Source of the DNA: Symmachiella macrocystis
GTDB lineage: Bacteria; Planctomycetota; Planctomycetia; Planctomycetales; Planctomycetaceae
Direction of reading: 5' to 3'
Assembly: GCF_007860075.1 (NCBI RefSeq)
Contig: NZ_SJPP01000001.1
Location: 2,825,490-2,889,489 of the forward strand
DNA length: 64,000 nt
Shown here in pieces: positions 1 through 64,000 of this stretch. Numbering within the stretch: the stretch's first letter is position 1; each line of letters begins with the position of its first letter. The translations under genes and the position numbers were made by a program. The notes beneath the pieces were generated by a model. That model was not told the DNA's origin. It searched no databases and saw only the letters and a list, made by a program, of their open reading frames with translations.

Positions 1-504
1 CAGGAAGGAACTTATCCGCTTCCCGAAGCACAGATGGATCGTTTCATGCTCAAGGTTGTGGTGGATTATCCCAGCCGTAATGAGGAACTGGAAATCCTCT
101 CGCGGATGTCGAAGACCAAGAATTCGATGGAGATTTGTGCGGTAACCTCACCGGCAGAAATCGCCCAGGCGCGTGAGTTGGTCGACGAGATCTATGTCGA
201 TAGCAAAGTCCAAGAGTACGTTGTCGATTTGGTGATGGCGACCCGGAATCCGAGTGAATACGGATTGCCGATCAACGAGTTGATCCAGTATGGCGGTTCG
301 CCGCGGGCAACGATCAATTTGACGCTGGCCGGCAAAGCGAATGCCTTCCTGCATGGTCGCGGATATGTAACTCCGCAGGACATTAAGGACATTGCCTTGG
401 ATGTTCTTCGGCACCGCGTGGTCATCTCTTACGAGGCCGAAGCGGAAGACAAGACGTCGGATGACATCGTCCGGGCGATTATCGAACACATCCCTGTTCC
501 TTAA
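1..504 (+). CDS. moxR: MoxR-family AAA+ ATPase, C-terminal part (gene starts before the window)
   Basis: The open frame runs in from base 1 without a start codon, so only the last 167 residues are present. The segment begins with EGTYPLPEAQMDRF, the conserved MoxR stretch (sensor-1/arginine-finger side of the AAA+ core), followed by the helical lid domain with NELIQYGGSPRATI, another MoxR hallmark. MoxR ATPases act as chaperones for maturing complexes of von Willebrand A (VWA) proteins and are usually encoded just upstream of DUF58 and Bat genes, exactly as here (DUF58 follows after about 85 bases). What is seen: the motifs and the gene order. What is inferred: that it serves the BatA/BatB proteins downstream. 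Confidence 0.93.
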   Translation, partial: QEGTYPLPEAQMDRFMLKVVVDYPSRNEELEILSRMSKTKNSMEICAVTSPAEIAQARELVDEIYVDSKVQEYVVDLVMATRNPSEYGLPINELIQYGGSPRATINLTLAGKANAFLHGRGYVTPQDIKDIALDVLRHRVVISYEAEAEDKTSDDIVRAIIEHIPVP

Positions 505-589
505 TCCAAGGTGCGTGGGGTCCGCACGGCGGGCCCTGCAGGTTGTGTTCTAGTTTTATCGTGGCCAACGAAAGTGAGGTCTGAATTCG

Positions 590-1465
590 ATGATTCCCCT
601 GGAATTATTAAACAAACTGCGCCGCATCAAGATTCGCACGTCGCATTTGGCGGACGACATGTTGAGCGGCCAATATCATACGGCCTTCAAAGGCCGCGGC
701 GTTGAGTTTGAGGAGGTGCGTCCCTACCACGTTGGCGACGACGTACGGAGCATCGACTGGAACGTGACGGCCCGCTACGGCGAGCCGTACGTCAAACTGT
801 TCCGCGAGGAACGTGAGTTGACGGTCATGTTGTTGGTCGACCTCAGTCCCTCACAAGGCCTGGGGACGCACTATCAGACGAAGCGGGAATTGGTGACGGA
901 GTTGGGAGCAACGCTCGCATTCTCCGCCATCAAAAACAATGACAAGGTCGGCTTGAATCTATTCACCGACGGCATCGAAAAGGTGGTGCCGCCGGGGAAA
1001 GGTTCGCGTCACGTGATGCGGCTGATTCTGGAATTGATGTACTGCAACCCCATGGGCAGCGGCACGGATATTAAAGCCGCGTTGGAGCACCTCAATCGCA
1101 CGGTCAAACGGCGTTCGATCGTGTTTCTGGTGAGCGACTTCCAAGACGACAGTTACGAAAAAACCTTGCGGATCGCGACGCGGAAACACGATGTGATTCC
1201 GGTTGTTGTGGGCGACCAACGCGAGTTGGAAATCCCCAACGTCGGGTTGGTCGAACTTCGAGATGCAGAGAGCGGCCAGATTGTCACGTTGGATACGAGT
1301 AGCCGCCGACATCGCGCGTTGTATGCCGAGCATGCCAAGCGGGTCGGTGAAAAGCGGGACGCACTGTTCACGAAACTGAAAATGGACCCGATTCACATTC
1401 AAACCGGCGACGACTTCGTCGATCCACTTCGAAAATTCTTTCACAAACGGGAGGCTCGGCGATGA
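590..1465 (+). CDS. DUF58 domain protein (VWA-like), Bat operon
   Basis: This 291-residue protein has the DUF58 signature near residues 35-85: GRGVEFEEVRPYHVGDDVRS, then IDWNVTARYGEPYVKLF. It is followed by a VWA-like core with DLSPSQ, a DxSxS-type metal site. No signal peptide or membrane helix is visible, so it is probably cytoplasmic or membrane-associated through partners. ATG at 590 follows a GAGGT ribosome binding site. The end overlaps the next start by four bases (ATGA), which suggests translational coupling. DUF58 proteins regularly sit between moxR and the bat genes; their biochemical role is not established, but a chaperone-client or adaptor role is commonly proposed. Confidence 0.92.
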   Translation: MIPLELLNKLRRIKIRTSHLADDMLSGQYHTAFKGRGVEFEEVRPYHVGDDVRSIDWNVTARYGEPYVKLFREERELTVMLLVDLSPSQGLGTHYQTKRELVTELGATLAFSAIKNNDKVGLNLFTDGIEKVVPPGKGSRHVMRLILELMYCNPMGSGTDIKAALEHLNRTVKRRSIVFLVSDFQDDSYEKTLRIATRKHDVIPVVVGDQRELEIPNVGLVELRDAESGQIVTLDTSSRRHRALYAEHAKRVGEKRDALFTKLKMDPIHIQTGDDFVDPLRKFFHKREARR

Positions 1466-2508
1466 GCCGTCTGATGAAAATCTCACATAACAAATTAAAT
1501 CGATGCAGATCGTTCACATGCTCTGCGTTCGCAGCGGCGGCCATCCTGTTGCTGGCGGGCCAACTGCAGGCCCAATCGACGCCTGCGGACTCAGCGGAAA
1601 AGGGCGTGGCATTCACCACGCAAAGCGGCCCCGCGGAAATGACAACCACAGTCGATCGCTCTGCGGCGCAAATCGCGGAGCGGATTCGACTGACTTTATC
1701 GGTGGTTGTTCCCGAAGCGGTGACTGTCTCGTTCCCTGAGCAGCCCACTTCGCTGGGGCAACTGGATGTCGTCGACGTCACCGACAAGCCGGATATTCCG
1801 TTGGGAGACCAACGGAGTTGGACGCGGGTCTACGAGTTGGAATCACTGCTTTCCGGGGATCAACAGATTCCGGAGATCGCGGTAGCATTCACCGACAAAC
1901 GGGGGGAGACCCCGCAACACGGCGTTGTTACCTCGCAGTCGATTCCAATTTCTATCACCAGTGTCCTGGAAGGCCAGGCGGATCCGACGCAGTTTCGCGA
2001 CCTGAAAGGGGTTGTCGACCTACCCATCACCGCTCCGCCGACTTATACGGCGTGGTGGATCGCTGGTGGAACCGGATTGGTAATTGCGACCTTGTTATTG
2101 GTTGTCGCACTGCGAAACCGACGACAGTTAACCGCTGAGCAATGGGCCTTGGCCGAGATGGACCGGTTGGTTGACGAGCAGCATGTTGAGCAAGGACGGG
2201 TGCAACTGTTTTATTCGCGCCTGACCGACATCGTACGCATCTATATCGAGCGTCGTTTTGAAATCGCCGCTCCACGACTGACAACCGACGAGTTTTTGGC
2301 ACACATTCGCGACGGGGAAACACTCAGCCGCGAACATTGTGAATTACTAAAGGACTTTTTGACGCAAGCAGACATCGTCAAATTCGCGAGTTACTGCCCG
2401 GCGACGTCGGACGGCAATGAGGCGATGGAAACGGCGCGTCGCTTTGTGGCGGAGACCGCTCCGACGCGTAAACAATCCGACCCTAACCCCGTCGCTCAGG
2501 AGGCATAA
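1462..2508 (+). CDS. Exported single-pass membrane protein of the Bat operon (DUF4381-like)
   Basis: A 348-residue protein with a probable signal peptide (hydrophobic run around residues 22-38 ending in LQAQ), an extracytoplasmic beta-rich region of about 150 residues, one membrane helix near residues 193-215 (WWIAGGTGLVIATLLLVVAL) and a cytoplasmic helical domain with LFYSRLTDIVRIYIERRFEI. This architecture and position between DUF58 and BatA match the DUF4381-type proteins of MoxR-Bat operons. Start ATG overlaps the stop of the DUF58 gene. The function of this family is unknown; the extracytoplasmic part resembles the Ig-like modules of BatD in character, which is an inference from composition only. 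Confidence 0.75.
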   Translation: MSRLMKISHNKLNRCRSFTCSAFAAAAILLLAGQLQAQSTPADSAEKGVAFTTQSGPAEMTTTVDRSAAQIAERIRLTLSVVVPEAVTVSFPEQPTSLGQLDVVDVTDKPDIPLGDQRSWTRVYELESLLSGDQQIPEIAVAFTDKRGETPQHGVVTSQSIPISITSVLEGQADPTQFRDLKGVVDLPITAPPTYTAWWIAGGTGLVIATLLLVVALRNRRQLTAEQWALAEMDRLVDEQHVEQGRVQLFYSRLTDIVRIYIERRFEIAAPRLTTDEFLAHIRDGETLSREHCELLKDFLTQADIVKFASYCPATSDGNEAMETARRFVAETAPTRKQSDPNPVAQEA

Positions 2509-2511
2509 ATC

Positions 2512-3588
2512 ATGTTCACCACCGCATCTAGCTGGTTTCTCATGCTACTGGCAGCCGTGCCGTTCGTGGCCTGGTATGTCCTGCGAAAACGCAAAACGAC
2601 CTCGGTCGCGTTCAGCGATACGAGCGGATTACAAAATCTTCCCAAGACGTGGAAACAACGCCTCGCTTGGGTCCCGCCCGCATTGCGGATTGCCGCTGTG
2701 GTGCTGTTGATCGTCGCTTTAGCACGGCCGCAAGAAGGCCGAAAACAGACGGTCAGCGAATCCGAAGGGATTGCCATCGAAATGGTGGTCGACCGGAGCG
2801 GCAGTATGCAGGCCATGGATTTTGAAGTCGAAGGCCAACCGGTCGACCGTTTGACTGCGGTCAAAGACGTGGCCGGCAAATTCATTACCGGCGGCGAAGC
2901 TTTGGAAGGACGGTTCAGCGATTTGATCGGTTTGGTGACATTCGCACGGCATGCCGATGGCATCAGCCCGCCGACACTGGACCACCCATTTCTCATCGCA
3001 CAGTTAAATCAGTCTGAAATCGTCGACGACCGCAATGAAGACGGCACCGCCATCGGTGATGCCATGGGATTGGCGGTCGAAAAACTGACCGCCTTGGATA
3101 ACGACCGGGACGACAAGGTCAAAAGCAAGGTCATGATCCTACTGACGGACGGTGAGAACAATGCCGGGGATGTGAATCCAATCCAAGCGGCGGAACTAGC
3201 TGCGACGTTGGGAGTGAAGATCTACACGATCGGCGTCGGCACGCAAGGACAAGCACCGGTGCCGGTGGTCGACCCGTTCACCGGGCGTAAGGAGTACCGG
3301 ATGATGGAGGTCAATATTGATGAAGAGACGTTGACCAAAGTCGCGGAGCTGACCGGCGGCAACTACTTCCGAGCCACCGACACAGCCTCATTGGCAGCTA
3401 TCTACGAAAAGATTGATGAACTGGAAAAGAGCCGTGTGGAAGAGAAGCAGTATGTGGACTATCGCGAATGGGCGATCGAACCGGTGCAAGTCGCCGGCAT
3501 GAAGATGCCTCCGCTGGTCCTGTTAGCACTTTTTGCACTCGTGGCACAGGTTGTGCTTAGTCATACGATGTTCCGACGGCTTGTTTAA
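2512..3588 (+). CDS. batA: BatA-like VWA domain membrane protein
   Basis: A 358-residue protein with two N-terminal hydrophobic segments (about residues 8-24 and 56-71), a VWA domain and a C-terminal membrane helix (about 330-352). The metal-ion-dependent adhesion site is intact: DRSGSM at residues 94-99 (DxSxS), a conserved Thr region around EDGTAIGDAMGLA and LTDGENNAGD. This is the Aerotolerance BatA layout. It starts at an ATG preceded by AGGAGG, only three bases after the previous stop. BatA and BatB are expected to form membrane-anchored VWA complexes facing the periplasm; the original link to aerotolerance comes from Bacteroides and the function here is inferred. Confidence 0.92.
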   Translation: MFTTASSWFLMLLAAVPFVAWYVLRKRKTTSVAFSDTSGLQNLPKTWKQRLAWVPPALRIAAVVLLIVALARPQEGRKQTVSESEGIAIEMVVDRSGSMQAMDFEVEGQPVDRLTAVKDVAGKFITGGEALEGRFSDLIGLVTFARHADGISPPTLDHPFLIAQLNQSEIVDDRNEDGTAIGDAMGLAVEKLTALDNDRDDKVKSKVMILLTDGENNAGDVNPIQAAELAATLGVKIYTIGVGTQGQAPVPVVDPFTGRKEYRMMEVNIDEETLTKVAELTGGNYFRATDTASLAAIYEKIDELEKSRVEEKQYVDYREWAIEPVQVAGMKMPPLVLLALFALVAQVVLSHTMFRRLV

Positions 3589-3603
3589 TAGCCCTTTGAC
3601 AAA

Positions 3604-3638
3604 GGGTGCCACTGCTGCACAAGCCGGCAGTGGCACCC
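3604..3638. repeat. Perfect 12-bp inverted repeat (REP-like palindrome) between batA and batB
   Basis: GGGTGCCACTGC (3604-3615) and GCAGTGGCACCC (3627-3638) are exact reverse complements separated by an 11-base loop. There is no T-run after it, so it is not a typical intrinsic terminator. It occupies the only sizeable intergenic gap (108 bases) of the otherwise tight bat operon. The GTGCCACTG core looks like a dispersed palindromic repeat, but copy number cannot be checked in this window. Confidence 0.75.
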
Positions 3639-3696
3639 GACCTTGTTATTCCCGCATTCCTCATCGACGTTTTACCCATATTCTGAAAGACGTGTC

Positions 3697-4818
3697 ATGG
3701 ATATTCAAATCGGCAATTACGCCAACTTCAACTACTTGTGGCTGGTGGCCGCAGTTGTGGCGGTGACCGTCGCCGCAGCCGTGGCAAATCGCCGCGCTGT
3801 GGCAAGATTCGCCACCAAAAACCTGACGCCGTTCCTATTTCCTGCTTCGGGACGTCGACGAATTTTCAAATTGGGAATCGTCTCGGCCGCCTTGGCCACC
3901 ATGGTCTTGGCCTTAGTCGATGTGCGTTGGGGCAAGACGTGGCGTGAGGTTCCGCAAAAGGGAATCGAGGTCATGTTCCTGCTGGACGTCTCGCGGTCGA
4001 TGTTGGCCGAAGACGTGACACCAAACCGTCTTGAACGGGCGAAACAACAGATTAAGGATATGGTCGACGAAATGGCCGGCGACCGCGTCGGGCTGGTGGT
4101 CTTCGCCGGGGACGTCCGTCAGAAGATCCCGCTGACCAGTCATTACAACGACTTCAAACGGACGCTGGACGAAGTTGGTCCGCACGAAGTCGACCGCGGT
4201 GGATCGCGGATCGGCGATGCGATCGGCATGGCATCCGAAGCATTTCTGGATAAAACGTCCGACCACAAGGCCATTGTGATCTTTACTGATGGCGAAGACC
4301 ATGAAAGTGACCCTGTGGCAGTGGCCGAAGCAATGCACCAAGCCAATGGAATCCGCATGTTTACCGTGGGACTGGGCGATGGCGAACAAGGTTCGCGGGT
4401 GCCGGTGCAATCTTCGCCGCGGCATCGTAGCTACCTAACGCACAACGGCGAGCAGATTTGGTCGAAGATGAATGGCGAGGTCCTGAAGCAAATCGCCTTG
4501 AAAACCGACGGGGCCTACATCCCGGCCGGGACGAAGCAAGTCGACATGGCGAGCGTCTATCGTCAATACGTCGCTCAAGTGAATGAGCAAGATTTCGAGA
4601 CCGCCCGCATCAACAGTTACATTCCGCGGTACCAATGGATTGTCGGTTTGGCATTGTTATTGCTCTTAACAGACACGCTGTTGAGTGGCAGCAAACGAGC
4701 TTCGGCAGTTCCTCACCGTTACGGTGTCGAGACGCCGCCGCAAGACGCACCTTTGAAACCGACGAGACATTCGAAATCCTCAACCCATCGCACCTCCAAG
4801 CACACCCATGCGGCGTGA
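3697..4818 (+). CDS. batB: BatB-like VWA domain membrane protein
   Basis: From the ATG at 3697 the protein has 373 residues. An earlier in-frame start at 3643 is possible but would place the start close to the palindrome and add an unlikely polar leader; the 3697 start places a membrane helix directly at the N-terminus. Two membrane helices (about 14-30 and 58-76) are followed by a VWA domain with MIDAS DVSRSM at 97-102 and FTDGEDHESDP, and a final helix around WIVGLALLLLLTDTLLSG. It is the paralogue of the preceding BatA. The C-terminus is basic and Ser/Thr-rich (HSKSSTHRTSKHTHAA) and overlaps the possible upstream start of the next gene. Confidence 0.9.
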   Translation: MDIQIGNYANFNYLWLVAAVVAVTVAAAVANRRAVARFATKNLTPFLFPASGRRRIFKLGIVSAALATMVLALVDVRWGKTWREVPQKGIEVMFLLDVSRSMLAEDVTPNRLERAKQQIKDMVDEMAGDRVGLVVFAGDVRQKIPLTSHYNDFKRTLDEVGPHEVDRGGSRIGDAIGMASEAFLDKTSDHKAIVIFTDGEDHESDPVAVAEAMHQANGIRMFTVGLGDGEQGSRVPVQSSPRHRSYLTHNGEQIWSKMNGEVLKQIALKTDGAYIPAGTKQVDMASVYRQYVAQVNEQDFETARINSYIPRYQWIVGLALLLLLTDTLLSGSKRASAVPHRYGVETPPQDAPLKPTRHSKSSTHRTSKHTHAA

Positions 4819-4837
4819 CCTGATAAGGACCAAAACC

Positions 4838-6244
4838 ATGAACATCAAAACGATATTTCGATCCAAACTGGTAAAGACCTCTGTGCCGTTGCTGGCCCTG
4901 GCGGCATTCGCTCCGGGACAGCCGGCAATGGCGGGCGAAAATGATTTCGCCAATCTCGTCAATCGCGGTAATGCCGCTCTCACTGAAGGGCAGGTGGATA
5001 AGGCGCTGGAGGACTATCAGCAAGCGGCAACGCTGGCACCGAATCGTAACGAACTGAAATACAACGAAGCGATCGCCCTATACCGCCAAGGCGACACGGA
5101 ACGCGCCCGGCAATTGTTCGCCGAAGCGACCGCGACACGCAATGGGAAACTGGAAGCGAAAGCGCGGTTTAATCTCGCGAATTGCGACTATACCGATGCC
5201 TTGAAACTGGCCGAACAAGATCGCGACGCGGCGATCGAAAAAGCACGGTCGGCCATCTCCCACTACCGTGGCAGCTTAGCTGCTGACGCCAACGACTCCG
5301 ATGCGCGAGCCAACATCGAATTGGCTAGCCTGTTGATCAACAAGCTGCAAGAAGAGCAAAAACAAGAAGAAGAACAACAGCAGGACGAGCAGCAACAGCA
5401 AGATCAGCAACAAGATCAACAGCAGCAGGAACAACAACAGGACTCGGAGAATCAGGACCAACAGCAAGACCAACAACAGAACCAGGATCAAGAGCAACAA
5501 CAAGACCAGCAGCAGAACCAGGATCAACAACAGGATCAAAACCAGGACCAACAAGATTCCTCTGAATCGGAATCCGACTCGCAAGATCAGCAGAACGAAT
5601 CCCAGGATCAACAAGGCGAGCAGGGAGAGGATGAAGAAGAATCGCAGCAGGATGAACAACAAGGTTCCGGCAAGCAGGACGAGCAGTCAGAAGATGATGC
5701 CCAGCCGGAAGATAAACAAGACGAAGCTGACCAGCAGGACTCTGGTGAACAGAATTCCGACCAACAGGATTCCGAGAAGCAGGACGAGCAAAAATCCGAC
5801 CAGGGCAACCCGTCGGATCAGCAAAACCAAGACCAGCAGGATCCGCAACAACAGGATCAACAGTCCGGTGGTCAGCCTCAGTCTCCCGAGGAGCAGCAAG
5901 ACAAATCCGATATGCATAACGAGCCGCAACCGGGTGATGAGCAACAGGACGAGCAGCAACAACCGGCTCAGCCGCACGGCGCCGACCCGCAATCCGCTGA
6001 AGATCAACAACAGACGCAGCAATCGGGCGGCGCCGTCGGCCAGGCCGGCGACGAGGAAGCACAAGGCGAACCCCAGGCCGCAGCCGCTGCCGCAGCAGAG
6101 CACGGCGAAGAAATGGAGCAAGCCATGACCAAGCAGGAAGCACTAAAAATGTTGCAAGCCGTCCGCGATCGCGACTTGATGCGACGGATGCAAAACCTCA
6201 AGAAAGTGCAAAGCCGTTACGTTCCCGTTGATAAAGATTGGTAA
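4838..6244 (+). CDS. batC: BatC-like TPR protein with a giant Gln/Asp/Glu-rich low-complexity region
   Basis: From the ATG at 4838 (AAGGA seven to twelve bases upstream) the product has 468 residues. It opens with a signal peptide ending about residue 34 (QPAMAG), then TPR units (about 40-110; NRGNAALTEGQVDKALEDYQ and NEAIALYRQGDTERARQLF), then about 260 residues almost entirely of Q, D, E, S and N, and a short ordered C-terminus containing EMEQAMTKQEALKMLQAVRD and ending LKKVQSRYVPVDKDW. TPR plus a charged tail and a conserved C-terminal DKDW-type ending is usual for BatC, but this tail is very long. An alternative start at 4808 overlaps batB. Probably periplasmic; binding to BatA/BatB is inferred. 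Confidence 0.87.
   Translation: MNIKTIFRSKLVKTSVPLLALAAFAPGQPAMAGENDFANLVNRGNAALTEGQVDKALEDYQQAATLAPNRNELKYNEAIALYRQGDTERARQLFAEATATRNGKLEAKARFNLANCDYTDALKLAEQDRDAAIEKARSAISHYRGSLAADANDSDARANIELASLLINKLQEEQKQEEEQQQDEQQQQDQQQDQQQQEQQQDSENQDQQQDQQQNQDQEQQQDQQQNQDQQQDQNQDQQDSSESESDSQDQQNESQDQQGEQGEDEEESQQDEQQGSGKQDEQSEDDAQPEDKQDEADQQDSGEQNSDQQDSEKQDEQKSDQGNPSDQQNQDQQDPQQQDQQSGGQPQSPEEQQDKSDMHNEPQPGDEQQDEQQQPAQPHGADPQSAEDQQQTQQSGGAVGQAGDEEAQGEPQAAAAAAAEHGEEMEQAMTKQEALKMLQAVRDRDLMRRMQNLKKVQSRYVPVDKDW
5349..6050 (+). repeat. Degenerate CAR/GAY codon repeat coding the poly-Gln/Asp tract of BatC
   Basis: The DNA is a long irregular run of CAA/CAG with GAC/GAT/GAA codons, giving units such as QDQQQDQ and DQQQNQDQ. 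Units vary at synonymous positions, so the tract is not a fresh microsatellite, yet length variation between strains would be expected. Confidence 0.85.
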
Positions 6245-6295
6245 TCCACTGCCCGGCCTGATTGGTTTGGCGCATTATATTTTGGAGCATAAGCG

Positions 6296-8191
6296 ATGAA
6301 ATCAAGATCCTCTTTCACAATTGCGGCACTGGCAATCGCCATGCTGAGCGGCGCCGGTTTCGCCGCAACCCCGGCCTCGGCCGCTCAAGTGCGGGCGTCC
6401 TTATCGACGCGCGAAGCCTATGTCGGCTCGCCGATTACGTTGTCCGTAGAGATCGAGAATGCGGATTCCTCCGTCGTTCCCCAGATTCCGCAGGTCGATG
6501 GATTGGAAATCAAGTCCATGGGATCACCCAGCCGGAGTTCGCAAACAACGATCATTAATGGACGGCGATCGCACCGTGTTTCCGAAACACACGCCTGGCG
6601 GATCGTGCCCCGGCGAACCGGGACGTTCGAAATTCCCTCGATCGATATCAAGGTGGGCGGCCAGACTGTTTCGACGCGTCCGCAACGTTTTGTTGTGACC
6701 CGCAGCGAAACTGGTGATCTGCTGTTCGCTGAAATCGTGGGACATGACGACAAAATCTACGTCGGCCAGCCGATGAATTTGACGTTGAAAATCTGGGTCA
6801 AGCCGTACTACGACCGTTCCCTGGACATCAAACTGGGGGAAGGAGATATGTGGCAGATGATTTCCGTCGACCGCAGCCAATGGGGCGTTTTTAGCGAACG
6901 CATGCAGGAACTGGCTGAAAACAACCAGCGACCCGGTGGTGAAGAAGTGCTTCGCGCCGATGCCGATGGAAACGAGCATAGCTACTACCAGTATGAAATT
7001 CCCGCCACGATTTACCCCAAGCGTCCGGGCGAAGTCGACGCCGAAGATGTACAAATCGTTGTCGACTATCCCACCCGTTTGGGCAAATCGCGCGATCCAT
7101 TTGATTCGTTTTTCGGCGGACGCAGTAGCATGTTCGGCGGCGATATGCCGAGTATGTTCGGACCGAAGTTGGTCGTCGCCGACGCACGGCCCATCGTGGC
7201 CACGGCCAGTGTCAATGCGACGCTCGTCTCGGATGTTCCCACAGAAAACCGTCCTGATGACTATCGCGGAACGGTGGGGCAATATCGAATCGGCACGCAA
7301 GCCACACCGACCGACGTGCAGGCCGGGGATCCGATTACACTGTACATCGGCATCAGCGGCGATGGTCCGATGGAATTGGTGCAAGCCCCCTCACTGAGTG
7401 TGTTGTCGTCCGACTTTCGCGTCTCCGATGACCCGCTGGCGGGAATCGTGCAGGATGATACGAAACTGTTCACCGTCAGCATTCGACCACGTAAAGCAGG
7501 GATCACCGAGATTTCAGCGATTCCGTTAACCTTTTTCGATCCCAACCGGGAAGAGTTTGTCACGGTCAAAAGCGAGCCGATCAAGATCAACGTGACGCCG
7601 GGCAATAACCTAGCCGCCAGCGCCATCGTCGGTCGACAAGGAAACGGTTCGCAGCCGGCCGCTGATCCGCAACAGCCACAATCGTTTGTTAGTTACGCGA
7701 ATTTTACCGGTGACAATGTTCTCGCGGTCACGCGACCGATGGGAGATTGGCCCTGGACGATCGCTTTTGTGTTTCCGCCATTGCTGTTTGTCGGCACGGT
7801 GTTGTATCGCAATCGCGAGCACTTGGGGCATTGGATGACCATCATGCCGGGATCGAACCAGCGGGCGTTCAATGCCATGTTGGACCGGGCCAAATCGCCG
7901 GGTGAAGTCATCGAAGCACTGCGGATGTATTTGGCGAGCTGCCTGAATCAGCCGAGCTCGACGATGAGTCCTCGCGATATGATCATCGAATTACGCTCGC
8001 GCGGTTTCAGCGGGCTTGATGAATGTGAGCAGACGATCGAACAGTGCGAACGTTGTAGTTACGCCGCTTCGGGCGGAGTCGACATCGCTGGTTTGATTCA
8101 GACGGCCAAATCGTCTGTTGCCGGCATTGGCAGTGCCCCCAACTATTCCAACACCACCATGAATTCGAGACTACAAGGAACTCAAATATGA
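6296..8191 (+). CDS. batD: BatD-like protein (oxygen tolerance family)
   Basis: A 631-residue exported protein. A signal peptide ends around residue 30 (TPASAAQ), followed by repeated Ig-like beta modules with typical BatD phrases: ASLSTREAYVGSPITLSVEI, WRIVPRRTGTFEIPSIDIKV and YEIPATIYPKRPGEVDAEDV. A single membrane helix lies near residue 485-503 (WTIAFVFPPLLFVGTVLY), followed by a cytoplasmic helical tail with SPGEVIEALRMYLASCL. ATG at 6296 follows GGAGCATAAGCG. The stop overlaps the next start. It is the large periplasmic partner of the VWA proteins in this operon; molecular function is not known. Confidence 0.88.
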   Translation: MKSRSSFTIAALAIAMLSGAGFAATPASAAQVRASLSTREAYVGSPITLSVEIENADSSVVPQIPQVDGLEIKSMGSPSRSSQTTIINGRRSHRVSETHAWRIVPRRTGTFEIPSIDIKVGGQTVSTRPQRFVVTRSETGDLLFAEIVGHDDKIYVGQPMNLTLKIWVKPYYDRSLDIKLGEGDMWQMISVDRSQWGVFSERMQELAENNQRPGGEEVLRADADGNEHSYYQYEIPATIYPKRPGEVDAEDVQIVVDYPTRLGKSRDPFDSFFGGRSSMFGGDMPSMFGPKLVVADARPIVATASVNATLVSDVPTENRPDDYRGTVGQYRIGTQATPTDVQAGDPITLYIGISGDGPMELVQAPSLSVLSSDFRVSDDPLAGIVQDDTKLFTVSIRPRKAGITEISAIPLTFFDPNREEFVTVKSEPIKINVTPGNNLAASAIVGRQGNGSQPAADPQQPQSFVSYANFTGDNVLAVTRPMGDWPWTIAFVFPPLLFVGTVLYRNREHLGHWMTIMPGSNQRAFNAMLDRAKSPGEVIEALRMYLASCLNQPSSTMSPRDMIIELRSRGFSGLDECEQTIEQCERCSYAASGGVDIAGLIQTAKSSVAGIGSAPNYSNTTMNSRLQGTQI

Positions 8192-9012
8192 AAACCAACC
8201 GCACTATTGCTGGCTTCGCGATTTTGGTCGCAGCCCTGTTAGCATCTACTTTCGATCCGGGACAGGCTCGGGCGGGGGAATTGAATCATGAACAACAACA
8301 AACGATCCTGCACGAAGCCAACACGCTGTACGAAAGCGGGACAGCCAACGCAACCGATCGCGCCTTGTCAAAGGAGGCATTCGAAGCGGCTGCGGCGAAG
8401 TATCAAACGCTCGTCGACGACGGCGTTAACAACTGGCAAATGCACTTCAACCTCGGCAACGCGTACTTGCAAAGCGGTGCTTTGGGGCGAGCCATCGCCA
8501 ACTACGAACGGGCGGCGGCGATGACCGGCGACAAAGCTGTGCACGCCAATCTGGAGCATGCCCGATCGTTGGTGAAAACCGAAGCACCGGCGGCAATTCC
8601 GCAAACGACGTGGGAGAGCGCCCAACAACATCTAGCGGCCGTTCCGCTCGAGAATCTGTTGATGGTCGCCGCTATCGCCTGGGCTTGTTTCTGGATCACG
8701 ATGAGTCTGCGGATACCAAATTGGCAACGCTCGATGAAAACCATCGGGGTCGTGGCTACCGGACTATTTTTGTCTGCCACGTTGATCATGGCCAACCGCG
8801 ATCAAGAGCCCCAATTGCCCGTGGGAATTATCACCGCCGACCAAGTCCCACTACGCGAAGGCAACGGGGAGGCGTTCGGTTCTCAAGAGGGGACGTCGCT
8901 GATCGAAGGCGAACGCGTTCAGGTCGTCGAGCAACGCGGTGAGTGGATCCATGTGCAATTGCATGATGGTCGTACCGGTTGGTTAACTGATTCCCAACTG
9001 GAAGTGATTTAA
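8188..9012 (+). CDS. batE: BatE-like protein: TPR, two membrane helices, bacterial SH3 domain
   Basis: A 274-residue protein starting at an ATG that overlaps the batD stop (ATGA). It has a signal peptide (to about residue 30, GQARAG), TPR-like helices (WQMHFNLGNAYLQSGALGRA, about residues 75-110), two membrane helices (about 153-171 and 182-198) and a C-terminal SH3b domain (VPLREGNGEAFGSQEGTSLI to GRTGWLTDSQLEVI). This is the BatE arrangement and closes the operon. SH3b domains often bind peptidoglycan or peptides, which would fit a periplasmic complex; that is an inference. Confidence 0.85.
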   Translation: MKTNRTIAGFAILVAALLASTFDPGQARAGELNHEQQQTILHEANTLYESGTANATDRALSKEAFEAAAAKYQTLVDDGVNNWQMHFNLGNAYLQSGALGRAIANYERAAAMTGDKAVHANLEHARSLVKTEAPAAIPQTTWESAQQHLAAVPLENLLMVAAIAWACFWITMSLRIPNWQRSMKTIGVVATGLFLSATLIMANRDQEPQLPVGIITADQVPLREGNGEAFGSQEGTSLIEGERVQVVEQRGEWIHVQLHDGRTGWLTDSQLEVI

Positions 9013-9359
9013 CTTGATTGATGCTCGACATGCGAGCAAGATGGTTTGTGAAACCCGCGGTCGTTGACGAGCGAGTCAACGACCCAGTTTTGCAAATCGA
9101 AGTAGACTTAACGTATCGATCGACGGTGAATAACCTTTCAAACGGGGGAGCCTACCGGTTGCCCAACGGTTTGAGGGCAGGAGTCGTATTTAAAAGAAGA
9201 CTGTGTTGTCTGGGTTGTTAGGCGGAATCTTTTCTCCGCAACCGCGAATTCCATCAATGTTTGTGTGGAGTTTGCGAATTATCGTATGACGGTGACGTGT
9301 CGCTGAGCCGTTCGCGGGCCTGTCAAACTCGCCGCAAACTTCAAAAGGAACTCAAATTT
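9013..9359. other. Intergenic region after the bat operon, with a hairpin at 9060-9083
   Basis: No convincing gene is seen in these 347 bases; a 67-codon open frame at 9018-9221 has no ribosome binding site and no recognisable product. GTCGTTGAC (9060-9068) and GTCAACGAC (9075-9083) form a perfect 9-bp stem with a 6-base loop, about 50 bases after the last bat stop. It lacks a T-run, so it may be a factor-dependent or processing hairpin. The promoter of the next gene should lie in the remainder. Confidence 0.5.
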
Positions 9360-10334
9360 ATGTCTTATTTAGTCAACCGCGCACTGGTGGCGACGTCGTT
9401 ATGTGCTGCCACATTGTTGGGAAGCACGGCGGTGCAGGCCCAAAGTCCGCAGGAGGAATCCTCGCCGACAAAATACCTCCGCGTCTCACGCGACAAAGAC
9501 AACAAACCCGAAACGTTGGAGACCGCGGTCGTCTCGTTTGCGCCGAAGTCCGGGGCGAAAAACGTCACGGTCGATTTGGTCGGCGCGATTCATATCGGCG
9601 ACGAGGCGTACTTCGACACTTTAAACCGTCTGTTTCAGGACTACGATGTTGTGTTGTATGAAATGGTCAAGCCGAAGGATGTCACACCACAGCGCGGATC
9701 GAAAGATCGCCAGCAGACTCCGTTGGCACTCGTGCAACGCATGCTGCCCTCGATGTTGGATCTGAGTTTCCAAGTCGACTCGGTGGATTATACACCCGAG
9801 AACTTTGTGCATGCCGACCTGACCCCCACAGAACTCGGCGAAGCCATGCGAAAGCGGGGCGAAACCCGCATGAGCCTGTTCATCAAGGTTGTCAAAGAGG
9901 TGATGCAACAATACCAAGAAGAATGGGCGACCGGCGGATCGCTGAGCGGCAATGTGTCGGATGCGGAGATTCTATCGTTCCTAACCCGCAAAGAGGGTGC
10001 CCAACAACTCAAAGCGATGATCGCTGGCAAACTTGAGGAACTCGGACCGGACATGGGACTGGGAGCGACGTTGGATTCCATCCTCATCGTCGATCGCAAT
10101 GAAGCAGCACTGAAGGTCCTCAAGGAGCAGTTGGCGAATCGCAAAAACGGAAAGCCGCTACGAATTGCCATCTATTACGGAGCAGCGCACATGTCCGACA
10201 TGGCATCGCGGTTGACGAAGGACTTTCAAATGCAGCAAGGCGACATCAGCTGGGTGCAAGCCTGGGATATCACGCGGGCGTCTAAGAGATCAGCCTTGGA
10301 AGGATTGTTGCAACTACTGCAGCAACCTCAATAG
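9360..10334 (+). CDS. Exported TraB/GumN-like protein
   Basis: From the ATG at 9360 (AAAAGGAACTCAAATTT upstream) the product has 324 residues. The N-terminus is a signal peptide (ALVATSLCAATLLGSTAVQAQ). The core has GAIHIGDEAYFDTLNRLF and VVLYEMVKP, and near the end IAIYYGAAHMSDMASRL; the two Gly/His motifs (AIHIG and GAAHM) are the pair that defines TraB/PrgY/GumN-type proteins, which are believed to be metal-dependent hydrolases related to Tiki proteases. An in-frame start at 9261 would add a non-signal leader and is less likely. The substrate is unknown. It stands alone between the bat operon and a convergent gene 45 bases downstream. Confidence 0.75.
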   Translation: MSYLVNRALVATSLCAATLLGSTAVQAQSPQEESSPTKYLRVSRDKDNKPETLETAVVSFAPKSGAKNVTVDLVGAIHIGDEAYFDTLNRLFQDYDVVLYEMVKPKDVTPQRGSKDRQQTPLALVQRMLPSMLDLSFQVDSVDYTPENFVHADLTPTELGEAMRKRGETRMSLFIKVVKEVMQQYQEEWATGGSLSGNVSDAEILSFLTRKEGAQQLKAMIAGKLEELGPDMGLGATLDSILIVDRNEAALKVLKEQLANRKNGKPLRIAIYYGAAHMSDMASRLTKDFQMQQGDISWVQAWDITRASKRSALEGLLQLLQQPQ

Positions 10335-10379
10335 CATGCAGGTGTGCGTTCCGGCAACGGTACGTTTTGGTGTGGTGAG

Positions 10380-11753
10380 TTAGTTAGACGCGGCATCGAC
10401 CTCATCGGTTTGCGAAGGGGTCGGTGTCGCATCTGTTTTACCGCCAGTGCCAAATTGTTTCAGTTGGAATTCCGGATCGCCGGTAATGAGGCGGGCTTGC
10501 CGTGTGTGGCGAATATAATTCCAAAACCAATCGCACATCACCGTCAACTTGTTGCCAAAACCAACCAAAAACATCACGTGCACGACGCTCCAGGTCAGCC
10601 AGCCCAACAGGCCGCCAAAATGTCTTTTGCCGATGGCTGCGACCGCATTGCCGCGGCCGATCATCGCCATTGATCCTTTGTCGTGATAACTGAAAGCGGG
10701 CCGGTTTTTCGGATCGCCGCCCTCCAGTTCGCGTTTGATTTGCTCGGCGACAAAGCGGCCGGATTGGATCGCTCCTTGTGCGACTCCGGGGACCGGCTTT
10801 CCAGAAGTGGCATCGGTCGCATGGGCGGCGTCTCCCACGACAAACACCTCGGGATGATCGGGGATCGAAAGATCCGGCCCCACTACGATGCGGCTACCGC
10901 GATCGATCTCCACTCCTAATTCATGCGCGAGCGCTTGCCCTTGAACACCGGCGGCCCAGAACACATTCTCCGCCGGCACATGTTCATCGCCGATATAGAC
11001 ACCCGTATCGTCGACATTGGTGACAATGGTGTGCAAGCGAATCTCGACATGCATCTCCTCCAAGGCCTTGTGCACGCGTTTGCTCAGATCCTCGGGCATG
11101 GCGGCGATTAAACGTGGACTCCCTTCGATGAGAATCACCCGCGCCGTTTTGGTATCGATGTTGCGAAATTCGCTCGGCAGCGTGTTGGAGGCGATGTCCA
11201 TAATGGCGCCGGCCAGTTCCACGCCGGTTGGGCCTCCTCCCACGATCACGAAAGTGAGCTTTGCCCGCCGCGATGCTTCATCCGCTTCCCATTCAGCTTC
11301 TTCAAAGGCCAGCAAAATCCGTCGCCGCAATTCCAAGGCATCGTCGATTGACTTCAATCCCGGTGCAAACGGCGCGAATTCGTCGTGCCCAAAATAGGAC
11401 TGACGCACTCCAGTGGCTAGCACTAAATAGTCGTAGCTAATCTCACCCCCGTTGAAGCGGACGATCTTTTGGTCCAGATCGACCGAGGTGACTTCGCCCA
11501 GGACGACATCGGTGTTTTTTTGTTTACGCAAAATCGATCGCAGCGGAGCGGCAATATTTGCCGGCGACAATTCGGCCGTCGCCACCTGATACAGCATCGG
11601 TTGAAACAGATGATAATTGCGGCGATCGATCAGTATGACCGCCGCTTGAGACTTGCCAAGAGCAGTGGCGATTTGCAAACCACCAAACCCGCCCCCCACA
11701 ATCACCACACGCGGCGGGGACGTACCGTTTTTATGTTGGGGATTCCTATCCAT
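10380..11753 (-). CDS. ndh: Type II NADH dehydrogenase (NDH-2), FAD-dependent
   Basis: A 457-residue flavoprotein with the FAD-binding Rossmann motif VVIVGGGFGGLQIATALGK near the N-terminus, the NADH-binding motif VIVGGGPTGVELAGAIMDIA near residue 165-185 and the FAD contact VFVVGDAAHATD. The last 100 residues contain hydrophobic and amphipathic stretches (LLGWLTWSVVHVMFLVGFGN) that usually attach NDH-2 to the membrane. It oxidises NADH and reduces quinone without pumping protons. ATG at 11753 has GAGGA upstream. It is the last gene of the leftward metabolic block; electrons could pass to the bc-caa3 chain encoded further right. Confidence 0.92.
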   Translation of the reverse strand: MDRNPQHKNGTSPPRVVIVGGGFGGLQIATALGKSQAAVILIDRRNYHLFQPMLYQVATAELSPANIAAPLRSILRKQKNTDVVLGEVTSVDLDQKIVRFNGGEISYDYLVLATGVRQSYFGHDEFAPFAPGLKSIDDALELRRRILLAFEEAEWEADEASRRAKLTFVIVGGGPTGVELAGAIMDIASNTLPSEFRNIDTKTARVILIEGSPRLIAAMPEDLSKRVHKALEEMHVEIRLHTIVTNVDDTGVYIGDEHVPAENVFWAAGVQGQALAHELGVEIDRGSRIVVGPDLSIPDHPEVFVVGDAAHATDATSGKPVPGVAQGAIQSGRFVAEQIKRELEGGDPKNRPAFSYHDKGSMAMIGRGNAVAAIGKRHFGGLLGWLTWSVVHVMFLVGFGNKLTVMCDWFWNYIRHTRQARLITGDPEFQLKQFGTGGKTDATPTPSQTDEVDAASN

Positions 11754-11870
11754 AGCGCAGAGTCCTCAAATGCAATATTTCTACAAGTAGCTTTAAAACC
11801 TTCGGACGCATCCCGCTGAGACGGCTGTGCAAGTTTTCGGGACAAGCGAAACCGGGTTTTCAGTTTGGTT

Positions 11871-13577
11871 CTAGTGAGTCCGTGGCGGGCGGCCATTATT
11901 CTTCGCGACTTGCCCGCCCCATTTCAGCAGGTTTTTGCTACAGTCGTCCCGGTCGATGGCAACCTCAATCAAAGCCAGTCCATCATGTTGTTTCGCATGG
12001 GCGATGGCCTCGCTCAATTCTTTTTCGGTGGTCACGCGGCAGCCCCAACCATTTCCGTCGTTGGCGTTGAACACGTCGACCAAGCCGGCGTAGTCCCAGT
12101 TTTTGATCGTGTTGTATGGACCGTCGTGAATCTCGACTTCGATCGTGTATCCACCGTTGTTGATCAAGAAAATGATTGGATTCGTCTCGTAGCGGATCAT
12201 GGTCGAAACTTCTTGTGCCGTCAGTTGAAACGACCCGTCGCCAATCAAGGCCACCACGCGCCGCTCGGGAAGTCCGATTGAATAGCCCAAGGTGGCGCCG
12301 ACGGACCAGCCGATCGAACCGTACTGCAATTGGATCTCAAACTTGGCTCCCGAGGGGAGGTCGAGTTGCATGCCGTTGAACCAGGAATCACCAGTCTCGG
12401 CGATGACGGCACTCTCTTCATCCAGGAGCCCTTGGATTGCGGCAAAGAGGGTTCGCGTGGTGAGCGGCGCGTCGTCCCCATTGGGCTGCGGTTGTTGGGC
12501 GGGTTCTTGAATACGTTTAAACGCCGCCAATGATGCGCCGTTGGGTTTGAGTTTGGCCGTCAAGCCGTCCAAGAAATCTGCCAACGCCACATCGTTGTAG
12601 GTTTGAGTCGGAAGAATCACGCTATCGGACGTGGCGCGAATCATTTTTTGCGGATTGATCAATGCCGTATGGCCGGTGGTGGTGTAATCGGTGAAGGTGG
12701 CTCCGGCGAACAAACACAGGTCGGCCGACTCCACGATTTCTCCACAACCGGGCGAACTGACCGGCCCCCAATAGTTTCCGATAAAACCAGGGTGCTGTTC
12801 GTCCAAAAACCCTTTCGAGTTGGGCATGTGGGCCACTGCGTAGCCGCTTGCATCGGCAAGTTGTTGAAATGCGGGAACCGCCCCACCGGCGCGGAGTTTC
12901 ACTCCGGCGACAAGTACCGGTTTGATAGCAGCGTTGAGCAGTTCAGCGGCATGCTCGATGGCTTGATCGAGGGACGTAGGATCGCTGGAGAAACGCACGT
13001 TGAAGGTACGAGGATTCGGTGAGGAGACCGTCGCGCCGGCAATATTGCAGGCAATTTCCAAATAGACCGGCTTTTGTTTCGCGAGTGCCGTCTCGATGGC
13101 TCGGTCGATTTGCCGTGGAGCTTCGGTCGGATGTTGAATCTTCACCGCTTCGGCCGTCACGCGGCGAAAGATCTCGCGTTGATATCCATAATCGACATTG
13201 CCCAAGGTATGATGCAGAAACTCGTACTCCGCTTCGGAGTTGGTATTCGGACCACCTGAGATCGCTATGACCGGCAAGTCTTCGGCATAAGCGCCGGCAA
13301 TCGCATTCAGCAAGCTCAGACCGCCGACGCTGAATGTCACAATCGCTGCCGCCGGACCACCCGTCGCGCGGGCATAACCATCGGCGGCGTAACCGGCGTT
13401 GAGTTCGTTGCAACAAGAGATCATCTGCAAGTTGCGATTGGTCAAGAACTCATCGAGCAGCACCAAGTTATAGTCGCCCGGTACAGCAAAGTATTGCCGA
13501 AGACCTATTTGTTCCAGCCGCGCAGCCAGATAGCCACCCACGGTTGTTGGGGAGTTGTCCATATTGCTTGCATTCAT
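11871..13577 (-). CDS. pdc: Pyruvate decarboxylase (TPP-dependent, Zymomonas/yeast type)
   Basis: The product (568 residues from ATG 13577; a TTG at 13589 and an ATG at 13562 are alternatives) is a thiamine-diphosphate enzyme. It shows the full set of residues of true pyruvate decarboxylases: Asp in VPGDYNLVLLDEF, Glu in CCNELNAGYAADGYAR, the HH pair in FLHHTLG, the TPP motif GDGSFQLTAQE...NN, and the second Glu in GYTIEVEIHDGPYN. The C-terminal stretch NTIKNWDYAGLVDVFN is very close to known PDC sequence. The reaction is pyruvate to acetaldehyde plus CO2. The related indolepyruvate decarboxylases are a less likely alternative. It starts 15 bases after the malic enzyme stop, so both are probably co-transcribed. 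Confidence 0.9.
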   Translation of the reverse strand: MNASNMDNSPTTVGGYLAARLEQIGLRQYFAVPGDYNLVLLDEFLTNRNLQMISCCNELNAGYAADGYARATGGPAAAIVTFSVGGLSLLNAIAGAYAEDLPVIAISGGPNTNSEAEYEFLHHTLGNVDYGYQREIFRRVTAEAVKIQHPTEAPRQIDRAIETALAKQKPVYLEIACNIAGATVSSPNPRTFNVRFSSDPTSLDQAIEHAAELLNAAIKPVLVAGVKLRAGGAVPAFQQLADASGYAVAHMPNSKGFLDEQHPGFIGNYWGPVSSPGCGEIVESADLCLFAGATFTDYTTTGHTALINPQKMIRATSDSVILPTQTYNDVALADFLDGLTAKLKPNGASLAAFKRIQEPAQQPQPNGDDAPLTTRTLFAAIQGLLDEESAVIAETGDSWFNGMQLDLPSGAKFEIQLQYGSIGWSVGATLGYSIGLPERRVVALIGDGSFQLTAQEVSTMIRYETNPIIFLINNGGYTIEVEIHDGPYNTIKNWDYAGLVDVFNANDGNGWGCRVTTEKELSEAIAHAKQHDGLALIEVAIDRDDCSKNLLKWGGQVAKNNGRPPRTH

Positions 13578-13592
13578 GAATTGAACCAATGC

Positions 13593-15281
13593 TTAGTTTG
13601 AGCGCGTCAAGGGAGCGTAAATTGGCGACCAAATGGTTTGGTCAATCCGCTTTTCAAGTTCCTCAGGCGAAGTCTTCTCGGCCAGTCCTTGGGCTTGGGC
13701 TTCGCTTGCCACAGCGACCGCGATATGCCGTGCGACATCACGAATATCTTTTAGTGCGGGCAGCAGCGACGCCGTGGGATCTTCTAAAGCGGGCGATTTT
13801 TCCTGCAATGCAATTGCCGCCACGGCGAACATTTCGTCCGACACGCGTGTCGCTCCCGAGGCGCGGATGCCCAATCCCATCGCCGGGAAAACATAGCTAT
13901 TATTGCATTGTGCGATGGCATGTGTTTTGCCGGCATATTCAACGGGATCGAACGGGCTGCCGGTCGCGATCAAGGCACGACCTTCGGTCCACTCCAGTAT
14001 TTCAGCTGGCGTTGCTTCCACGCGGGATGTGGGATTCGACAGTGGGAAGATGATCGGCTGTTCCACGTGCTGCGCCATCTCGCGGATAATCTCCTCCGGA
14101 AATGCGCCGGCATGCCCGGTGGCACCGACAAGGACTGTCGGTTTGGCATTGTGTACGACATCGGCGAATGAAATCGCACCGGTCACATCACAGTCCCAGT
14201 CGGTGAGATTGGCCGCACTTTGCGCTAGACTTTTCTCGACGGCGCTGAGATTGCTACGGCCATCGTGAATCAGGCCGTCGACATCCAAAATATAAAATCG
14301 TTGCTGCGCCTGTTCTTCACTCAATCCTTGGCGAAGCATGGTCCGTTTGAGTTGGCTGCAGATACCGAATCCCGCGGAACCGGCGCCGAGCATCACGATG
14401 CGTTGATCGGCCAGGTCGCCTCCGACCGCAGCCACGGCTGCCAGAATCGTCCCGGTCGTCACCGCTGCCGTCCCCTGGATGTCGTCATTAAACGTGCAGA
14501 GCTGATCGCGATACCGCTCCAAGATCGGCTCAGAGTCGACCGAGGCGAAGTCTTCCCATTGCAACAACACATCGGGAAAACGCCGTTTGACGGAAGCGAC
14601 GAAGCTTTCGATGAACTCGTCGTACTCCTTGCCTTTAATACGCTCATGCCGCCAACCGATGTACATCGGATCGTCTAAGCGTTCTTGATTGTTCGTTCCC
14701 AGGTCCAGCAGAATCGGCAAAGTCTTGCCCGGATGAATCCCGCCACACAGCGTGTACAACGCAAGTTTTCCAATGGGAATCCCCATGCCGCCGGCACCCT
14801 GATCGCCCAAGCCGAGAATACGTTCGCCGTCGGTCACAACGATGACATCGACGTCTTCAATCAAGTTATCCAATACGCCATCCATCAGATGACGTTCTGG
14901 ATAGGAGACAAAAATCCCCCGGGGACGGCGATAGATATGGCTGAATTGTTCGCAGGCAGCGCCGACCACCGGCGTATAGACGATCGGCATCATTTCTTCG
15001 ATGTGGTCGAGCATCAGCCGGTAAAACAGTGTTTCGTTTTCGTCCTGCAGTTGCCGCAAATAAATGTGCTTTTCAATTTCGGACTGTTTCATGCAGAACG
15101 CTTCGTACGCCCGCTGTGATTGCTCCTGGAGCGTTTCCACGTGCGGAGGCAGGAGTCCGGTCAGCCCGAAATCAATACGTTCTTGCTCCGTAAAGGCGGT
15201 CCCTTTGTTGTCGAGCGGGGATTCGATCAAGGCCCGACCGTGCAAGGGCGGGCTGGCCTGCGTTGGTTGGTTGGAAGTCAC
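13593..15281 (-). CDS. maeA: NAD-dependent malic enzyme (oxaloacetate-decarboxylating malate dehydrogenase)
   Basis: A 562-residue protein, the usual length of the large NAD-malic enzyme (E. coli MaeA type). Signature stretches are TDGERILGLGDQGAGGMGIP, FNDDIQGTAAVTTGTILAA and the dinucleotide site GAGSAGFGICSQL; LLPPHVETLQEQ is typical of the N-terminus. It converts malate to pyruvate and CO2 with NAD reduction. The start is a GTG with GAAAG upstream. Directly downstream on the same strand lies pyruvate decarboxylase, which can use the product; a malate to acetaldehyde path is inferred from this order. Confidence 0.93.
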   Translation of the reverse strand: MTSNQPTQASPPLHGRALIESPLDNKGTAFTEQERIDFGLTGLLPPHVETLQEQSQRAYEAFCMKQSEIEKHIYLRQLQDENETLFYRLMLDHIEEMMPIVYTPVVGAACEQFSHIYRRPRGIFVSYPERHLMDGVLDNLIEDVDVIVVTDGERILGLGDQGAGGMGIPIGKLALYTLCGGIHPGKTLPILLDLGTNNQERLDDPMYIGWRHERIKGKEYDEFIESFVASVKRRFPDVLLQWEDFASVDSEPILERYRDQLCTFNDDIQGTAAVTTGTILAAVAAVGGDLADQRIVMLGAGSAGFGICSQLKRTMLRQGLSEEQAQQRFYILDVDGLIHDGRSNLSAVEKSLAQSAANLTDWDCDVTGAISFADVVHNAKPTVLVGATGHAGAFPEEIIREMAQHVEQPIIFPLSNPTSRVEATPAEILEWTEGRALIATGSPFDPVEYAGKTHAIAQCNNSYVFPAMGLGIRASGATRVSDEMFAVAAIALQEKSPALEDPTASLLPALKDIRDVARHIAVAVASEAQAQGLAEKTSPEELEKRIDQTIWSPIYAPLTRSN

Positions 15282-15353
15282 GATAGGGCTTTCTGCATGG
15301 TCAAATATCGGTGCTGGTGAAGAGACGCGACAACGATTCGGCGGGGCCGACGA

Positions 15354-16601
15354 TTAGTCGAACACATGTCCATGTTCGTAACGTTCATCCTGGCCGGCAG
15401 CGGCGGTCAGGGAGGCAACATTCGACTTCGTAAAGAACCCCTCATATCCATGGCAGCGTTCCACGTATTCGGTGATCAAAATAGAATACTCCGAATGTTT
15501 GGAGAAGATCTGCTTGAGGTTGGGATCGTCGAGACATTCTCCCACCACGTGGGCGAGAAACTTGACCCCTTTATCCCGCAAGGTATTGACCACAAAATCG
15601 ACGTTCTTTTCGCCGCCACGATGGTCGCCGTCTTGCACTTCATAGGCCATATGGTGCAAACGCCGTCCGTAATTGCGCACAAAATCCTCAGTCGGCATTG
15701 GCAGGCCTTCGAAGGAATTGATGAACGAGGGCGTGTTGTTGGCCGTGAAGACTTTGGCCGGCGACTGCTTGTCGTCTTCGACATGGCCGTTGCGATTGAC
15801 GTTGGTCGACGAATTCATCTCGGCGATGTTGTAAGCCCCCCAGAAGTAGTAGTGGGTCATCGTCAAGAATTCTAAAATCGCATCTTCCCGTTCCCCCGCC
15901 AAAATCCGTGTCGCCAAATGATCGACACCCAACACAAGGGGATCGAGACGTTCAGCCTGGGCAAACTCCGCGATCTTTTCCAAGGTCGCCAGTTCCGTCG
16001 CATCGAATTCAATCTTGTCGCCCAGCTTGAGTGCTTCACTGTCCTCAATATCACCTTCGAAGTAGCCGATCCGGTTGCAGGTGTAATCCGAGGGAAAGGT
16101 AAACAGAACTCCCGAATCGGTGTAAAACGGATTTTTTGTTTCGTGGTGATAATTGAAACGAATATTGTGTGATTCCAGAATCTCTCGTGTCTGGCCGGTA
16201 TCAGAGGTGTTAAAGATTTCGCCGATGTACCGCGCATTGGGCTTTTGAGCCGCCAACGGATAGAGTCGATTGAGCAACGTCACCTCGTCGGCATAGTCCG
16301 CGGTGAGTGGCTCCAACACGATCATCCGTGGAAAATTCGGCTGTGAGCACAGGGTATAAATGCGATGTGTCTCGTTTTGATGGAGCGCTTCAAAGCGATA
16401 AGGGCCTAGCAGGTAGAGTTCTCGCAAGTAGGGAATCGCTTCGCCGTGTTCGACCTGAACGACGATGCCCACCATATTGCCGAGCAACTGTTCCAAGCCA
16501 GCAGCGCGTCGCCGCTCATAGATTTTCAGGCGATATTCGTCAAAAAATGCGGAATTCTTCTTGTCGCCTTTGGGCGGATACGTCAACTCATCAATAGCCA
16601 T
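15354..16601 (-). CDS. VOC-superfamily dioxygenase, 4-hydroxyphenylpyruvate dioxygenase-like
   Basis: From the ATG at 16601 the product has 415 residues; longer in-frame starts run into the upstream gene. The C-terminal half resembles the catalytic barrel of 4-hydroxyphenylpyruvate dioxygenase: GVDHLATRI (His228), RRLHHMAYEV (His316/317) and ILITEYVERC (Glu378) are placed like the His-His-Glu iron ligands, and EYSILITEYVERCHGYEGFF followed by NVASLTAAAG mirrors the HPPD C-terminus (phenylalanine pocket and closing helix). The N-terminal half is divergent from HPPD. The substrate is therefore uncertain; an aromatic 2-oxo acid is one possibility. It lies between malic enzyme and the glutamate-synthase-like gene, gaps of 72 and 41 bases. 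Confidence 0.7.
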   Translation of the reverse strand: MAIDELTYPPKGDKKNSAFFDEYRLKIYERRRAAGLEQLLGNMVGIVVQVEHGEAIPYLRELYLLGPYRFEALHQNETHRIYTLCSQPNFPRMIVLEPLTADYADEVTLLNRLYPLAAQKPNARYIGEIFNTSDTGQTREILESHNIRFNYHHETKNPFYTDSGVLFTFPSDYTCNRIGYFEGDIEDSEALKLGDKIEFDATELATLEKIAEFAQAERLDPLVLGVDHLATRILAGEREDAILEFLTMTHYYFWGAYNIAEMNSSTNVNRNGHVEDDKQSPAKVFTANNTPSFINSFEGLPMPTEDFVRNYGRRLHHMAYEVQDGDHRGGEKNVDFVVNTLRDKGVKFLAHVVGECLDDPNLKQIFSKHSEYSILITEYVERCHGYEGFFTKSNVASLTAAAGQDERYEHGHVFD

Positions 16602-16642
16602 CGCTGAATCCCCATAGCTGAATAAAAATGAACGTCTGTGAT

Positions 16643-18265
16643 TTATGTGGCAAGCTCTTCTTGGATTTCCACGTTCGCACTTTGAGCCTGGAATGACTCC
16701 GCCGAAGCAATGTCCCAATGCGTCTTGAATTCCGGATGTTGGCAATCGTTCAGCAACTCGCCCGACTGCAAAAATGGATGAGCTTCCTGATAGTTCTTTA
16801 CGTTGGTGCGACTGAGGGCGATATGAATGTGGTAGGGGCGAAATTCCGAGGGATGATCGATGCCAGCCGCTGCTACGATCTCCGACAACGTTTCCATGGT
16901 ATTCCGATGAAAATGGTACGTCCGTTCTCCCTTATCACCCACATCCAACGCCCGTTGGCGGACGGGATCCTGCGTGGCGACGCCCACCGGGCAGCGATTG
17001 GTATGACACGATTGCGCTTGAATGCAGCCCACTGCCATCATGAAGCCTCGAGCGGCGTTACACCAATCGGCGCCAATCGCTAAATTGCGGGCAATAGCAA
17101 AAGCCGAACTAACTTTTCCCGAAGCGGCAATGCGAATTTTATCGCGTAGTCCGCAACCCACTAGCGCATTGTGTACGAACATCAACCCCATCTTGAGCGG
17201 CGTGCCGATGCTGTCGGAAAACTCGTTCGGTGCCGCTCCTGTGCCCCCTTCACCCCCATCGACGGTGATGAAATCGGGGAGTATGCCGGTCTCCAACATC
17301 GCTTTGCAGATGGCAAGAAACTCGTGGCGATGTCCCACGCACAGCTTAAAACCAACCGGCTTGCCATCGGAGAGATCCCGCAACTGTTTGACGTATTCGC
17401 ACAAACCGCGGGGGCTATCGAAGGTCGTATGTCCCGGCGGAGAAATACAGTCCCGGCCCATGGGGATTTTTCGTGTACTGGCGATCTCCGGTGTGATCTT
17501 GGCCGCGGGCAGCACACCGCCGTGTCCTGGTTTAGCTCCTTGCGAAATCTTGATCTCGATCATTTTGACTTGTGGGGTGAGCGCCTGTTCGCGGAACAAG
17601 TCAGGATCGAATGCGCCATTTTGGTCGCGGCAACCAAAGTAACCGGTGCCGATTTGCCACACCAAATCTCCACCGTTCTTGAGGTGATAGGAACTCAAAC
17701 CTCCTTCACCGGTGCAGTGATAAAAGTTGCCCTTTTGAGCCCCGCGATTGAGTGCTTCGATAGCATTGGGGCTGAGCGCCCCGAAACTCATGGCAGAGAT
17801 GTTCAAGACCGAACACGAATACGGCTGCTTACAATCCGGGCCGCCGACAGTGATACGAAACGGCTCATCCTGCTTAGGACGGGGAGCAATTGAGTGGTCC
17901 AACCATTCATACTCGTCGCCGTAGACATCCATCTCGGTGCCGAACGGTTTGAGGCCCGAAACATTCTTGGCTCGCTCATAAATCAACGAACGCTCGTCTC
18001 GATTGAACGGTCGGCCGTCGAGATCGCTTTCGACGTAATATTGATGGACCTCGGGGCGAATCATCTCCTGCAGAAATCGCAATCGGCCCAACAGAGGATA
18101 ATTGCGGCAAATGCTATGTTTGGTTTGCGCCAAATCCCAGAGACCGAGCAACGAGAGTGGCCCCAGCACAATCAACGGCAGATACCACACCGAATCGCGT
18201 AACACGCCGAGTAGAAGGCAGATTAACGTGCCGGCCAGAATAATGATTAATGCGGAATATCTCAT
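16643..18265 (-). CDS. FMN-binding glutamate synthase family protein with N-terminal membrane helices
   Basis: A 540-residue protein. Two hydrophobic helices (residues 4-20 and 27-43) precede a GltB-type central/FMN domain: LNISAMSFGALSPNAIEALN, GTGEGG-like CTGEGGLSSYH, IEIKISQGAKPGHGGVLPA and the cysteine cluster CIQAQSCHTNRCPVGVATQ, which matches the 3Fe-4S site of glutamate synthase. It lacks the N-terminal glutaminase (Ntn) domain and the C-terminal GXGXG domain, so it is not a full GOGAT large subunit. Such stand-alone membrane-anchored proteins are widespread and of unproven function. The next gene rightwards is the end of the respiratory cluster, 160 bases away. Confidence 0.88.
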   Translation of the reverse strand: MRYSALIIILAGTLICLLLGVLRDSVWYLPLIVLGPLSLLGLWDLAQTKHSICRNYPLLGRLRFLQEMIRPEVHQYYVESDLDGRPFNRDERSLIYERAKNVSGLKPFGTEMDVYGDEYEWLDHSIAPRPKQDEPFRITVGGPDCKQPYSCSVLNISAMSFGALSPNAIEALNRGAQKGNFYHCTGEGGLSSYHLKNGGDLVWQIGTGYFGCRDQNGAFDPDLFREQALTPQVKMIEIKISQGAKPGHGGVLPAAKITPEIASTRKIPMGRDCISPPGHTTFDSPRGLCEYVKQLRDLSDGKPVGFKLCVGHRHEFLAICKAMLETGILPDFITVDGGEGGTGAAPNEFSDSIGTPLKMGLMFVHNALVGCGLRDKIRIAASGKVSSAFAIARNLAIGADWCNAARGFMMAVGCIQAQSCHTNRCPVGVATQDPVRQRALDVGDKGERTYHFHRNTMETLSEIVAAAGIDHPSEFRPYHIHIALSRTNVKNYQEAHPFLQSGELLNDCQHPEFKTHWDIASAESFQAQSANVEIQEELAT

Positions 18266-18425
18266 GATTCAAACACGTTGCAGGGGGAAGGGAAGATGAA
18301 TAATGCCGGACCTGTCGTCTGCGGTGCAATTAACAATCAGTTAGAACTACAAAACGGCCATTTGACAGCGAATTGTTCTACGAGAAATACGCGAATCGTG
18401 TCGGAAATACAACGTGAATTTGCTG

Positions 18426-18980
18426 TCAGCCGGCGGCGGTCGGAGTCGATGCGCGTGCTTGGCGATATCGGACCGACTCCCGCACCCCAAACAGCGCGAT
18501 CGGAATGACCGGAAAGCCAATCCAAAAAATGAAGTCGACCCAACGCGGAAAACGCGGAGCGACATTGAGTTCGAACGCGCAGCTGTCCGCTTGTTGATTC
18601 CCGCGCACCTCCACACCGATATTCCAAGTGCCCGGCTGCGCGAATTCAAACGATGCTGCTTGAAATAGTTTGTTCGTCGCAGAAGCAGTCGTTGCTGTAA
18701 CTCGATTGACGTTCAATGGTCGGTCGGTGTGAGATACTGAGATAGTAACCGCCGCATCCGTTACGAATCCCCCTGTTTGCCGGTCCTGGAGCAAGACACT
18801 GACATCGACCGGACCGGCGCGCAATGGAGTCGGCTCAGTGAAGACGGTCATGCGATAGTCGCCAACGTTCCCCGAAAATCGGGCCGTGCCTCCATCCCCC
18901 TTGGCCTGCGCGGGCAGCCACGCCCAACAGAACAAGCCCAGCAGTAGAAGAAATTTCCGTGAAGAGTGTGCCGTGATCAT
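18426..18980 (-). CDS. FixH/YtkA-like exported protein with C-terminal membrane helix
   Basis: From the ATG at 18980 the protein has 184 residues and starts two bases after the stop of the CtaG fusion gene. It has a signal peptide (FLLLLGLFCWAWLPAQAKGD), one beta-sandwich domain (DYRMTVFTEPTPLRAGPVDV to GTWNIGVEVRG) and a membrane helix near residues 150-170 (WVDFIFWIGFPVIPIALFGV). The beta domain, with its TEPTPLRAGPVDVSV and PGTWNIGVEV strands, is of the FixH/YtkA type seen next to cytochrome oxidase assembly genes. The anchor is at the C-terminus, opposite to classic CcoH/FixH. A role in oxidase or copper-site assembly is inferred from the neighbour. The protein is the last of the respiratory cluster. 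Confidence 0.65.
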   Translation of the reverse strand: MITAHSSRKFLLLLGLFCWAWLPAQAKGDGGTARFSGNVGDYRMTVFTEPTPLRAGPVDVSVLLQDRQTGGFVTDAAVTISVSHTDRPLNVNRVTATTASATNKLFQAASFEFAQPGTWNIGVEVRGNQQADSCAFELNVAPRFPRWVDFIFWIGFPVIPIALFGVRESVRYRQARASTPTAAG

Positions 18981-18982
18981 GT

Positions 18983-21418
18983 TCACATCCCCATCGGCAT
19001 CACGCCGCGCATTTGCATCGGCTGAAACACGAGCCAAACGCCCGCGAGAAACAAAATAACCGCTATCCCCGCCCAAGGCAGAAAGGCTCCCATGGCGCGC
19101 CGCATCCCCAAATAGCGATCGCGGGCAATGCGGTAGCCGATATACAACGACAGTAACAATCCGGCATCCAACAGGATCAGCTCCATTTTCAACAACCAAT
19201 CGGCCGTTTCTAAGCCGCACGAGCAGACCCATGCTGCCGTCTCGACGTCGCGCCATCCAAACTCACTGAGAAATCGCCGCATCGCAGCGCTGAACGCGCC
19301 GCTGCTGGTGAACAGATGGAAACTGTAATGTGCCAACCACATCGAAAATCCAAGCGGGACGAGCATGTACGAGAACCGCGTCGCGATCCGCAATGCGGAT
19401 TCGGAATCCCCACTCCAGCGACGTCCAGCCAGCGAAGCAATCGCCACCAAGCAGAATGGCACTGCCCCCAAACCCAACAGATAGCCAGCCGTGACAATGG
19501 GAATGCGACTCGCAAAACCCCACCCCGCTTGCAGCCTGTCGATCAGATCCAAGACAGGGGCGACCATTCCTGCCGCATTGACGAAAGCGGCAAAGACCAA
19601 TAGCAACACCAGCGCCGCCACATCCGTTCGACCGCCCAGCTTGCCGATCCCCGACCGCCGCGGATTACGGAGTAGTTCCCGACCGGGCAGCGTTGTCAGA
19701 ATCCCTACGTTTTGATGCGGACAGGAATGCACGCAATCGAGGCAAAACGTGCAATCAAAATTACTCGACTTGCGCGGTTGATACAAATGCAATTCACAGC
19801 CGGGAATTGCCGCAGCCGTCGCTGTCGCCGCAGCCCCACGAATGCACTCCTTGGTCGTGCACTCTTCACAGACAGACGTGTCACGGACGCGAACTTCTAA
19901 GGGCGAAACGAGTGATTGCACAAAATTGAACTGACCGATCGGGCACACGTACTTACAAAACGCCGCACCGCGAAAAAAACCATCCACCACAAACGCCGCC
20001 AGAAAATACCCCACCGCGATCCAAGCCGTCCACCAGGGGCTTTGCCACAATGAAAACACTTCATAGGCCCAGAAGAACACGAACAACAAGCCGACGGCCA
20101 GCCATTTGGAGCGCAGCCATCGCGGCCAATGTCGACGACCGCCGAACAGTGTCTTCCCCAACGTTCGCGATAATTTGAACGGGCAAGCCATGCAAAACAG
20201 ATTCCCCGCGACGAGTAACCCCAGCACCAAAAAACCGCGCCAATGAATCCACGGCAGCACACCTGCCAGATTCAGCGAAACAATCTGCGCTCCCAACAAT
20301 CCATCGACGATCACCAAAGCCGCCGCTGCGAACATCACGAATTGCAGCACCAACCGCGATTTGTTCCACCGCAGAAACCGGCCCAAGAGCGGCACGTTCA
20401 GCACGTCCCGCGCAGGGCGGTGGCTGGAATGCCCATCGTGGGAGAGTATCGGCAATTGTTGTCGCACCGGTGGGCGATGCTTAGCGCGATTCAATCGGCG
20501 GGTAGTCGGCCGCACTGCTGCGGGGGGGGCATACGTGGTTACTCGGCTCTGTACAGGGGGCATACCAGCCACGGCAAAGTGAAGTTGCCTCGACCGGGGT
20601 GCAAAGAGCAATTTATATCCGACTAACGCTCCGGCAATCACATAGGCCAGCATGCCAAACAGCCACATCAACGTTCCGGCGATGGCCTGATCATCGATTG
20701 CGGTAATGCCCCACACCTTCGGAAGTAATTCGTAATGATCATAAATCACATCGTTGGCAAACGAAAGAATTCCCGACAGAACCGTTCCTTGGACCGCCGC
20801 CAGAAACAAATAGGGTAGCAGGACCCACCGGGAATATTTCAATCGACTCGGATAGGGCTGCACGACCGGCCACCAAAACAGCATGGCTGCCCAGAAGAAA
20901 CAGGCATGCTCCAAGTTATGCAAGGTTCCAGAGCTTAGCGCAGCATCGTAAAAGCGCGGGAGATGCCAGATCCAAGTCGCTGCGACAAACAGACCCCACG
21001 CCACCGGTGGCCGCGTGAGAAAGGCAAAGCCGCTACGGATCGGTTTCCAACGATAAAGTGGCGCGATCCATTCACGACGCACGCCGGAGGGCAATCCACA
21101 CAGCAGCGGCAATTCGGGGGCACTGAGCCAAAGCAGCGGCGGTATGAGAAACATCAACAGCAGATGTTGCACCATGTGCATCCGCAACATCAACGCCGAG
21201 AAAGTTTCAATGGGCGAGAGCAGGGCGATGGACAACAAAGCCATGCCGCAACCAAACGCCGCCAATTGCCAGGCACCGAATCGCTGTGATCCACGTTGGC
21301 GAAGTACGCACCAGCCCCGCAAATACAGCAGCGATGACAGTACAATCGGAGCTACGATCCAAACGTCGAATGACCAGGAACTGAGAATGGCTTGGAACGA
21401 GGAGTCCACTGAAATCAC
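18983..21418 (-). CDS. Fusion of CtaG-type cytochrome oxidase assembly factor with a NapH/CcoG-like polyferredoxin
   Basis: A single uninterrupted 811-residue frame joins two families. Residues 1-275 are a caa3-type CtaG: multiple helices with MRMHMVQHLLLMFLIPPLLW (His81, His85), TWIWHLPRFYDAAL and TLHNLEHACFFWAAMLFWWP. After a basic, Pro-rich linker (about 285-345) follows a membrane 4Fe-4S protein: LFCMACPFKLSR (Cys409, 412), FCKYVCPIGQFN (488, 492), CEEC/C525, and a classic 4Fe-4S set CTFCLDCVHSCP (556, 559, 562, 566). At least four more helices end the protein. CtaG helps load copper into CuB, and CcoG-type polyferredoxins are proposed to reduce Cu(II). The FixH-like gene follows at once. 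Start is GTG. The joint role in copper delivery is inferred. Confidence 0.88.
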   Translation of the reverse strand: MISVDSSFQAILSSWSFDVWIVAPIVLSSLLYLRGWCVLRQRGSQRFGAWQLAAFGCGMALLSIALLSPIETFSALMLRMHMVQHLLLMFLIPPLLWLSAPELPLLCGLPSGVRREWIAPLYRWKPIRSGFAFLTRPPVAWGLFVAATWIWHLPRFYDAALSSGTLHNLEHACFFWAAMLFWWPVVQPYPSRLKYSRWVLLPYLFLAAVQGTVLSGILSFANDVIYDHYELLPKVWGITAIDDQAIAGTLMWLFGMLAYVIAGALVGYKLLFAPRSRQLHFAVAGMPPVQSRVTTYAPPAAVRPTTRRLNRAKHRPPVRQQLPILSHDGHSSHRPARDVLNVPLLGRFLRWNKSRLVLQFVMFAAAALVIVDGLLGAQIVSLNLAGVLPWIHWRGFLVLGLLVAGNLFCMACPFKLSRTLGKTLFGGRRHWPRWLRSKWLAVGLLFVFFWAYEVFSLWQSPWWTAWIAVGYFLAAFVVDGFFRGAAFCKYVCPIGQFNFVQSLVSPLEVRVRDTSVCEECTTKECIRGAAATATAAAIPGCELHLYQPRKSSNFDCTFCLDCVHSCPHQNVGILTTLPGRELLRNPRRSGIGKLGGRTDVAALVLLLVFAAFVNAAGMVAPVLDLIDRLQAGWGFASRIPIVTAGYLLGLGAVPFCLVAIASLAGRRWSGDSESALRIATRFSYMLVPLGFSMWLAHYSFHLFTSSGAFSAAMRRFLSEFGWRDVETAAWVCSCGLETADWLLKMELILLDAGLLLSLYIGYRIARDRYLGMRRAMGAFLPWAGIAVILFLAGVWLVFQPMQMRGVMPMGM

Positions 21419-21458
21419 CGGTGAAAAATCGTCCGAAAAACGAATCCGCAGCGACAGT

Positions 21459-22922
21459 TCAATCAGCCCGATCGGTGACCACCGAGGCTTCGGCCGAAGC
21501 GTAACCCTCTGGCTTTAATGTCTCCAAAAAGCTGACCAATGCTTCGACTTCGAAGCGATTCAATTCTTTGCCGTAGGCGGGCATATTTCCGCCTCCTTGA
21601 ACGACTTGTCGAATCAACTGGTCCCGCGTCAGTCGCGTCGCCACCACGGTCAGATCCGGACCCCGCTGGCCTCCCTGTCCATCGAGCGCGTGGCAGTTTC
21701 GACAGGTCTTCTCTTGAAGGATGGCCGCCCCTTGCAACTCTTTGGGCGAGCGACCTTTAATCATGTGCGTCGGCACCGGCACGCCGCTCCAGGCGGTCAT
21801 GTGCGGCGACCACGGTTCCTGCACGCCCAACTGCCACAACACGCAGTAGCTGAGGAAACAGCCGATGACGATCAGCACAGCCACCGGCCGTCGACGCGGA
21901 CTGCGCTGTCCTTTTCCGGCGAAGACCGGAAACAAGAACATGATGGCGACAATGATCACCGGCGCAATCAAAATAATCCCCGTCTCCAACGAGGGCGGAC
22001 TGAGCGCCAACACGGCGAACGCGGGCAGGAAATACCAATCGGGCAACGGTTCGACGGCCAGCAAGGTCGGATCGGGCGGCGCACCGGGACCATCAGGCCC
22101 CAAGATGGCGGACATCCCCACAATCACCAACAACGTCAATCCGATAAACGCCGCATCCCGCAAAAAGACATCCGGGAAAAACGGATCGCCTGTTTTTAGT
22201 TTCTCTTCATATTTTTCAACATAGGTTTCCGGATCGACCAGTTCATCCGGCTTGGGTGGTTCTGAGATTCCTTTGCGGATCACCAGATACAGGTGCACCG
22301 TCAGCGAGGCAAACAACAGGCCGGGCATGACAAACACGTGTAGCGCAAAGAACCGGCTCAGCGTATCCGCTCCCACCGTCGGGCCGCCCAACATCAACTC
22401 CACTAACTCCGGACCGATGTACGGAATCCGCCCAACCATCGCCACTCCGACGCCCAGACCCCAATAGGAATCGGCGTCCCAGCGCAACACTTGACCGGTG
22501 AATGCCATGCCGAGCGTCAACAAGAAAAGTACGACGCCGATCATCCAAGTCAATTCGCGGGGATATTTGTAGGCCCCCATCAAAAAGACTTGGGTCATAT
22601 GCACGACCACCAGCACCACCATGCCGTTGGCCGACCAATTGTGAATCGCTCGCAACATCCAACCGAGTTCGACGTTGTAGTTGATGTGCTCTAAGCTTTC
22701 ATAAGCTTCGCCGGCCGAGGGAACATAGACCATGCCCAAGCCGATGCCGGTCACTATCTGCAACACCAACAGTGTCATAGCCGTGCTGCCGAAAACATAC
22801 AGCCAGCCGACTTGCGTGCGGAGATCGCGCGGAATGGGGTGTCGCATCACCGTCCACAACGATGTGCGCAGCTCAAGCCGCTCTTCAAACCACCACAAGA
22901 GTTTACCGATTGCCTGTTTCAT
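21459..22922 (-). CDS. Cytochrome b fused to a C-terminal cytochrome c domain (bc complex)
   Basis: A 487-residue protein. The N-terminal 380 residues are a cytochrome b with the two haem His pairs in the b6-like region (HNWSANGMVVLVVVHMTQ and FFALHVFVMPGLLFASLTVH) and the quinol-site motif PDWY in PLPDWYFLPAFAVL, the variant of PEWY seen in many non-proteobacterial bc complexes. After the last helix comes a c-type haem domain with CRNCH and a probable Met ligand in GNMPAYGKEL. A covalently tethered haem c can replace a separate cytochrome c1. It lies 28 bases after the Rieske gene, on the same strand. The end is 40 bases from the CtaG fusion. Confidence 0.93.
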   Translation of the reverse strand: MKQAIGKLLWWFEERLELRTSLWTVMRHPIPRDLRTQVGWLYVFGSTAMTLLVLQIVTGIGLGMVYVPSAGEAYESLEHINYNVELGWMLRAIHNWSANGMVVLVVVHMTQVFLMGAYKYPRELTWMIGVVLFLLTLGMAFTGQVLRWDADSYWGLGVGVAMVGRIPYIGPELVELMLGGPTVGADTLSRFFALHVFVMPGLLFASLTVHLYLVIRKGISEPPKPDELVDPETYVEKYEEKLKTGDPFFPDVFLRDAAFIGLTLLVIVGMSAILGPDGPGAPPDPTLLAVEPLPDWYFLPAFAVLALSPPSLETGIILIAPVIIVAIMFLFPVFAGKGQRSPRRRPVAVLIVIGCFLSYCVLWQLGVQEPWSPHMTAWSGVPVPTHMIKGRSPKELQGAAILQEKTCRNCHALDGQGGQRGPDLTVVATRLTRDQLIRQVVQGGGNMPAYGKELNRFEVEALVSFLETLKPEGYASAEASVVTDRAD

Positions 22923-22950
22923 TGTGTTGCGGATTCCTTCGCCGCTGCCG

Positions 22951-23505
22951 TTATGAGTTTTTTCCCGAGACGTGCGCGCTTCCCGGATTTTGCAACGTGG
23001 GCAGATGTCCCAATTTGACCATCAAACGGTCTTCTTCGACGCGATGCTCGAATTCGTATAATCCGCGCGGCGGCGGACCAGAGGCATGTCCTCCATCTTC
23101 GTAGTACACGCCACCGTGGCAGGGACACATATAGAGCCCCGATTCCTTAAACCACGACACCGGACAACCCAAATGGGTACAGTGCGTGGAGAATATTTGA
23201 AACGTCTCACCCTCGATCCGCCGCACATAGGCGGCCACCTTGCCGGTCATCCCATCGTTGGCGCCGCGCAGCGGGTTTAAGACATCCACCAAACGTGTTG
23301 AGTTTTGCGGGAAGTCCGTGAGTGGTCCGAAATCGACCCATTCATCGGCCCGCGGCTTGAGAATCGGCCCCAGAAAAAATCCCAAGATCGGGATCGCCAT
23401 CGCCACGCTGCCTAGCCCCAGGAGCGCCCAGCTAAACCACTCCATAAACCCCCGTCGGGTGGTTGCCGTCTCCATGGTCGGAGGTTCGCCGGATTGTGAA
23501 TTCAT
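22951..23505 (-). CDS. qcrA: Rieske 2Fe-2S protein of the bc complex
   Basis: From ATG 23505, which has AAGGA eight bases upstream, the product has 184 residues (an ATG at 23523 has a poorer site). Features are a twin-residue MxTATTRRGFMEW leader leading into a membrane helix (about 30-52, ALLGLGSVAMAIPILGFFLG), typical of Tat-exported Rieske proteins, and the cluster-binding loops CTHLGCPV and CPCHGGVY. It carries electrons from quinol to cytochrome c. It is followed by the cytochrome b-c gene and preceded by the dihaem cytochrome, all leftward. Confidence 0.94.
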   Translation of the reverse strand: MNSQSGEPPTMETATTRRGFMEWFSWALLGLGSVAMAIPILGFFLGPILKPRADEWVDFGPLTDFPQNSTRLVDVLNPLRGANDGMTGKVAAYVRRIEGETFQIFSTHCTHLGCPVSWFKESGLYMCPCHGGVYYEDGGHASGPPPRGLYEFEHRVEEDRLMVKLGHLPTLQNPGSAHVSGKNS

Positions 23506-23527
23506 ACAATTTCCTTCGTCCATTCCG

Positions 23528-24301
23528 TTACTCGTTGCCCCCTACGTCAGCGGTGCGCCACTCTGCCAGCAGGGCGACCAGGTCGGTGATCTGTTGCGAG
23601 GTCAGCGGTTTGCCCTCCAACGAATCGTTGCTAATCGCATGGTAGTTCGGCATGCCTAAGTCGCTGCGGCCGGTGATGATAATCCGTCTTAAGGCTTGAT
23701 TGCTGATGGTCCCCAGAAAACCGGCGTCGTTCAGTGCTCCCGCCGTGTCCCCTTGGCCGTCTTTGCCATGACAGGTGGCGCAATATTGCGAGAAGACTTT
23801 TTTACCGGCTTGCGTGCTACCGGGCGGGTCGGAGATTTTGTAGGGCGGAAACGGTGGTGATAGTTGGGGTGGCGTTTTTCCCCATTCCGCGCGAATGCCG
23901 GCAACGATGGCATCGATTTGTTTCTCCGTCAGCGGCCCACTCGTTTTGTGGTCCATGGCCGGCATCGGGGTGTGGTCGCGACCGTGCATGACGATCTGCT
24001 TGATATCCGCATCGGAACAAATCGCCAAAAACAGCGGATCATTCAACGGGGGCGCCGGTCCCATTGTGCCGTCGGCACCATGGCAACCCGAGCAATTGGT
24101 TTTGTAGAGCGTGGAAGAATCCATGATCGTGTCGGGACGTTTATAACGATCTGCTTCCGTGGGCTTGCCCGGCAGTGAGTCGAAGCACCCCGCGGAGAAA
24201 AATAGCGAGAACAGACACAAGCAGCCGCACCATCGCCGCAAGAAACCGTGCGACGGTTGTGGGACTTTCTTGCGAATTGATTGGATGCGTTGTCTGGTCA
24301 C
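23528..24301 (-). CDS. Dihaem c-type cytochrome, probable lipoprotein
   Basis: A 257-residue exported protein with two cytochrome c domains: CSGCH in YKTNCSGCHGADGTMGPAPP with Met in HTPMPAMDH, and CATCH in YCATCHGKDGQGDTAGALND with Met in LGMPNYHAI. The N-terminus is hydrophobic and ends in LFFSAGCFDSLPG, a likely lipobox (SAGC), so the protein may be tethered to the membrane as a lipoprotein. Its GTG start overlaps the stop of the upstream membrane-protein gene by four bases (GTGA). In this operon it probably shuttles electrons between the bc complex and the oxidase. Confidence 0.9.
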   Translation of the reverse strand: MTRQRIQSIRKKVPQPSHGFLRRWCGCLCLFSLFFSAGCFDSLPGKPTEADRYKRPDTIMDSSTLYKTNCSGCHGADGTMGPAPPLNDPLFLAICSDADIKQIVMHGRDHTPMPAMDHKTSGPLTEKQIDAIVAGIRAEWGKTPPQLSPPFPPYKISDPPGSTQAGKKVFSQYCATCHGKDGQGDTAGALNDAGFLGTISNQALRRIIITGRSDLGMPNYHAISNDSLEGKPLTSQQITDLVALLAEWRTADVGGNE

Positions 24302-25176
24302 GATTCGTCCGGTTGCGAGTGTTGGCTGTTGTCCGCCGACTGTTGGGTTTCCACTTCCAGTACCTGTTGGATTTGAACTTTTGTCGATTGCATCACGACA
24401 AACCCCATTGTGATTCCGAAGGCGAATTGTGAAACGAAGAACCAGGGCCAGTCCACCTGCTCACTCATCACTGGATTGAGGACGCCCATGAATCCGTACA
24501 CAAATCCTGACCACAACAGAGGAGCGACCAACCCGCCCCACAAAAGCGGCCAGCGCGGGCACATCGGCAAAATGATGCCAAAAAACAGACCCACGATTAT
24601 CGATGTCACCACATGAATGATCGTTCCCACTATCAAGCCCATCAGGTGGAACTTGTCGAGATCCTCAGCGCCCATGTTATTGAACGCCGGGATGACCATT
24701 GCCGAGAGCAGATTGACGGGATACCAAATGCCATGCCCGCTGAAATGCCCGTATGCCAGCGCCGTGAGCGCCATCATCGCCCCGCCGACAATCCCCCCCT
24801 TGAGGCCTGCCGAGTAGGGATAAATCTCCGCGGGAACACGCAGCCGATGGCCCGGCATTCCGGATTGAATCGAGGAGACGCCACGCGGTGAGACCTGCAC
24901 CGGTTGGGGGCGATTGCTTTCGGGAACCCATTCTTCCCAGTGCACTCCCGCGCCCGGGGTCAGGTGGCGTATCCAATACACCAATCCGCCCACCGCAATC
25001 ACCAAGCCGACCACGGCAAAGGCCAAATGCATCACCACGCTGGAAAGCGCCAAAGTCAGCCCGAATGCCATCACCATCGGCGCAGCTGTGGCGTTGGGCA
25101 TTTCCACCACCTCTTCACGCACTGGTGCGTCGCCACGTTCGGTGGAGCCTTCATGTTGTTCGGGAGAAGAATTCAA
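24298..25176 (-). CDS. Unknown polytopic membrane protein of the caa3 oxidase operon
   Basis: The start is uncertain. A GTG at 25272 would overlap the subunit III gene by 70 bases; a TTG at 25176, 27 bases after that stop, avoids the overlap and gives 292 residues; ATG 25101 is a third option. The N-terminal part has two helices (MVMAFGLTLALSSVVMHLAF and VVGLVIAVGGLVYW), reminiscent of the small subunit IV of aa3 oxidases. The rest has about five helices with GGIVGGAMMALTALAYGHFS and IIVGLFFGIILPMCPRWPLL and no haem or metal motif that I recognise. Position between subunit III and the dihaem cytochrome suggests an accessory or linking subunit; this is inference. Confidence 0.7.
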   Translation of the reverse strand: MNSSPEQHEGSTERGDAPVREEVVEMPNATAAPMVMAFGLTLALSSVVMHLAFAVVGLVIAVGGLVYWIRHLTPGAGVHWEEWVPESNRPQPVQVSPRGVSSIQSGMPGHRLRVPAEIYPYSAGLKGGIVGGAMMALTALAYGHFSGHGIWYPVNLLSAMVIPAFNNMGAEDLDKFHLMGLIVGTIIHVVTSIIVGLFFGIILPMCPRWPLLWGGLVAPLLWSGFVYGFMGVLNPVMSEQVDWPWFFVSQFAFGITMGFVVMQSTKVQIQQVLEVETQQSADNSQHSQPDES

Positions 25177-25202
25177 TGCGTCAAATCTGCTTTCTGATGC
25201 CG

Positions 25203-25829
25203 TCAACGGCCAAACACATAAACCAGACAAAAGACCACAATCCACACGCCATCCACAAAGTGCCAGTACCACGAAATCAGTTCCGCTGCCGGGCTGTCGG
25301 TCCCCAAACGTCCGGCTGCTTGGATGCCCAACAACGTCGACATCATGATCAAGCCGATCGTCACATGCGTCGCATGGAAACCGATCAGCGTATAGAACGT
25401 CGTGCCAAACAAATTGCGGCTGATCGTCAGTCCGTGATCTTCAATCAGCCCCTTCCATTCGATGCCCGTCCCCACAATGAACGCCGCGCCCAAAAATATG
25501 GTCAGCCCCAGGAACAGGCGAAACTGTCCGAATTCTGATTTCTCATACCGTTTCATAGCCAGGGCGATTGTGATGCTGCTGCTCAATAGCAATATCGTAT
25601 TCACAATCACCAGCGGCATACTGAGCACTTCCGCCGGCGTGGGTCCAGTTAGGTCTCTTCCGAGATACAAACCGTAACCCACCAGCAAGGTCATGAAGAA
25701 GGCCGCTTCGGAACACAGAAAGCAGGCCATGCCGACTTTCTTGGGATCCAGTTGCGACGTCCCTTCCCCCTCCCAACCCTGTGGGGGGGCGGCCATTTCG
25801 CCGGATGTGGTGTGCGCAATTTCGCTCAT
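25203..25829 (-). CDS. ctaE: Cytochrome c oxidase subunit III
   Basis: A 208-residue membrane protein of the short bacterial subunit III type, with five predicted helices. Typical stretches are KVGMACFLCSEAAFFMTLLV, WKGLIEDHGLTISRNLFGTT, FYTLIGFHATHVTIGLIMMS and SWYWHFVDGVWIVVFCLVYV, the last being the conserved end of COX3 (WYWHFVDxVW). Subunit III stabilises the proton-pumping oxidase core. It follows subunit I by 16 bases. Confidence 0.95.
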   Translation of the reverse strand: MSEIAHTTSGEMAAPPQGWEGEGTSQLDPKKVGMACFLCSEAAFFMTLLVGYGLYLGRDLTGPTPAEVLSMPLVIVNTILLLSSSITIALAMKRYEKSEFGQFRLFLGLTIFLGAAFIVGTGIEWKGLIEDHGLTISRNLFGTTFYTLIGFHATHVTIGLIMMSTLLGIQAAGRLGTDSPAAELISWYWHFVDGVWIVVFCLVYVFGR

Positions 25830-25845
25830 GAATTCGTGAGGCCGG

Positions 25846-27510
25846 TTATTCGTGTTTCCAGTCCGGATCGTCGGGATGTTTCAAATCCCACAACGGCCGC
25901 CGGCTTTTGACAACCGGAAGTTCTTCAAAGTTATAAGCCGGGGGCGGCGAAGTCGTCGCCCATTCCAACGTCCAAGCATTCCAAGGGTCGTCGCCCGCTT
26001 CCTCGCCATAAAAATAGGAGTACCACAGATTGACAATGAAAAACAGCAATGAAATGCCGGTGATAATCGCACCGACGGTGGTCACTTGATTCCAAAATTC
26101 CAACCCCACACCCGCCTTATAAGTATACACGCGGCGGGGCATGCCCAGGATGCCGGAGAAGTGCATCGGAATGAACGTCAGATTGAACCCGATAAATTGC
26201 AGCCAGAAATGCCACAGCCCCAACTTACGGTTCATCTTTCGCCCAATGGCTTTGGGGTACCAATAGTAATAGGCCGACATCACCGCGAAAAAGATCCCGC
26301 CAAAGGCCACAAAGTGGAAGTGGCCGATCAGGAAATAGCTATCGCTGAGTTGCCAGTCCATCGGCACAATCGCCAGCATAATGCCGGTCAAACCGCCGAT
26401 TAAAAATAGCGAAAGAAATCCCAGCGAAAACAGCATCGGAACGGTCAAACGAATCCTGCCGCCGTAGAGCGTCGCCGTCCAGTTGAACATTTTGATTCCG
26501 GTCGGCACGGCAATCAGGAAAGTCGCAGCACTGAAAAACAGGTCGATCGTGCTGCTCATCCCGACCGTGAACATGTGATGCGCCCAGACCCCCATGGCGA
26601 TAAAGCCAATGCTCACCGTGGCCGCCACCATCGATGCATAGCCGAAGATCACCTTGCGGGAAAACACAGGGATGACTTCTGAAACGATGCCAAACGCCGG
26701 TAGCGCGAGAATGTAGACTTCCGGGTGTCCAAAGAACCAAAACAGGTGCTGCCACAACAGACCGTCGCCCCCGGCTTGCGTATCAAAGAAATGCGCACCA
26801 AGATGCCGGTCGAACAACATCATGATTTCCGCCGCCGTAAAGGGCGGAAACGCGAACACAATCAAACCAGACGTGACCAAAATCATCCAGGCGAACAACG
26901 GCATCATTGACAACCGCATGCCGGGCGCCCGCATGGTGATGATCGTGGCGATCATATTCACAGCAAACGAAACGCTCCCCACGCCCGAAATCATCGTCCC
27001 CAGCAGCCAGTAATCGGTGCTATTCCCGCGCGAAAATGCCGGCGAAGTCAGGGGGGCATAGGCGTACCAACCGATGTCGGGAGCCGAGCCGGCGCCGTAT
27101 AGGCCCATCGCGCCGAAATAGCTGAAATACAACAAAAACCCGCCGAAGAGAAACATCCAAAAGCCAAACGCGTTCAGCCGTGGAAAGGCCATGTCCCGTG
27201 CACCGATCATCAACGGTACCAAATAGTTGGCCATGCCCGCTTCCACCGGCATCACGACGAAGAAAATCATCGTCGTGCCGTGCATCGTGAACAATTGGTT
27301 GAACGTTTGCGGGCTGACGATCTCCAGATCGGGCATCCACAATTGCAGCCGCATCAACAAAGCTTCCAGGCCGCCCAGCGTCAGGAAAAAACAACTCGCC
27401 ACAATGTACAGGATGCCGATTTGTTTGTGGTCCACCGTCGTCACCCAATCGTGCGCCACCGCTGTGGCGGGGCGACGGTTCGGTAGGGCGGTGTAGGCGT
27501 CTGCTTCCAT
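25846..27510 (-). CDS. ctaD: Cytochrome c oxidase subunit I (aa3/caa3 type)
   Basis: A 554-residue, 12-helix haem-copper oxidase core. The ligands are present: low-spin haem His in FTMHGTTMIFFVVMP, CuB His and the cross-linked Tyr in FFGHPEVYILALPAFG (the A1-type GHPEVY motif), the CuB His pair in WAHHMFTVGMSS, and the haem a3/a His pair in IGHFHFVAFGG. It reduces oxygen to water and pumps protons. Starts at ATG 27510, 15 bases after subunit II, and is followed by subunit III. Confidence 0.97.
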   Translation of the reverse strand: MEADAYTALPNRRPATAVAHDWVTTVDHKQIGILYIVASCFFLTLGGLEALLMRLQLWMPDLEIVSPQTFNQLFTMHGTTMIFFVVMPVEAGMANYLVPLMIGARDMAFPRLNAFGFWMFLFGGFLLYFSYFGAMGLYGAGSAPDIGWYAYAPLTSPAFSRGNSTDYWLLGTMISGVGSVSFAVNMIATIITMRAPGMRLSMMPLFAWMILVTSGLIVFAFPPFTAAEIMMLFDRHLGAHFFDTQAGGDGLLWQHLFWFFGHPEVYILALPAFGIVSEVIPVFSRKVIFGYASMVAATVSIGFIAMGVWAHHMFTVGMSSTIDLFFSAATFLIAVPTGIKMFNWTATLYGGRIRLTVPMLFSLGFLSLFLIGGLTGIMLAIVPMDWQLSDSYFLIGHFHFVAFGGIFFAVMSAYYYWYPKAIGRKMNRKLGLWHFWLQFIGFNLTFIPMHFSGILGMPRRVYTYKAGVGLEFWNQVTTVGAIITGISLLFFIVNLWYSYFYGEEAGDDPWNAWTLEWATTSPPPAYNFEELPVVKSRRPLWDLKHPDDPDWKHE

Positions 27511-27525
27511 GACAACAATTGCCCG

Positions 27526-28680
27526 CTATCGAAGGGTTTCCAGATATGAGACGACGGTTTTGACGTTTTCGGCTGTCAGTTTCATCTCGGGCATATAGCA
27601 GCCCGTTTTGAAAACATGTGGATTCGTGATCCAAGTAATCAGATTGTCGTGATTGTTCTCAGCGGCCCCGGCACCGATGGTTTGACGGCTCATTAGATGC
27701 GTCAGGTCCGGCCCAAAGGTGCCCCGCGCGTTGGTGCCGCGAATCGTATGGCAACTGGCGCAGGAATGTTCCAGAAACAGCGCCCGCCCGTCGGCGACCG
27801 CAGGATCGTTCACCGCTGGCTTCTTTTCATTCTCCACCCAAGCTGCAAATTCGCTGGGGGTTTCCACGATCACCCGCAACAACATTTTCGAGTGTTGCGT
27901 CCCGCAGTATTCCGCACATTGCCCGTAATAGACGCCCGTCTCGTTGGGCGTAAACCACATCGTGTTGATTCTGTTGGGGATCAGATCGGTCTTGCCGGCC
28001 AGGCGTGGGACCCAAAAACTGTGCGCCACATCTGCCGATTCCAATTGCATAAAGACCGAACTGGGATCTTCAGTGTCGTCCAGCGGGACATGCAATTCAT
28101 TCGCGGTGATGAATCCCAGTTCGGGATATTCGAAGGACCACCACCATTGGTTTCCAATCACCCGCACCTGCACGGCATCGCCCGGAGCCTGCGTGGGCCG
28201 CTGTTCATTGACCGATCGGACGACCACCAGGAACAAGACAAAAATGATTAACAGCGGCGCGATCGTCCAGGCAATCTCGATTGGCCAACTGCCATAAATT
28301 TGCGGGGGTTCCGGCTCATCCTCCGTTTCACTGCGACGCGCACGAAACCGCACCACGAATACCGCGATGGCGGAGAACACCAATACAAAAATCAAGCCGG
28401 TGATCGCCAACACCAGCAGGAAGATTTCGCTGATCTTTTCGGAGTTGTACGAAGCCGTGTCGAAGATCGACGTGCTTTCGGCCAGCAGCACATTGGCGGT
28501 TCCCAGCAAAGCCATCGCCGTCAGCAAGACACGCCGTAGGCTGCGGATAACAATCCGCGAGGGAAGTTTGGCCGTCATCAACAACCCGGCTGCGCAAGTG
28601 CGACGCGCGTCGTCCGGCTCGATTCTGCCGTGCGATCGTTGCGATTGAATTCCATCCTGAGCAACGGGTCTGTCCTTCAT
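27526..28680 (-). CDS. ctaC: Cytochrome c oxidase subunit II fused to cytochrome c (caa3 type)
   Basis: Starting at ATG 28680 the protein has 384 residues (a TTG at 28695 with a GAGGA site and an ATG at 28578 are alternatives; only the last starts directly at a signal-like sequence). After a leader and two membrane helices lies the CuA cupredoxin domain with IGNQWWWSFEYPE and the CuA loop GQCAEYCGTQHSKM. The C-terminus is a cytochrome c domain with CASCH and a Met ligand in GCYMPEMKL. This makes the oxidase a caa3 enzyme that takes electrons through its own haem c. It is the first gene of the respiratory cluster. Confidence 0.94.
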   Translation of the reverse strand: MKDRPVAQDGIQSQRSHGRIEPDDARRTCAAGLLMTAKLPSRIVIRSLRRVLLTAMALLGTANVLLAESTSIFDTASYNSEKISEIFLLVLAITGLIFVLVFSAIAVFVVRFRARRSETEDEPEPPQIYGSWPIEIAWTIAPLLIIFVLFLVVVRSVNEQRPTQAPGDAVQVRVIGNQWWWSFEYPELGFITANELHVPLDDTEDPSSVFMQLESADVAHSFWVPRLAGKTDLIPNRINTMWFTPNETGVYYGQCAEYCGTQHSKMLLRVIVETPSEFAAWVENEKKPAVNDPAVADGRALFLEHSCASCHTIRGTNARGTFGPDLTHLMSRQTIGAGAAENNHDNLITWITNPHVFKTGCYMPEMKLTAENVKTVVSYLETLR

Positions 28681-28859
28681 TGCTGCAAAGTACAAACAAA
28701 TTCCTCGTGCGGCAACTACGAATATGGAATGTTGTTGAGAGATGAACGGATTTTATTCACGCCGAGAAGGTGCCCCTTGGGAGGACCGGAGCTGCTGCGT
28801 AGATTCAGCCGCGGGGGAAATCCAATGCGCGCAGGATGGCTCAGGGCAACTGCCGCGAG

Positions 28860-29498
28860 CTATAGCGAAACGCCGAGTTGCGAACGGATGTCCTGTTGAA
28901 CTTCCTGGGGCGGAAGCGTACCGTCGATGTCGAGCACCAACTCTTTGCGGCGGAAAAGTTCGAGGACCGGCTTTGTCTTTTCGTGGTAATCCTTCAAGCG
29001 TTCAGCCAATGCTTCGGGCGTATCATCGGGGCGGGAGACCAGTTGGCCTCCACAGACGTCACATACGTTCTCCACCGCCGGGCGGTGTGAGATCAGATTG
29101 TAGTCCAACCCACATTGGCTGCACAGCCGCCGCGATAAGACCCGTTCGCTAACGACGGCATCGGGCACCTGGATATGAATCACGGCGTCGATGTCGTAAC
29201 TTTCCAGGAAAAACCCTGCTTGAGAGACGCTCCGGGGAAATCCGTCGAGGATGAAACCATAATTCCAATCATGTTCGTTCAGCCGTCTACGCACGATCGG
29301 CTCCACGACTTCGTCGCCGATTAAGTTTCCGGAAGCGACAATACGCTTAACCTGTGCCCCCAGTTTCGTGTGATTCTTTATGAGCCAACGGAAAATGTCG
29401 CCCACGCTGATATGCACCAAGTCCAGAGTTTCAGCGAGCATTGTGGCTTGCGTGCCCTTGCCGCAGCCTTGAACACCCATGATGACGTACTTGTGCAT
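28860..29498 (-). CDS. adk: Adenylate kinase with zinc-binding LID
   Basis: A 212-residue nucleoside monophosphate kinase. The P-loop GVQGCGKGTQ is at residues 8-17, the NMP-binding and CORE motif GFILDGFPRS is present, and the LID contains two cysteine pairs, CSQCG and CDVCGG, as in zinc-containing adenylate kinases. It interconverts ATP, ADP and AMP in the cytoplasm. The start is ATG 29498. The upstream neighbour on the same strand, 140 bases away, is polyphosphate kinase 2, so both act on the adenylate pool. Confidence 0.92.
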   Translation of the reverse strand: MHKYVIMGVQGCGKGTQATMLAETLDLVHISVGDIFRWLIKNHTKLGAQVKRIVASGNLIGDEVVEPIVRRRLNEHDWNYGFILDGFPRSVSQAGFFLESYDIDAVIHIQVPDAVVSERVLSRRLCSQCGLDYNLISHRPAVENVCDVCGGQLVSRPDDTPEALAERLKDYHEKTKPVLELFRRKELVLDIDGTLPPQEVQQDIRSQLGVSL

Positions 29499-29638
29499 GT
29501 TTTACTCAATTTCAAAATGTCGTGATTCGTTCAGCATGCATTGGCGGCGACTGTTTTCGTGAACGCCCGACCACAACATCGCCAACGAGCCGATAGGCCG
29601 ATGGAAACATTACTCTGAGTGGCAACGTTATGAAAGGC

Positions 29639-30517
29639 TCACCAGAGTTCGTCGATGAATGTCTGATCCTCAATCGGCGGACGCATATAGCCGGTTCCTT
29701 CGGGCCGCGGCGGCAATTCGGGAGGCGAGGGAGTCAAATCTTTGTAGGGAACCATGCTGAGGAAATGGCTGATGCAATTCAACCGCGCGCACTTTTTTAC
29801 GTCGGCTTTGACCACAAACCACGGAGCTTGTTTGATGTCGGTGTGCGCGAACATCACGTCCTTTGCTTTGGAATACTCGATCCAGCGCGAGCGGGATTCC
29901 ACATCCATGGGACTGAGTTTCCAACTGCGGGTTGGATCATTCATCCGCTTCTGGAATCTACGTTCTTGTTCCGCGTCGCTGACGGAAAACCAATACTTAA
30001 TGACCATGATTCCCGAGCGGACCAACATCCGTTCAAACTCTGGGCAGGAACGGAGAAACTCCTGATACTGCGAATCACTGCAAAATCCCATCACCCGTTC
30101 TACGCCCGCCCGGTTGTACCAACTGCGGTCGAACAACACAATTTCTCCCGCAGCGGGCAAATGGGCAACGTAGCGCTGGAAATACCAACTCGTTTTTTCC
30201 CGCTCAGTCGGTGTTCCCAAGGCCACGACGCGGCAGATCCGGGGGTTCAGGCTTTCAGTGATCCGTTTGATCACGCCCCCTTTCCCGGCGGCGTCGCGAC
30301 CCTCAAAAATCACCACGACCTTCAGTTTTTCATGCTTGACCCACTCTTGAAGCTTTACCAGCTCAATTTGTAGGCGAGCAAGTTCTTTTTCGTAGGCCTT
30401 GGTATCAATTGCGTGCTTCTCTGCTTTGACGTCGCCCGTACCGTTCGTCAAAGCTTCTTCCGCTCGATGTTTTTTGGACGCCTTCTTTGGTTTCTCGTGT
30501 TTTTCTTTCGCCGCCAT
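29639..30517 (-). CDS. ppk2: Polyphosphate kinase 2 (PPK2 family)
   Basis: A 292-residue P-loop kinase with Walker A FEGRDAAGKGGVIKRI, the characteristic PRICRVVALGTPTEREKTSW, and the Walker B-like FDRSWYNRAGVERVMGFC, all diagnostic for PPK2. It lacks a tandem duplication, so it is a single-domain enzyme of about the usual length. Members transfer phosphate between polyphosphate and nucleotides, many phosphorylating ADP or GDP from polyphosphate. The N-terminal 35 residues are Lys/Glu-rich and appear disordered. ATG at 30517 has a GGTGG site. Confidence 0.94.
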   Translation of the reverse strand: MAAKEKHEKPKKASKKHRAEEALTNGTGDVKAEKHAIDTKAYEKELARLQIELVKLQEWVKHEKLKVVVIFEGRDAAGKGGVIKRITESLNPRICRVVALGTPTEREKTSWYFQRYVAHLPAAGEIVLFDRSWYNRAGVERVMGFCSDSQYQEFLRSCPEFERMLVRSGIMVIKYWFSVSDAEQERRFQKRMNDPTRSWKLSPMDVESRSRWIEYSKAKDVMFAHTDIKQAPWFVVKADVKKCARLNCISHFLSMVPYKDLTPSPPELPPRPEGTGYMRPPIEDQTFIDELW

Positions 30518-31097
30518 ACTGCCACCAATCGAGAAAGTGAGGATCGTGAATGGGTGCTTTGCTGATTTTAGGCGAGCAAGTGCGGTACCAAACAGGGAAT
30601 TTCATGCCACAATGGCGACAACTCCTAGGAAAAGTCCGAGATCAACATCTGGCATGCCAATCAACACAGCGGAACTTGCGAGGACTTCAAGCACATCACC
30701 TTCTCATATCGTTGTTTTGCAGATTCGCCTTGTCAAGGCGATTGCCTGAGCGGTACGGACCGAGTCTCTTCGATATGCAACCAATATCTTTCCGCACGTG
30801 GACTCACAACCAAAGCGTCTCAAGTCTCATCTCTTCCAGAAATCGCTGGCGAGCTTTTGGCCGGATTTCATTTGACTTCTGCCTAGGAAGTATATACTTT
30901 GTAATGCAAAGTGATTGGTCTTCGTCTTTTTGCGCATCTGTTTTTTCAGTGGCATCCGTTGGATAACGTAATTGTCGTTAAAAATTCGTGGTTTTCACAC
31001 TCGTGTTAGATCGTCCCATGCTAAGTCACCACCTAGTTGTTGAGAAATAACTTTGTGGTACCAAGTTATTTGGCTTCTGAAACCAGAAAGGTCTCGC
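30518..31097. other. 580-base intergenic region with two palindromes
   Basis: No credible gene is seen; an open frame at 30550-30966 encodes a protein without domain, signal or ribosome binding site and is judged spurious. Two inverted repeats stand out: TCGCCTTGTCAAGGCGA at 30725-30741 and ACTTTGTAATGCAAAGT at 30896-30912 (listed separately). The region is divergent between ppk2 and the radical SAM gene and should hold both promoters. Confidence 0.5.
30896..30912. promoter_or_regulatory. Operator candidate: palindrome ACTTTGTAATGCAAAGT
   Basis: ACTTTG and CAAAGT are exact inverted repeats around a 5-base centre, preceded by TATAT. The same core CTTTGTARTRCAAAG occurs at 44500-44514 in front of the membrane-protein/winged-helix pair. 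It lies about 185 bases before the radical SAM start. The shared core and symmetry suggest a site for a dimeric regulator; binding is not shown. Confidence 0.5.
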
Positions 31098-32609
31098 ATG
31101 CCAACTCCCTGGATGCCCTCAGCGATGCGCATCGCCCCGCAACTCAACCCGATCCCGATATCGGCGCGGGTGCAGCGACGCTATGCATTGCTCATTAACC
31201 CGTTCTATCCCAAAGATCCGCATGCCAGTTTCGGCAAACATGTATTAACTCCGACGCTGGCACTTACCAGCATCGCTGCGAGTACCCCGGCAGAATGGGA
31301 AATCGCCTACTGGGATGAAAACCTGCTACAAGGCCCACCTCCGATCGCGCCCTTTCCGGAAGTCGTTGGTATTTCGGTGCATCTGACGTTCGCGAATCGA
31401 GCCTACGAGTTGGCACGGTGGTATCGCGAACGCGGAGCCAAAGTGGTGCTCGGTGGACTGCATGTTCTCTCTTGCCCGGATGAGGCGGCGCCTCATGCCG
31501 ATGCGCTAGCGATCGGCGACGGGGTCGTACTGTGGGAGCGGATTCTGCGCGACATCGATGCCGGTAAACTTCAACACGTTTATCGCACCGACTTTCGCCG
31601 CCCCTATCGCGATGACCCACCGCCGCGTCGAGACCTGTTGGCGCGGCGGGGATATTTGACGACCACTAGTTTGATTGCCACGCGCGGCTGTCACAATCGT
31701 TGCGGGTTTTGCTACTTGTCGACGGATGGGTTGCACATGCCTTACCTGACGCGCGATGTCGAACAAATCGCTGAAGAGTTTGTGCGCGACGGGCAGCCGT
31801 ATGCGGTCTTTGTTGATAACAATCTCGGCTCCAAACCGGACTACCTGCGGAAATTATGCCACAGATTGCGGCCGTTGGAAAAGATTTGGAGCGCGGCTGT
31901 CAGTATCGACGTCACCGATGATCCTTCTTTGGTGCGCGAAATGGCATTGGCCGGCTGTACGGGAGTTTTCGTGGGGTTCGAGTCGCTACAAAACGATAAT
32001 ATAGTCGACGCACACAAGAAGAGCCCGCGCACCGACGACTATGCGAGGCGTGTGGAGATTTTCCATCGCAACGGCATTCAAGTGAACGGCAGTTTCGTCC
32101 TTGGTTTTGATCACGACCGCGAGAATGTGTTTGAAACGACGGTCCAATGGATCGAGGCGAACCGGTTGGCCTGCGCCACGTTCCACATTCTGACCCCCTA
32201 TCCCAGCACGCCGCTGTTCGCGCAAATGCAATCCGAAAACCGGCTGTTGCACACCGACTGGAGCAAGTTCGACACCGCTCACGTCGTCTATCAGCCCAAG
32301 CATCTGACCCCAGAGCAGTTGGCCGAGGGGTATGCCTGGTGTTATCGGCGGCTGTTTTCGAATCGCTCAATTTGGCGCAGACGGCCGCGCGATTGGCGAG
32401 CGGTACCCGCCTATTTGGCGATGTCCTACTTGTACAAACGGTCCAATTTCCTGTGGCACCTGCTCATCAAACACCAACTCACCTCGCGAATGTGGCGGCC
32501 GTTGGTGGAATTGACCCGGCAACGGCATTTGCGTTTCCGTCGCCGACTAGAACGGGAAGATGGCATCCAGCCCGGGCATGCCGGCACAGTCGTCTCTCCC
32601 GGTGTCTAG
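31098..32609 (+). CDS. B12-binding-domain radical SAM protein
   Basis: From ATG 31098, with GAAAGG seven bases upstream, the product has 503 residues. The N-terminal 160 residues look like a cobalamin-binding Rossmann domain (VVGISVHLTFANRAYELARW, KVVLGGLHVLSCPDEA). The radical SAM core starts with ATRGCHNRCGFCYLST, a CxxxCxxC cluster site, and continues with FVGFESLQ and SFVLGFDHDRENVFE. The C-terminal part includes ILTPYPSTPLFAQM and a basic tail. It resembles the DUF4070-containing group (methylases and ring-forming enzymes), but the substrate cannot be named. There is no obvious biosynthetic partner beside it. Confidence 0.88.
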   Translation: MPTPWMPSAMRIAPQLNPIPISARVQRRYALLINPFYPKDPHASFGKHVLTPTLALTSIAASTPAEWEIAYWDENLLQGPPPIAPFPEVVGISVHLTFANRAYELARWYRERGAKVVLGGLHVLSCPDEAAPHADALAIGDGVVLWERILRDIDAGKLQHVYRTDFRRPYRDDPPPRRDLLARRGYLTTTSLIATRGCHNRCGFCYLSTDGLHMPYLTRDVEQIAEEFVRDGQPYAVFVDNNLGSKPDYLRKLCHRLRPLEKIWSAAVSIDVTDDPSLVREMALAGCTGVFVGFESLQNDNIVDAHKKSPRTDDYARRVEIFHRNGIQVNGSFVLGFDHDRENVFETTVQWIEANRLACATFHILTPYPSTPLFAQMQSENRLLHTDWSKFDTAHVVYQPKHLTPEQLAEGYAWCYRRLFSNRSIWRRRPRDWRAVPAYLAMSYLYKRSNFLWHLLIKHQLTSRMWRPLVELTRQRHLRFRRRLEREDGIQPGHAGTVVSPGV

Positions 32610-32738
32610 AGCAGTTTTCATTTGGGGCAAGCGGATTATGACGATGTGGATTCCAACAGACAAAAAAATTTAGACGCACAAACGCCGCCACACAAAAGTG
32701 CCCCCGGTGCCTAAGCCGCGCTGGGCAGTGATCGCCGT

Positions 32739-33158
32739 TTATTCGTCATTCAGTAAAATGACTGGTGGCAGCGGTTCCCCTTCGGGAGTGAAAGTCAACG
32801 ACACCGAATTGACACAGTGCCGCGTATTCTTAGGGGTCATACGTTCGCCCAAAAAGACATGCCCCAAATGGCCCTCGCAATTCTTGCAAACGATCTCCGT
32901 GCGCAGGCCATCGGCATCCACGTGGCGGGTGACAGCTCCGGAGATTTCATCGTCGAAGCTGGGCCAACCACAGCCGCTGTCAAATTTGTCCGTTGCTTGG
33001 TAGAGCGGCGCGTTGCAGTGGCGGCAGAGATACGTTCCGGCCGTTTTTCGATCGGCATGTTCGCCGCTAAACGGCCGTTCGGTCCCTTTGTGAAGAATGA
33101 CGCGTGCTTCCTCTGGCGTCAGTGCATTCAATGCGTCGGTTGACGGTCGGCTGCTCAT
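32739..33158 (-). CDS. msrB: Peptide methionine (R)-S-oxide reductase MsrB
   Basis: From ATG 33158, with GAGGA upstream, the protein has 139 residues, the normal length of a stand-alone MsrB. Two zinc CxxC pairs are present ([11 protein letters not shown] and [14 protein letters not shown]), as well as [12 protein letters not shown] and the catalytic Cys in [13 protein letters not shown]. It reduces the R-form of methionine sulfoxide in proteins. It is transcribed leftward, opposite to both neighbours. Confidence 0.95.
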
Positions 33159-33505
33159 AATCGCGATCCTCGGTCTGCTCACGTGTGAAGTGTCGAGTGG
33201 AATTGTATACGTGCGACGCACGAAAGCAAAATACTGTCGGGGAAAACCTGCGTCCACAACCGTTAGAATGTGTCACGCATCATCGCTGACCGAGTCACAA
33301 CTGCACAGCCGCTCGGAACGGCTTTATTTGCAGTAACCGCCATTTCCGGTCGCTGCTTCGCTTGCTGGGGAGACCGGACTGGGGATACTTGTTGCGATAT
33401 GCTTGCCGTGCCCTGCATCAAAGGTCACACTTCACTGAAATATACACTCAAATTATGTTTTGATCGGCCACGGCTGCTGCATAGTCGAGACCATTGAGGA
33501 AGAAT
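33159..33505. other. Divergent promoter region between msrB and ppc
   Basis: These 347 bases lie between the starts of two divergent genes. Open frames here are short, lack ribosome binding sites and overlap on both strands; none is accepted. An AT-rich stretch at about 33435-33465 (ACTGAAATATACACTCAAAT followed by TATGTTTTG) just before ppc could contain its promoter, but no clear -35/-10 pair is asserted. Confidence 0.4.
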
Positions 33506-36262
33506 ATGCTGTTTGAAAACGTAGACAATAGTTCGTTGCATCGGGAGATCGCCGAATTGGGCGAAATGCTCGAACAAACCATTGAGGAAATCGCCGGCCC
33601 TGAGTTGTTACAGCAAGTCGCAACCATCGTTCGCATTTCGCAAGATCGCCGAAACCATAAGCAACACGCCAATGAAGAGCTCAAAGCTCTGATCTCATCA
33701 TTGACGGAACCGCAACTGCGAGTGGTGATCCGCGCGTTTAGTATTTTTCTGGACTTAGTCAATATCGCCGAAGACCGTCAACGGGTCCGCGTGCTGCGCG
33801 ACCGTGCGCGAAATGCGCAATCCGCACCGCGCAGCGAATCCATTGAGAACGCTCTACTGCAGTTGAAGGATGAAGGCAATTCGACCGACCAGATGCAGCA
33901 GTTGTTGGATCAGTTGGAAATCGAACTCGTTTTCACTGCACATCCCACGGATGCCAAACGACGATCTATTCGCCGAAAACTACGGCGGATCCGTGTCTTG
34001 TTGGACGTCAATACGAGCGACCTCCTCCCCGGAGAACTCGCCCGCAATCGTCGCGGCATTCGTGCTGAAGTCACCAAATTGTGGCAAACCGATTTTGTGC
34101 GCCCCTGGCGGCCTACGGTCTTGCAGGAAGTCCAGCGCGGCCTTTCCATTCAACCCGTACTGTGGGAAGTGGTGCCGCAGATTCTCAAAGAAATTCGTGC
34201 TGGATTGTCCGACGTCTATCCCGGTGAGTCCTTCCGAGAACATCCCTACATCACCTTTGGCTCCTGGATCGGCGGAGACCGAGACGGACATCCATTTGTC
34301 ACGCATCGGGTGACGGAACAGACCCTGCTTTGGTTGCGGCAGTCCGCCATGGAAGCGCATATCGCCGCCTGCCGGAATCTTTTCGAATCGCTGAGCGTTT
34401 CCAAACGTCAAGTATCACTCGGGACCGAGATCGATGACGCGCTGACAGCAGCGCTTGAACGCTGGCCGCACTTGCAAGGCATCTTGCGCGAAATCCCGCC
34501 GGATGAAATCTTGCGGCGGAACCTGGCTGTGATTCTGCGTCGTCTGGAGCAAACTCAAAACGTAGGGCTCGACGATTTCTTTGTCGACGGCGCTTATGCC
34601 ACTCCGCAAGAGTTGGCTGAGGACGTTTCGGTCATCTATCGGGCTTTGCTCTCTACCCCCGGCAACGAATTGATCGCCGAAGAAATCTCTGAGTGGATCG
34701 ACAAAATCAATGTGTTCGGCTTCCATTTGGCACGGCTCGATGTGCGTCAAGATTCGCGGCGCAATGGGGACGTGGTGAACGAATTGCTGCAATATACGGG
34801 AGTTTGCGAAAACGCCGAGACGCTCTCCGAAACCGATCGGCAAGAACTGCTGTCCAAAACATTAACCCAGCCACTCTCGTTTTCAACCGAAGGCCTGTCC
34901 GACGAAACGCGGGAAACGTTGTCGTTGTTTCAATTGCTCAAGCGGGTCAAAGTTGCATTCGGCGCACAGGCTTTGGGGGGATACGTGATCAGCATGTGCC
35001 ACGTGCCGAGTGACATCCTCAATGTCTTGTGGTTGTGGGAGCATGCGGATTCGGAATTCCCCTTTGTCAAACCCGACCGAATCCCGCCGCTGCCGATCAT
35101 TCCGTTGTTCGAAACCATTGACGACTTGCGGCAAGCTTCAGCCATCTTTGCAATCATGCTGGAAATTCCCTGTTATCGGGAACATGTGCGGAGCCAACAG
35201 GATCGTCAGATCATTATGTTGGGCTACTCCGACAGCACCAAAGACGGCGGTTATTTGGCTGCCTGTTGGTCGCTGTATCGCGCGCAGCAACAGCTCTACC
35301 AAATCGCCTCGCGCGAAGGGGTGCAGTTGACGTTCTTCCACGGTCGCGGGGGATCGTTGGGACGCGGTGGTGGTCCGGCGGCGCGCAGCATCTTGTCGTT
35401 GCCACCACAAACATTCCACGGAGCGATGCGGCTGACCGAACAGGGAGAGGTCTTGGCCGATCGTTACGATGATCCCAATATTGCTCACCGCCATATGGAG
35501 CAGGTCGTCTGGTCTTCGCTCTTGGCGGCGGGAATGCCCCCGGCCGACATTCCTGAGGAGTGGTTTGAATCGATGCGTCAACTTTCCGAGGCATCGTTTA
35601 AGGCTTATCTCGAACTCGTCAGGCATCCCAATTTTGTCGATTTCTTCCGGCGGTGCACCCCGATTTCTGAAATCGAACGGTTGCTCATCGGGTCGCGACC
35701 GTCCCGCCGTCGGGGAGGAAGCAGTCTCAGCGATCTGCGAGCCATTCCCTGGGTCTTCTCCTGGACGCAATCGCGCTGTTTGGTCCCCGCTTGGTATGGG
35801 CTCGGCGCCGCGATTCAAGAGTCACTGGCCGATCCCGCCGCTTTGGAGCAATTGCGTTCCATGTATCAAGAATGGCCATTTTTCCGCGCCACGATCGATA
35901 ACGCCGAATTGGCGCTGAGCAAGACGGATTTGGAAATCTCCAAACAGTATGCCGATTTGACCGACGATGCCTCTGGATCGTCTGAGGTGGGAGATATGAT
36001 CGCCGAAGAGTACGCTCGGTCGCGCGACGCGGTGCTTGCCATCTCGGGCAACGAAAAATTGCTCGACGGAATTCAGTGGCTGCAGGAGTCGATCAAGCTC
36101 CGCAACCAATTCATCGACCCGTTGAATTTGATCCAAGTTGATTTGTTGCGGCGTTTGCAGAACCCCCAGTTACAGGAGCATACCGAGGGTGAAGAAAAAT
36201 TGCGGCATCTCATGCGGCTCACAATCAAAGGCATTGCTGCCGGCATGCGAACCAGCGGCTGA
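33506..36262 (+). CDS. ppc: Phosphoenolpyruvate carboxylase
   Basis: From ATG 33506, with TTGAGGA upstream, the enzyme has 918 residues, normal for bacterial PEPC. Motifs in order: TAHPTDAKRRSI (essential His), SWIGGDRDGHPFVT, the catalytic GYSDSTKDGGYLAACW, FFHGRGGSLGRGGGP, and the C-terminal LTIKGIAAGMRTSG. It fixes bicarbonate onto PEP to make oxaloacetate, replenishing the TCA cycle. A TTG 12 bases upstream is an unlikely start. The next gene lies 253 bases downstream and is probably a separate unit. Confidence 0.96.
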   Translation: MLFENVDNSSLHREIAELGEMLEQTIEEIAGPELLQQVATIVRISQDRRNHKQHANEELKALISSLTEPQLRVVIRAFSIFLDLVNIAEDRQRVRVLRDRARNAQSAPRSESIENALLQLKDEGNSTDQMQQLLDQLEIELVFTAHPTDAKRRSIRRKLRRIRVLLDVNTSDLLPGELARNRRGIRAEVTKLWQTDFVRPWRPTVLQEVQRGLSIQPVLWEVVPQILKEIRAGLSDVYPGESFREHPYITFGSWIGGDRDGHPFVTHRVTEQTLLWLRQSAMEAHIAACRNLFESLSVSKRQVSLGTEIDDALTAALERWPHLQGILREIPPDEILRRNLAVILRRLEQTQNVGLDDFFVDGAYATPQELAEDVSVIYRALLSTPGNELIAEEISEWIDKINVFGFHLARLDVRQDSRRNGDVVNELLQYTGVCENAETLSETDRQELLSKTLTQPLSFSTEGLSDETRETLSLFQLLKRVKVAFGAQALGGYVISMCHVPSDILNVLWLWEHADSEFPFVKPDRIPPLPIIPLFETIDDLRQASAIFAIMLEIPCYREHVRSQQDRQIIMLGYSDSTKDGGYLAACWSLYRAQQQLYQIASREGVQLTFFHGRGGSLGRGGGPAARSILSLPPQTFHGAMRLTEQGEVLADRYDDPNIAHRHMEQVVWSSLLAAGMPPADIPEEWFESMRQLSEASFKAYLELVRHPNFVDFFRRCTPISEIERLLIGSRPSRRRGGSSLSDLRAIPWVFSWTQSRCLVPAWYGLGAAIQESLADPAALEQLRSMYQEWPFFRATIDNAELALSKTDLEISKQYADLTDDASGSSEVGDMIAEEYARSRDAVLAISGNEKLLDGIQWLQESIKLRNQFIDPLNLIQVDLLRRLQNPQLQEHTEGEEKLRHLMRLTIKGIAAGMRTSG

Positions 36263-36356
36263 TTTGCGGTTAATTTGCGGACAGCAGTAGTGATGGAACC
36301 ACTCGAAGACATCGGCCGGGATTTTGCAGATTCCGCACGAACCCCAGGGGGTTTGT

Positions 36357-36388
36357 GCTCCTGGAAAGTAACGCTCCTGGAAAGTAAC
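36357..36388 (+). repeat. Perfect 16-bp tandem duplication
   Basis: GCTCCTGGAAAGTAAC occurs twice back to back (36357-36372 and 36373-36388) in the gap between ppc and the solute-binding lipoprotein gene, about 130 bases before the latter's start. Confidence 0.85.
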
Positions 36389-36515
36389 ACAGCCTGGCTG
36401 TTAAGAATGAAGGCTGCACTAGGAACGAGCGTGTCGGGCAATTACACTCTGCAGTAAGTTATTCTTCTCTCGTGATGTTCCTGTCTTATCGATCCCCGTT
36501 GGAGAAAGCGAACGC

Positions 36516-38012
36516 ATGCGATTCCCGCTTGCTTCTTGGTCCACGTTGTGTCTGTTCATCGTGTTCAGCTGTGTCGGTTGTGAAGACGACAAACCAGTCG
36601 TCGAAACCAATCCCTTTGCCGGAACCCAAGTGACCGTCTCCTTTCCCGCTGGGCTGGGCTTGGAACAGAATTGGGAATTGGCCTTGGCCGAATGGCAAAA
36701 GCGGACCGGAGCCGAAGTCGTTCTCAAGCCGCGCTCGCTGGATGGTGATCAGTCCTTAATCGACGCCTATGGTGGAAACGCCGACTCCGCCGACCTAATT
36801 CTGTTTCCCGTAACCGGAATTTCAGATCTCGGGGATGCGGGATGGTTTCCGGTGATCACCGAGCAACTCCGCAAACCCAATCAACTAAACTGGAACGACC
36901 TGTTCAAAGGGCTGCGCGATACAATCGGCGCTCGTTACGGCGGCCCGGCGACAGTGCCGATTTCCTGCCCGGTGTTGACCTGCTATTACCGCGAAGACCT
37001 TTTGGCCGCTGCTAACCTGTCTCCTCCTCGAACCTGGGAGGAATACCAAAAACTCGCCGAGACGGTCGATGCTTGGGCGGGGGGATTGCCGGTCATTGAG
37101 CCGTGGAGCGAAGAATTCCGCTCCACGATGTACCTCGCACGGGCCGTCTCTTATGTAAAACATCCCGACGAATACACCACTTTTTTCGATATCCGCAGCG
37201 GCGAGCCCCAAATCGACGGCCCTGGATTTCAGCGCGCGCTCAAGGACAGCCTCAAAGCCGTCCAAGCGATGCCGCCCGAGGTAATGACCTATGACACCTA
37301 CGATTGTCGCCGCGAATTCTTCGCCGGACGGGCGGCAATGGCAATTACGTTTGAAACCGGCTTTGAAAATCCGTTACCGGTCTTGGTGCCGGCGAATCCC
37401 CGCGATTCAGAAACCGTCACCCCGCAACCCCGCGCCGCTGACATCAGAATCGGCTTCTTACGCTTGCCCGGTTCGGCCGAAGTCTACCGTCGCTCAAAAG
37501 ACGTTTGGGAGCCCGGTGCGAACGAAGGCGTCAACTACGTCACGCTCTCCGGATTCGGTGGCATGACCGCCGTCGTCTCTGCCCGCAGTTCTGAGTTGGA
37601 AACCGCTGCGGCTTGGAATCTGTTCAAGTTCCTCACTTCGCTGGAACAAATGGCAACCACCTTTCCCCCGGACACGCGCACGGTCTGTCGCACATCGCAG
37701 ACGTCCTATCCCGATCTGTGGCTGCCCGAAGACATGAGCGCTGCCGAAGGTGGCAGTTATTTGGGCGAAGTGGCTGGCAGCCTCGACAACAAAGCCTTCG
37801 TGGCAGCCTTACCGGTCATCGGCCGCGAACAATTTCGCGCCGCCCTGACCACAGGCTTGACCACATGCTTGTCCAATCCAGAGTCCGCCGAAGAAACGCT
37901 CAAAACGGTCGCCACGCGTTGGAGAGAGATTGCCGAAAAGCTCGGCGTGGAAACCCTCCGCGACAGCTATCGCCGCTCACTCGGCCTGCGCCCCTTGGCC
38001 AACCTGGAATAA
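36516..38012 (+). CDS. Extracellular solute-binding lipoprotein (family 1-like)
   Basis: A 498-residue protein with an export signal and lipobox-like end (LFIVFSCVGCED), then a periplasmic binding fold: TVSFPAGLGLEQNWELALAE, a DLILFPVTG-type ligand loop, YYREDLLAAANLSPPRTWEE (a classic sugar-binding-protein segment) and GRAAMAITFETGFENP. ATG at 36516 follows GGAGAAAG. No permease or ATPase gene of an ABC importer lies nearby, so it either works with a transporter elsewhere or has a sensing role. The ligand is unknown. Confidence 0.83.
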   Translation: MRFPLASWSTLCLFIVFSCVGCEDDKPVVETNPFAGTQVTVSFPAGLGLEQNWELALAEWQKRTGAEVVLKPRSLDGDQSLIDAYGGNADSADLILFPVTGISDLGDAGWFPVITEQLRKPNQLNWNDLFKGLRDTIGARYGGPATVPISCPVLTCYYREDLLAAANLSPPRTWEEYQKLAETVDAWAGGLPVIEPWSEEFRSTMYLARAVSYVKHPDEYTTFFDIRSGEPQIDGPGFQRALKDSLKAVQAMPPEVMTYDTYDCRREFFAGRAAMAITFETGFENPLPVLVPANPRDSETVTPQPRAADIRIGFLRLPGSAEVYRRSKDVWEPGANEGVNYVTLSGFGGMTAVVSARSSELETAAAWNLFKFLTSLEQMATTFPPDTRTVCRTSQTSYPDLWLPEDMSAAEGGSYLGEVAGSLDNKAFVAALPVIGREQFRAALTTGLTTCLSNPESAEETLKTVATRWREIAEKLGVETLRDSYRRSLGLRPLANLE

Positions 38013-38028
38013 CAACTGGTTGTCCCCT

Positions 38029-38075
38029 CGTTCCCAAACTCCGTTTGGGAACGCAATTTCCCGAAGCTCCGCTTC
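38029..38075. repeat. REP-like double palindrome after the solute-binding protein gene
   Basis: CGTTCCCAAAC (38029-38039) and GTTTGGGAACG (38043-38053) are perfect 11-bp arms with loop TCC; a second small hairpin GAAGC-TCC-GCTTC follows at about 38063-38075. Two stems with the same loop next to each other look like a dispersed REP-type element. It sits 16 bases after the stop of one gene and just before the converging end of the next, so it could also protect or end transcripts. Confidence 0.75.
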
Positions 38076-38078
38076 GAG

Positions 38079-38807
38079 TCATTCAGTTCGCGGAATCTCT
38101 TCACCTCCGGCGCGCGTGAACCAAGCACGTGCATCGCCATCAATTTGGTCAACAATAATCCGAAATACCGCTCCATCGGCACGTAATGACGTAACGGCAA
38201 TGTTGTCGAAGCCACTGAAGCCTTCAGGGTCGCCAAAGCGGGTGAATTTTTCGAAATCAATATCACGCGGCTCGCTCCAGGGAATCCCCGCTCCTACAGC
38301 CTCCCCGATGATTAATGTATAAGGAGCGCCGTCGGTTACTTCGTTAAGGCTCACCGGCACCGCACCACGAAAAACGCAAGGATCGCCGACAATCGCGGCA
38401 AAATGCGTTTTTGTTTTATCGCCATCAAAAAAGTTCCCGCCATAGGTCACGGGCCGTTTTTCCAGCAAGCGGATATTGTGAGGCCCGTCCCATGGTTCCG
38501 AGAAATCATAGGCTTTGTACAGTGCGTCTTGATCCATATAAGGCAGGATCAACACCCGCCAACTATGCATCGGTTTGCCGTCTTTGTCGGTGACATAAGC
38601 CGGCGGAAAGCGACCATATTCATCATGATAAGTGTGTAGCGCCAGCCCGATTTGTTTGAGCATGCCGCGGTTCCAAGTTGCTTCGGTCCCATGCATGCCC
38701 CACGAAACCACACGCCACGCCAAAAAACCAAATATCACGGCAACGCCGAGGCTCCAGTAGACCCACCGTCGGCGCTTCGGCTTGGCAGAGTCACTGGAAC
38801 GGTCCAT
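38079..38807 (-). CDS. DUF1559 family protein (paralogue 4), membrane-anchored
   Basis: A 242-residue protein with a basic N-terminus and a membrane helix (residues 15-32) instead of a prepilin signal. The DUF1559 core is clear: [47 protein letters not shown] and the ending LRADGAVFRIIVDQ...FTRAGGEE. These proteins are hugely expanded in planctomycetes and are thought to be pilin-like surface or envelope proteins. ATG 38807 has GGAG upstream and lies nine bases after the stop of the next paralogue. Confidence 0.88.
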   Translation of the reverse strand: MDRSSDSAKPKRRRWVYWSLGVAVIFGFLAWRVVSWGMHGTEATWNRGMLKQIGLALHTYHDEYGRFPPAYVTDKDGKPMHSWRVLILPYMDQDALYKAYDFSEPWDGPHNIRLLEKRPVTYGGNFFDGDKTKTHFAAIVGDPCVFRGAVPVSLNEVTDGAPYTLIIGEAVGAGIPWSEPRDIDFEKFTRFGDPEGFSGFDNIAVTSLRADGAVFRIIVDQIDGDARAWFTRAGGEEIPRTE

Positions 38808-38816
38808 ACGGAACTC

Positions 38817-39602
38817 CTAATACGGCGGCATCTCTTCCCCACCGGCGAGTGTAAACAGCTTTTTCACGCTCTCTGCAGGCATTTCCTCGCTTACAAAATG
38901 CACGCTTCCATCAGCGAGCAGCGTAAATGCGCCGCCTTGCATACCATCGTGTTCGCTACTAAAACCATCGACATCGCCAATGTGCTTGAACGTACCCAAG
39001 CTCACATCCCGCGGCTCGGTCCAACGAATGCGCGAACCGCTCGATTCCCCAAGAACAATCGTATTGCTCGTCCCGTCGGTGATTTCACGGATTGTGACTG
39101 GCACGGTTCCCCGCATCACGCACGCATCGCCCACCACAGCTGCGTAGTCGGTCGTCCCCGCTTCCGCGTCCTTATGGCTGGGGCAACGATACAGCTGTGG
39201 CGTTTTCTCCAACAGGCCGAGATTGTGCGGACCGTCCCACGGCTCGTCGAAGTGATATTGATCGTAGATGGCTCGGTCTTTTGAATCGTCGACATACGGC
39301 AAAATCAACACCCGCCAACTGTGCATCGGTTGTCCTTGGCCGTTCGAAACATACGCCGGCGGAAACATGCCGTAGACATCGTGGTAGTTGTGCAGCGCTA
39401 GGCCAATCTGTTTGAGATTGTTGCGGCAGGCCGTCCTGCGAGCCGCTTCGCGATGCGGACCGACCGAGGGCATCATGAACAGAAAGAAAACAAATAGCGC
39501 GCCAGCAAGAATGCCGTATACTATTACACGCCTGACAAAGGGCCGTGAGTCGGACGTCTCATTGCGGGGAATAGCTATGCCTTCGCCTTCGTAATAAACC
39601 AT
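38817..39602 (-). CDS. DUF1559 family protein (paralogue 3), membrane-anchored
   Basis: From ATG 39602, one base after the stop of the upstream paralogue, the protein has 261 residues. It has a membrane helix near residues 22-42 ([20 protein letters not shown]) followed by [20 protein letters not shown], the canonical DUF1559 start, then [38 protein letters not shown] and [12 protein letters not shown]. Two Cys (in TACRNN and LYRCPSH) recall the usual disulfide positions. A longer start at 39701 would overlap its neighbour. Confidence 0.88.
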
Positions 39603-39603
39603 G

Positions 39604-40326
39604 TCAATCTCCACCCGCACGTGTAAACAGCGCCCGCGTCGTCTTCTCGTTGAATTCGTCGCTGCTAATTGACTGCACAGATCCATCGGCAAATAGCGCA
39701 TAGGCTCCGCTGGCTACAAAGTCACTGCTGAACCCAGTTGGGTCGCCCCAATGTGTGAATTGATCAAATTCCACGTCCTGCGGCTTGGTCCACGGAATCC
39801 CCGCCCCAACGGCCTCGCCGACAATGAGGGTGTTTGACGTGCCGTCCCGGATGTCCTTGATCGCCACCGGTTCCGTCCCCCGAAATACGCACGGTTTCCC
39901 GACGATGGCGGCAAACGCCGTCACGGTGGCATCCCCCTTTTGACCCGGATAGCCATAAATGTTTGGCCGTTGCGTCACCAGTTTAACGTTGTTCGGGCCG
40001 TTCCAGGGTTCGGAGAAATCGTATTGCTCATACAATTCTTGCGCCTGCTGTTCCCCAAGATAAGGGAGAATGAGCACCCGCCAACTGTGCAGCCGGCGTC
40101 CGTTTTCATCCGCGACATAAGCAGGGGGAAACGCTCCATAGTCGTCGTGATAGTAATGTAATGCCAAACCGATCAGCTTGAGTTGATTCCGAATCATGGG
40201 GCGAATGCCGTGACCACTCGGCTGTACCGCTGGGAGCAACAGCAGAATCAGCACGATGATGATCACAACCACCACGAGCAATTCGAGTTTTGTGAAACCC
40301 CGCTTATCGATCGATTGCCTGTCCAT
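39604..40326 (-). CDS. DUF1559 family protein (paralogue 2) with prepilin-type N-terminus
   Basis: A 240-residue protein beginning [20 protein letters not shown], a type IV prepilin cleavage/methylation motif (G-F-T-x-x-E) followed by a long hydrophobic helix. This is the ancestral DUF1559 layout. The core has [50 protein letters not shown] and [14 protein letters not shown]. It should be processed by a prepilin peptidase and assembled or anchored in the envelope. The start (AGGAACGG upstream) is ten bases after the stop of paralogue 1. Confidence 0.9.
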
Positions 40327-40336
40327 TCATCCGTTC

Positions 40337-41191
40337 CTAGAACACCGGTGGCATTTCTCCCCCCGCATGCGTGAACAGCGACCGCGCCACGTCCGGGTCT
40401 GTCTCTTCGGACAGGAACTGCACACTGCCATCGGCAAACAAAAAGAAAGCGCCCCCAGTATGGTCGCTGCTAAACCCCGCCGGGTCGCCGATATTCGTAT
40501 ACGTGTCAAAGTCCACGTCCCGCGGCTCCATCCAGGGAATCCCCATGCCGGAGACTTCGCCAATCATGCTCGTGTTACTCGTGCCGTCAACGATGTCCCT
40601 AATAGCGATCGGCTCCGCGCCGGCAAAGACGCATGTCTCCCCCGCAATCGCCGCGTAATATGTCGAGGTCGCGTCCACGTCACTGCTAGGACATGCGTAA
40701 ACGGGTGGGCGGTTCCCTAACAAACGGCTGTTGTTGGGGCCGTCCCACGGTTCGTCGAAATCGTATTGATCGTACAGCGCTTGTTGGTCCAGGTACGGCA
40801 GGATCAACACCCGCCAACTGTGCATGGGACGGCCGGTTTCGTCAGCGATATAAGCGGGTGGAAACGAGCCCCAAACATCGTGATAGTTGTGCAGCGCCAA
40901 GCCAATCTGTTTTAGGTTATTCCGGCACTGCGTCCGCCGCGCTGCTTCACGCGCTTGCTGAACCGCCGGCAGTAATAAGGCGATCATGCAGGGAACGACC
41001 AGTAATGCGCCACCGCCCAATACAGCGACTAAAATCCATGCTGTCGAAGTAGACGATTTTCGCGGAGGATCACTGGAGGCATAGGCAGCATCTCCCTGCG
41101 CCGCCGGCGCACCGGTCAAGTCCGAGTTGCAATACCGGCATTTGACCGCCGCCTCTTGAATCTCTTCAGCACAAAAAGGGCAGGTCTTCAT
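40337..41191 (-). CDS. DUF1559 family protein (paralogue 1) with N-terminal zinc ribbon
   Basis: A 284-residue protein. The first 27 residues form a zinc ribbon with CPFCAEEIQEAAVKCRYCNS (two CxxC pairs). A linker and a membrane helix (about 50-72, ILVAVLGGGALLVVPCMIAL) lead straight into PAVQQAREAARRTQCRNNLK, the typical DUF1559 sequence. The rest matches its neighbours ([52 protein letters not shown]). The ribbon replaces the prepilin signal, so the N-terminus probably faces the cytoplasm. ATG 41191 has GGAG upstream; it is the first gene of the four-gene set. Confidence 0.9.
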   Translation of the reverse strand: MKTCPFCAEEIQEAAVKCRYCNSDLTGAPAAQGDAAYASSDPPRKSSTSTAWILVAVLGGGALLVVPCMIALLLPAVQQAREAARRTQCRNNLKQIGLALHNYHDVWGSFPPAYIADETGRPMHSWRVLILPYLDQQALYDQYDFDEPWDGPNNSRLLGNRPPVYACPSSDVDATSTYYAAIAGETCVFAGAEPIAIRDIVDGTSNTSMIGEVSGMGIPWMEPRDVDFDTYTNIGDPAGFSSDHTGGAFFLFADGSVQFLSEETDPDVARSLFTHAGGEMPPVF

Positions 41192-41280
41192 CTTGAGTCG
41201 CTCCAGGATAAGCAGAAAGGTGGACGGCAGCAGCGGTTCATCATACCCGCTGCAATTCCCGTGGCAACAAATTTATTGGG

Positions 41281-41892
41281 TCATTGCCGTTTGGCTTTGA
41301 CCATGATCACCGCTCCGAAAATCCACACCAGCAGCGAGAAGTGCAAACTGATAAAAGAAATCAGCACCGACAGCGCACCGGATATTCCATAAACGTGTCG
41401 TGCTGCCCAAGGATACTTCAGCAAGGGGGGCGGTTTTCCCGGTTCGCGCAAATCGGGCCGGCTGGCCATGCGGCGGGCAATGAGCACCAACGAGCCTCCG
41501 CCTGTGGCCAAGTCGACATTGAACAAGATGACCGCAAAACGATCATTGTCGTAATGTCCGACCAGCGAAGCTGTATACGGAATTAGTGTCACCAAAAAAA
41601 TGTGCAAGAAATTCAGGCTGACGATTGTTAAGTCGCACTCGCGCTGATGCGTGAACAACCGGTGGTGCCGCTGCCAGATTTGAGCCACCACGGTGAAACT
41701 GGCAATATACGCCAAGAAGGTGGGGAACTGCTGTAAGACGTCATCCATCAACGCGTCGTTCGAGAGGTTGGCATCCTGCGGCGGCTTCAGGTCCAGCACA
41801 AGCAACGTCAAGACAATCGCGTAGACTCCATCGGTCAATGAACATAACCGTACCGGAGAAGAGGTCCACCTTGCATCGTTGTTCGATTCCAT
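41281..41892 (-). CDS. TMEM175-like (DUF1211) membrane protein
   Basis: From ATG 41892, with AAGGTGAG upstream, the protein has 203 residues and about six helices. The first helix carries RLCSLTDGVYAIVLTLLVLD, a version of the R-x3-(F/L)-S/T-DGVxAI-x-xT motif that defines TMEM175 potassium channels, although the usual FSD is TD here. WQRHHRLFTHQRECDLTIVS and NFLHIFLVTLIPYTASLVGH also fit the family. Bacterial members conduct potassium as tetramers. It is divergent from the glutamate decarboxylase gene (172-base gap). Confidence 0.82.
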   Translation of the reverse strand: MESNNDARWTSSPVRLCSLTDGVYAIVLTLLVLDLKPPQDANLSNDALMDDVLQQFPTFLAYIASFTVVAQIWQRHHRLFTHQRECDLTIVSLNFLHIFLVTLIPYTASLVGHYDNDRFAVILFNVDLATGGGSLVLIARRMASRPDLREPGKPPPLLKYPWAARHVYGISGALSVLISFISLHFSLLVWIFGAVIMVKAKRQ

Positions 41893-42064
41893 ACATCTCA
41901 CCTTGCGTGAAATTCGATTGCCGGTCATTGTGCCGATGGCCCGGTCAAAAAGAAAGCTAGTTGCCAAGCTTGCATCGACGGCGCACAATGACCGTCGAGC
42001 TGATAGCCACCAACACTTACACGATAACGTGTACCACTAAAATAGATTTCAAGGCAAAAGCATT

Positions 42065-43453
42065 ATGCATAAAAAAGTCGACCTCAGCGAATTGAATCCG
42101 GCCGATACGATGCTCACCCCGGCTTATGGGGGACGCGCGGTCAACGAACCTGTGCCCAAGTACGAAATGCCCGCCGGAGAGTTACCCCCTGAGACCGTCT
42201 ACAACCTGATTCACGACGAATTGATGCTCGACGGGAATTCGCGGCTGAATCTGGCAACGTTCGTCACAACTTGGATGGAACCGCAAGCGGCCAAGCTGAT
42301 GGCCGAAACGTTCGATAAGAATATGATCGACAAAGACGAATATCCGCAAACCGCCGAGATTGAACTGCGGTGCGTGAATATTCTCTCCCGCTTGTGGAAT
42401 GCCCCCAAAGAGGCGACCTCCACCGGTTGTTCCACGATCGGCTCCAGCGAAGCCGCCATGTTGGGCGGGATGGCGCTGAAATGGAAATGGCGCGACCGCC
42501 GCAAAGCCCAAGGCAAGCCGCACGATAAACCGAACATGGTGATGGGCATCAACGTGCAGGTCTGCTGGGAAAAATTCTGCCGGTACTGGGAGATCGAACC
42601 ACGCTTCGTGCCGATGGAAGGGGATCGCTACTGCCTCAACGCTGAGGAAGCTCTCAAGCTGGTCGACGAAAACACAATCGGCGTCGTCGTCATCATGGGC
42701 AGCACGTTCGACGGTCGTTATGAAAACGTGAAAGAGGTCAACGACGCTCTAGAAAAATTGAATGCCGACACCGGTTGGGAGGTCCCAATTCATGTCGACG
42801 GTGCCAGCGGCGGCATGGTCGCGCCTTTTTTACAGCCGGACCTGGAGTGGGATTTCCGTCTTCCATTGGTAAAATCGATCAACACCTCGGGACACAAATT
42901 CGGACTGGTCTATCCCGGCGTGGGTTGGATCATTTGGCGGGACCAGGCGGAGTTGCCCGACGATCTGGTATTCCACTGCAACTATCTGGGAGGCGATCTA
43001 CCAAACTTCGCGCTCAATTTCTCTCGGCCAGGCAATCAGGTCGTCGCGCAGTACTACAACTTTCTGCGACTAGGCCAAGAAGGTTACCGGCAGATTCACG
43101 AAGCCTCGCGGGAAGTCGCTATGTTTCTCTCAGGAGAAATCGCCAAGATCGGCCCGTTTGAATTGATTTCCGACGGCAGCGATATTCCCGTGTTCGCTTT
43201 CGCCGTCAAACCGGGAAACAATTTTTCCGTGTTCGACATTTCCGACAAAATGCGAGAACGAGGCTGGCTGCTCCCGGCTTACACGTTCCCCAAAAACCGC
43301 GATGACTTGGCCGTGCTACGCGCAGTTTGTAAAGAAGGCTTCACCCGCGATATGGCCAACATGCTGCTGGTCGATCTACGGCGGGCGGTGGAGCATTTTC
43401 AATCGCAACCGGAACACACCGCGAAGGTAGCCGGTTCAAACTTTCACCATTGA
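42065..43453 (+). CDS. gadB: Glutamate decarboxylase (PLP-dependent)
   Basis: A 462-residue enzyme of the usual GadA/GadB length. It has TSTGCSTIGSSEAAMLGGMA (cofactor phosphate contacts), the PLP Asp in IHVDGASGGMVAPF (Asp245) and the Schiff-base lysine in NTSGHKFGLVYPG (Lys278). It converts glutamate to 4-aminobutyrate and CO2, using a proton; in other bacteria this helps acid resistance. No GadC-type antiporter is seen nearby. ATG 42065 has AAGG upstream. A second, lysine-less relative is encoded at 57868-59277. Confidence 0.95.
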   Translation: MHKKVDLSELNPADTMLTPAYGGRAVNEPVPKYEMPAGELPPETVYNLIHDELMLDGNSRLNLATFVTTWMEPQAAKLMAETFDKNMIDKDEYPQTAEIELRCVNILSRLWNAPKEATSTGCSTIGSSEAAMLGGMALKWKWRDRRKAQGKPHDKPNMVMGINVQVCWEKFCRYWEIEPRFVPMEGDRYCLNAEEALKLVDENTIGVVVIMGSTFDGRYENVKEVNDALEKLNADTGWEVPIHVDGASGGMVAPFLQPDLEWDFRLPLVKSINTSGHKFGLVYPGVGWIIWRDQAELPDDLVFHCNYLGGDLPNFALNFSRPGNQVVAQYYNFLRLGQEGYRQIHEASREVAMFLSGEIAKIGPFELISDGSDIPVFAFAVKPGNNFSVFDISDKMRERGWLLPAYTFPKNRDDLAVLRAVCKEGFTRDMANMLLVDLRRAVEHFQSQPEHTAKVAGSNFHH

Positions 43454-43462
43454 TGCCGGCGA

Positions 43463-43864
43463 TCACACCGGCGACCAGCCTTCAGTGATGGTCTTATCCG
43501 CCGCACGCTCGGCGGCTTCGGAATTGACGGCGTCGGAGACTACGTTCTCCAGCACGTTGATATATTCCGTAAACCGTTCGCGTCCCACATCCGACAGTCG
43601 GCAGAGCGTTTGCGGGCGGTTGTTCTTCAGTCCCTTCCAGACTTCGATCAACCCAGCTTCTTTGAGGACGTCGATGTGTCGGCTCAGGTTGCCGTCGGTC
43701 AGTGCGCAGAAATCCTTCAAGTCCGAGAACAGCAAGCCGTGCGGATGCGCAACGAGCGAGGTCATAATGCTCAACCGGGCGCGTTCGTGGATCACGCGTT
43801 CCAAACCGTTGTAGGCGAAACGTCCGTTCTCGGCGGCGGCTTCAGATTTTGAGGGCTTCGTCAT
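43463..43864 (-). CDS. Winged-helix transcriptional regulator
   Basis: From ATG 43864 the protein has 133 residues; longer starts would run far into the upstream gene. It has a winged-helix fold of the HTH_34/MarR-like type: RARLSIMTSLVAHPHGLLFS, LTDGNLSRHIDVLKEAGLIE as recognition part and a wing with RPQTLCRLSDVGRERFTEYI. Its start overlaps the end of the membrane-protein gene by 23 bases, so the two are translated as a pair. Together with the palindrome upstream of the pair this suggests an autoregulated unit. It converges with gadB, only nine bases apart. Confidence 0.87.
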   Translation of the reverse strand: MTKPSKSEAAAENGRFAYNGLERVIHERARLSIMTSLVAHPHGLLFSDLKDFCALTDGNLSRHIDVLKEAGLIEVWKGLKNNRPQTLCRLSDVGRERFTEYINVLENVVSDAVNSEAAERAADKTITEGWSPV

Positions 43865-44465
43865 CGTTTCGTTCCAACGTCCAATACAAGACAGCAGCGG
43901 TCGCCAATTGGCCCAATCCGAATGGCAGACCCATCGCCCACGGCGAGAGCGCCATTTCGCCCCGTGCCACGGCCAAACACACAATGCCGCTAATCACATA
44001 AAATGCAGCCACCCAAAACACAGCTTTGGGCAACAAGCGATAAGTGGCGAACATTCCCAGTCCAATTAGCATTTGCCACAAACCGGGCAGCATCCAAATC
44101 GTTTCTTCAGCGAAATTGACCAAAACAAACGTCAGCAGCGCTCCGGCGATCACACTGGGAAAGAATTGCTCCGCCGCCAATAGCATAATGCTTTTGGAAT
44201 AAGCGGATTGCGATGTGCGGGAACGCATCCACATCTCGATCGCTTGCGCCCCCAGGCTGATCGCCGCCACTCCGATCCACAAGCTGAGATAGGGTGTCGA
44301 TTGAGCCAGCGGATTCTCGATCCAACTGGCCTGCGCAACGGCTGCGGCAATCGCCAGTCCGCCGGAGCAGGCAACGGGAAGCGCGCGAAAACCGCGAAAC
44401 ACCTCCGCCCGCGCCATCTGTTGGCGGATCTCGGATATCTGAACCAGTGCTTCCTGGAGTTCCAT
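43842..44465 (-). CDS. Membrane protein paired with the winged-helix regulator
   Basis: From ATG 44465 the protein has 207 residues: an N-terminal amphipathic region (MELQEALVQISEIRQQMARA), then about six membrane helices (for example PVACSGGLAIAAAVAQASWI, LWQMLIGLGMFATYRLLP, AVFWVAAFYVISGIVCLAVA). No enzyme motif is seen. Gene pairs of such membrane proteins and winged-helix regulators recur in planctomycetes and other phyla, with unknown function. The operator candidate lies about 35 bases before the start. Confidence 0.72.
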   Translation of the reverse strand: MELQEALVQISEIRQQMARAEVFRGFRALPVACSGGLAIAAAVAQASWIENPLAQSTPYLSLWIGVAAISLGAQAIEMWMRSRTSQSAYSKSIMLLAAEQFFPSVIAGALLTFVLVNFAEETIWMLPGLWQMLIGLGMFATYRLLPKAVFWVAAFYVISGIVCLAVARGEMALSPWAMGLPFGLGQLATAAVLYWTLERNDDEALKI

Positions 44466-44498
44466 AGCGGGGACAACCCTCAAGTGGCGATCATTTTT

Positions 44499-44515
44499 GC
44501 TTTGTAGTACAAAGC
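44499..44515. promoter_or_regulatory. Operator candidate: palindrome GCTTTGTAGTACAAAGC
   Basis: GCTTTGTA and its mirror TACAAAGC overlap around one central base (17 bases, perfect symmetry). It lies 34 bases upstream of the ATG of the membrane-protein gene, in the expected promoter. The downstream gene encodes a winged-helix protein, which makes autoregulation plausible. A second site with the same core exists at 30896-30912. Confidence 0.65.
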
Positions 44516-44680
44516 TACACGCCCGCATAGGCCGCCGTCAAGAGAAATCACGGGGAAGCACCACAAGAGTCGGATCCACACCAGGGGCCCCAAGCACGAT
44601 TCGCGAAGAGCGTCGTCCCGGCACGGAGCGCACAATGCCACCGCAAGCGGTCGGTTTGGGATTCTCGGGAGTCATACCCG

Positions 44681-44722
44681 AAAATCCGTGTTTCATCTGT
44701 GTTCCATCTGTGGCTAAGAAAA
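44681..44722. repeat. Dispersed-repeat-like segment between the operator and a histidine kinase gene
   Basis: The stretch AAAATCCGTGTTTCATCTGT followed by GTTCCATCTGTGGCTAAGAA contains short internal near-repeats (TTTCATCTGTG and TTCCATCTGTG). This type of sequence is known as a dispersed non-coding repeat in many bacterial genomes, planctomycetes among them. The copy number cannot be tested here. Confidence 0.5.
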
Positions 44723-44742
44723 CCCGGCCAACTTGGGCTGCG

Positions 44743-45552
44743 TTACGATTTTGAAGTCGCAGCGGGACCACGGTAGATGTTGGTGGGTTTTTTGACGTCG
44801 CTCGCCTGGGCCAAGGGGAATTTCAAGGTAAACGTCGTCCCTTTGCCGACAGCCGAATCGACTCGCAAGCGGCCGTTGTGTGCCTCGATGACGTCGCGAG
44901 CCAGCGCCAAGCCCAATCCCGTGCCGCCTTGTCCCTGCTCGTCGGCGGTCTTGGTAGTATAAAACTGGTCGAAGATCTTTCGCAGCTGATCGGCGGGGAT
45001 TCCCTGTCCCGAGTCGCGGATCGAGATTTCGGCACAATTTGACTCCGGATTCGCCCGGATACCAATATCCAAACGTCCTCCGCCGTCCATCGCTTGGCGG
45101 GCATTGATGATCATGTTCAACAAGACTTGCTGAATCTGGCTGGCATTCACTTCGGCGACCGGTTGGCCTTCGACATGCGTCTGCATGCGTACGCGATGAT
45201 TCTGCAGGTCTTTTTCCACCAACACCAACACATCTTGTACGAGTTCTACAAGATCCATCGCTTCCCGGCGATCACTGCCGTTGCGAGCGTAGGAGAGCAT
45301 GCCGGTCGTGATTTTGCTGGCGCGCTGCCCGGCAGCCAGAATCTTGTTGAATGCTTTCTCGCGTGTCTCTTCGTTCTTATGCCGCAAGCCCATTTTGGCG
45401 TAATTGATGACGGTGGTGAGAATGTTGTTGAATTCATGCGTCACCGAAGAGGCGAGTGCGCCGACGGAACTCATCTTTTGCGCTTGCATCAATTCTTCGC
45501 GGAGAGCTTTGATTTCAGCAAGGTGTTTTTGGCAATCGTGTTGGTCCGTCAT
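44743..45552 (-). CDS. Sensor histidine kinase without an obvious sensor domain
   Basis: From ATG 45552 the protein has 269 residues. A short coiled-coil (LAEIKALREELMQAQKMSSV) leads into an H-box of the HEFNN type (SSVTHEFNNILTTVINYAKM), followed by the ATPase domain with N-box LLNMIINARQAM, DSGQGIPADQL and GGTGLGLALARDVI. No membrane helix, PAS or GAF domain is present, so the input probably comes from a partner. No response regulator is encoded next to it. The gene is alone on this strand, after a long upstream gap. Confidence 0.9.
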   Translation of the reverse strand: MTDQHDCQKHLAEIKALREELMQAQKMSSVGALASSVTHEFNNILTTVINYAKMGLRHKNEETREKAFNKILAAGQRASKITTGMLSYARNGSDRREAMDLVELVQDVLVLVEKDLQNHRVRMQTHVEGQPVAEVNASQIQQVLLNMIINARQAMDGGGRLDIGIRANPESNCAEISIRDSGQGIPADQLRKIFDQFYTTKTADEQGQGGTGLGLALARDVIEAHNGRLRVDSAVGKGTTFTLKFPLAQASDVKKPTNIYRGPAATSKS

Positions 45553-46162
45553 GGAAGATTCCCACCGATCATTTTTCTGGGTTTCAGAACGTTCCGTGTA
45601 GACACGTGCGTCGCGGTCGTGTCGTAGGTTTCGTTTGGATAACACTAATCGTATCGGTGCTGCTCGAGTCGTAACTGTAGAAGACCACAGCTAACCCGCA
45701 CCCTTCGCCTAAAACCTCCCCAGCGATGACCCGGATGTACGGGAGAGTCAAATTGGCGACTTTGCCACAGGTTCTCCGGTTCTGAATGCCTTCCAGCACA
45801 TCGAAGTGGAGCAATTTCCAGACGACGATGAGCATGTGATAGAGTGGGTTGTTTGCTGTAAGTCTTTTTTGGGTAGTTGTTTAAGTGTGATGTATTGTGC
45901 CGGGAAGGCAGCGCGGCAACTCGCTGGTTTCGCAGTCGTCGAGGGTGGACGACGGACCGGTTGAAACTTGATGCGTCGCGCTGGCGGGGTTGGATTTACC
46001 GTTGCATATTCCCTCAGCATTGATAGAGTTAAAGCAATTCTTCGACCCCGAATTTTACCGGGGCCGGAACTTCACTTCCAAATGCTGGAAACGGGCTGCC
46101 TGACCCCGCAACTTGGGCACCCGTCCTCACTATGCTGTTACGGGAAAACTAGGAATTATTGG
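45553..46162. other. 610-base intergenic region upstream of rpsO
   Basis: This stretch lies between two divergent genes (histidine kinase and rpsO). Overlapping short frames in it have no family match or ribosome binding site. The part just before rpsO is likely its leader: GACCCCGAATTTTACCGGGG at about 46042-46061 forms a CCCCG/CGGGG hairpin, which might take part in control of rpsO-pnp; this is a guess from structure only. Confidence 0.4.
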
Positions 46163-46432
46163 ATGTCGATTACCAAGGATCGTAAGTCGGAATTGATTAA
46201 AGAGTACGCTCGTTCAGACGGAGATACCGGTTCGCCGGAAGTACAAATCGCCGTATTGACCGAACGGATCAATGAGTTGACCTCGCACTTGCGGACGCAT
46301 CCCAAGGATCACGCCAGTCGGCGCGGTTTGTTGATGCTAGTCAGCCGTCGACGGGGACTGTTGGATTACCTCAAAGGGAAGAATCAGCAGAAATACGTCG
46401 ACATCATCGGGAAATTGTCGATTCGTAAATAA
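46163..46432 (+). CDS. rpsO: 30S ribosomal protein S15
   Basis: An 89-residue protein, exactly the usual length. [60 protein letters not shown] and [17 protein letters not shown] are the typical S15 blocks. ATG 46163 follows AGGA. S15 binds the central domain of 16S rRNA early in small-subunit assembly. The gene is followed by pnp, the classic rpsO-pnp arrangement, with a 326-base spacer. Confidence 0.97.
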
Positions 46433-46758
46433 AGGTTCCGTCCGGAACGCCGCGCGGTTTCCGGCTGCGCGGAACCATGATCCGGCGGCAATGCTGTTTG
46501 AGATAGGCGAGTTCCAGTTATCAAAACTGGAGTGCACTCGTCTCCGCCGTTTGGTTGCCCATGCGATTCGACGCTTGGCAGCCATACGCGAAATACACCC
46601 ACCCCAATGTATTGCGAGCCACGCGGTATCAATTGGGTTGGTCAGGAAGAGATGTGTTGGCTTTTGTGTTGGATTACCGGTGCAACCCGTCAAAAGTGGT
46701 TGCATCAGCGGAAATTTGTGTCGTTAGGTACCGGCTGGGCCGGGTGAGGTGAATAGCA
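46433..46758 (+). other. rpsO-pnp spacer with hairpins
   Basis: No gene is seen in these 326 bases. GGTTCCG (46434-46440) pairs with CGGAACC (46470-46476), enclosing further GC-rich pairing, directly after the rpsO stop; no T-run follows. TGCAACC (46681-46687) pairs with GGTTGCA (46698-46704), about 55 bases before the pnp start. In other bacteria a hairpin in this spacer is cut by RNase III and mediates autocontrol by PNPase; a similar role here is an inference. Confidence 0.5.
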
Positions 46759-48885
46759 GTGAAAGTTGTCGTCGAACGCGAATTTGCAGGCAGAAAACTC
46801 AGTATCACAACTGGCGAAATTGCCAAGCAGGCTGACGGTTGTGTGTTGGTGCAATATGGAGAGACGGTCGTCCTTGTGGCCGCCCAATCCGGTCCCCCAC
46901 GACCGGGAATCGACTTTTTCCCGTTGACTTGCGATTACCGTGAGCGCATGGCGGCAGCCGGTAAATTCCCCGGCGGGTTCCTCAAGCGCGAAGGACGGCC
47001 CACGACACGGGAAATCCTCACCAGCCGCTTGATCGACCGTCCGATTCGCCCCTTGTTCCCCAAAGGGTACCACGAAGAAGTACAAGTCATGGCCAACGTC
47101 TTGGCGTTCGACCATGAAAACGACCCGGACATCCTGGCCATGCTGGGTGCCAGTGCCGCGTTGTGCATCGCTCCGGTGCCCTTCCAAGGGCCGATTGCTG
47201 CCGTCCGCGTCGCCCACGTCGATGGCGAATTCGCCGTCCTGCCGACGCAGGAGCAACTGGATATTAGCGACCTGGACTTGATCGTTTCCGGCTCGAAAGA
47301 CTCGGTGTTGATGATCGAAGGGTTTGCTGCCCAGATGGACGAAGAGCGCATGTCCGAAGCGATCCTGTTTGCTCACAAGCACATCAAAACGCTGTGCGAA
47401 ATTCAACTCGAACTCATCGAAAAGGTTGGGAATTCGCCAGTCGAATACGAGGCTCCGCCCGCAAATCCCTTCGATGCTATCGTCACCGAAAAAGCGCTGG
47501 ATAAAATCCGGGCCGCTAAGGAAGTCTCGGGCAAACACGCCCAAGCCGACGCCACGAAGGCTGTTCGCGACGAACTGATGGAAGAGTTCTTCCCCGAAGG
47601 TGTCGAAGCGACTGCCGACGGCGCGACGATCGGCGATTTGAAAAAGGCGTTCCACGACGTCGAAGCCCGGGCGATTCGGGAAATGACGCTTGGCGGCAAA
47701 CGGCTCGATGGTCGTGGACCGACCGACTTGCGTGCCGTATCTTGCGAAGTAGAGATCCTGCCCCGCGTCCACGGTTCGGCCCTGTTTACTCGTGGCGAAA
47801 CCCAATCGGTCTCCACGGTTACCTTGGGAACGACGCGTGATGAACAACGGGTCGATGGATTGTTTGACGACTACGGCAAACGGTTCATGCTCGATTACAA
47901 TTTCCCGTCGTATTCGGTCGGTGAGTGCCGCCCGATTCGCGGACCCGGACGCCGGGAAATCGGACATGGTGCCTTGGCCGAACGATCGGTCAAACCGGTG
48001 TTGCCCAGTTCCGAAAACTTCCCCTATACCATGCGGGTGATTTCCGACATCACCGAGTCCAACGGGAGTAGCTCGATGGCGACGGTTTGTGCCGCCACAT
48101 TGAGCCTGATGGACGCCGGTGTGCCGATCAGCCAACCGGTGGCCGGAATTTCCATTGGTTTGGTCAAAGAGGGTGACGAATACGTCATTCTGACCGACAT
48201 CATTGGGAACGAAGACCACTTCGGCGATATGGACTTCAAAATTGCTGGAACCCAAAAAGGGATCACCGGTATCCAATTGGACCTCAAGATCGACGGGATC
48301 AGCGAAAAAATCATTCGCGAAACGTTGGATCAAGCCAAAGTCGCACGATTGGATTTGCTGCGATCGATCCTGAGTGCGATTCGCCGTCCGCGGGAAGCGA
48401 TCTCAAGCTTCGCGCCGCAATTGCTGCAAACCTCGATCGACCCGTCCAAGATCGGGTTGTTGATCGGACCAGGCGGCAAGACGATTCGTGCCATTCAAGA
48501 GGAAACTGGCACGACCTTGGATGTGGGTGAAGACGGCACGGTCACTATCGCCGGTGCCGGCGGATCACAAGTCGAGGACGCCCTGGCGCGTATCGAAGCT
48601 TTGACCGAAGAGATCAAGGTCGGCAAGATCTATAGCGGAACCGTCAGCTCCGTGAAGGACTTCGGCGCATTTGTCGAAATCGCTCCCGGAAAAGATGGCC
48701 TTTGCCACATCAGCGAACTATCCGATGGTTATGTGAAATCGGTTGGCGAGGTGTGCAAAGAAGGGGACAAGATGCACGTGAAGGTCATTGCCGTTGACGA
48801 CCAAAACCGTGTCAAACTCTCTCGCAAAGCTGCCATGGTCGAAATGGGTGAATCCGACGAAAAGGCCGAATCGGACGAGTCCTAA
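46759..48885 (+). CDS. pnp: Polyribonucleotide nucleotidyltransferase (PNPase)
   Basis: A 708-residue protein with the standard order: two RNase PH domains (first RPPRPGID-like GPPRPGIDFFPLTCDYRERM, LTSRLIDRPIRPLFPKGYHE; second LDGRGPTDLRAVSCEVEILP, GRREIGHGALAERSVKPVLP and SNGSSSMATVCAATLSLMDA), then a KH domain (KIGLLIGPGGKTIRAIQEET) and an S1 domain (KIYSGTVSSVKDFGAFVEIA). It degrades RNA phosphorolytically from the 3' end. Start is GTG with GAGGTGAA upstream. A strong terminator follows. Confidence 0.97.
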   Translation: MKVVVEREFAGRKLSITTGEIAKQADGCVLVQYGETVVLVAAQSGPPRPGIDFFPLTCDYRERMAAAGKFPGGFLKREGRPTTREILTSRLIDRPIRPLFPKGYHEEVQVMANVLAFDHENDPDILAMLGASAALCIAPVPFQGPIAAVRVAHVDGEFAVLPTQEQLDISDLDLIVSGSKDSVLMIEGFAAQMDEERMSEAILFAHKHIKTLCEIQLELIEKVGNSPVEYEAPPANPFDAIVTEKALDKIRAAKEVSGKHAQADATKAVRDELMEEFFPEGVEATADGATIGDLKKAFHDVEARAIREMTLGGKRLDGRGPTDLRAVSCEVEILPRVHGSALFTRGETQSVSTVTLGTTRDEQRVDGLFDDYGKRFMLDYNFPSYSVGECRPIRGPGRREIGHGALAERSVKPVLPSSENFPYTMRVISDITESNGSSSMATVCAATLSLMDAGVPISQPVAGISIGLVKEGDEYVILTDIIGNEDHFGDMDFKIAGTQKGITGIQLDLKIDGISEKIIRETLDQAKVARLDLLRSILSAIRRPREAISSFAPQLLQTSIDPSKIGLLIGPGGKTIRAIQEETGTTLDVGEDGTVTIAGAGGSQVEDALARIEALTEEIKVGKIYSGTVSSVKDFGAFVEIAPGKDGLCHISELSDGYVKSVGEVCKEGDKMHVKVIAVDDQNRVKLSRKAAMVEMGESDEKAESDES

Positions 48886-48916
48886 CTTTGCGTCGTGATA
48901 GATAGTTAAGAATTTC

Positions 48917-48954
48917 ACGAGGCTGCGACTCGCATCGCAGCCTCGTTTCCTTTT
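48917..48954 (+). terminator. Intrinsic terminator of pnp
   Basis: ACGAGGCTGCGA (48917-48928) and TCGCAGCCTCGT (48935-48946) form a perfect 12-bp GC-rich stem with a 6-base loop, followed by TTCCTTTT. It lies about 30 bases after the pnp stop. Confidence 0.9.
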
Positions 48955-48984
48955 GCGCGTTCCAGCGGAAAGTGGGTGATCCGG

Positions 48985-49704
48985 ATGGCCGCCGAATCCA
49001 TGAACGCAGCCGAACAGCAGCGGTTGCTTGACCAATACGAGGAGATCGCTGCGCTCGCCGGCGGATTGGCGCACGAAATCAAAAATCCGCTCTCGACCAT
49101 CTTGCTGAGCCTTGAGTTGTTGCAAGAAGATATCGTGGAAAGCGAAGTCGCCAACGGTCACCGTATGTTGCGGAAAGTGGAGACCGTACAGCGCGAATGC
49201 CAGCACCTGCAGTCCATCTTGGAAGAATTCCTCAATTTTGCCCGCATGGGCGAAATCGACTTGGCCCCGGCTGATTTGAATGAAGTGATCAGCGAATTCG
49301 TTGAATTCTACAAAGCCGAAGCCGCTGAACAAAACGTGGAAATCAGTCCGCACTTTCAAAGCAATATTCCCCACGTCCGCCTCGATCGCGCGCTGTTTCG
49401 GCAAGTCCTGATGAATTTCGCCTTAAACGCGCAACAAGCCATGCCCGAAGGCGGACTGCTGGAATTACAAACCTATGCACGCGACGGAGAAGTGCTGTTG
49501 GATTTGATTGATAACGGCGTTGGCATGAGTCCCGCGACGGTGGAAAAGATGTTTCAAGTGTTCTACTCCACCAAATCCGGCGGCAGCGGACTGGGACTGC
49601 CCACCGCCCGCAAGATTGTTCAAGCTCACCGCGGCCGCATAGCCGTCGATAGCGAACCGGGGCGCGGGACACGTTTCACAATCGCTTTGCCCGCCGCGGA
49701 TTGA
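48985..49704 (+). CDS. NtrB-like sensor histidine kinase
   Basis: From ATG 48985 the protein has 239 residues (a GTG nine bases upstream is also possible). It is a minimal kinase: H-box LAGGLAHEIKNPLSTILLSL, dimerisation helix with QRECQHLQSILEEFLNFARM, N-box LMNFALNAQQAM, DNGVGMSPATV and SGLGLPTARKIV. No sensor or membrane domain is visible. The next gene, 123 bases downstream, is an NtrC-type regulator, so they form a two-component pair acting through sigma-54. Confidence 0.93.
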   Translation: MAAESMNAAEQQRLLDQYEEIAALAGGLAHEIKNPLSTILLSLELLQEDIVESEVANGHRMLRKVETVQRECQHLQSILEEFLNFARMGEIDLAPADLNEVISEFVEFYKAEAAEQNVEISPHFQSNIPHVRLDRALFRQVLMNFALNAQQAMPEGGLLELQTYARDGEVLLDLIDNGVGMSPATVEKMFQVFYSTKSGGSGLGLPTARKIVQAHRGRIAVDSEPGRGTRFTIALPAAD

Positions 49705-49827
49705 TCATTTCCATCGGAACGTCTACTCTTAGCTTTCATGTTGAAACACGTCAGGCCCGCGATTTCGACGTCAGAAGACGATCTAGACACGCCCGGCGCC
49801 ATACCCCCATTAAAAAGCTGACTGTCC

Positions 49828-51240
49828 ATGGCGGACTCCCAAGACAATTCCATCGACCTTTCGGCGATTCAGATCCACGTGCTGATTATCGACGACGATG
49901 AACCGCACGCGCAGGCGGTCGCCGAAAGTTTAGAACGGGTCGACTACGATTGCACCGTCGCTGCTTCGGGCGTACGGGGAGCTGCCCTGATTGAGAGTGA
50001 TACATTCGATGTCGTCGTCACCGACCTCAAGATGGACGACATGGACGGGTTAGCGATTCTGGCCAAAGCCAAGGAGGAACTCCCCGACGCTGAGGTGATC
50101 CTGCTCACTGGCCACGGTTCGATCAACTCCGCCGTCACGGCCATGCAACACGGAGCCTATACGTACCTCACCAAACCGCTCGACATTTCTGAACTGCGAG
50201 CGGCAGTCGAAAAGGCTTCGTCACGCCTCAAATTGGCCCGCTACAATACGCAGCTCAAACGACAACTCGACGAAAAATTCGGCTTCGAAGGGGTGGTCGG
50301 CAACACGCCGCAAATGCTGAAGATCATCACGCAACTGCAGCAACTCGCCCCGACCGATAGTTCGGTGTTGATCTTGGGAGAAAATGGAACCGGCAAGGAA
50401 CTGGTGGCCAAGGCGATTCACCAAAACAGTCGCCGCAAAAACAAGCCGTTCGTACCGCTGAATATCTCGGCACTGTCCGAAGGTATTCTCGAAAGCGAAT
50501 TGTTTGGCCATGAAAAAGGCTCGTTCACCGGTGCGGAACGGCGGCGGATCGGACAATTTGAATACGCCAACGGCGGAACTCTGTTTCTCGACGAAGTCGG
50601 CGAAATGCCCATGTCGACTCAGATCAAATTGCTCCGCGTCTTAGAGGACGGACAGATCAATCGCGTCGGCGCCAACGAGCCAATTAAAGTGAACGTCCGT
50701 TTGGTGGCCGCCACCAATGCCGATTTGGCGCAGATGGTCGAAGATAAAAAGTTTCGCAAGGACCTGTACTATCGCCTGGATGTGGTCAAAATCAATCTGC
50801 CGCCGCTACGGGAACGCCGGGGAGACATCCCGTTATTGATCGAGCATTTCATCAAAGAGATGACGGCACGACATGGGCGCGAGGTCGAACATATGTCCAA
50901 ATCGGCCCGACAAGCGCTGATGGCCTATGACTGGCCGGGCAATATCCGCCAATTGCGAAATGTCATCGAACGGATGGTGGTCGTCGATATGGATGGATTG
51001 TTGGATGTCGACGATTTGCCCGAAGAGATTGCGCCCCCGCCGCGTGCGGGTGATGAGCCGATTCTAGGATTCGATGGCCACGATGCTCTGGTAGGCAAGT
51101 CGCTCTCAGACATCGAGCGGTATTACATCGAAAAGACCCTCTTGTTGACCGAGGGCAAACGTGAGGAAGCAGCCCGCATCCTGGGGATCGGTGAGCGGAC
51201 GCTCTACCGCAAAATCAAGGAATTCGGGCTGAATCAGTAG
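49828..51240 (+). CDS. NtrC-family sigma-54-dependent response regulator
   Basis: A 470-residue protein with receiver ([13 protein letters not shown], phosphorylated Asp in [13 protein letters not shown], Lys in YLTKPLD), AAA+ domain (Walker [15 protein letters not shown]; sigma-54 contact [18 protein letters not shown], a GSFTGA variant of GAFTGA; Walker [32 protein letters not shown]) and a Fis-type DNA-binding C-terminus ([20 protein letters not shown]). It activates sigma-54 promoters when its partner kinase phosphorylates it. Target genes are not visible from the sequence. Confidence 0.95.
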
Positions 51241-51512
51241 CCCGCTGCGCCTGGACAATCTCGCTCTACCGCTCTTTCAGGAATGTTAAGAGCAGTTAAT
51301 TGTAGGGATTGTACTGAATTGGGTGATTCTGCTTGTAATTCCCTCTGCGAGGCTTCAGAATGGGCCAAACACATTTGATGCAATCAAATTGCGCTCCAGC
51401 TACCGACGAAAATCGGCCCAGCTTCAATACAGCGAATTTCCATGCGGGCCACCTTGGATTTTGATTTCGTCCTGCCCACTTAAACCATGGAATGTTGAGG
51501 AGAGATACCCCT

Positions 51513-52220
51513 ATGAAGAGACTTGTAAACGGATTCGCGGTTCTTGCCGTAGTCGCCTTGCTGACGACATCGGCACAGGCTGGAAACGTAACGCCCGATG
51601 TGATTTTTGGCAGCGGTAATCCAAACGGCGGCTGGACGATTAGCCAGTCCAATGGAGTGGAAGTTGGTTTGCGTGGCAAGCAGCGGTTTGGACCTGTGCT
51701 TCCGAACAGCGGAGGCGTTTATCAGGCCACTCCTGGAATTTCTTCCGGAACTGCAGCAACGTGGAATTACGAATTTTCGGCAAATGTCGATTGGGACGGT
51801 ACAAGCGGTTTGACCCTGGCTGACGTGCAGGTGATGCTGGAGATCGACGTCGATCCCTCTGCTGGCGTAAGTTTCTTGGGGCCTTTTGATGTCTTCTCTG
51901 CGTGGACAGATAATGCGGTCGGCACCAACGCCACTGGAAACGGCGGCGGCGTCATCGACAACGCTAATCTGAACCTCTACAACGTCGTGCAGAACTCGCA
52001 AAACCTCGGCTGGGCGCCAATCCCGTTCGATCCTTTTGCCGATGGAATTTACGATTTCCGTCTGTCGGTTCTGGACGCCAATGGAGGATCGCTAGCTCAG
52101 ACGACAGCGCAAGTGGTCGTCACTCCCGAACCGTCCAGCATGGTGCTGCTCGGCATCGGCATGGTCGGATTGGCCGGTTATGGCATGCGTCGTCGTAAGC
52201 AACGTCAAGCGGTTGCTTGA
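51513..52220 (+). CDS. PEP-CTERM sorting-domain protein
   Basis: A 235-residue exported protein. ATG 51513 has GAGGAG upstream. It has a signal peptide (GFAVLAVVALLTTSAQAG), a beta-rich body of low similarity to anything I recognise (FGSGNPNGGWTISQSNGVEV; many Gly, Asn, Asp), and a PEP-CTERM tail: VTPEPSSM, a helix VLLGIGMVGLAGYGM, then RRRKQR. Such proteins are cleaved by exosortase and placed at the cell surface. No exosortase gene is in this window. A terminator follows. Confidence 0.92.
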   Translation: MKRLVNGFAVLAVVALLTTSAQAGNVTPDVIFGSGNPNGGWTISQSNGVEVGLRGKQRFGPVLPNSGGVYQATPGISSGTAATWNYEFSANVDWDGTSGLTLADVQVMLEIDVDPSAGVSFLGPFDVFSAWTDNAVGTNATGNGGGVIDNANLNLYNVVQNSQNLGWAPIPFDPFADGIYDFRLSVLDANGGSLAQTTAQVVVTPEPSSMVLLGIGMVGLAGYGMRRRKQRQAVA

Positions 52221-52253
52221 AACCACCTGACGACAATTTGATATTTGGCATTC

Positions 52254-52286
52254 GGCCGTCCCCGCATCCCGGGGGCGGCTTTTTTG
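52254..52286 (+). terminator. Intrinsic terminator after the PEP-CTERM gene
   Basis: GCCGTCCCCG (52255-52264) pairs with CGGGGGCGGC (52270-52279) with one G-U pair, and is followed by TTTTTTG. It lies about 35 bases after the stop. Confidence 0.85.
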
Positions 52287-52355
52287 TTAGGATGGACGGA
52301 GAGAAGTGGCTGTCTTTTTACCCGCCGTTGGTCATATAGCGCTGGGGGAGTTGTG

Positions 52356-53267
52356 ATGAAACGTTGGTTGGGAATCGTAGTGATCGCGATGGCGATGCAG
52401 AACGGTTGGTCTGTCTCGCTCGCCACAGCGCAATCGCTGACGCTGGAGTATGAAGCCGTCGAGGCATTGCCGAATTTTGACATCGATGGAAAGCCGGCGC
52501 GGATTCATACGCAAGGATTATTCGTCACACAGCGGCACTACTACGTCACTGGTCGTTTGGAAACACCGCCGCGCCGCGCATTGTTGTTGCGATTTGATCG
52601 CAAGGATTTGAAAACAGTCGAATTCGTTGATATAACCCCAAAGCAAAAGAACCCAGCCGATGCATTGCGTTTAGATCATCCCGGCGGCTTCGATTTCGAC
52701 GGTCGGGAGTTTTGGATTCCTATCTCCGCCAGTCGGCCCCAGAGCCGCACTGTAGTACTAAGGTTCCCCCATCAACCGGACAAACGATTATCTGCCACAG
52801 TGAGTAAAGTGGCCTTCACCAGCGATGATCACATCGGGGCCATCGCCTGTGATTCTCTATCCCGCGAATTGTACGGAGCCAATTGGGATACGAAGCTCGT
52901 CTATCGTTGGCGAATGGATGGTAGGGTGGTGGAAACCATTCCCCGCCAGGAATTAGTCAGCGACGATAAAACTTGGGCCATGGCAGTCCAAGACTGGAAG
53001 GGACTCGACAACCATCAAATCCTTGCCGGTGGGATCGACAAAAATCGCGACCGCGATCCGGCAATATCCCCCGCGGTGGTGGCTATCTTGGATATCCCCA
53101 AGCGAACAATGATCGCCTCTGCCCGCCTGCCCCGTCCTGAGGGGACCGAACTGACCCTCACCCGTGAGGGGTTGGCCATAAGGGGCGACCAGCTTTTCTT
53201 CCTGCCCGGCGATTTGGGACAGCACGCTCGCGTTTTTCGCTATCAGTGGAAGATTATGGCGGAATGA
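52356..53267 (+). CDS. Exported beta-propeller-like protein (DUF6454-like)
   Basis: From ATG 52356, with GGGGGAG upstream, the protein has 303 residues. A signal peptide (IVVIAMAMQNGWSVSLATAQ) precedes repeated strands with a rhythm like a propeller: TQGLFVTQRHYYVTGRLE, RALLLRFDRKDLKTVEFVDI, HPGGFDFDGREFWIPISAS, DHIGAIACDSLSRELYGANW and LTREGLAIRGDQLFFLPGDL. I associate this pattern with DUF6454, but cannot verify it. Function unknown; probably periplasmic. Confidence 0.72.
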   Translation: MKRWLGIVVIAMAMQNGWSVSLATAQSLTLEYEAVEALPNFDIDGKPARIHTQGLFVTQRHYYVTGRLETPPRRALLLRFDRKDLKTVEFVDITPKQKNPADALRLDHPGGFDFDGREFWIPISASRPQSRTVVLRFPHQPDKRLSATVSKVAFTSDDHIGAIACDSLSRELYGANWDTKLVYRWRMDGRVVETIPRQELVSDDKTWAMAVQDWKGLDNHQILAGGIDKNRDRDPAISPAVVAILDIPKRTMIASARLPRPEGTELTLTREGLAIRGDQLFFLPGDLGQHARVFRYQWKIMAE

Positions 53268-53417
53268 AGTCGTGATCCCTTCACATGGGAATTTGCAGCG
53301 ATTGCAACGGCTTTACCAAAAGCTCCGGATCTGTTGGCGCCGATAACACTTCAAGACACCGGGAGTGCGCGCGTCGACATCACTGGTTAGGACGCGGTTT
53401 CGAGATAAAGGGGGACC

Positions 53418-54266
53418 ATGGCCGATTTCTCATCGACCAACGTTGAGGCTATTGTCAGCATTTGCAGCGAAAACAGTGCCGCAATTGCCGAGTCGCTCAA
53501 TCAATGCTTTGACAGCCAGCAGACATTAACTGTCGGCGAGCCAGCGGATTGGATGAGCGACTATGCCCCCTCCGAACTTGCCGGACCGGGATTGCTGGTT
53601 TGTTGCCGCGTGGGCGATGAATCGTTGGTGTGCGCCATTCCCGCATCTCTGCCGCTTCCCGAGTGGTACACCGAACCTGGAGACAGCCAGAGCGCGCGGT
53701 TGGATACATTGGCCATGGAATGGTCGATGAATCTGCTGCCGCCCGATATTGAATGCGAAGAATTCACAACGACTGCGCATGCAAATCTACTCACGGCCAT
53801 GGCGCAGCCCGGCTCAGAGACTTCCGCGACGATATTGCCGGTCACTGTCGATGAGGACCAAAGTGGTTTATGGATCGTATGGCCGCTTCCCGCCGCTGCC
53901 ACTGCATCGGCCAGTGCCGAACCAGCCAATGAGAAAGTAGCTGAGACCGCTGTCGAGGCACCCGTCGCTGCGGCCGCCAGTTCACCCAAGGCGCCGCCGC
54001 CGGTCGATCCGTTGGCACGCATTCGTGGCATCAATGTTCCCGTGATTGTGAAACTGGCTGAGCGACGAATTGAAATCGACGAGCTATTGCATCTCTGTCC
54101 CGGAACCATCGTCTCGTTCGACAAGCCGTGCGAGGATCTGCTGGAACTGATGGTGAGCAACCAGATGTATGCCCGTGGTGAAGCGGTCAAAATCGGTGAG
54201 AAATTTGGGATCAAGATCAGCGAAGTCGGCTACGTCCCCCGCCGAGAACCACGGATTATTTCCTAA
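53418..54266 (+). CDS. FliN/SpoA-domain protein with an unknown N-terminal domain
   Basis: A 282-residue protein; ATG 53418 has AAGGGGGACC upstream. The last 80 residues are a SpoA/FliN domain: ARIRGINVPVIVKLAERRIE, LLHLCPGTIVSFDKPCEDLL, ELMVSNQMYARGEAVKIGEK, FGIKISEVGYV. Before it is an Ala/Pro/Glu linker (about 165-195) and an N-terminal 160 residues with no motif I know. FliN forms the flagellar motor switch ring; no other flagellar gene is near, so this is an orphan switch component or a SpoA protein with another role. Confidence 0.85.
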   Translation: MADFSSTNVEAIVSICSENSAAIAESLNQCFDSQQTLTVGEPADWMSDYAPSELAGPGLLVCCRVGDESLVCAIPASLPLPEWYTEPGDSQSARLDTLAMEWSMNLLPPDIECEEFTTTAHANLLTAMAQPGSETSATILPVTVDEDQSGLWIVWPLPAAATASASAEPANEKVAETAVEAPVAAAASSPKAPPPVDPLARIRGINVPVIVKLAERRIEIDELLHLCPGTIVSFDKPCEDLLELMVSNQMYARGEAVKIGEKFGIKISEVGYVPRREPRIIS

Positions 54267-54293
54267 CTCCGGCAGGCATTCACTGCAACGCAT

Positions 54294-55937
54294 TTAAAAG
54301 TCGATCGGCCTATCCCCGCCATCTATCGGGACGTCGCCGCTGCGGGCATAAATCGGCAAATGCCGGTAGTAGACTTCCAACGTCAAAATCGACATCGCTG
54401 TCATGTACAAGCGTCCGCCCGGACGGCTGCCGTGCGGGCAGGTCGGGAGCCAACTCCCGGCGGCATGGCCCTTTTTATCTTGCTTAGCCACCAACTGGTC
54501 CCGCAACTCGTTGTTCCAACTGATCCAGGTGTCGCCGCCGACTTGGTACATAAACTGCGTGGCGTAATAGTTGTAATACATGTCCTTGGCCGAAGGCCCC
54601 AAGACGGACAGTCGTTTTGCGCCCAGTTTAACGACCGGATTGGTGGGATCCCATCCGTGCTGTTTGCCCAGGTACATCCGCGACAACAAACCGACAGCCG
54701 ACAACGTGGGTGTGGCACCAGGACGTCGATAACCGTAGCCGACCCCTTCATCGGATTGCACGCTGTCCAAGAATGCCCACGCGCCGTCAAACGTTTGTTG
54801 CGGCACATCCATTTCCGCGATGCGGCCGCTATAGAGTGCCATCACTTGCCAGCCGACAACAGACGTATCGCCGGGGTCGCCGGGATTGTACCGCCAGCCT
54901 CCGCCGGAGGTATCTTGAGCCCGGATAATAAAGTTGAGCGCATCTTGTGTGGGCTTTCGCAAAAATTTGCTGTGGCCCAAATTATACGCTTCGCAAAGTG
55001 CCAACGTGGCGATGCCCTGCGCATACATCCCTTCATTACCTCCACGCCGACCGCGTCGGGCGGTGCGGCCCATCAGATTGCCCGTGTCACGATGCGAGGA
55101 TTTCATCTGCGACAGGAGGTATTTCAACCCGCGAAACACGGTTCTTTTGTATTCCCCCGTCTGGTCCGAATGCCCAGCGCCCAAAAAGCATAACAAGGCT
55201 AAACCGGTCGCGCCGGTCGTGCAGTTGTTGAGTGAACCAGGATGGCTACATTGACCACGACATTGCCGGGTTGTGTGATTAAAACTCCAACTGCCGTTGC
55301 GATTTTGATGGTTGGCCAGCCATTGCAATCCCAACGCGACAGCGGCTTCACTTTCCGGCGTGCCGCCCTCCCGCGCAATGAGCGCCGCTTTTCCGACACC
55401 CGTCCGCCCTGAAAACTCCGGCGACCCGACCGTTGGAATCGATTCCAACGAAATCAAATCGGTCTTCGTCGAGACCCGGATCGGCTCTTGCGGTGTTTCC
55501 TCCAGCGGCAGCGGTAACGACAAGCTCGACACCAAATCCTGCGCATCAAACGATTCCAGCGAGCTGTCCGCTTCAGCCACTTCGATGGGCTGAAAGGTGG
55601 TCTCTAACTTTTCCGCCACGGGTGCTCGTTCGCGTTCGCCCAGGACTGCTAGAATCTCCGGCAAGCGATCGCGAAACTGATGCGTGACGGTGATCAGTGC
55701 AAGAATAATCAGCAGAGCGGCATGAACTAACAGGCTGCAGACCCATCCCGGGGCATCACCTAAGTTGCGAAAGGGCCATGACGCAGGGTGACTGCTGTCG
55801 CCAGATTCACCAGCGAGGGGCTTCATTTCGTGCGCAGTCCGTTGGGACTTCGACCGCCCAGGTGGGGGAGGGGCGAGCCGCTGATTCGCGGAAGAAGAGT
55901 CGTAACCGATTGGAGCACGTTGCGTTGGCCCATTCAT
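54294..55937 (-). CDS. Prenyltransferase/squalene-oxidase-repeat protein with a membrane anchor
   Basis: From ATG 55937 (a TTG at 55955 is possible) the protein has 547 residues. A Pro/Ser-rich cytoplasmic head is followed by a membrane helix near 65-85 (VCSLLVHAALLIILALITVT), a linker, and an alpha/alpha-barrel-like repeat region: ALGLQWLANHQNRNGSWSFN, ALNFIIRAQDTSGGGWRYNP and DGAWAFLDSVQSDEGVGYGY, with repeated QW-type units. No DXDD or DCTAE catalytic motif is seen, so cyclase activity is unlikely. These anchored repeat proteins are common in planctomycetes and may be structural or binding proteins. Confidence 0.85.
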   Translation of the reverse strand: MNGPTQRAPIGYDSSSANQRLAPPPPGRSKSQRTAHEMKPLAGESGDSSHPASWPFRNLGDAPGWVCSLLVHAALLIILALITVTHQFRDRLPEILAVLGERERAPVAEKLETTFQPIEVAEADSSLESFDAQDLVSSLSLPLPLEETPQEPIRVSTKTDLISLESIPTVGSPEFSGRTGVGKAALIAREGGTPESEAAVALGLQWLANHQNRNGSWSFNHTTRQCRGQCSHPGSLNNCTTGATGLALLCFLGAGHSDQTGEYKRTVFRGLKYLLSQMKSSHRDTGNLMGRTARRGRRGGNEGMYAQGIATLALCEAYNLGHSKFLRKPTQDALNFIIRAQDTSGGGWRYNPGDPGDTSVVGWQVMALYSGRIAEMDVPQQTFDGAWAFLDSVQSDEGVGYGYRRPGATPTLSAVGLLSRMYLGKQHGWDPTNPVVKLGAKRLSVLGPSAKDMYYNYYATQFMYQVGGDTWISWNNELRDQLVAKQDKKGHAAGSWLPTCPHGSRPGGRLYMTAMSILTLEVYYRHLPIYARSGDVPIDGGDRPIDF

Positions 55938-56214
55938 AATAAGCACTCTACGCAACTGCTAAGTAGCAATCAACGACCATTTCGAGAAATGTCGCTAGTC
56001 ACCTGTTATAGTTCCCACTTGAACCGCCCTCGAAAATGGCCGAATGGACGAAATGAAGGCGGGCAAGACTGAATGTGAAGTCAGCCCAATCACCGTGGAG
56101 GACACAAAGTATTTGTGACAAATCACCCAGTCGACCGACGATACGGAGCCGGGAAACCAGTACTAAATTGTCAGGGCGAGAACCTCGCACGCAGCAAGCG
56201 GAGCAGGGTGCGAC

Positions 56215-57609
56215 TCACACCCAATCTTCGGTTCCGTACATGATTCCAAAATAGGTTTCCACGGCAGCATCCAGAGCGGAAATGTTGGCGATCCGCGGCT
56301 GTGCTTCGAACTCACACAGATTGCGCACCTGTTGCAGGATGTCGCGGGGATGGCAAAACCGCATGTTGCGGCGCGGCGACTTGTAGTGCTGCTCAATCAG
56401 ATGTTCAAGAGCACCGGAGGGCAGTTCAATGTTCCACGTAGCTGCCTGCTCTGCGAACAGTTCGCGGAACTGAGATTCGGTGGGATCCTTGGCTTCGATT
56501 TTATACGGAATGCGCCGCAAGAAGGCTTCGTCGACCAGATCCGAAGGATCTAGGTTGGTCGAAAACACAATCATCTGGTCAAAAGGCACGCGCACCTTGC
56601 GGCCGCTGGCCATGCTTAAAATGTCGTATCGTTTTTCCAACGGAACAATCCAACGATTGAGCAGCTCCGCGACGCTCATGCGTTGCCGACCGAAATCGTC
56701 GATCAGCAATGTGCCGCAATTGCTTTTGAGTTGCACCGGCGCTTCGCTGATTCCCGAGTCGCGGTTTTTGGTCATCTCGAGATTGTCCATTGTCAATTCG
56801 CCACCTACGATGATCGTCGGCCGGCGAATTTTGATCCACCGCCTGTCGACTTTGATACCGTTTTCCAATCCGTTGTTGGAATTGGCTGGCAATTCCTCGT
56901 GGCTACTGGGATCGAACAACCGCACAATTTCACCGTACATGTTCAGGACGCGGGGAATCCAGATATGTTCCCCGAAAGCGCCGGTAATCCGTTCGGCGAT
57001 ACTGGTCTTTCCGTTTCCGGGACTTCCGTAAAGGAACAGGCCTCGTCCAGAATGGATTGCTCGTCCGACGCGCCGCATCAAATCGTCGCACAGCGTTAAT
57101 CCCGCAAACGCCGTCTGCAGTTTGGCAACCGTCGGTTTGTCCTTATCGATGGATTGCGCTTCGATGGCCGCAATGTAATCCTTGATCGAAACCGGCGCAG
57201 ATCCAAAGTGTGTGTTTTTCTCCGAGAAACGCCGCGCGCGGACAGCGCCAATTTCAGTGATCTCGTGAATGTAATCATTCAGCGATCCCATTCCTTTGTA
57301 GACAAGCTGCTGTTCATCCTTGAGACGCCGCAGCACAGGATCGATCATTTTTTGCGGCAGCTTGATCTGCTCTGCGATCTCCGCCCCGGTCGCAGAAGCC
57401 GTGTTCATCAGAAATTTCAGAATGAGCGCTTCGACTTCGGCCTCATGCAGATCCGCTTCTTCAAACGTAGTCGGTTCCTCGGGAATGAATTCTGAATCTG
57501 TTGGGGAGGTGGCGGCAGCAACGGCATCTGACGCGGAAGGTTGAGCAACCCCTTTTTCCGCAAACAAAGAGGCCAACAACGATTCCGTACTCATATCGGA
57601 AGACACCAT
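56215..57609 (-). CDS. AAA ATPase with N-terminal winged-helix-like domain
   Basis: From ATG 57609, with GAGGATTT upstream, the protein has 464 residues. An acidic N-terminal part precedes a domain with LMNTASATGAEIAEQIKLPQ and VLRRLKDEQQLVYKGMGSLN, which looks like a winged helix. The ATPase core has Walker A LFLYGSPGNGKTSIAERITG, Walker B NCGTLLIDDFGRQRMSVAEL, and a sensor region with MIVFSTNLDPSDLVDEAFLR. The last 100 residues include SPRRNMRFCHPRDILQQVRN. It could be a remodelling ATPase for a secretion or surface system; the partner is not known. Confidence 0.83.
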   Translation of the reverse strand: MVSSDMSTESLLASLFAEKGVAQPSASDAVAAATSPTDSEFIPEEPTTFEEADLHEAEVEALILKFLMNTASATGAEIAEQIKLPQKMIDPVLRRLKDEQQLVYKGMGSLNDYIHEITEIGAVRARRFSEKNTHFGSAPVSIKDYIAAIEAQSIDKDKPTVAKLQTAFAGLTLCDDLMRRVGRAIHSGRGLFLYGSPGNGKTSIAERITGAFGEHIWIPRVLNMYGEIVRLFDPSSHEELPANSNNGLENGIKVDRRWIKIRRPTIIVGGELTMDNLEMTKNRDSGISEAPVQLKSNCGTLLIDDFGRQRMSVAELLNRWIVPLEKRYDILSMASGRKVRVPFDQMIVFSTNLDPSDLVDEAFLRRIPYKIEAKDPTESQFRELFAEQAATWNIELPSGALEHLIEQHYKSPRRNMRFCHPRDILQQVRNLCEFEAQPRIANISALDAAVETYFGIMYGTEDWV

Positions 57610-57867
57610 GGCAAATCCTCGACTAAATCCTGAAACACTTTTGCGATCAACAACCGAGGGCAGGGCAGTGCGAACGCAATGCGGTAGTCGCCTGCGCAAT
57701 CGGTCAGTTAAAGCCTAGTCCGCCTTCACGACAAAAGTCGGAGCATCGGCCCGAAAAAAAGCGTTTCGCTCAATTCCTCTGGGAGCGCACACGAACAGCA
57801 GCGGCATCGTCACAATCGGCGCAATTGTTGCGATCGTTTTGGAGGAATGGAGTCAAGCAGAGGCGCG

Positions 57868-59277
57868 TCAGCTGACGCGGGCAGGCGAGGTCAGCGGAAT
57901 CCGTGTATGGATGCCGCGCAGATCCTGCAGCGTTTCGGAGACATCGTGCAACAACGATTCCTCGATTTCTTGCCGGGATCGTCGCGGAGGACGAATGTCG
58001 AGGACTTTCAGGACTCTACGGATATCCTGAACCAGCATCTCCGCGCGGTTGCGATCGAATCCCTCACCCGGCACGATACGGAGGATCTCGACTTGATCAC
58101 TGCCGACGCGCGAAGCAGGCACCCGCCAGCCCCGTTCGTGCAATTCCTGTGAGATGTCAAGTACCGAAAACCGGGAGCCATCCCGCAACTTGGCGCACAC
58201 CAGCGGCAATGATTGCCCGTCGCTCAATACTTCAAATCGATTCGTCGCCGCCAATCCTTGCGCAACGATTCGCGAAACGTCCTGCAGATCCTGCATGATC
58301 CGCGTATACCCGTCCCGTCCGAGTCTGAGAAAACTGTAATACTGGGCCATCACCCGTTCGGGTGCGGAGGTCGCGTTGTCATCGTGATTTGTGTCGCTCA
58401 ATCCATCGGGCAATGTCGCCGGGTCGCGCCACAAGACCCACTCAGCCGCGGGTTGGACCATCCCATACTGTCCTCCCGAAACGTGAATGGATTGTACGCG
58501 TGGCAAACGGAAGTCCCATGGCAATTCGGGTGTCAGAAACGGCGCCACAAAGCCGCCTGCTGCATCAACGTGAATCGGCACCTCGTAGCCAGTTGTCTTG
58601 TGAATGCGGGTCAGCCCGGCGTTGAGTTCCGCCAGGGAGTCGTAATTGCCGGTCACATCATTGCCCAGCACACCGACGACTCCAATCGTATTCGCATCAA
58701 TCCGTGCCAACGCGCTCTCAACATCCAACATGAAGCGTTCGTCGGACGTCTCTACGCTGCGCGGTTCGATTTCAAAGATGCGCGCGAAGTGCGCCCATGC
58801 GGGTGAGGGCGTCCGACCCCAAATGATATTTGGACGAGTAATCGGTCGACCCGGCGTCCGGTGATGGCGGCGCCAATTCCATAGCATCGCCAACCCTGCC
58901 AATTGCACAGCCAGCGCGGGGCTCGACACCGAGGCTCCCGCCGGCCCGGCGGTATGGAACAGATCACCCAACATTTGCAGACAACGACGCTCCAGCGCGG
59001 CGGTCTCCGTTGTTGCGGTTTTTTGGGAGAGTTGTTGTACGAGATGCGTAAACTCCGGCTCCTGCCAAGTATGGCGGAACGACGATAAGTCGTAGTTCCG
59101 GTCCTTGGTCAGATGGAGTGTTTCATGCACGTCCTGATAAGCGGCAGCGGCGGGGGTTTGCGTTTGTGGAAGCTGTGCGCCGACCACCGCCGCGGCTTGT
59201 GCCGGCTGGGCGATATCGGCGTGGGCTCCCCGCTGCGGAATGTGTGTGGCGGGCCGATGGATTGTGCGATTGAACAT
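57868..59277 (-). CDS. Glutamate-decarboxylase-like protein lacking the PLP lysine (probable pseudoenzyme)
   Basis: A 469-residue relative of gadB (42065-43453). Aligned blocks include TNTIGVVGVLGNDVTGNYDS, YEVPIHVDAAGGFVAPFLTP and PWDFRLPRVQSIHVSGGQYG. At the cofactor site the normal S-G-H-K-F-G is S-G-G-Q-Y-G: Gly269-Gln270 (codons at 58468-58473), so the Schiff-base lysine is missing. The phosphate-binding stretch TGCSTIGSSEA is replaced by GPAGASVSSPALAV. The frame is intact, and ATG 59277 has a GGAGACAAAG site, so it is probably expressed. It cannot carry out normal PLP catalysis; a structural or regulatory role is inferred. No ordinary lysine nearby is an obvious substitute. Confidence 0.85.
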   Translation of the reverse strand: MFNRTIHRPATHIPQRGAHADIAQPAQAAAVVGAQLPQTQTPAAAAYQDVHETLHLTKDRNYDLSSFRHTWQEPEFTHLVQQLSQKTATTETAALERRCLQMLGDLFHTAGPAGASVSSPALAVQLAGLAMLWNWRRHHRTPGRPITRPNIIWGRTPSPAWAHFARIFEIEPRSVETSDERFMLDVESALARIDANTIGVVGVLGNDVTGNYDSLAELNAGLTRIHKTTGYEVPIHVDAAGGFVAPFLTPELPWDFRLPRVQSIHVSGGQYGMVQPAAEWVLWRDPATLPDGLSDTNHDDNATSAPERVMAQYYSFLRLGRDGYTRIMQDLQDVSRIVAQGLAATNRFEVLSDGQSLPLVCAKLRDGSRFSVLDISQELHERGWRVPASRVGSDQVEILRIVPGEGFDRNRAEMLVQDIRRVLKVLDIRPPRRSRQEIEESLLHDVSETLQDLRGIHTRIPLTSPARVS

Positions 59278-59513
59278 GCTTTGTCTCCGGCGGACCAGGG
59301 GACCGAAACGACGCGGGGATTCGCGAGTCTTCGGACAAATGTAGGGAACATGCCGGTTTTACGTTCACAAATCGCAACGGGAACCGGAATGGCTGTGGTC
59401 TACTGGAAACATACGATGCATTTTGGCAACATGCGGCGGGTTCGTGAGCGGATGCCGCAAAATTTCGCTCTTCAGCCCCCGGCTTTGCCGGGCGACCGGA
59501 TTGTGCCAACAGT

Positions 59514-60242
59514 TCAGACGTTGATCGTGGGCAATTCCACCTTCCCGAATTTTTCGAAATAATACACAAACGCCATGTCGTTGCTTCCGCGGGGAACACC
59601 CACGTGCAGTAAGATTCGCTGGGGTCCGGCGTATTTTCCCTCTTCGTCTTCCTGAAACGCGCTTCCCTGCCAGATTTGTACCGCGTGAATCCCCAGACCG
59701 GCATTTTCGTCCGGATCGTCGTCCTCAAACCGGTTTCCGGAATAATCAAAAGGGACGAGCATCAACTCTGCCGGTTCCCAATATTGAAACGGCGTCTGTT
59801 CGCGCTGTTCGCTTGGTGTCGCAGGGGTGATCGTCACATCGATTTCGTACCAATCGGCAGCCGCGTCGTGTGCGATCAAGTCGCGTAGATATTCCTCAGA
59901 GCTGTACTCTTCTTCCTCTTCCTCTAAATCTTCATCATCTAAACCCGCTGCTTCGAGCAGAGCTCGTTCTTCGGCGATTTCGTCACTGCGATCCGGAGGA
60001 TCAGCCGGGGTGACGCGATGCACTTCGACGGTCGCATTTTTGAGTACCGCCGCCTTCTTGCGAAACGGTGTCATCATCAGCCGAATAAACAACCAACTCA
60101 TCAGTCGCTTGAGGAAGATCACGCCCAAAAATAGGACGACCAACACACAAGCCAGCCCGGTCCATCCGAAATACTGAAAGATCAGAATTGTGCCGACCAT
60201 GCACATGATAATGAAGATAAACAGCAGCACCAGGAATTTCAT
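59514..60242 (-). CDS. Unknown membrane protein with acidic region
   Basis: A 242-residue protein with two N-terminal helices (LVLLFIFIIMCMVGTILIFQ and CVLVVLFLGVIFLKRLMSWL), a linker, an acidic coil (DDEDLEEEEEEYSSEEYLRD) and a beta-rich C-terminal domain (WYEIDVTITPATPS, LMLVPFDYSG, PQRILLHVGVPRGSNDMAFV). No family is recognised. It is encoded on the same strand as its neighbours and starts 47 bases after the DUF423 gene. Confidence 0.75.
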   Translation of the reverse strand: MKFLVLLFIFIIMCMVGTILIFQYFGWTGLACVLVVLFLGVIFLKRLMSWLFIRLMMTPFRKKAAVLKNATVEVHRVTPADPPDRSDEIAEERALLEAAGLDDEDLEEEEEEYSSEEYLRDLIAHDAAADWYEIDVTITPATPSEQREQTPFQYWEPAELMLVPFDYSGNRFEDDDPDENAGLGIHAVQIWQGSAFQEDEEGKYAGPQRILLHVGVPRGSNDMAFVYYFEKFGKVELPTINV

Positions 60243-60288
60243 AAGGCAATCAGACTCCTGAAAAGATGGCCATTACTGGCCGGCGACA

Positions 60289-60744
60289 TCACGCATTCAA
60301 TTCAACCTTGGTCGTCCCACAGGGACATGCCCCAATCGCTAATGCTACCCAACCCACGAGGAACAGCAAACCACCAAAAGGTGTAATCATCCCCAACTTC
60401 GTATTGCCGGTGAGCGTGAGCACGTACAGCGACCCCGAGAACAAAAACACGCCCCCCACAAACGACCAACCAGCGATCTGCAGGGACCGCTTCGGCTGCA
60501 TCGTCGACAGTAATCCCACTGCCAGCAAGGCTAACCCGTGATACATCTGGTAATCCGCCGCCGTGTTAAAATCGCGCAGATATTTCTGTGCAGCGGGGAT
60601 CTGTCCCCCGGCGATTTCTTTGGTTTGGTCCGCGTATTTTTTAGCGAAATACCCATCCACACCATGCGCGCCAAACGCCCCCATTACGACCGCCAAACCG
60701 GCTATCACAGCCCCAACCCATGTCCAACTTTTAGAGCAACACAT
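60289..60744 (-). CDS. DUF423 family small membrane protein
   Basis: A 151-residue protein with four helices. GAVIAGLAVVMGAFGAHGVD and YQMYHGLALLAVGLLST, together with SFVGGVFLFSGSLYVLTLTG and GGLLFLVGWVALAIGA, are typical for DUF423 (YgdD/YwdK type). Biological role unknown. An insertion around residues 33-55 (YFAKKYADQTKEIAGGQIPA) makes it longer than most members. Confidence 0.92.
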   Translation of the reverse strand: MCCSKSWTWVGAVIAGLAVVMGAFGAHGVDGYFAKKYADQTKEIAGGQIPAAQKYLRDFNTAADYQMYHGLALLAVGLLSTMQPKRSLQIAGWSFVGGVFLFSGSLYVLTLTGNTKLGMITPFGGLLFLVGWVALAIGACPCGTTKVELNA

Positions 60745-60857
60745 CCAGATCGCCTCTCCTTGTGGTCAACGGATAAGACCTGTGATTTAAGCGGGGGCAG
60801 TATCTTGCGTTGGCGTAATCGTGTGCCAGGCTCGAAGTTCCTTAGCTGTTAAAGCAT

Positions 60858-61472
60858 TCAACCGATTTCTTTCAAAGTCAGGTCACCCAACCGGTCGTGA
60901 TCGTATTTGATACCTTCGGGATAATGCAACTCGATCGTCTCGTAGTCATCGCCATGCCTTGCGATGATAAGTTCACGATCACCATCGTATTTCACCAAGG
61001 AATAACTGTTGCCAACAATTTCCCATTGAGCGACCATGCCGCCGCTGACTTGCAACGCGCCGTGTTCGTTGCATTGTACGGGAGGATTGTACGTTACTGA
61101 GACGACCGCTATTTGACGCCGGTACAATCTAATTTCCGTTTGTCGCCCTTGCTCGCTGGAATAAAACGTAATCATTAAATTGTGGCGCGATGTACACCAG
61201 GATTCAAAACACATCCGTGGTAGCGAGATAATGAGGATTAAAGTGCCGTAGTCGAGGAGGACGGCCACCCAAGCGAAAGATCGTGTTTGAGGAATAATCA
61301 CCATTCCCGCGCCAAGCGCGATGGCCGGAACGAGAGGAATCGCGGATACAAATTGTCCGCTACGTGAGGATGCGAGCAGTGTCCACCAATTGGCGAACGA
61401 TAGCACCAAACCCACGACGATTAAAAAGATACCAAGGGAAAACATGCTTTCGGGCGAAACCTTACCAAGCAT
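60858..61472 (-). CDS. Unknown membrane protein
   Basis: About 204 residues from ATG 61472 (ATG 61445 or TTG 61487 are alternatives). Three or four helices (MFSLGIFLIVVGLVLSFANW, FVSAIPLVPAIALGAGMVII, FAWVAVLLDYGTLILIISLP) are followed by a soluble C-terminal domain rich in beta strands (QTEIRLYRRQIAVVSVTYNP, GMVAQWEIVGNSYSLVKYDG). No family is recognised. Confidence 0.68.
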   Translation of the reverse strand: MLGKVSPESMFSLGIFLIVVGLVLSFANWWTLLASSRSGQFVSAIPLVPAIALGAGMVIIPQTRSFAWVAVLLDYGTLILIISLPRMCFESWCTSRHNLMITFYSSEQGRQTEIRLYRRQIAVVSVTYNPPVQCNEHGALQVSGGMVAQWEIVGNSYSLVKYDGDRELIIARHGDDYETIELHYPEGIKYDHDRLGDLTLKEIG

Positions 61473-61544
61473 TAAGAATGCTGGCAAATCCCAGGGAGGA
61501 GTTGATTAGCCGTTATCATTAGATTGTCGTCGAACACGTAAAAA

Positions 61545-62126
61545 TTATCCATGTTCAATCGTAACGCCCAATACCTCCAAAAACGCCGCCAACCAGTGGG
61601 GATGCGCGGGCCATGCCGGTGCCGTGACCAGGTTGCCGTCAACGTGTACACCGTCGACCGGGATTTCCGCAAACTTACCGCCGGCCGCTTCGACCTCCGG
61701 TCGGCAAGCGGGATAAGCGGCGCAGCTGCGGCCTTTGAGAATCCCGGCAGTCGCCAACAATTGTGGGCCGTGGCAAATCGATGCAATCGGCTTACCGGTT
61801 TCGGCAAAGTGCCGCACCATCTCAAGGACTTTGCCATCCAGCCGTAAATACTCCGGCGACCTTCCTCCTGGCACGACTAATCCGTCGTAGGCTGTTGGAT
61901 CGACCGCATCGAAATCGGCGTTGAGTGTAAAGTTATGCCCCGGTTTTTCGCTGTACGTCTGGTCCCCTTCGAAATCATGCACGGCGGTCCGCACCGAATC
62001 CCCCGCCTTTTTCTGCGGGCAAACCGCATGCACTTCCAACCCGACCATCCAGAGCGCCTGAAACGGCACCATCACCTCGTAGTCCTCAACGAAATCGCCG
62101 ACGAGCATTAAAATTTGTTTCGCCAT
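61545..62126 (-). CDS. DJ-1/PfpI family protein
   Basis: A 193-residue glutamine-amidotransferase-like protein. The nucleophile Cys lies in [20 protein letters not shown], with the usual His next to it, and a family Glu in [36 protein letters not shown] is the typical PfpI stretch. Members act as proteases, glyoxalase-III-like or protein repair enzymes; which applies is unknown. ATG 62126 has GAGGA upstream. Confidence 0.92.
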
Positions 62127-62560
62127 GATGTAGTCCTCAACAGTTCTCTGAAAATGTGTTCCGGCAGAGCGACGGTTCCGGGCAGCCGCGCTATGTTAGA
62201 ACGACAGTCGGTCATTCCGCAACTCTTGGGCTGTCCCTGTTGCCAACCGGCGCAGCCAGCAATGTAGGGTGAGTCGTGACGCACCTTTCTGCATAGGACG
62301 AGAGAACTTCGCAAGATAAAACCTCGCGCAGAGACGCCGAGGCGCAAAGAAGCAAAGAGAAGCGAGGGTTGCAATCCCGAATTAGCGAAAACCTGAAAAC
62401 GCAAGACTCCGGCAGCGAGTCACGCACAGGTCCATCCGTCTCGCACAACACTCTTTACGCCTTCGCGACTCCGTGCGAGGCTTTTTAGGTATTGCAGGGT
62501 GCGACTATATTGTCGCGCGAAGTTGCATGGCATCGAGAAGCCGCGCAACGAACGGACGTT
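62127..62560. other. 434-base intergenic region holding a MITE-like element
   Basis: No gene is supported; small frames on the minus strand arise from the repeat. The central 169 bases form the element listed separately. The rest (62127-62317) should contain the promoter of the PfpI gene. Confidence 0.5.
62318..62486. mobile_element. MITE-like element with imperfect terminal inverted repeats
   Basis: The left end (62318-62349) reads AAAACCTCGCGCAGAGACGC then CGAGGCGCAAAG; the reverse complement of the right end (62453-62486) reads AAAAAGCCTCGCACGGAGTC then GCGAAGGCGTAAAG. The two match over about 30 bases with a few changes. The 100-base interior has no coding potential. The sequence type (CGCAGAGACGC...GGCGCAAAG) is a known dispersed repeat style in bacterial genomes. 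Copy number and target duplication cannot be checked here. Confidence 0.65.
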
Positions 62561-63991
62561 CTACGGCGTCAAATCCATATCGGCGATGAAGTAGCTCTTC
62601 AAATCCTTAAATACGCCGGCAGCGCGGTGTTGGAAGACGTCCTTTTTGCGGATCCAGCCCACGGGACTGATTGTGACCAGGATCTCCACCCGTTTGGCCC
62701 GTGCTCGTGCTTTGCCGGGCTCGGGGACTTCTTCCTTGCCGATGACGACTTCGATCGTCACCGGTCGTCGGCCGTCATGGTTCCCCCATCCTGGAATGAC
62801 GCCGCGATTGCCGAGACGCATGACAACGCGTTCGGGTGTGACTTCCATAATTTTCGATTGATAATCGTCGACAAAGCCCGCCAGTTTATAGACCAGCATG
62901 TCCGACGCGATCACTGCATGGAAAGTACCTTTGTACATAAATGCCTCCGCCTCTTTGGCCTCTTTTTGGGCGTTCTCGACTTGACACTTGATGTCCAACT
63001 CTTTGTTTGCGTACGCCCGCGTCGTATTGCGGCCGGCCCCTTTGGCTTCGTACAGCGCCTTGTCCGCGCGGCTGAGAAGATCGGTGACGGTATCGCCTGG
63101 TTCGTTCACCGCAATACCCAACGATGCGGTCAGTTTGCGACCTTTCAGATCGGCGATCTTGAGTTTACTCACGGCGATGCGGAGTCGCTCGGCCCGCTTG
63201 TAACCTTGGTCGAGGTCCGTTGCGGGACAAATGACAACAAATTCCTCGCCGCCGTAGCGCGCCACCAATTCGCCGGAATAGGTTTCATTCTGTAAGAGTT
63301 TGGCGAATTCCACTAACACGTCGTCTCCGACCGTATGGCCGAAATCATCGTTGATGCTCTTGAAGTGATCGGCATCAATAAAAATGACGCAGAACGTCTC
63401 GGCTGTCTGGCTATTTGTCGCCTCGGCCAATGTCTGTTCGAGTTGCCGTTCCATCTCGCCGCGATTAGCCGTTTGCGTCAGCGAGTCGCGACTGGCTGCT
63501 TCTTTGAGTTCGCGATACTGCTTGGTTTTGCCCCCTTGCCGGGAGGTATTGCGGAAGATCTCCGCGACGCCCTTCAGGACACCATCGCTGTCGATCAACG
63601 GTACGGTCTGGACTTCGACTTCAACCAGTTCGCCACTGCGATGCCGCACTGGCAGCGTGGTTGTGACCGGCTTTCGTTCGGCCAATGCTTGGAAGAGCGG
63701 ACATTTCTTGTCGGCAAGCGGTTTGCCTTTGTCGTTGCAGTAGCCCAAGGTCTTGTTCGACCAGACGTTGTTCAACATATGGTGTGGGCGATGCCCCAGC
63801 AGATCTTCGGCGCGGCGGTTCCAAACGACGAAACGTTGATCGGAATTCATTAAATAGAATCCGTCGTACAGATTCTCCAATAAGTGCAGATAAGCAAAAA
63901 TATGGCACAGCGCGCCAGCATTTTCGGAGTCGCCGCGAAATTCACGGTCCGAGACTTCAGAGGGCAGCAAACCCTTGCTGTTCAGATGCAT
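62561..63991 (-). CDS. PAS-GGDEF diguanylate cyclase with unrecognised C-terminal domain
   Basis: A 476-residue protein. Residues about 35-150 form a PAS domain (LENLYDGFYLMNSDQRFVVW; TTTLPVRHRSGELVEVEVQT). The GGDEF domain has DSLTQTANRGEMERQLEQTL, FIDADHFKSINDDFGHTVGD and the active-site loop ARYGGEEFVVICP. The inhibitory I-site RxxD is not conserved (YSGE there). The last 130 residues (MYKGTFHAVIASDMLVYKLA to FKDLKSYFIADMDLTP) do not match a domain I know. It probably makes cyclic di-GMP in response to a PAS ligand. The ATG at 63991 is near the window edge, so a longer start cannot be excluded. Confidence 0.9.
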   Translation of the reverse strand: MHLNSKGLLPSEVSDREFRGDSENAGALCHIFAYLHLLENLYDGFYLMNSDQRFVVWNRRAEDLLGHRPHHMLNNVWSNKTLGYCNDKGKPLADKKCPLFQALAERKPVTTTLPVRHRSGELVEVEVQTVPLIDSDGVLKGVAEIFRNTSRQGGKTKQYRELKEAASRDSLTQTANRGEMERQLEQTLAEATNSQTAETFCVIFIDADHFKSINDDFGHTVGDDVLVEFAKLLQNETYSGELVARYGGEEFVVICPATDLDQGYKRAERLRIAVSKLKIADLKGRKLTASLGIAVNEPGDTVTDLLSRADKALYEAKGAGRNTTRAYANKELDIKCQVENAQKEAKEAEAFMYKGTFHAVIASDMLVYKLAGFVDDYQSKIMEVTPERVVMRLGNRGVIPGWGNHDGRRPVTIEVVIGKEEVPEPGKARARAKRVEILVTISPVGWIRKKDVFQHRAAGVFKDLKSYFIADMDLTP

Positions 63992-64000
63992 TCCCGTCGG

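Follow-up and report, generated by a model that had tools for sequence, protein, structure and literature searches.

The role of CtaG, and the means by which copper is held in its reduced state during insertion into caa3-type oxidases, are open questions even in Bacillus subtilis. In Symmachiella macrocystis, CtaG is joined in one frame to a membrane polyferredoxin and followed by a FixH/YtkA-like gene, which raises the question of whether a single protein may couple copper reduction to copper insertion. We analysed this locus in a window of 64,000 nucleotides (the whole stretch of DNA studied, to which all coordinates refer), together with its homologues in other genomes.

Fusion gene and operon

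The fusion gene closes a conserved bc-caa3 operon, ordered as COX2 with cytochrome c, COX1, COX3, a 324-aa protein, di-haem cytochrome c, Rieske protein, cytochrome b with cytochrome c, CtaG::polyferredoxin, and FixH.

27526 to 28695, minus strand: COX2 with C-terminal cytochrome c, caa3 type (profile matches)
25846 to 27510, minus strand: COX1 (profile matches, CtaD/CoxA above cut-off)
25203 to 25829, minus strand: COX3 (profile match)
24298 to 25272, minus strand: 324-aa protein conserved in the operon, membrane-like by eye; Pfam and NCBIfam gave no match at the thresholds applied
23528 to 24301, minus strand: di-haem cytochrome c (two matching stretches)
22951 to 23523, minus strand: Rieske protein (profile match)
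21459 to 22922, minus strand: cytochrome b with C-terminal cytochrome c (profile match)
18983 to 21418, minus strand: CtaG::polyferredoxin fusion gene, 811 aa, GTG start
18426 to 18980, minus strand: FixH/YtkA-like gene, 184 aa, ATG start; N-terminal helix, beta sandwich, C-terminal helix

The original prediction of one uninterrupted CtaG-polyferredoxin frame was confirmed by this 811-aa gene. Among 12 homologous loci compared, no stop occurred inside 10/10 complete fused frames; in the other two, a contig end cuts the frame (L012) or the genes are unfused (L013). A sequencing or frame artefact was rejected because many genomes carry the same frame. In the class-level survey rows of genomes G905 and G825, one TGA was counted within the matched stretch; the G905 locus (L169) is nonetheless one frame. 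A plasmid search returned 8 records, each at <60% identity.

The predicted caa3 operon setting also proved correct in other genomes. In a neighbour survey of 28 unfused and 22 fused loci with flanks (L009 and L147 are from one genome), COX genes lay ≤5 kb from the polyferredoxin match at 20/22 fused loci; the remaining two had insufficient flank, so the count is 20/20.

The two halves of the fusion protein

Between a caa3-type CtaG and a NapH-like polyferredoxin, the protein has a linker that is basic and disordered. Its parts are as follows (minus strand throughout).

20618 to 21328: Caa3_CtaG domain, residues 31-267 (Pfam PF09678)
20417 to 20593: linker, residues 276-334; pLDDT <50, basic, variable in length
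19025 to 20365: polyferredoxin half, residues 352-798; nine membrane helices by reading of the model
20180 to 20194: CxxCP motif (C409, C412), invariant in a 40-row alignment and kept in all covering rows of a larger one
19940 to 19957: CxxxCP motif (C488, C492), cysteines invariant in both alignments
19721 to 19870: eight cysteines (C517, C520, C525, C541; C556, C559, C562, C566), predicted cytoplasmic
19316 to 19330: HxxxH (H697, H701) in helix F7, predicted in the outer half
19217 to 19225: outer-loop Cys pair C732-x-C734, only in the fused clade
19004 to 19021: C-terminal PMQMRG, predicted on the outer face; its P, first M and R are invariant in 40 rows

The identity of the N-terminal half as a caa3-type CtaG was borne out by PF09678 (E 9.9e-56; 189 bits against a curated cut-off of 27.7), and the CtaG equivalog model TIGR02737 scored 58.6 bits, below its cut-off of 279.35. 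Residues H81, M82, H85, H152, H167 and H171 are conserved wherever a fused row extends across them (a contig end truncates L015). This His/Met set is predicted to lie on the outer membrane face, based on a charge rule applied to the helices of an AlphaFold model with hand-adjusted boundaries, where the alternation is weak near residues 187-239. According to the sections of PMC13344008 cited here, the copper site of CtaG is unresolved even in B. subtilis, and CuA versus CuB as its target is not established. Cox11-type CtaG was absent from 22/22 genomes, 14 of these being fusion carriers.

In the polyferredoxin half, 12 cysteines are invariant across 40 aligned homologues, and the "at least nine" of the original prediction was thus conservative. 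Eight of them, in two sets, are predicted to bind two 4Fe-4S clusters. These cysteines and the CxxCP/CxxxCP motifs are predicted by the same model-based topology to face inwards, and the His, Met and outer-Cys motifs to face outwards. HxxxH is invariant in the 40 rows and in every row of later alignments. The larger motif alignment comprised 81 rows (48 fused, 33 labelled unfused); L001, an incomplete copy of the fusion gene studied here, was removed from the fused set, and two rows that fall with the fused proteins, L012 (at a contig edge) and L153 (with gaps in its scaffold), from the unfused set. A further reading covered 20/34 fused loci of the class, 4 already in the set and 16 new. An outer loop with at least two Cys was present in 56/63 distinct fused proteins (40/47 in the first set, 16/16 in the further one), and outer-loop Cys in 0/31 unfused proteins. 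Seven fused proteins lack the pair; their loops carry Met, or Met and His, in five cases, a lone Cys in one, and a lone Met in one (L131).

Genus g259 (L039, L148 and L149; 3/3 genomes seen) has lost all eight cluster cysteines. Its proteins retain the fusion, the operon, CxxCP, CxxxCP, HxxxH, and both Met and the Arg of PMxMR. The clusters are therefore not strictly needed, and cluster-driven reduction is dispensable at least in g259. Furthermore, no invariant bis-His haem site was seen, which leaves an electron path from the inner clusters to the outer sites unexplained.

The C-terminal half had been described as a NapH/CcoG-like 4Fe-4S protein. The polyferredoxin nature and a NapH-like stretch stand, and the half is thus not unrelated to electron transfer, but CcoG identity is not supported, given the missing FixG_C and the long C-terminal membrane part. 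FixG_C (PF11614) had no match in the fusion protein or in the S. macrocystis genome, and it was absent from 15/16 fusion-carrying genomes. YccM-type CcoG homologues are said to lack FixG_C in the cited part of PMC7558416, so that membership of a wider CcoG family is possible. Assignment as NapH was rejected as well, since NapH/MauN TIGR02163 matched residues 466-571 (E 3.2e-8) with 33 bits against a 213-bit cut-off; three unfused relatives and a more distant homologue (L040) scored 21-40 bits. On the C-terminal part alone, the Pfam matches were all sub-threshold (Fer4_5, E 0.01; Fer4_10, E 0.03; Fer4_7, E 3.5). The fusion protein had 0 matches at E ≤ 1 in a PDB sequence search, and its model none at E ≤ 0.001 in a PDB fold search.

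The FixH/YtkA-like gene

The neighbouring gene starts exactly 2 bases after the fusion's stop, as predicted, and its product is modelled as an Ig-like beta sandwich (pLDDT 89). However, it stays below the family cut-offs: YtkA (PF13115) reached 21.7 bits (cut-off 25.9), and Pfam FixH (PF05751) gave no match at E ≤ 0.01. The domain search thus supported Caa3_CtaG but neither Fer4_5, YtkA nor FixH at threshold. The best PDB match of the model by Foldseek was Helicobacter pylori CrdA (copper resistance determinant; 9ll4, E 2.9e-5), which we take to be YtkA-like; a copper-unrelated PKD domain and TRAP also matched at E ≤ 0.001. A PDB sequence search returned a single match (E 0.44). The MxHxGM motif, which presumably marks a copper-carrier role, is absent from this protein, whereas the YtkA genes upstream in L013, L095 and L096 have it. 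With family scores below cut-off and no MxHxGM, the sequence makes a weak case for a copper carrier here.

Distribution and origin of the fusion

The frequency of the fusion was surveyed in overlapping samples of 294, 392, 81, 301 and 397 genomes. Both halves in one open frame were counted by hand from match rows in 34/397 genomes sampled from the class and in 34/81 genomes of family f87 (match coverage includes the cluster region in 31 of these and not in the other 3). Matches with CtaG alone, polyferredoxin alone, contig-edge, gapped or partial were excluded (among them G348, G759, G710, G720 and G712 in the f87 survey, and G971 in the class survey, with its halves on different contigs). Close relatives are not always two-gene genomes, as the three class-survey genomes from the genus of S. 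macrocystis (G000, G934 and G967) carry the fusion. The apparent split gene of G710 (L153) was rejected as biology because its scaffold has runs of N. A second copy in G920 (L174) is spread over several short frames.

In the polyferredoxin tree (40 chosen rows, cluster-less proteins left out), all fused rows fall in a single clade (100/100) that is embedded in the unfused ones, and the tree of the CtaG half (41/61 rows) agrees (99/98); L153 is labelled there as unfused owing to its gaps. Most simply, and most likely, these trees suggest that the fusion arose once. In G333, of the same class, the two genes are apart: its polyferredoxin is placed among the unfused rows, and its CtaG, encoded at a different site close to another COX1, clusters with the unfused CtaGs of planctomycetes.

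Unfused relatives in copper cassettes

Some unfused polyferredoxin relatives in Chloroflexota occur in copper cassettes. The nearest unfused rows (L095/L096) have the order YtkA-polyferredoxin-SCO-CtaG-FixH, L013 has PCuAC-YtkA-polyferredoxin-SURF1, and L114 has YtkA::PCuAC as one frame followed by the polyferredoxin. Among the unfused loci, SCO adjoins the cassette in L105-L108. Flanks were taken from about half of the 62 matched genomes (392-genome survey), those with the better matches, and the neighbour counts are lower bounds (same strand, few probes). YtkA/FixH was present on the same strand within ≤5 kb at 27/28 unfused loci, with none of the probed neighbours at L036. Another copper or assembly gene was near 10/28 (including a weak P-type ATPase match at L109), and 17/28 had YtkA/FixH only by the probes used. 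SCO was near 7/28 (Pfam-supported at two), and the probes found COX, cytochrome b or Rieske genes at 0/28. A SCO match was present in 15/16 fusion-carrying genomes tested. CtaG had no match in six planctomycete genomes that carry the unfused polyferredoxin, and L040 lies in a molybdopterin-enzyme locus.

Possible function of the fusion

We lean, with modest confidence, towards a redox-coupled role for the fusion, in which it loads copper into the bc-caa3 oxidase encoded by its own operon. The polyferredoxin would draw electrons from a cytoplasmic donor via two 4Fe-4S clusters and maintain copper in the Cu(I) state at sites within its own membrane part (CxxCP, CxxxCP, HxxxH, the outer Cys pair and PMxMR) beside CtaG, whose outer-face His/Met set would pass it to the oxidase. 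As has been described for CcoG, copper could be reduced at the inner side of the membrane; alternatively, the clusters may keep copper-binding thiols beside CtaG reduced. We counted in favour the spread of the fusion, its single clade, the COX operon, the SCO/PCuAC/SURF1/YtkA neighbours, the lack of Cox11-type CtaG and, in 15/16 carriers, of FixG_C, and the sidedness of the motifs. Against it we counted the cluster-less g259, the missing bis-His site, the six genomes without CtaG, the YtkA/FixH-only loci and L040.

It is conceivable, though unlikely, that copper is not the substrate, and that electrons from the clusters pass to the outer Cys pair and from there to disulphides in SCO or the COX2 CuA site, enabling copper binding. 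The frequent outer Cys pair and the SCO genes near unfused loci and in fusion genomes fit such thiol reduction, but unfused proteins have no outer-loop Cys even beside SCO, the loops of the seven pairless fused proteins suit metal ligands better than thiol chemistry, and no transmembrane electron relay was seen. Another reading is a copper exit path, for which the g259 proteins retain CxxCP, CxxxCP, HxxxH, and both Met and the Arg of PMxMR. Here the membrane part would conduct Cu(I) from the inner CxxCP/CxxxCP to the outer His/Met/Cys sites and on to CtaG, with the clusters only reducing incoming Cu(II); the predicted placement of both Cys motifs inside and of the remaining motifs outside is consistent with this, yet no transporter family or PDB fold matched, and we consider it improbable.

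A NapH/NosR-like transfer of electrons between quinol and the periplasmic cytochromes of the bc-caa3 chain, with no copper role, appears highly improbable. In its favour, NapH/NosR models are the best family matches, the operon's genes make up a full segment of a respiratory chain, and L040 sits with a molybdopterin enzyme. However, the TIGR02163 scores are far from the cut-off, the fusion partner CtaG is an assembly factor, and at the 28 unfused loci the probes found copper or assembly genes in 10 cases and COX, cytochrome b or Rieske genes in none.

Returning to redox-coupled copper loading, a broader scheme is tentative and falls just short of an even chance. An undescribed polyferredoxin family would provide the redox side of copper delivery to A-type haem-copper oxidases in Chloroflexota and Planctomycetota, in a CcoG-like role. 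In Planctomycetota a single fusion event would have joined it to CtaG, with an outer Cys/Met/His copper relay acquired as well, so that one protein reduces, perhaps carries, and inserts copper; loss of the clusters in one genus would then have left the copper path in place. The natural CtaG-polyferredoxin link, the unfused SCO/PCuAC/YtkA cassettes and the cluster-less variant offer candidates and natural mutants.

Comparison with known systems

The fusion resembles B. subtilis CtaG (PF09678/TIGR02737) in its N-terminal half, which is over the Pfam cut-off, and in its caa3-type operon, but it carries a second membrane module and reaches 58.6 bits where TIGR02737 demands about 279. With NapH/MauN and NosR (TIGR02163, NF046105) it shares the stretch around CxxxCP and the ferredoxin-like cysteines; it differs in scores far below cut-off, the C-terminal membrane extension and the copper-oxidase context. 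CrpH of Bordetella pertussis is also described as a putative copper reductase supporting haem-copper oxidases, but as a PepSY_TM haem protein of an unrelated family (cited part of PMC13038864). Archaeoglobus fulgidus CopZ likewise joins a copper-delivery protein to an iron-sulphur domain, although it is presented as a cytosolic chaperone and not a membrane oxidase factor (cited part of PMC7558416).

A CtaG-CopD fusion has been described in Corynebacterium glutamicum, in the sections of PMC13344008 cited above; it also places CtaG in one chain with a copper-handling membrane module, but the partner there is CopD (import) and not an iron-sulphur protein. CcoG/FixG, the cupric reductase of cbb3 oxidase assembly in the same part of PMC7558416, is similarly a membrane protein with two 4Fe-4S clusters (predicted in our case), a FixH-like gene nearby and a role in oxidase assembly. 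In contrast, the fusion lacks FixG_C, is joined to CtaG, and continues at the C-terminus into a longer membrane part that bears HxxxH and PMxMR; CcoG/FixG sits in ccoGHIS beside a cbb3 oxidase, whereas the fusion operon encodes an A-type caa3 oxidase.

A CtaG fused to a polyferredoxin within a bc-caa3 operon

Two frames of the window recur below:
18983-21418, (-) strand: CtaG::polyferredoxin fusion, one frame of 811 codons
24298-25272, (-) strand: 324-aa protein of the bc-caa3 operon, with no Pfam or NCBIfam match

The N-terminal part of the fusion is a caa3-type CtaG (residues 31-267; Pfam, 9.9e-56), as originally predicted. A NapH-like polyferredoxin makes up the C-terminal part, where the best NCBIfam match, TIGR02163, reached 33 bits vs. 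a cut-off of 213. The other domains anticipated by that prediction stayed under the Pfam cut-offs, namely the Fer4 models in the C-terminal part and YtkA in the FixH-like gene (184 aa) that begins two bases 3' of the fusion. AlphaFold modeled both halves confidently (mean pLDDT 86, pTM 0.70) with a low-confidence stretch between them (residues 276-334), and the model had zero fold matches in the PDB at E <= 0.001. The FixH-like protein was predicted to form a beta sandwich (pLDDT 89). Its best fold match was CrdA, a copper resistance determinant from H. pylori (E 2.9e-5), followed at lower rank by copper-binding FtrA/P19 and PmoD; non-copper sandwiches (e.g., a PKD domain) also matched.

The genes located 5' of the fusion, in the same direction, encode COX2 (which carries a cytochrome c domain), COX1, and COX3, and then, toward the fusion, the 324-aa protein (possibly a subunit or assembly factor of a new kind), a di-haem cytochrome c, a Rieske protein, and a cytochrome b that ends in a cytochrome c tail. 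Gene order is conserved: in 20/22 fused loci examined, COX genes, the 324-aa protein, and the di-haem cytochrome c are no more than 5 kb from the polyferredoxin match; at the other two (L003, L006), the sequence stops too early on that side. A FixH-like match follows the fusion in 20 of the 22 loci. It is weak in L039 and absent from L148 and L149, where just 614 and 1,710 bases remain, respectively; these three are the loci that lack the cluster cysteines.

Elsewhere in the window (11871-15281, (-) strand), a thiamine-diphosphate decarboxylase resembling indolepyruvate decarboxylase (375 bits, below cut-off) is separated by 3 bases from a malic enzyme. The pair suggests a route from malate via pyruvate to an aldehyde, and a pyruvate decarboxylase role for the former is a guess. 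A TMEM175-type potassium channel homologue (PF06736, 1.8e-24) was found at 41281-41988, (-) strand.

Spread and origin of the fusion

In a set of 12 related loci, all ten with CtaG and a complete frame carried the fusion. Sampled genomes that carry it numbered at least 9/392 for the phylum (one cut by a contig end), 34/397 for the class, and 34/81 for family f87. Of 294 sampled genomes of the phylum, 14 had a CtaG, of whatever type. In the polyferredoxin-half tree, the 18 fused rows all grouped with the contig-edge row L012 in one clade (support 100/100), nested among unfused rows and adjoined by L095 and L096 from the Chloroflexota sample (85/76). The CtaG-half tree likewise recovered the fused clade (99/98, gapped row L153 included), with CtaGs of the Chloroflexota sample nearest to it. 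These trees are most simply explained by a single fusion that then spread, or was inherited, across part of the phylum. Genome G920 has, besides an unbroken fusion copy at another place, a second one broken into several short frames (L174:6811-9167, (+) strand), which reflects either decay of this copy or misassembly.

Conserved residues and predicted topology

Twelve cysteines (CxxCP, CxxxCP, and two sets of four) were invariant over 40 homologues, including two distant ones, so that the at least nine clustered cysteines first noticed were a conservative count. Both His of HxxxH and the P, first M, and R of PMxMR were also invariant; in a wider set, one of the two PMxMR Met is missing from each of the unfused proteins L086 and L113. 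Inserts of varying length occur inside the first cluster-cysteine set, before its fourth Cys (L087-L091, L111, L112; L038, L151).

Loop charge counts alternated over 47 fused proteins, weakly around residues 187-239. By these counts, the inner side is predicted to hold the cluster region together with the two inner Cys motifs, and the outer side CtaG H81, M82, H85, H152, H167, and H171, as well as the end of the HxxxH helix, the C-terminus, and the loop that precedes helix F8. This outer loop holds at least two Cys in 40/47 fused proteins and in 16/16 further ones, and Cys was found there in 0/31 unfused proteins. The seven exceptions are L005 (one Cys), L025 and L125 (Met-rich), L131 (one Met), and L039, L148, and L149 (Met and His; L149 also one Cys). 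Because the fused proteins form one clade, the outer pair points to a single gain, later lost in some members, rather than to repeated independent gains.

The last three loci represent the three genomes of genus g259 in the family sample, and have lost the whole eight-Cys region, with no N runs or frame break at that place. They lack the outer pair as well, and the other motifs and the operon are kept; L025, L125, and L131 lack the outer pair and retain the cluster cysteines. The g259 proteins argue for a separate function of the membrane motifs and, equally, against a universal need for cluster-driven reduction.

Neighbours of the unfused relatives

Within 5 kb and on the same strand, YtkA/FixH was found at 27/28 unfused loci, along with SCO (7), CtaG (3), PCuAC (2), P-type ATPase (2, one weak), and SURF1 (1). 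At least one copper or assembly gene besides YtkA/FixH occurred at 10 of the 28 and YtkA/FixH alone at 17; L036 had none of the probed genes in that range. The gene order in L095 and L096 is YtkA, polyferredoxin, SCO, CtaG, FixH (Pfam matches: YtkA, SCO, and CtaG in L095, with the last gene sub-threshold; SCO in L096), and in L013 PCuAC, YtkA, polyferredoxin, SURF1. An SCO match follows the cassette in L105-L108, and L113 has both SCO and CtaG. YtkA (CtaK) is described in PMC13344008 as a postulated partner of Sco in CuA assembly in B. subtilis.

Further domain combinations were found in relatives of the polyferredoxin:
L114:6891-7856, (-) strand: one frame combining a YtkA with a PCuAC domain, directly before the polyferredoxin gene (Chloroflexota sample)
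L042, L048, L051, L054, and weakly L045, L046: YHS-bearing distant relatives

YHS/TRASH domains bind metals. The YHS domain is N-terminal, in frame, in a distant planctomycete polyferredoxin branch (above the Pfam cut-off in 4/7 proteins tested). Several YHS-bearing loci also have frames matching a di-haem cytochrome c probe. The distant homologue L040 (and L041, by eye) lies in a molybdopterin-oxidoreductase locus, which counts against a purely copper role. A redoxin-like gene and further cysteine-rich genes are also present there.

A possible mechanism of copper loading

Starting from the observed fusion, its conservation, the operon, and the neighbours, we consider redox-coupled copper loading most likely. 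The predicted Fe-S clusters on the inner side would be charged by some electron donor and would hold copper in its reduced state at sites in the polyferredoxin's membrane part; CtaG, tethered on the same chain, would take copper from these sites and pass it to the oxidase. We infer the clusters, the binding of copper, the direction in which electrons move, and the handover. We count in support that Cox11-type CtaG matched in 0/22 genomes (14 of them fusion carriers), FixG_C in only 1/16 fusion carriers, and SCO in 15/16. Counted against it are the cluster-less genus, the lack of a visible transmembrane electron relay in the fusion, and six planctomycete genomes that have the unfused protein but no CtaG match. 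The main rivals to copper loading are that the protein reduces thiols for SCO/CuA, or that it forms an exit path for copper.

Comparison with known systems

Among the openly licensed papers listed by our searches, we found no description of the fusion or its polyferredoxin family, and they may be described elsewhere. Precedents exist for each of its elements: a CtaG-CopD fusion in Corynebacterium, as described in PMC13344008, and, as described in PMC7558416, CcoG as a cupric reductase and a CopZ carrying an Fe-S domain.
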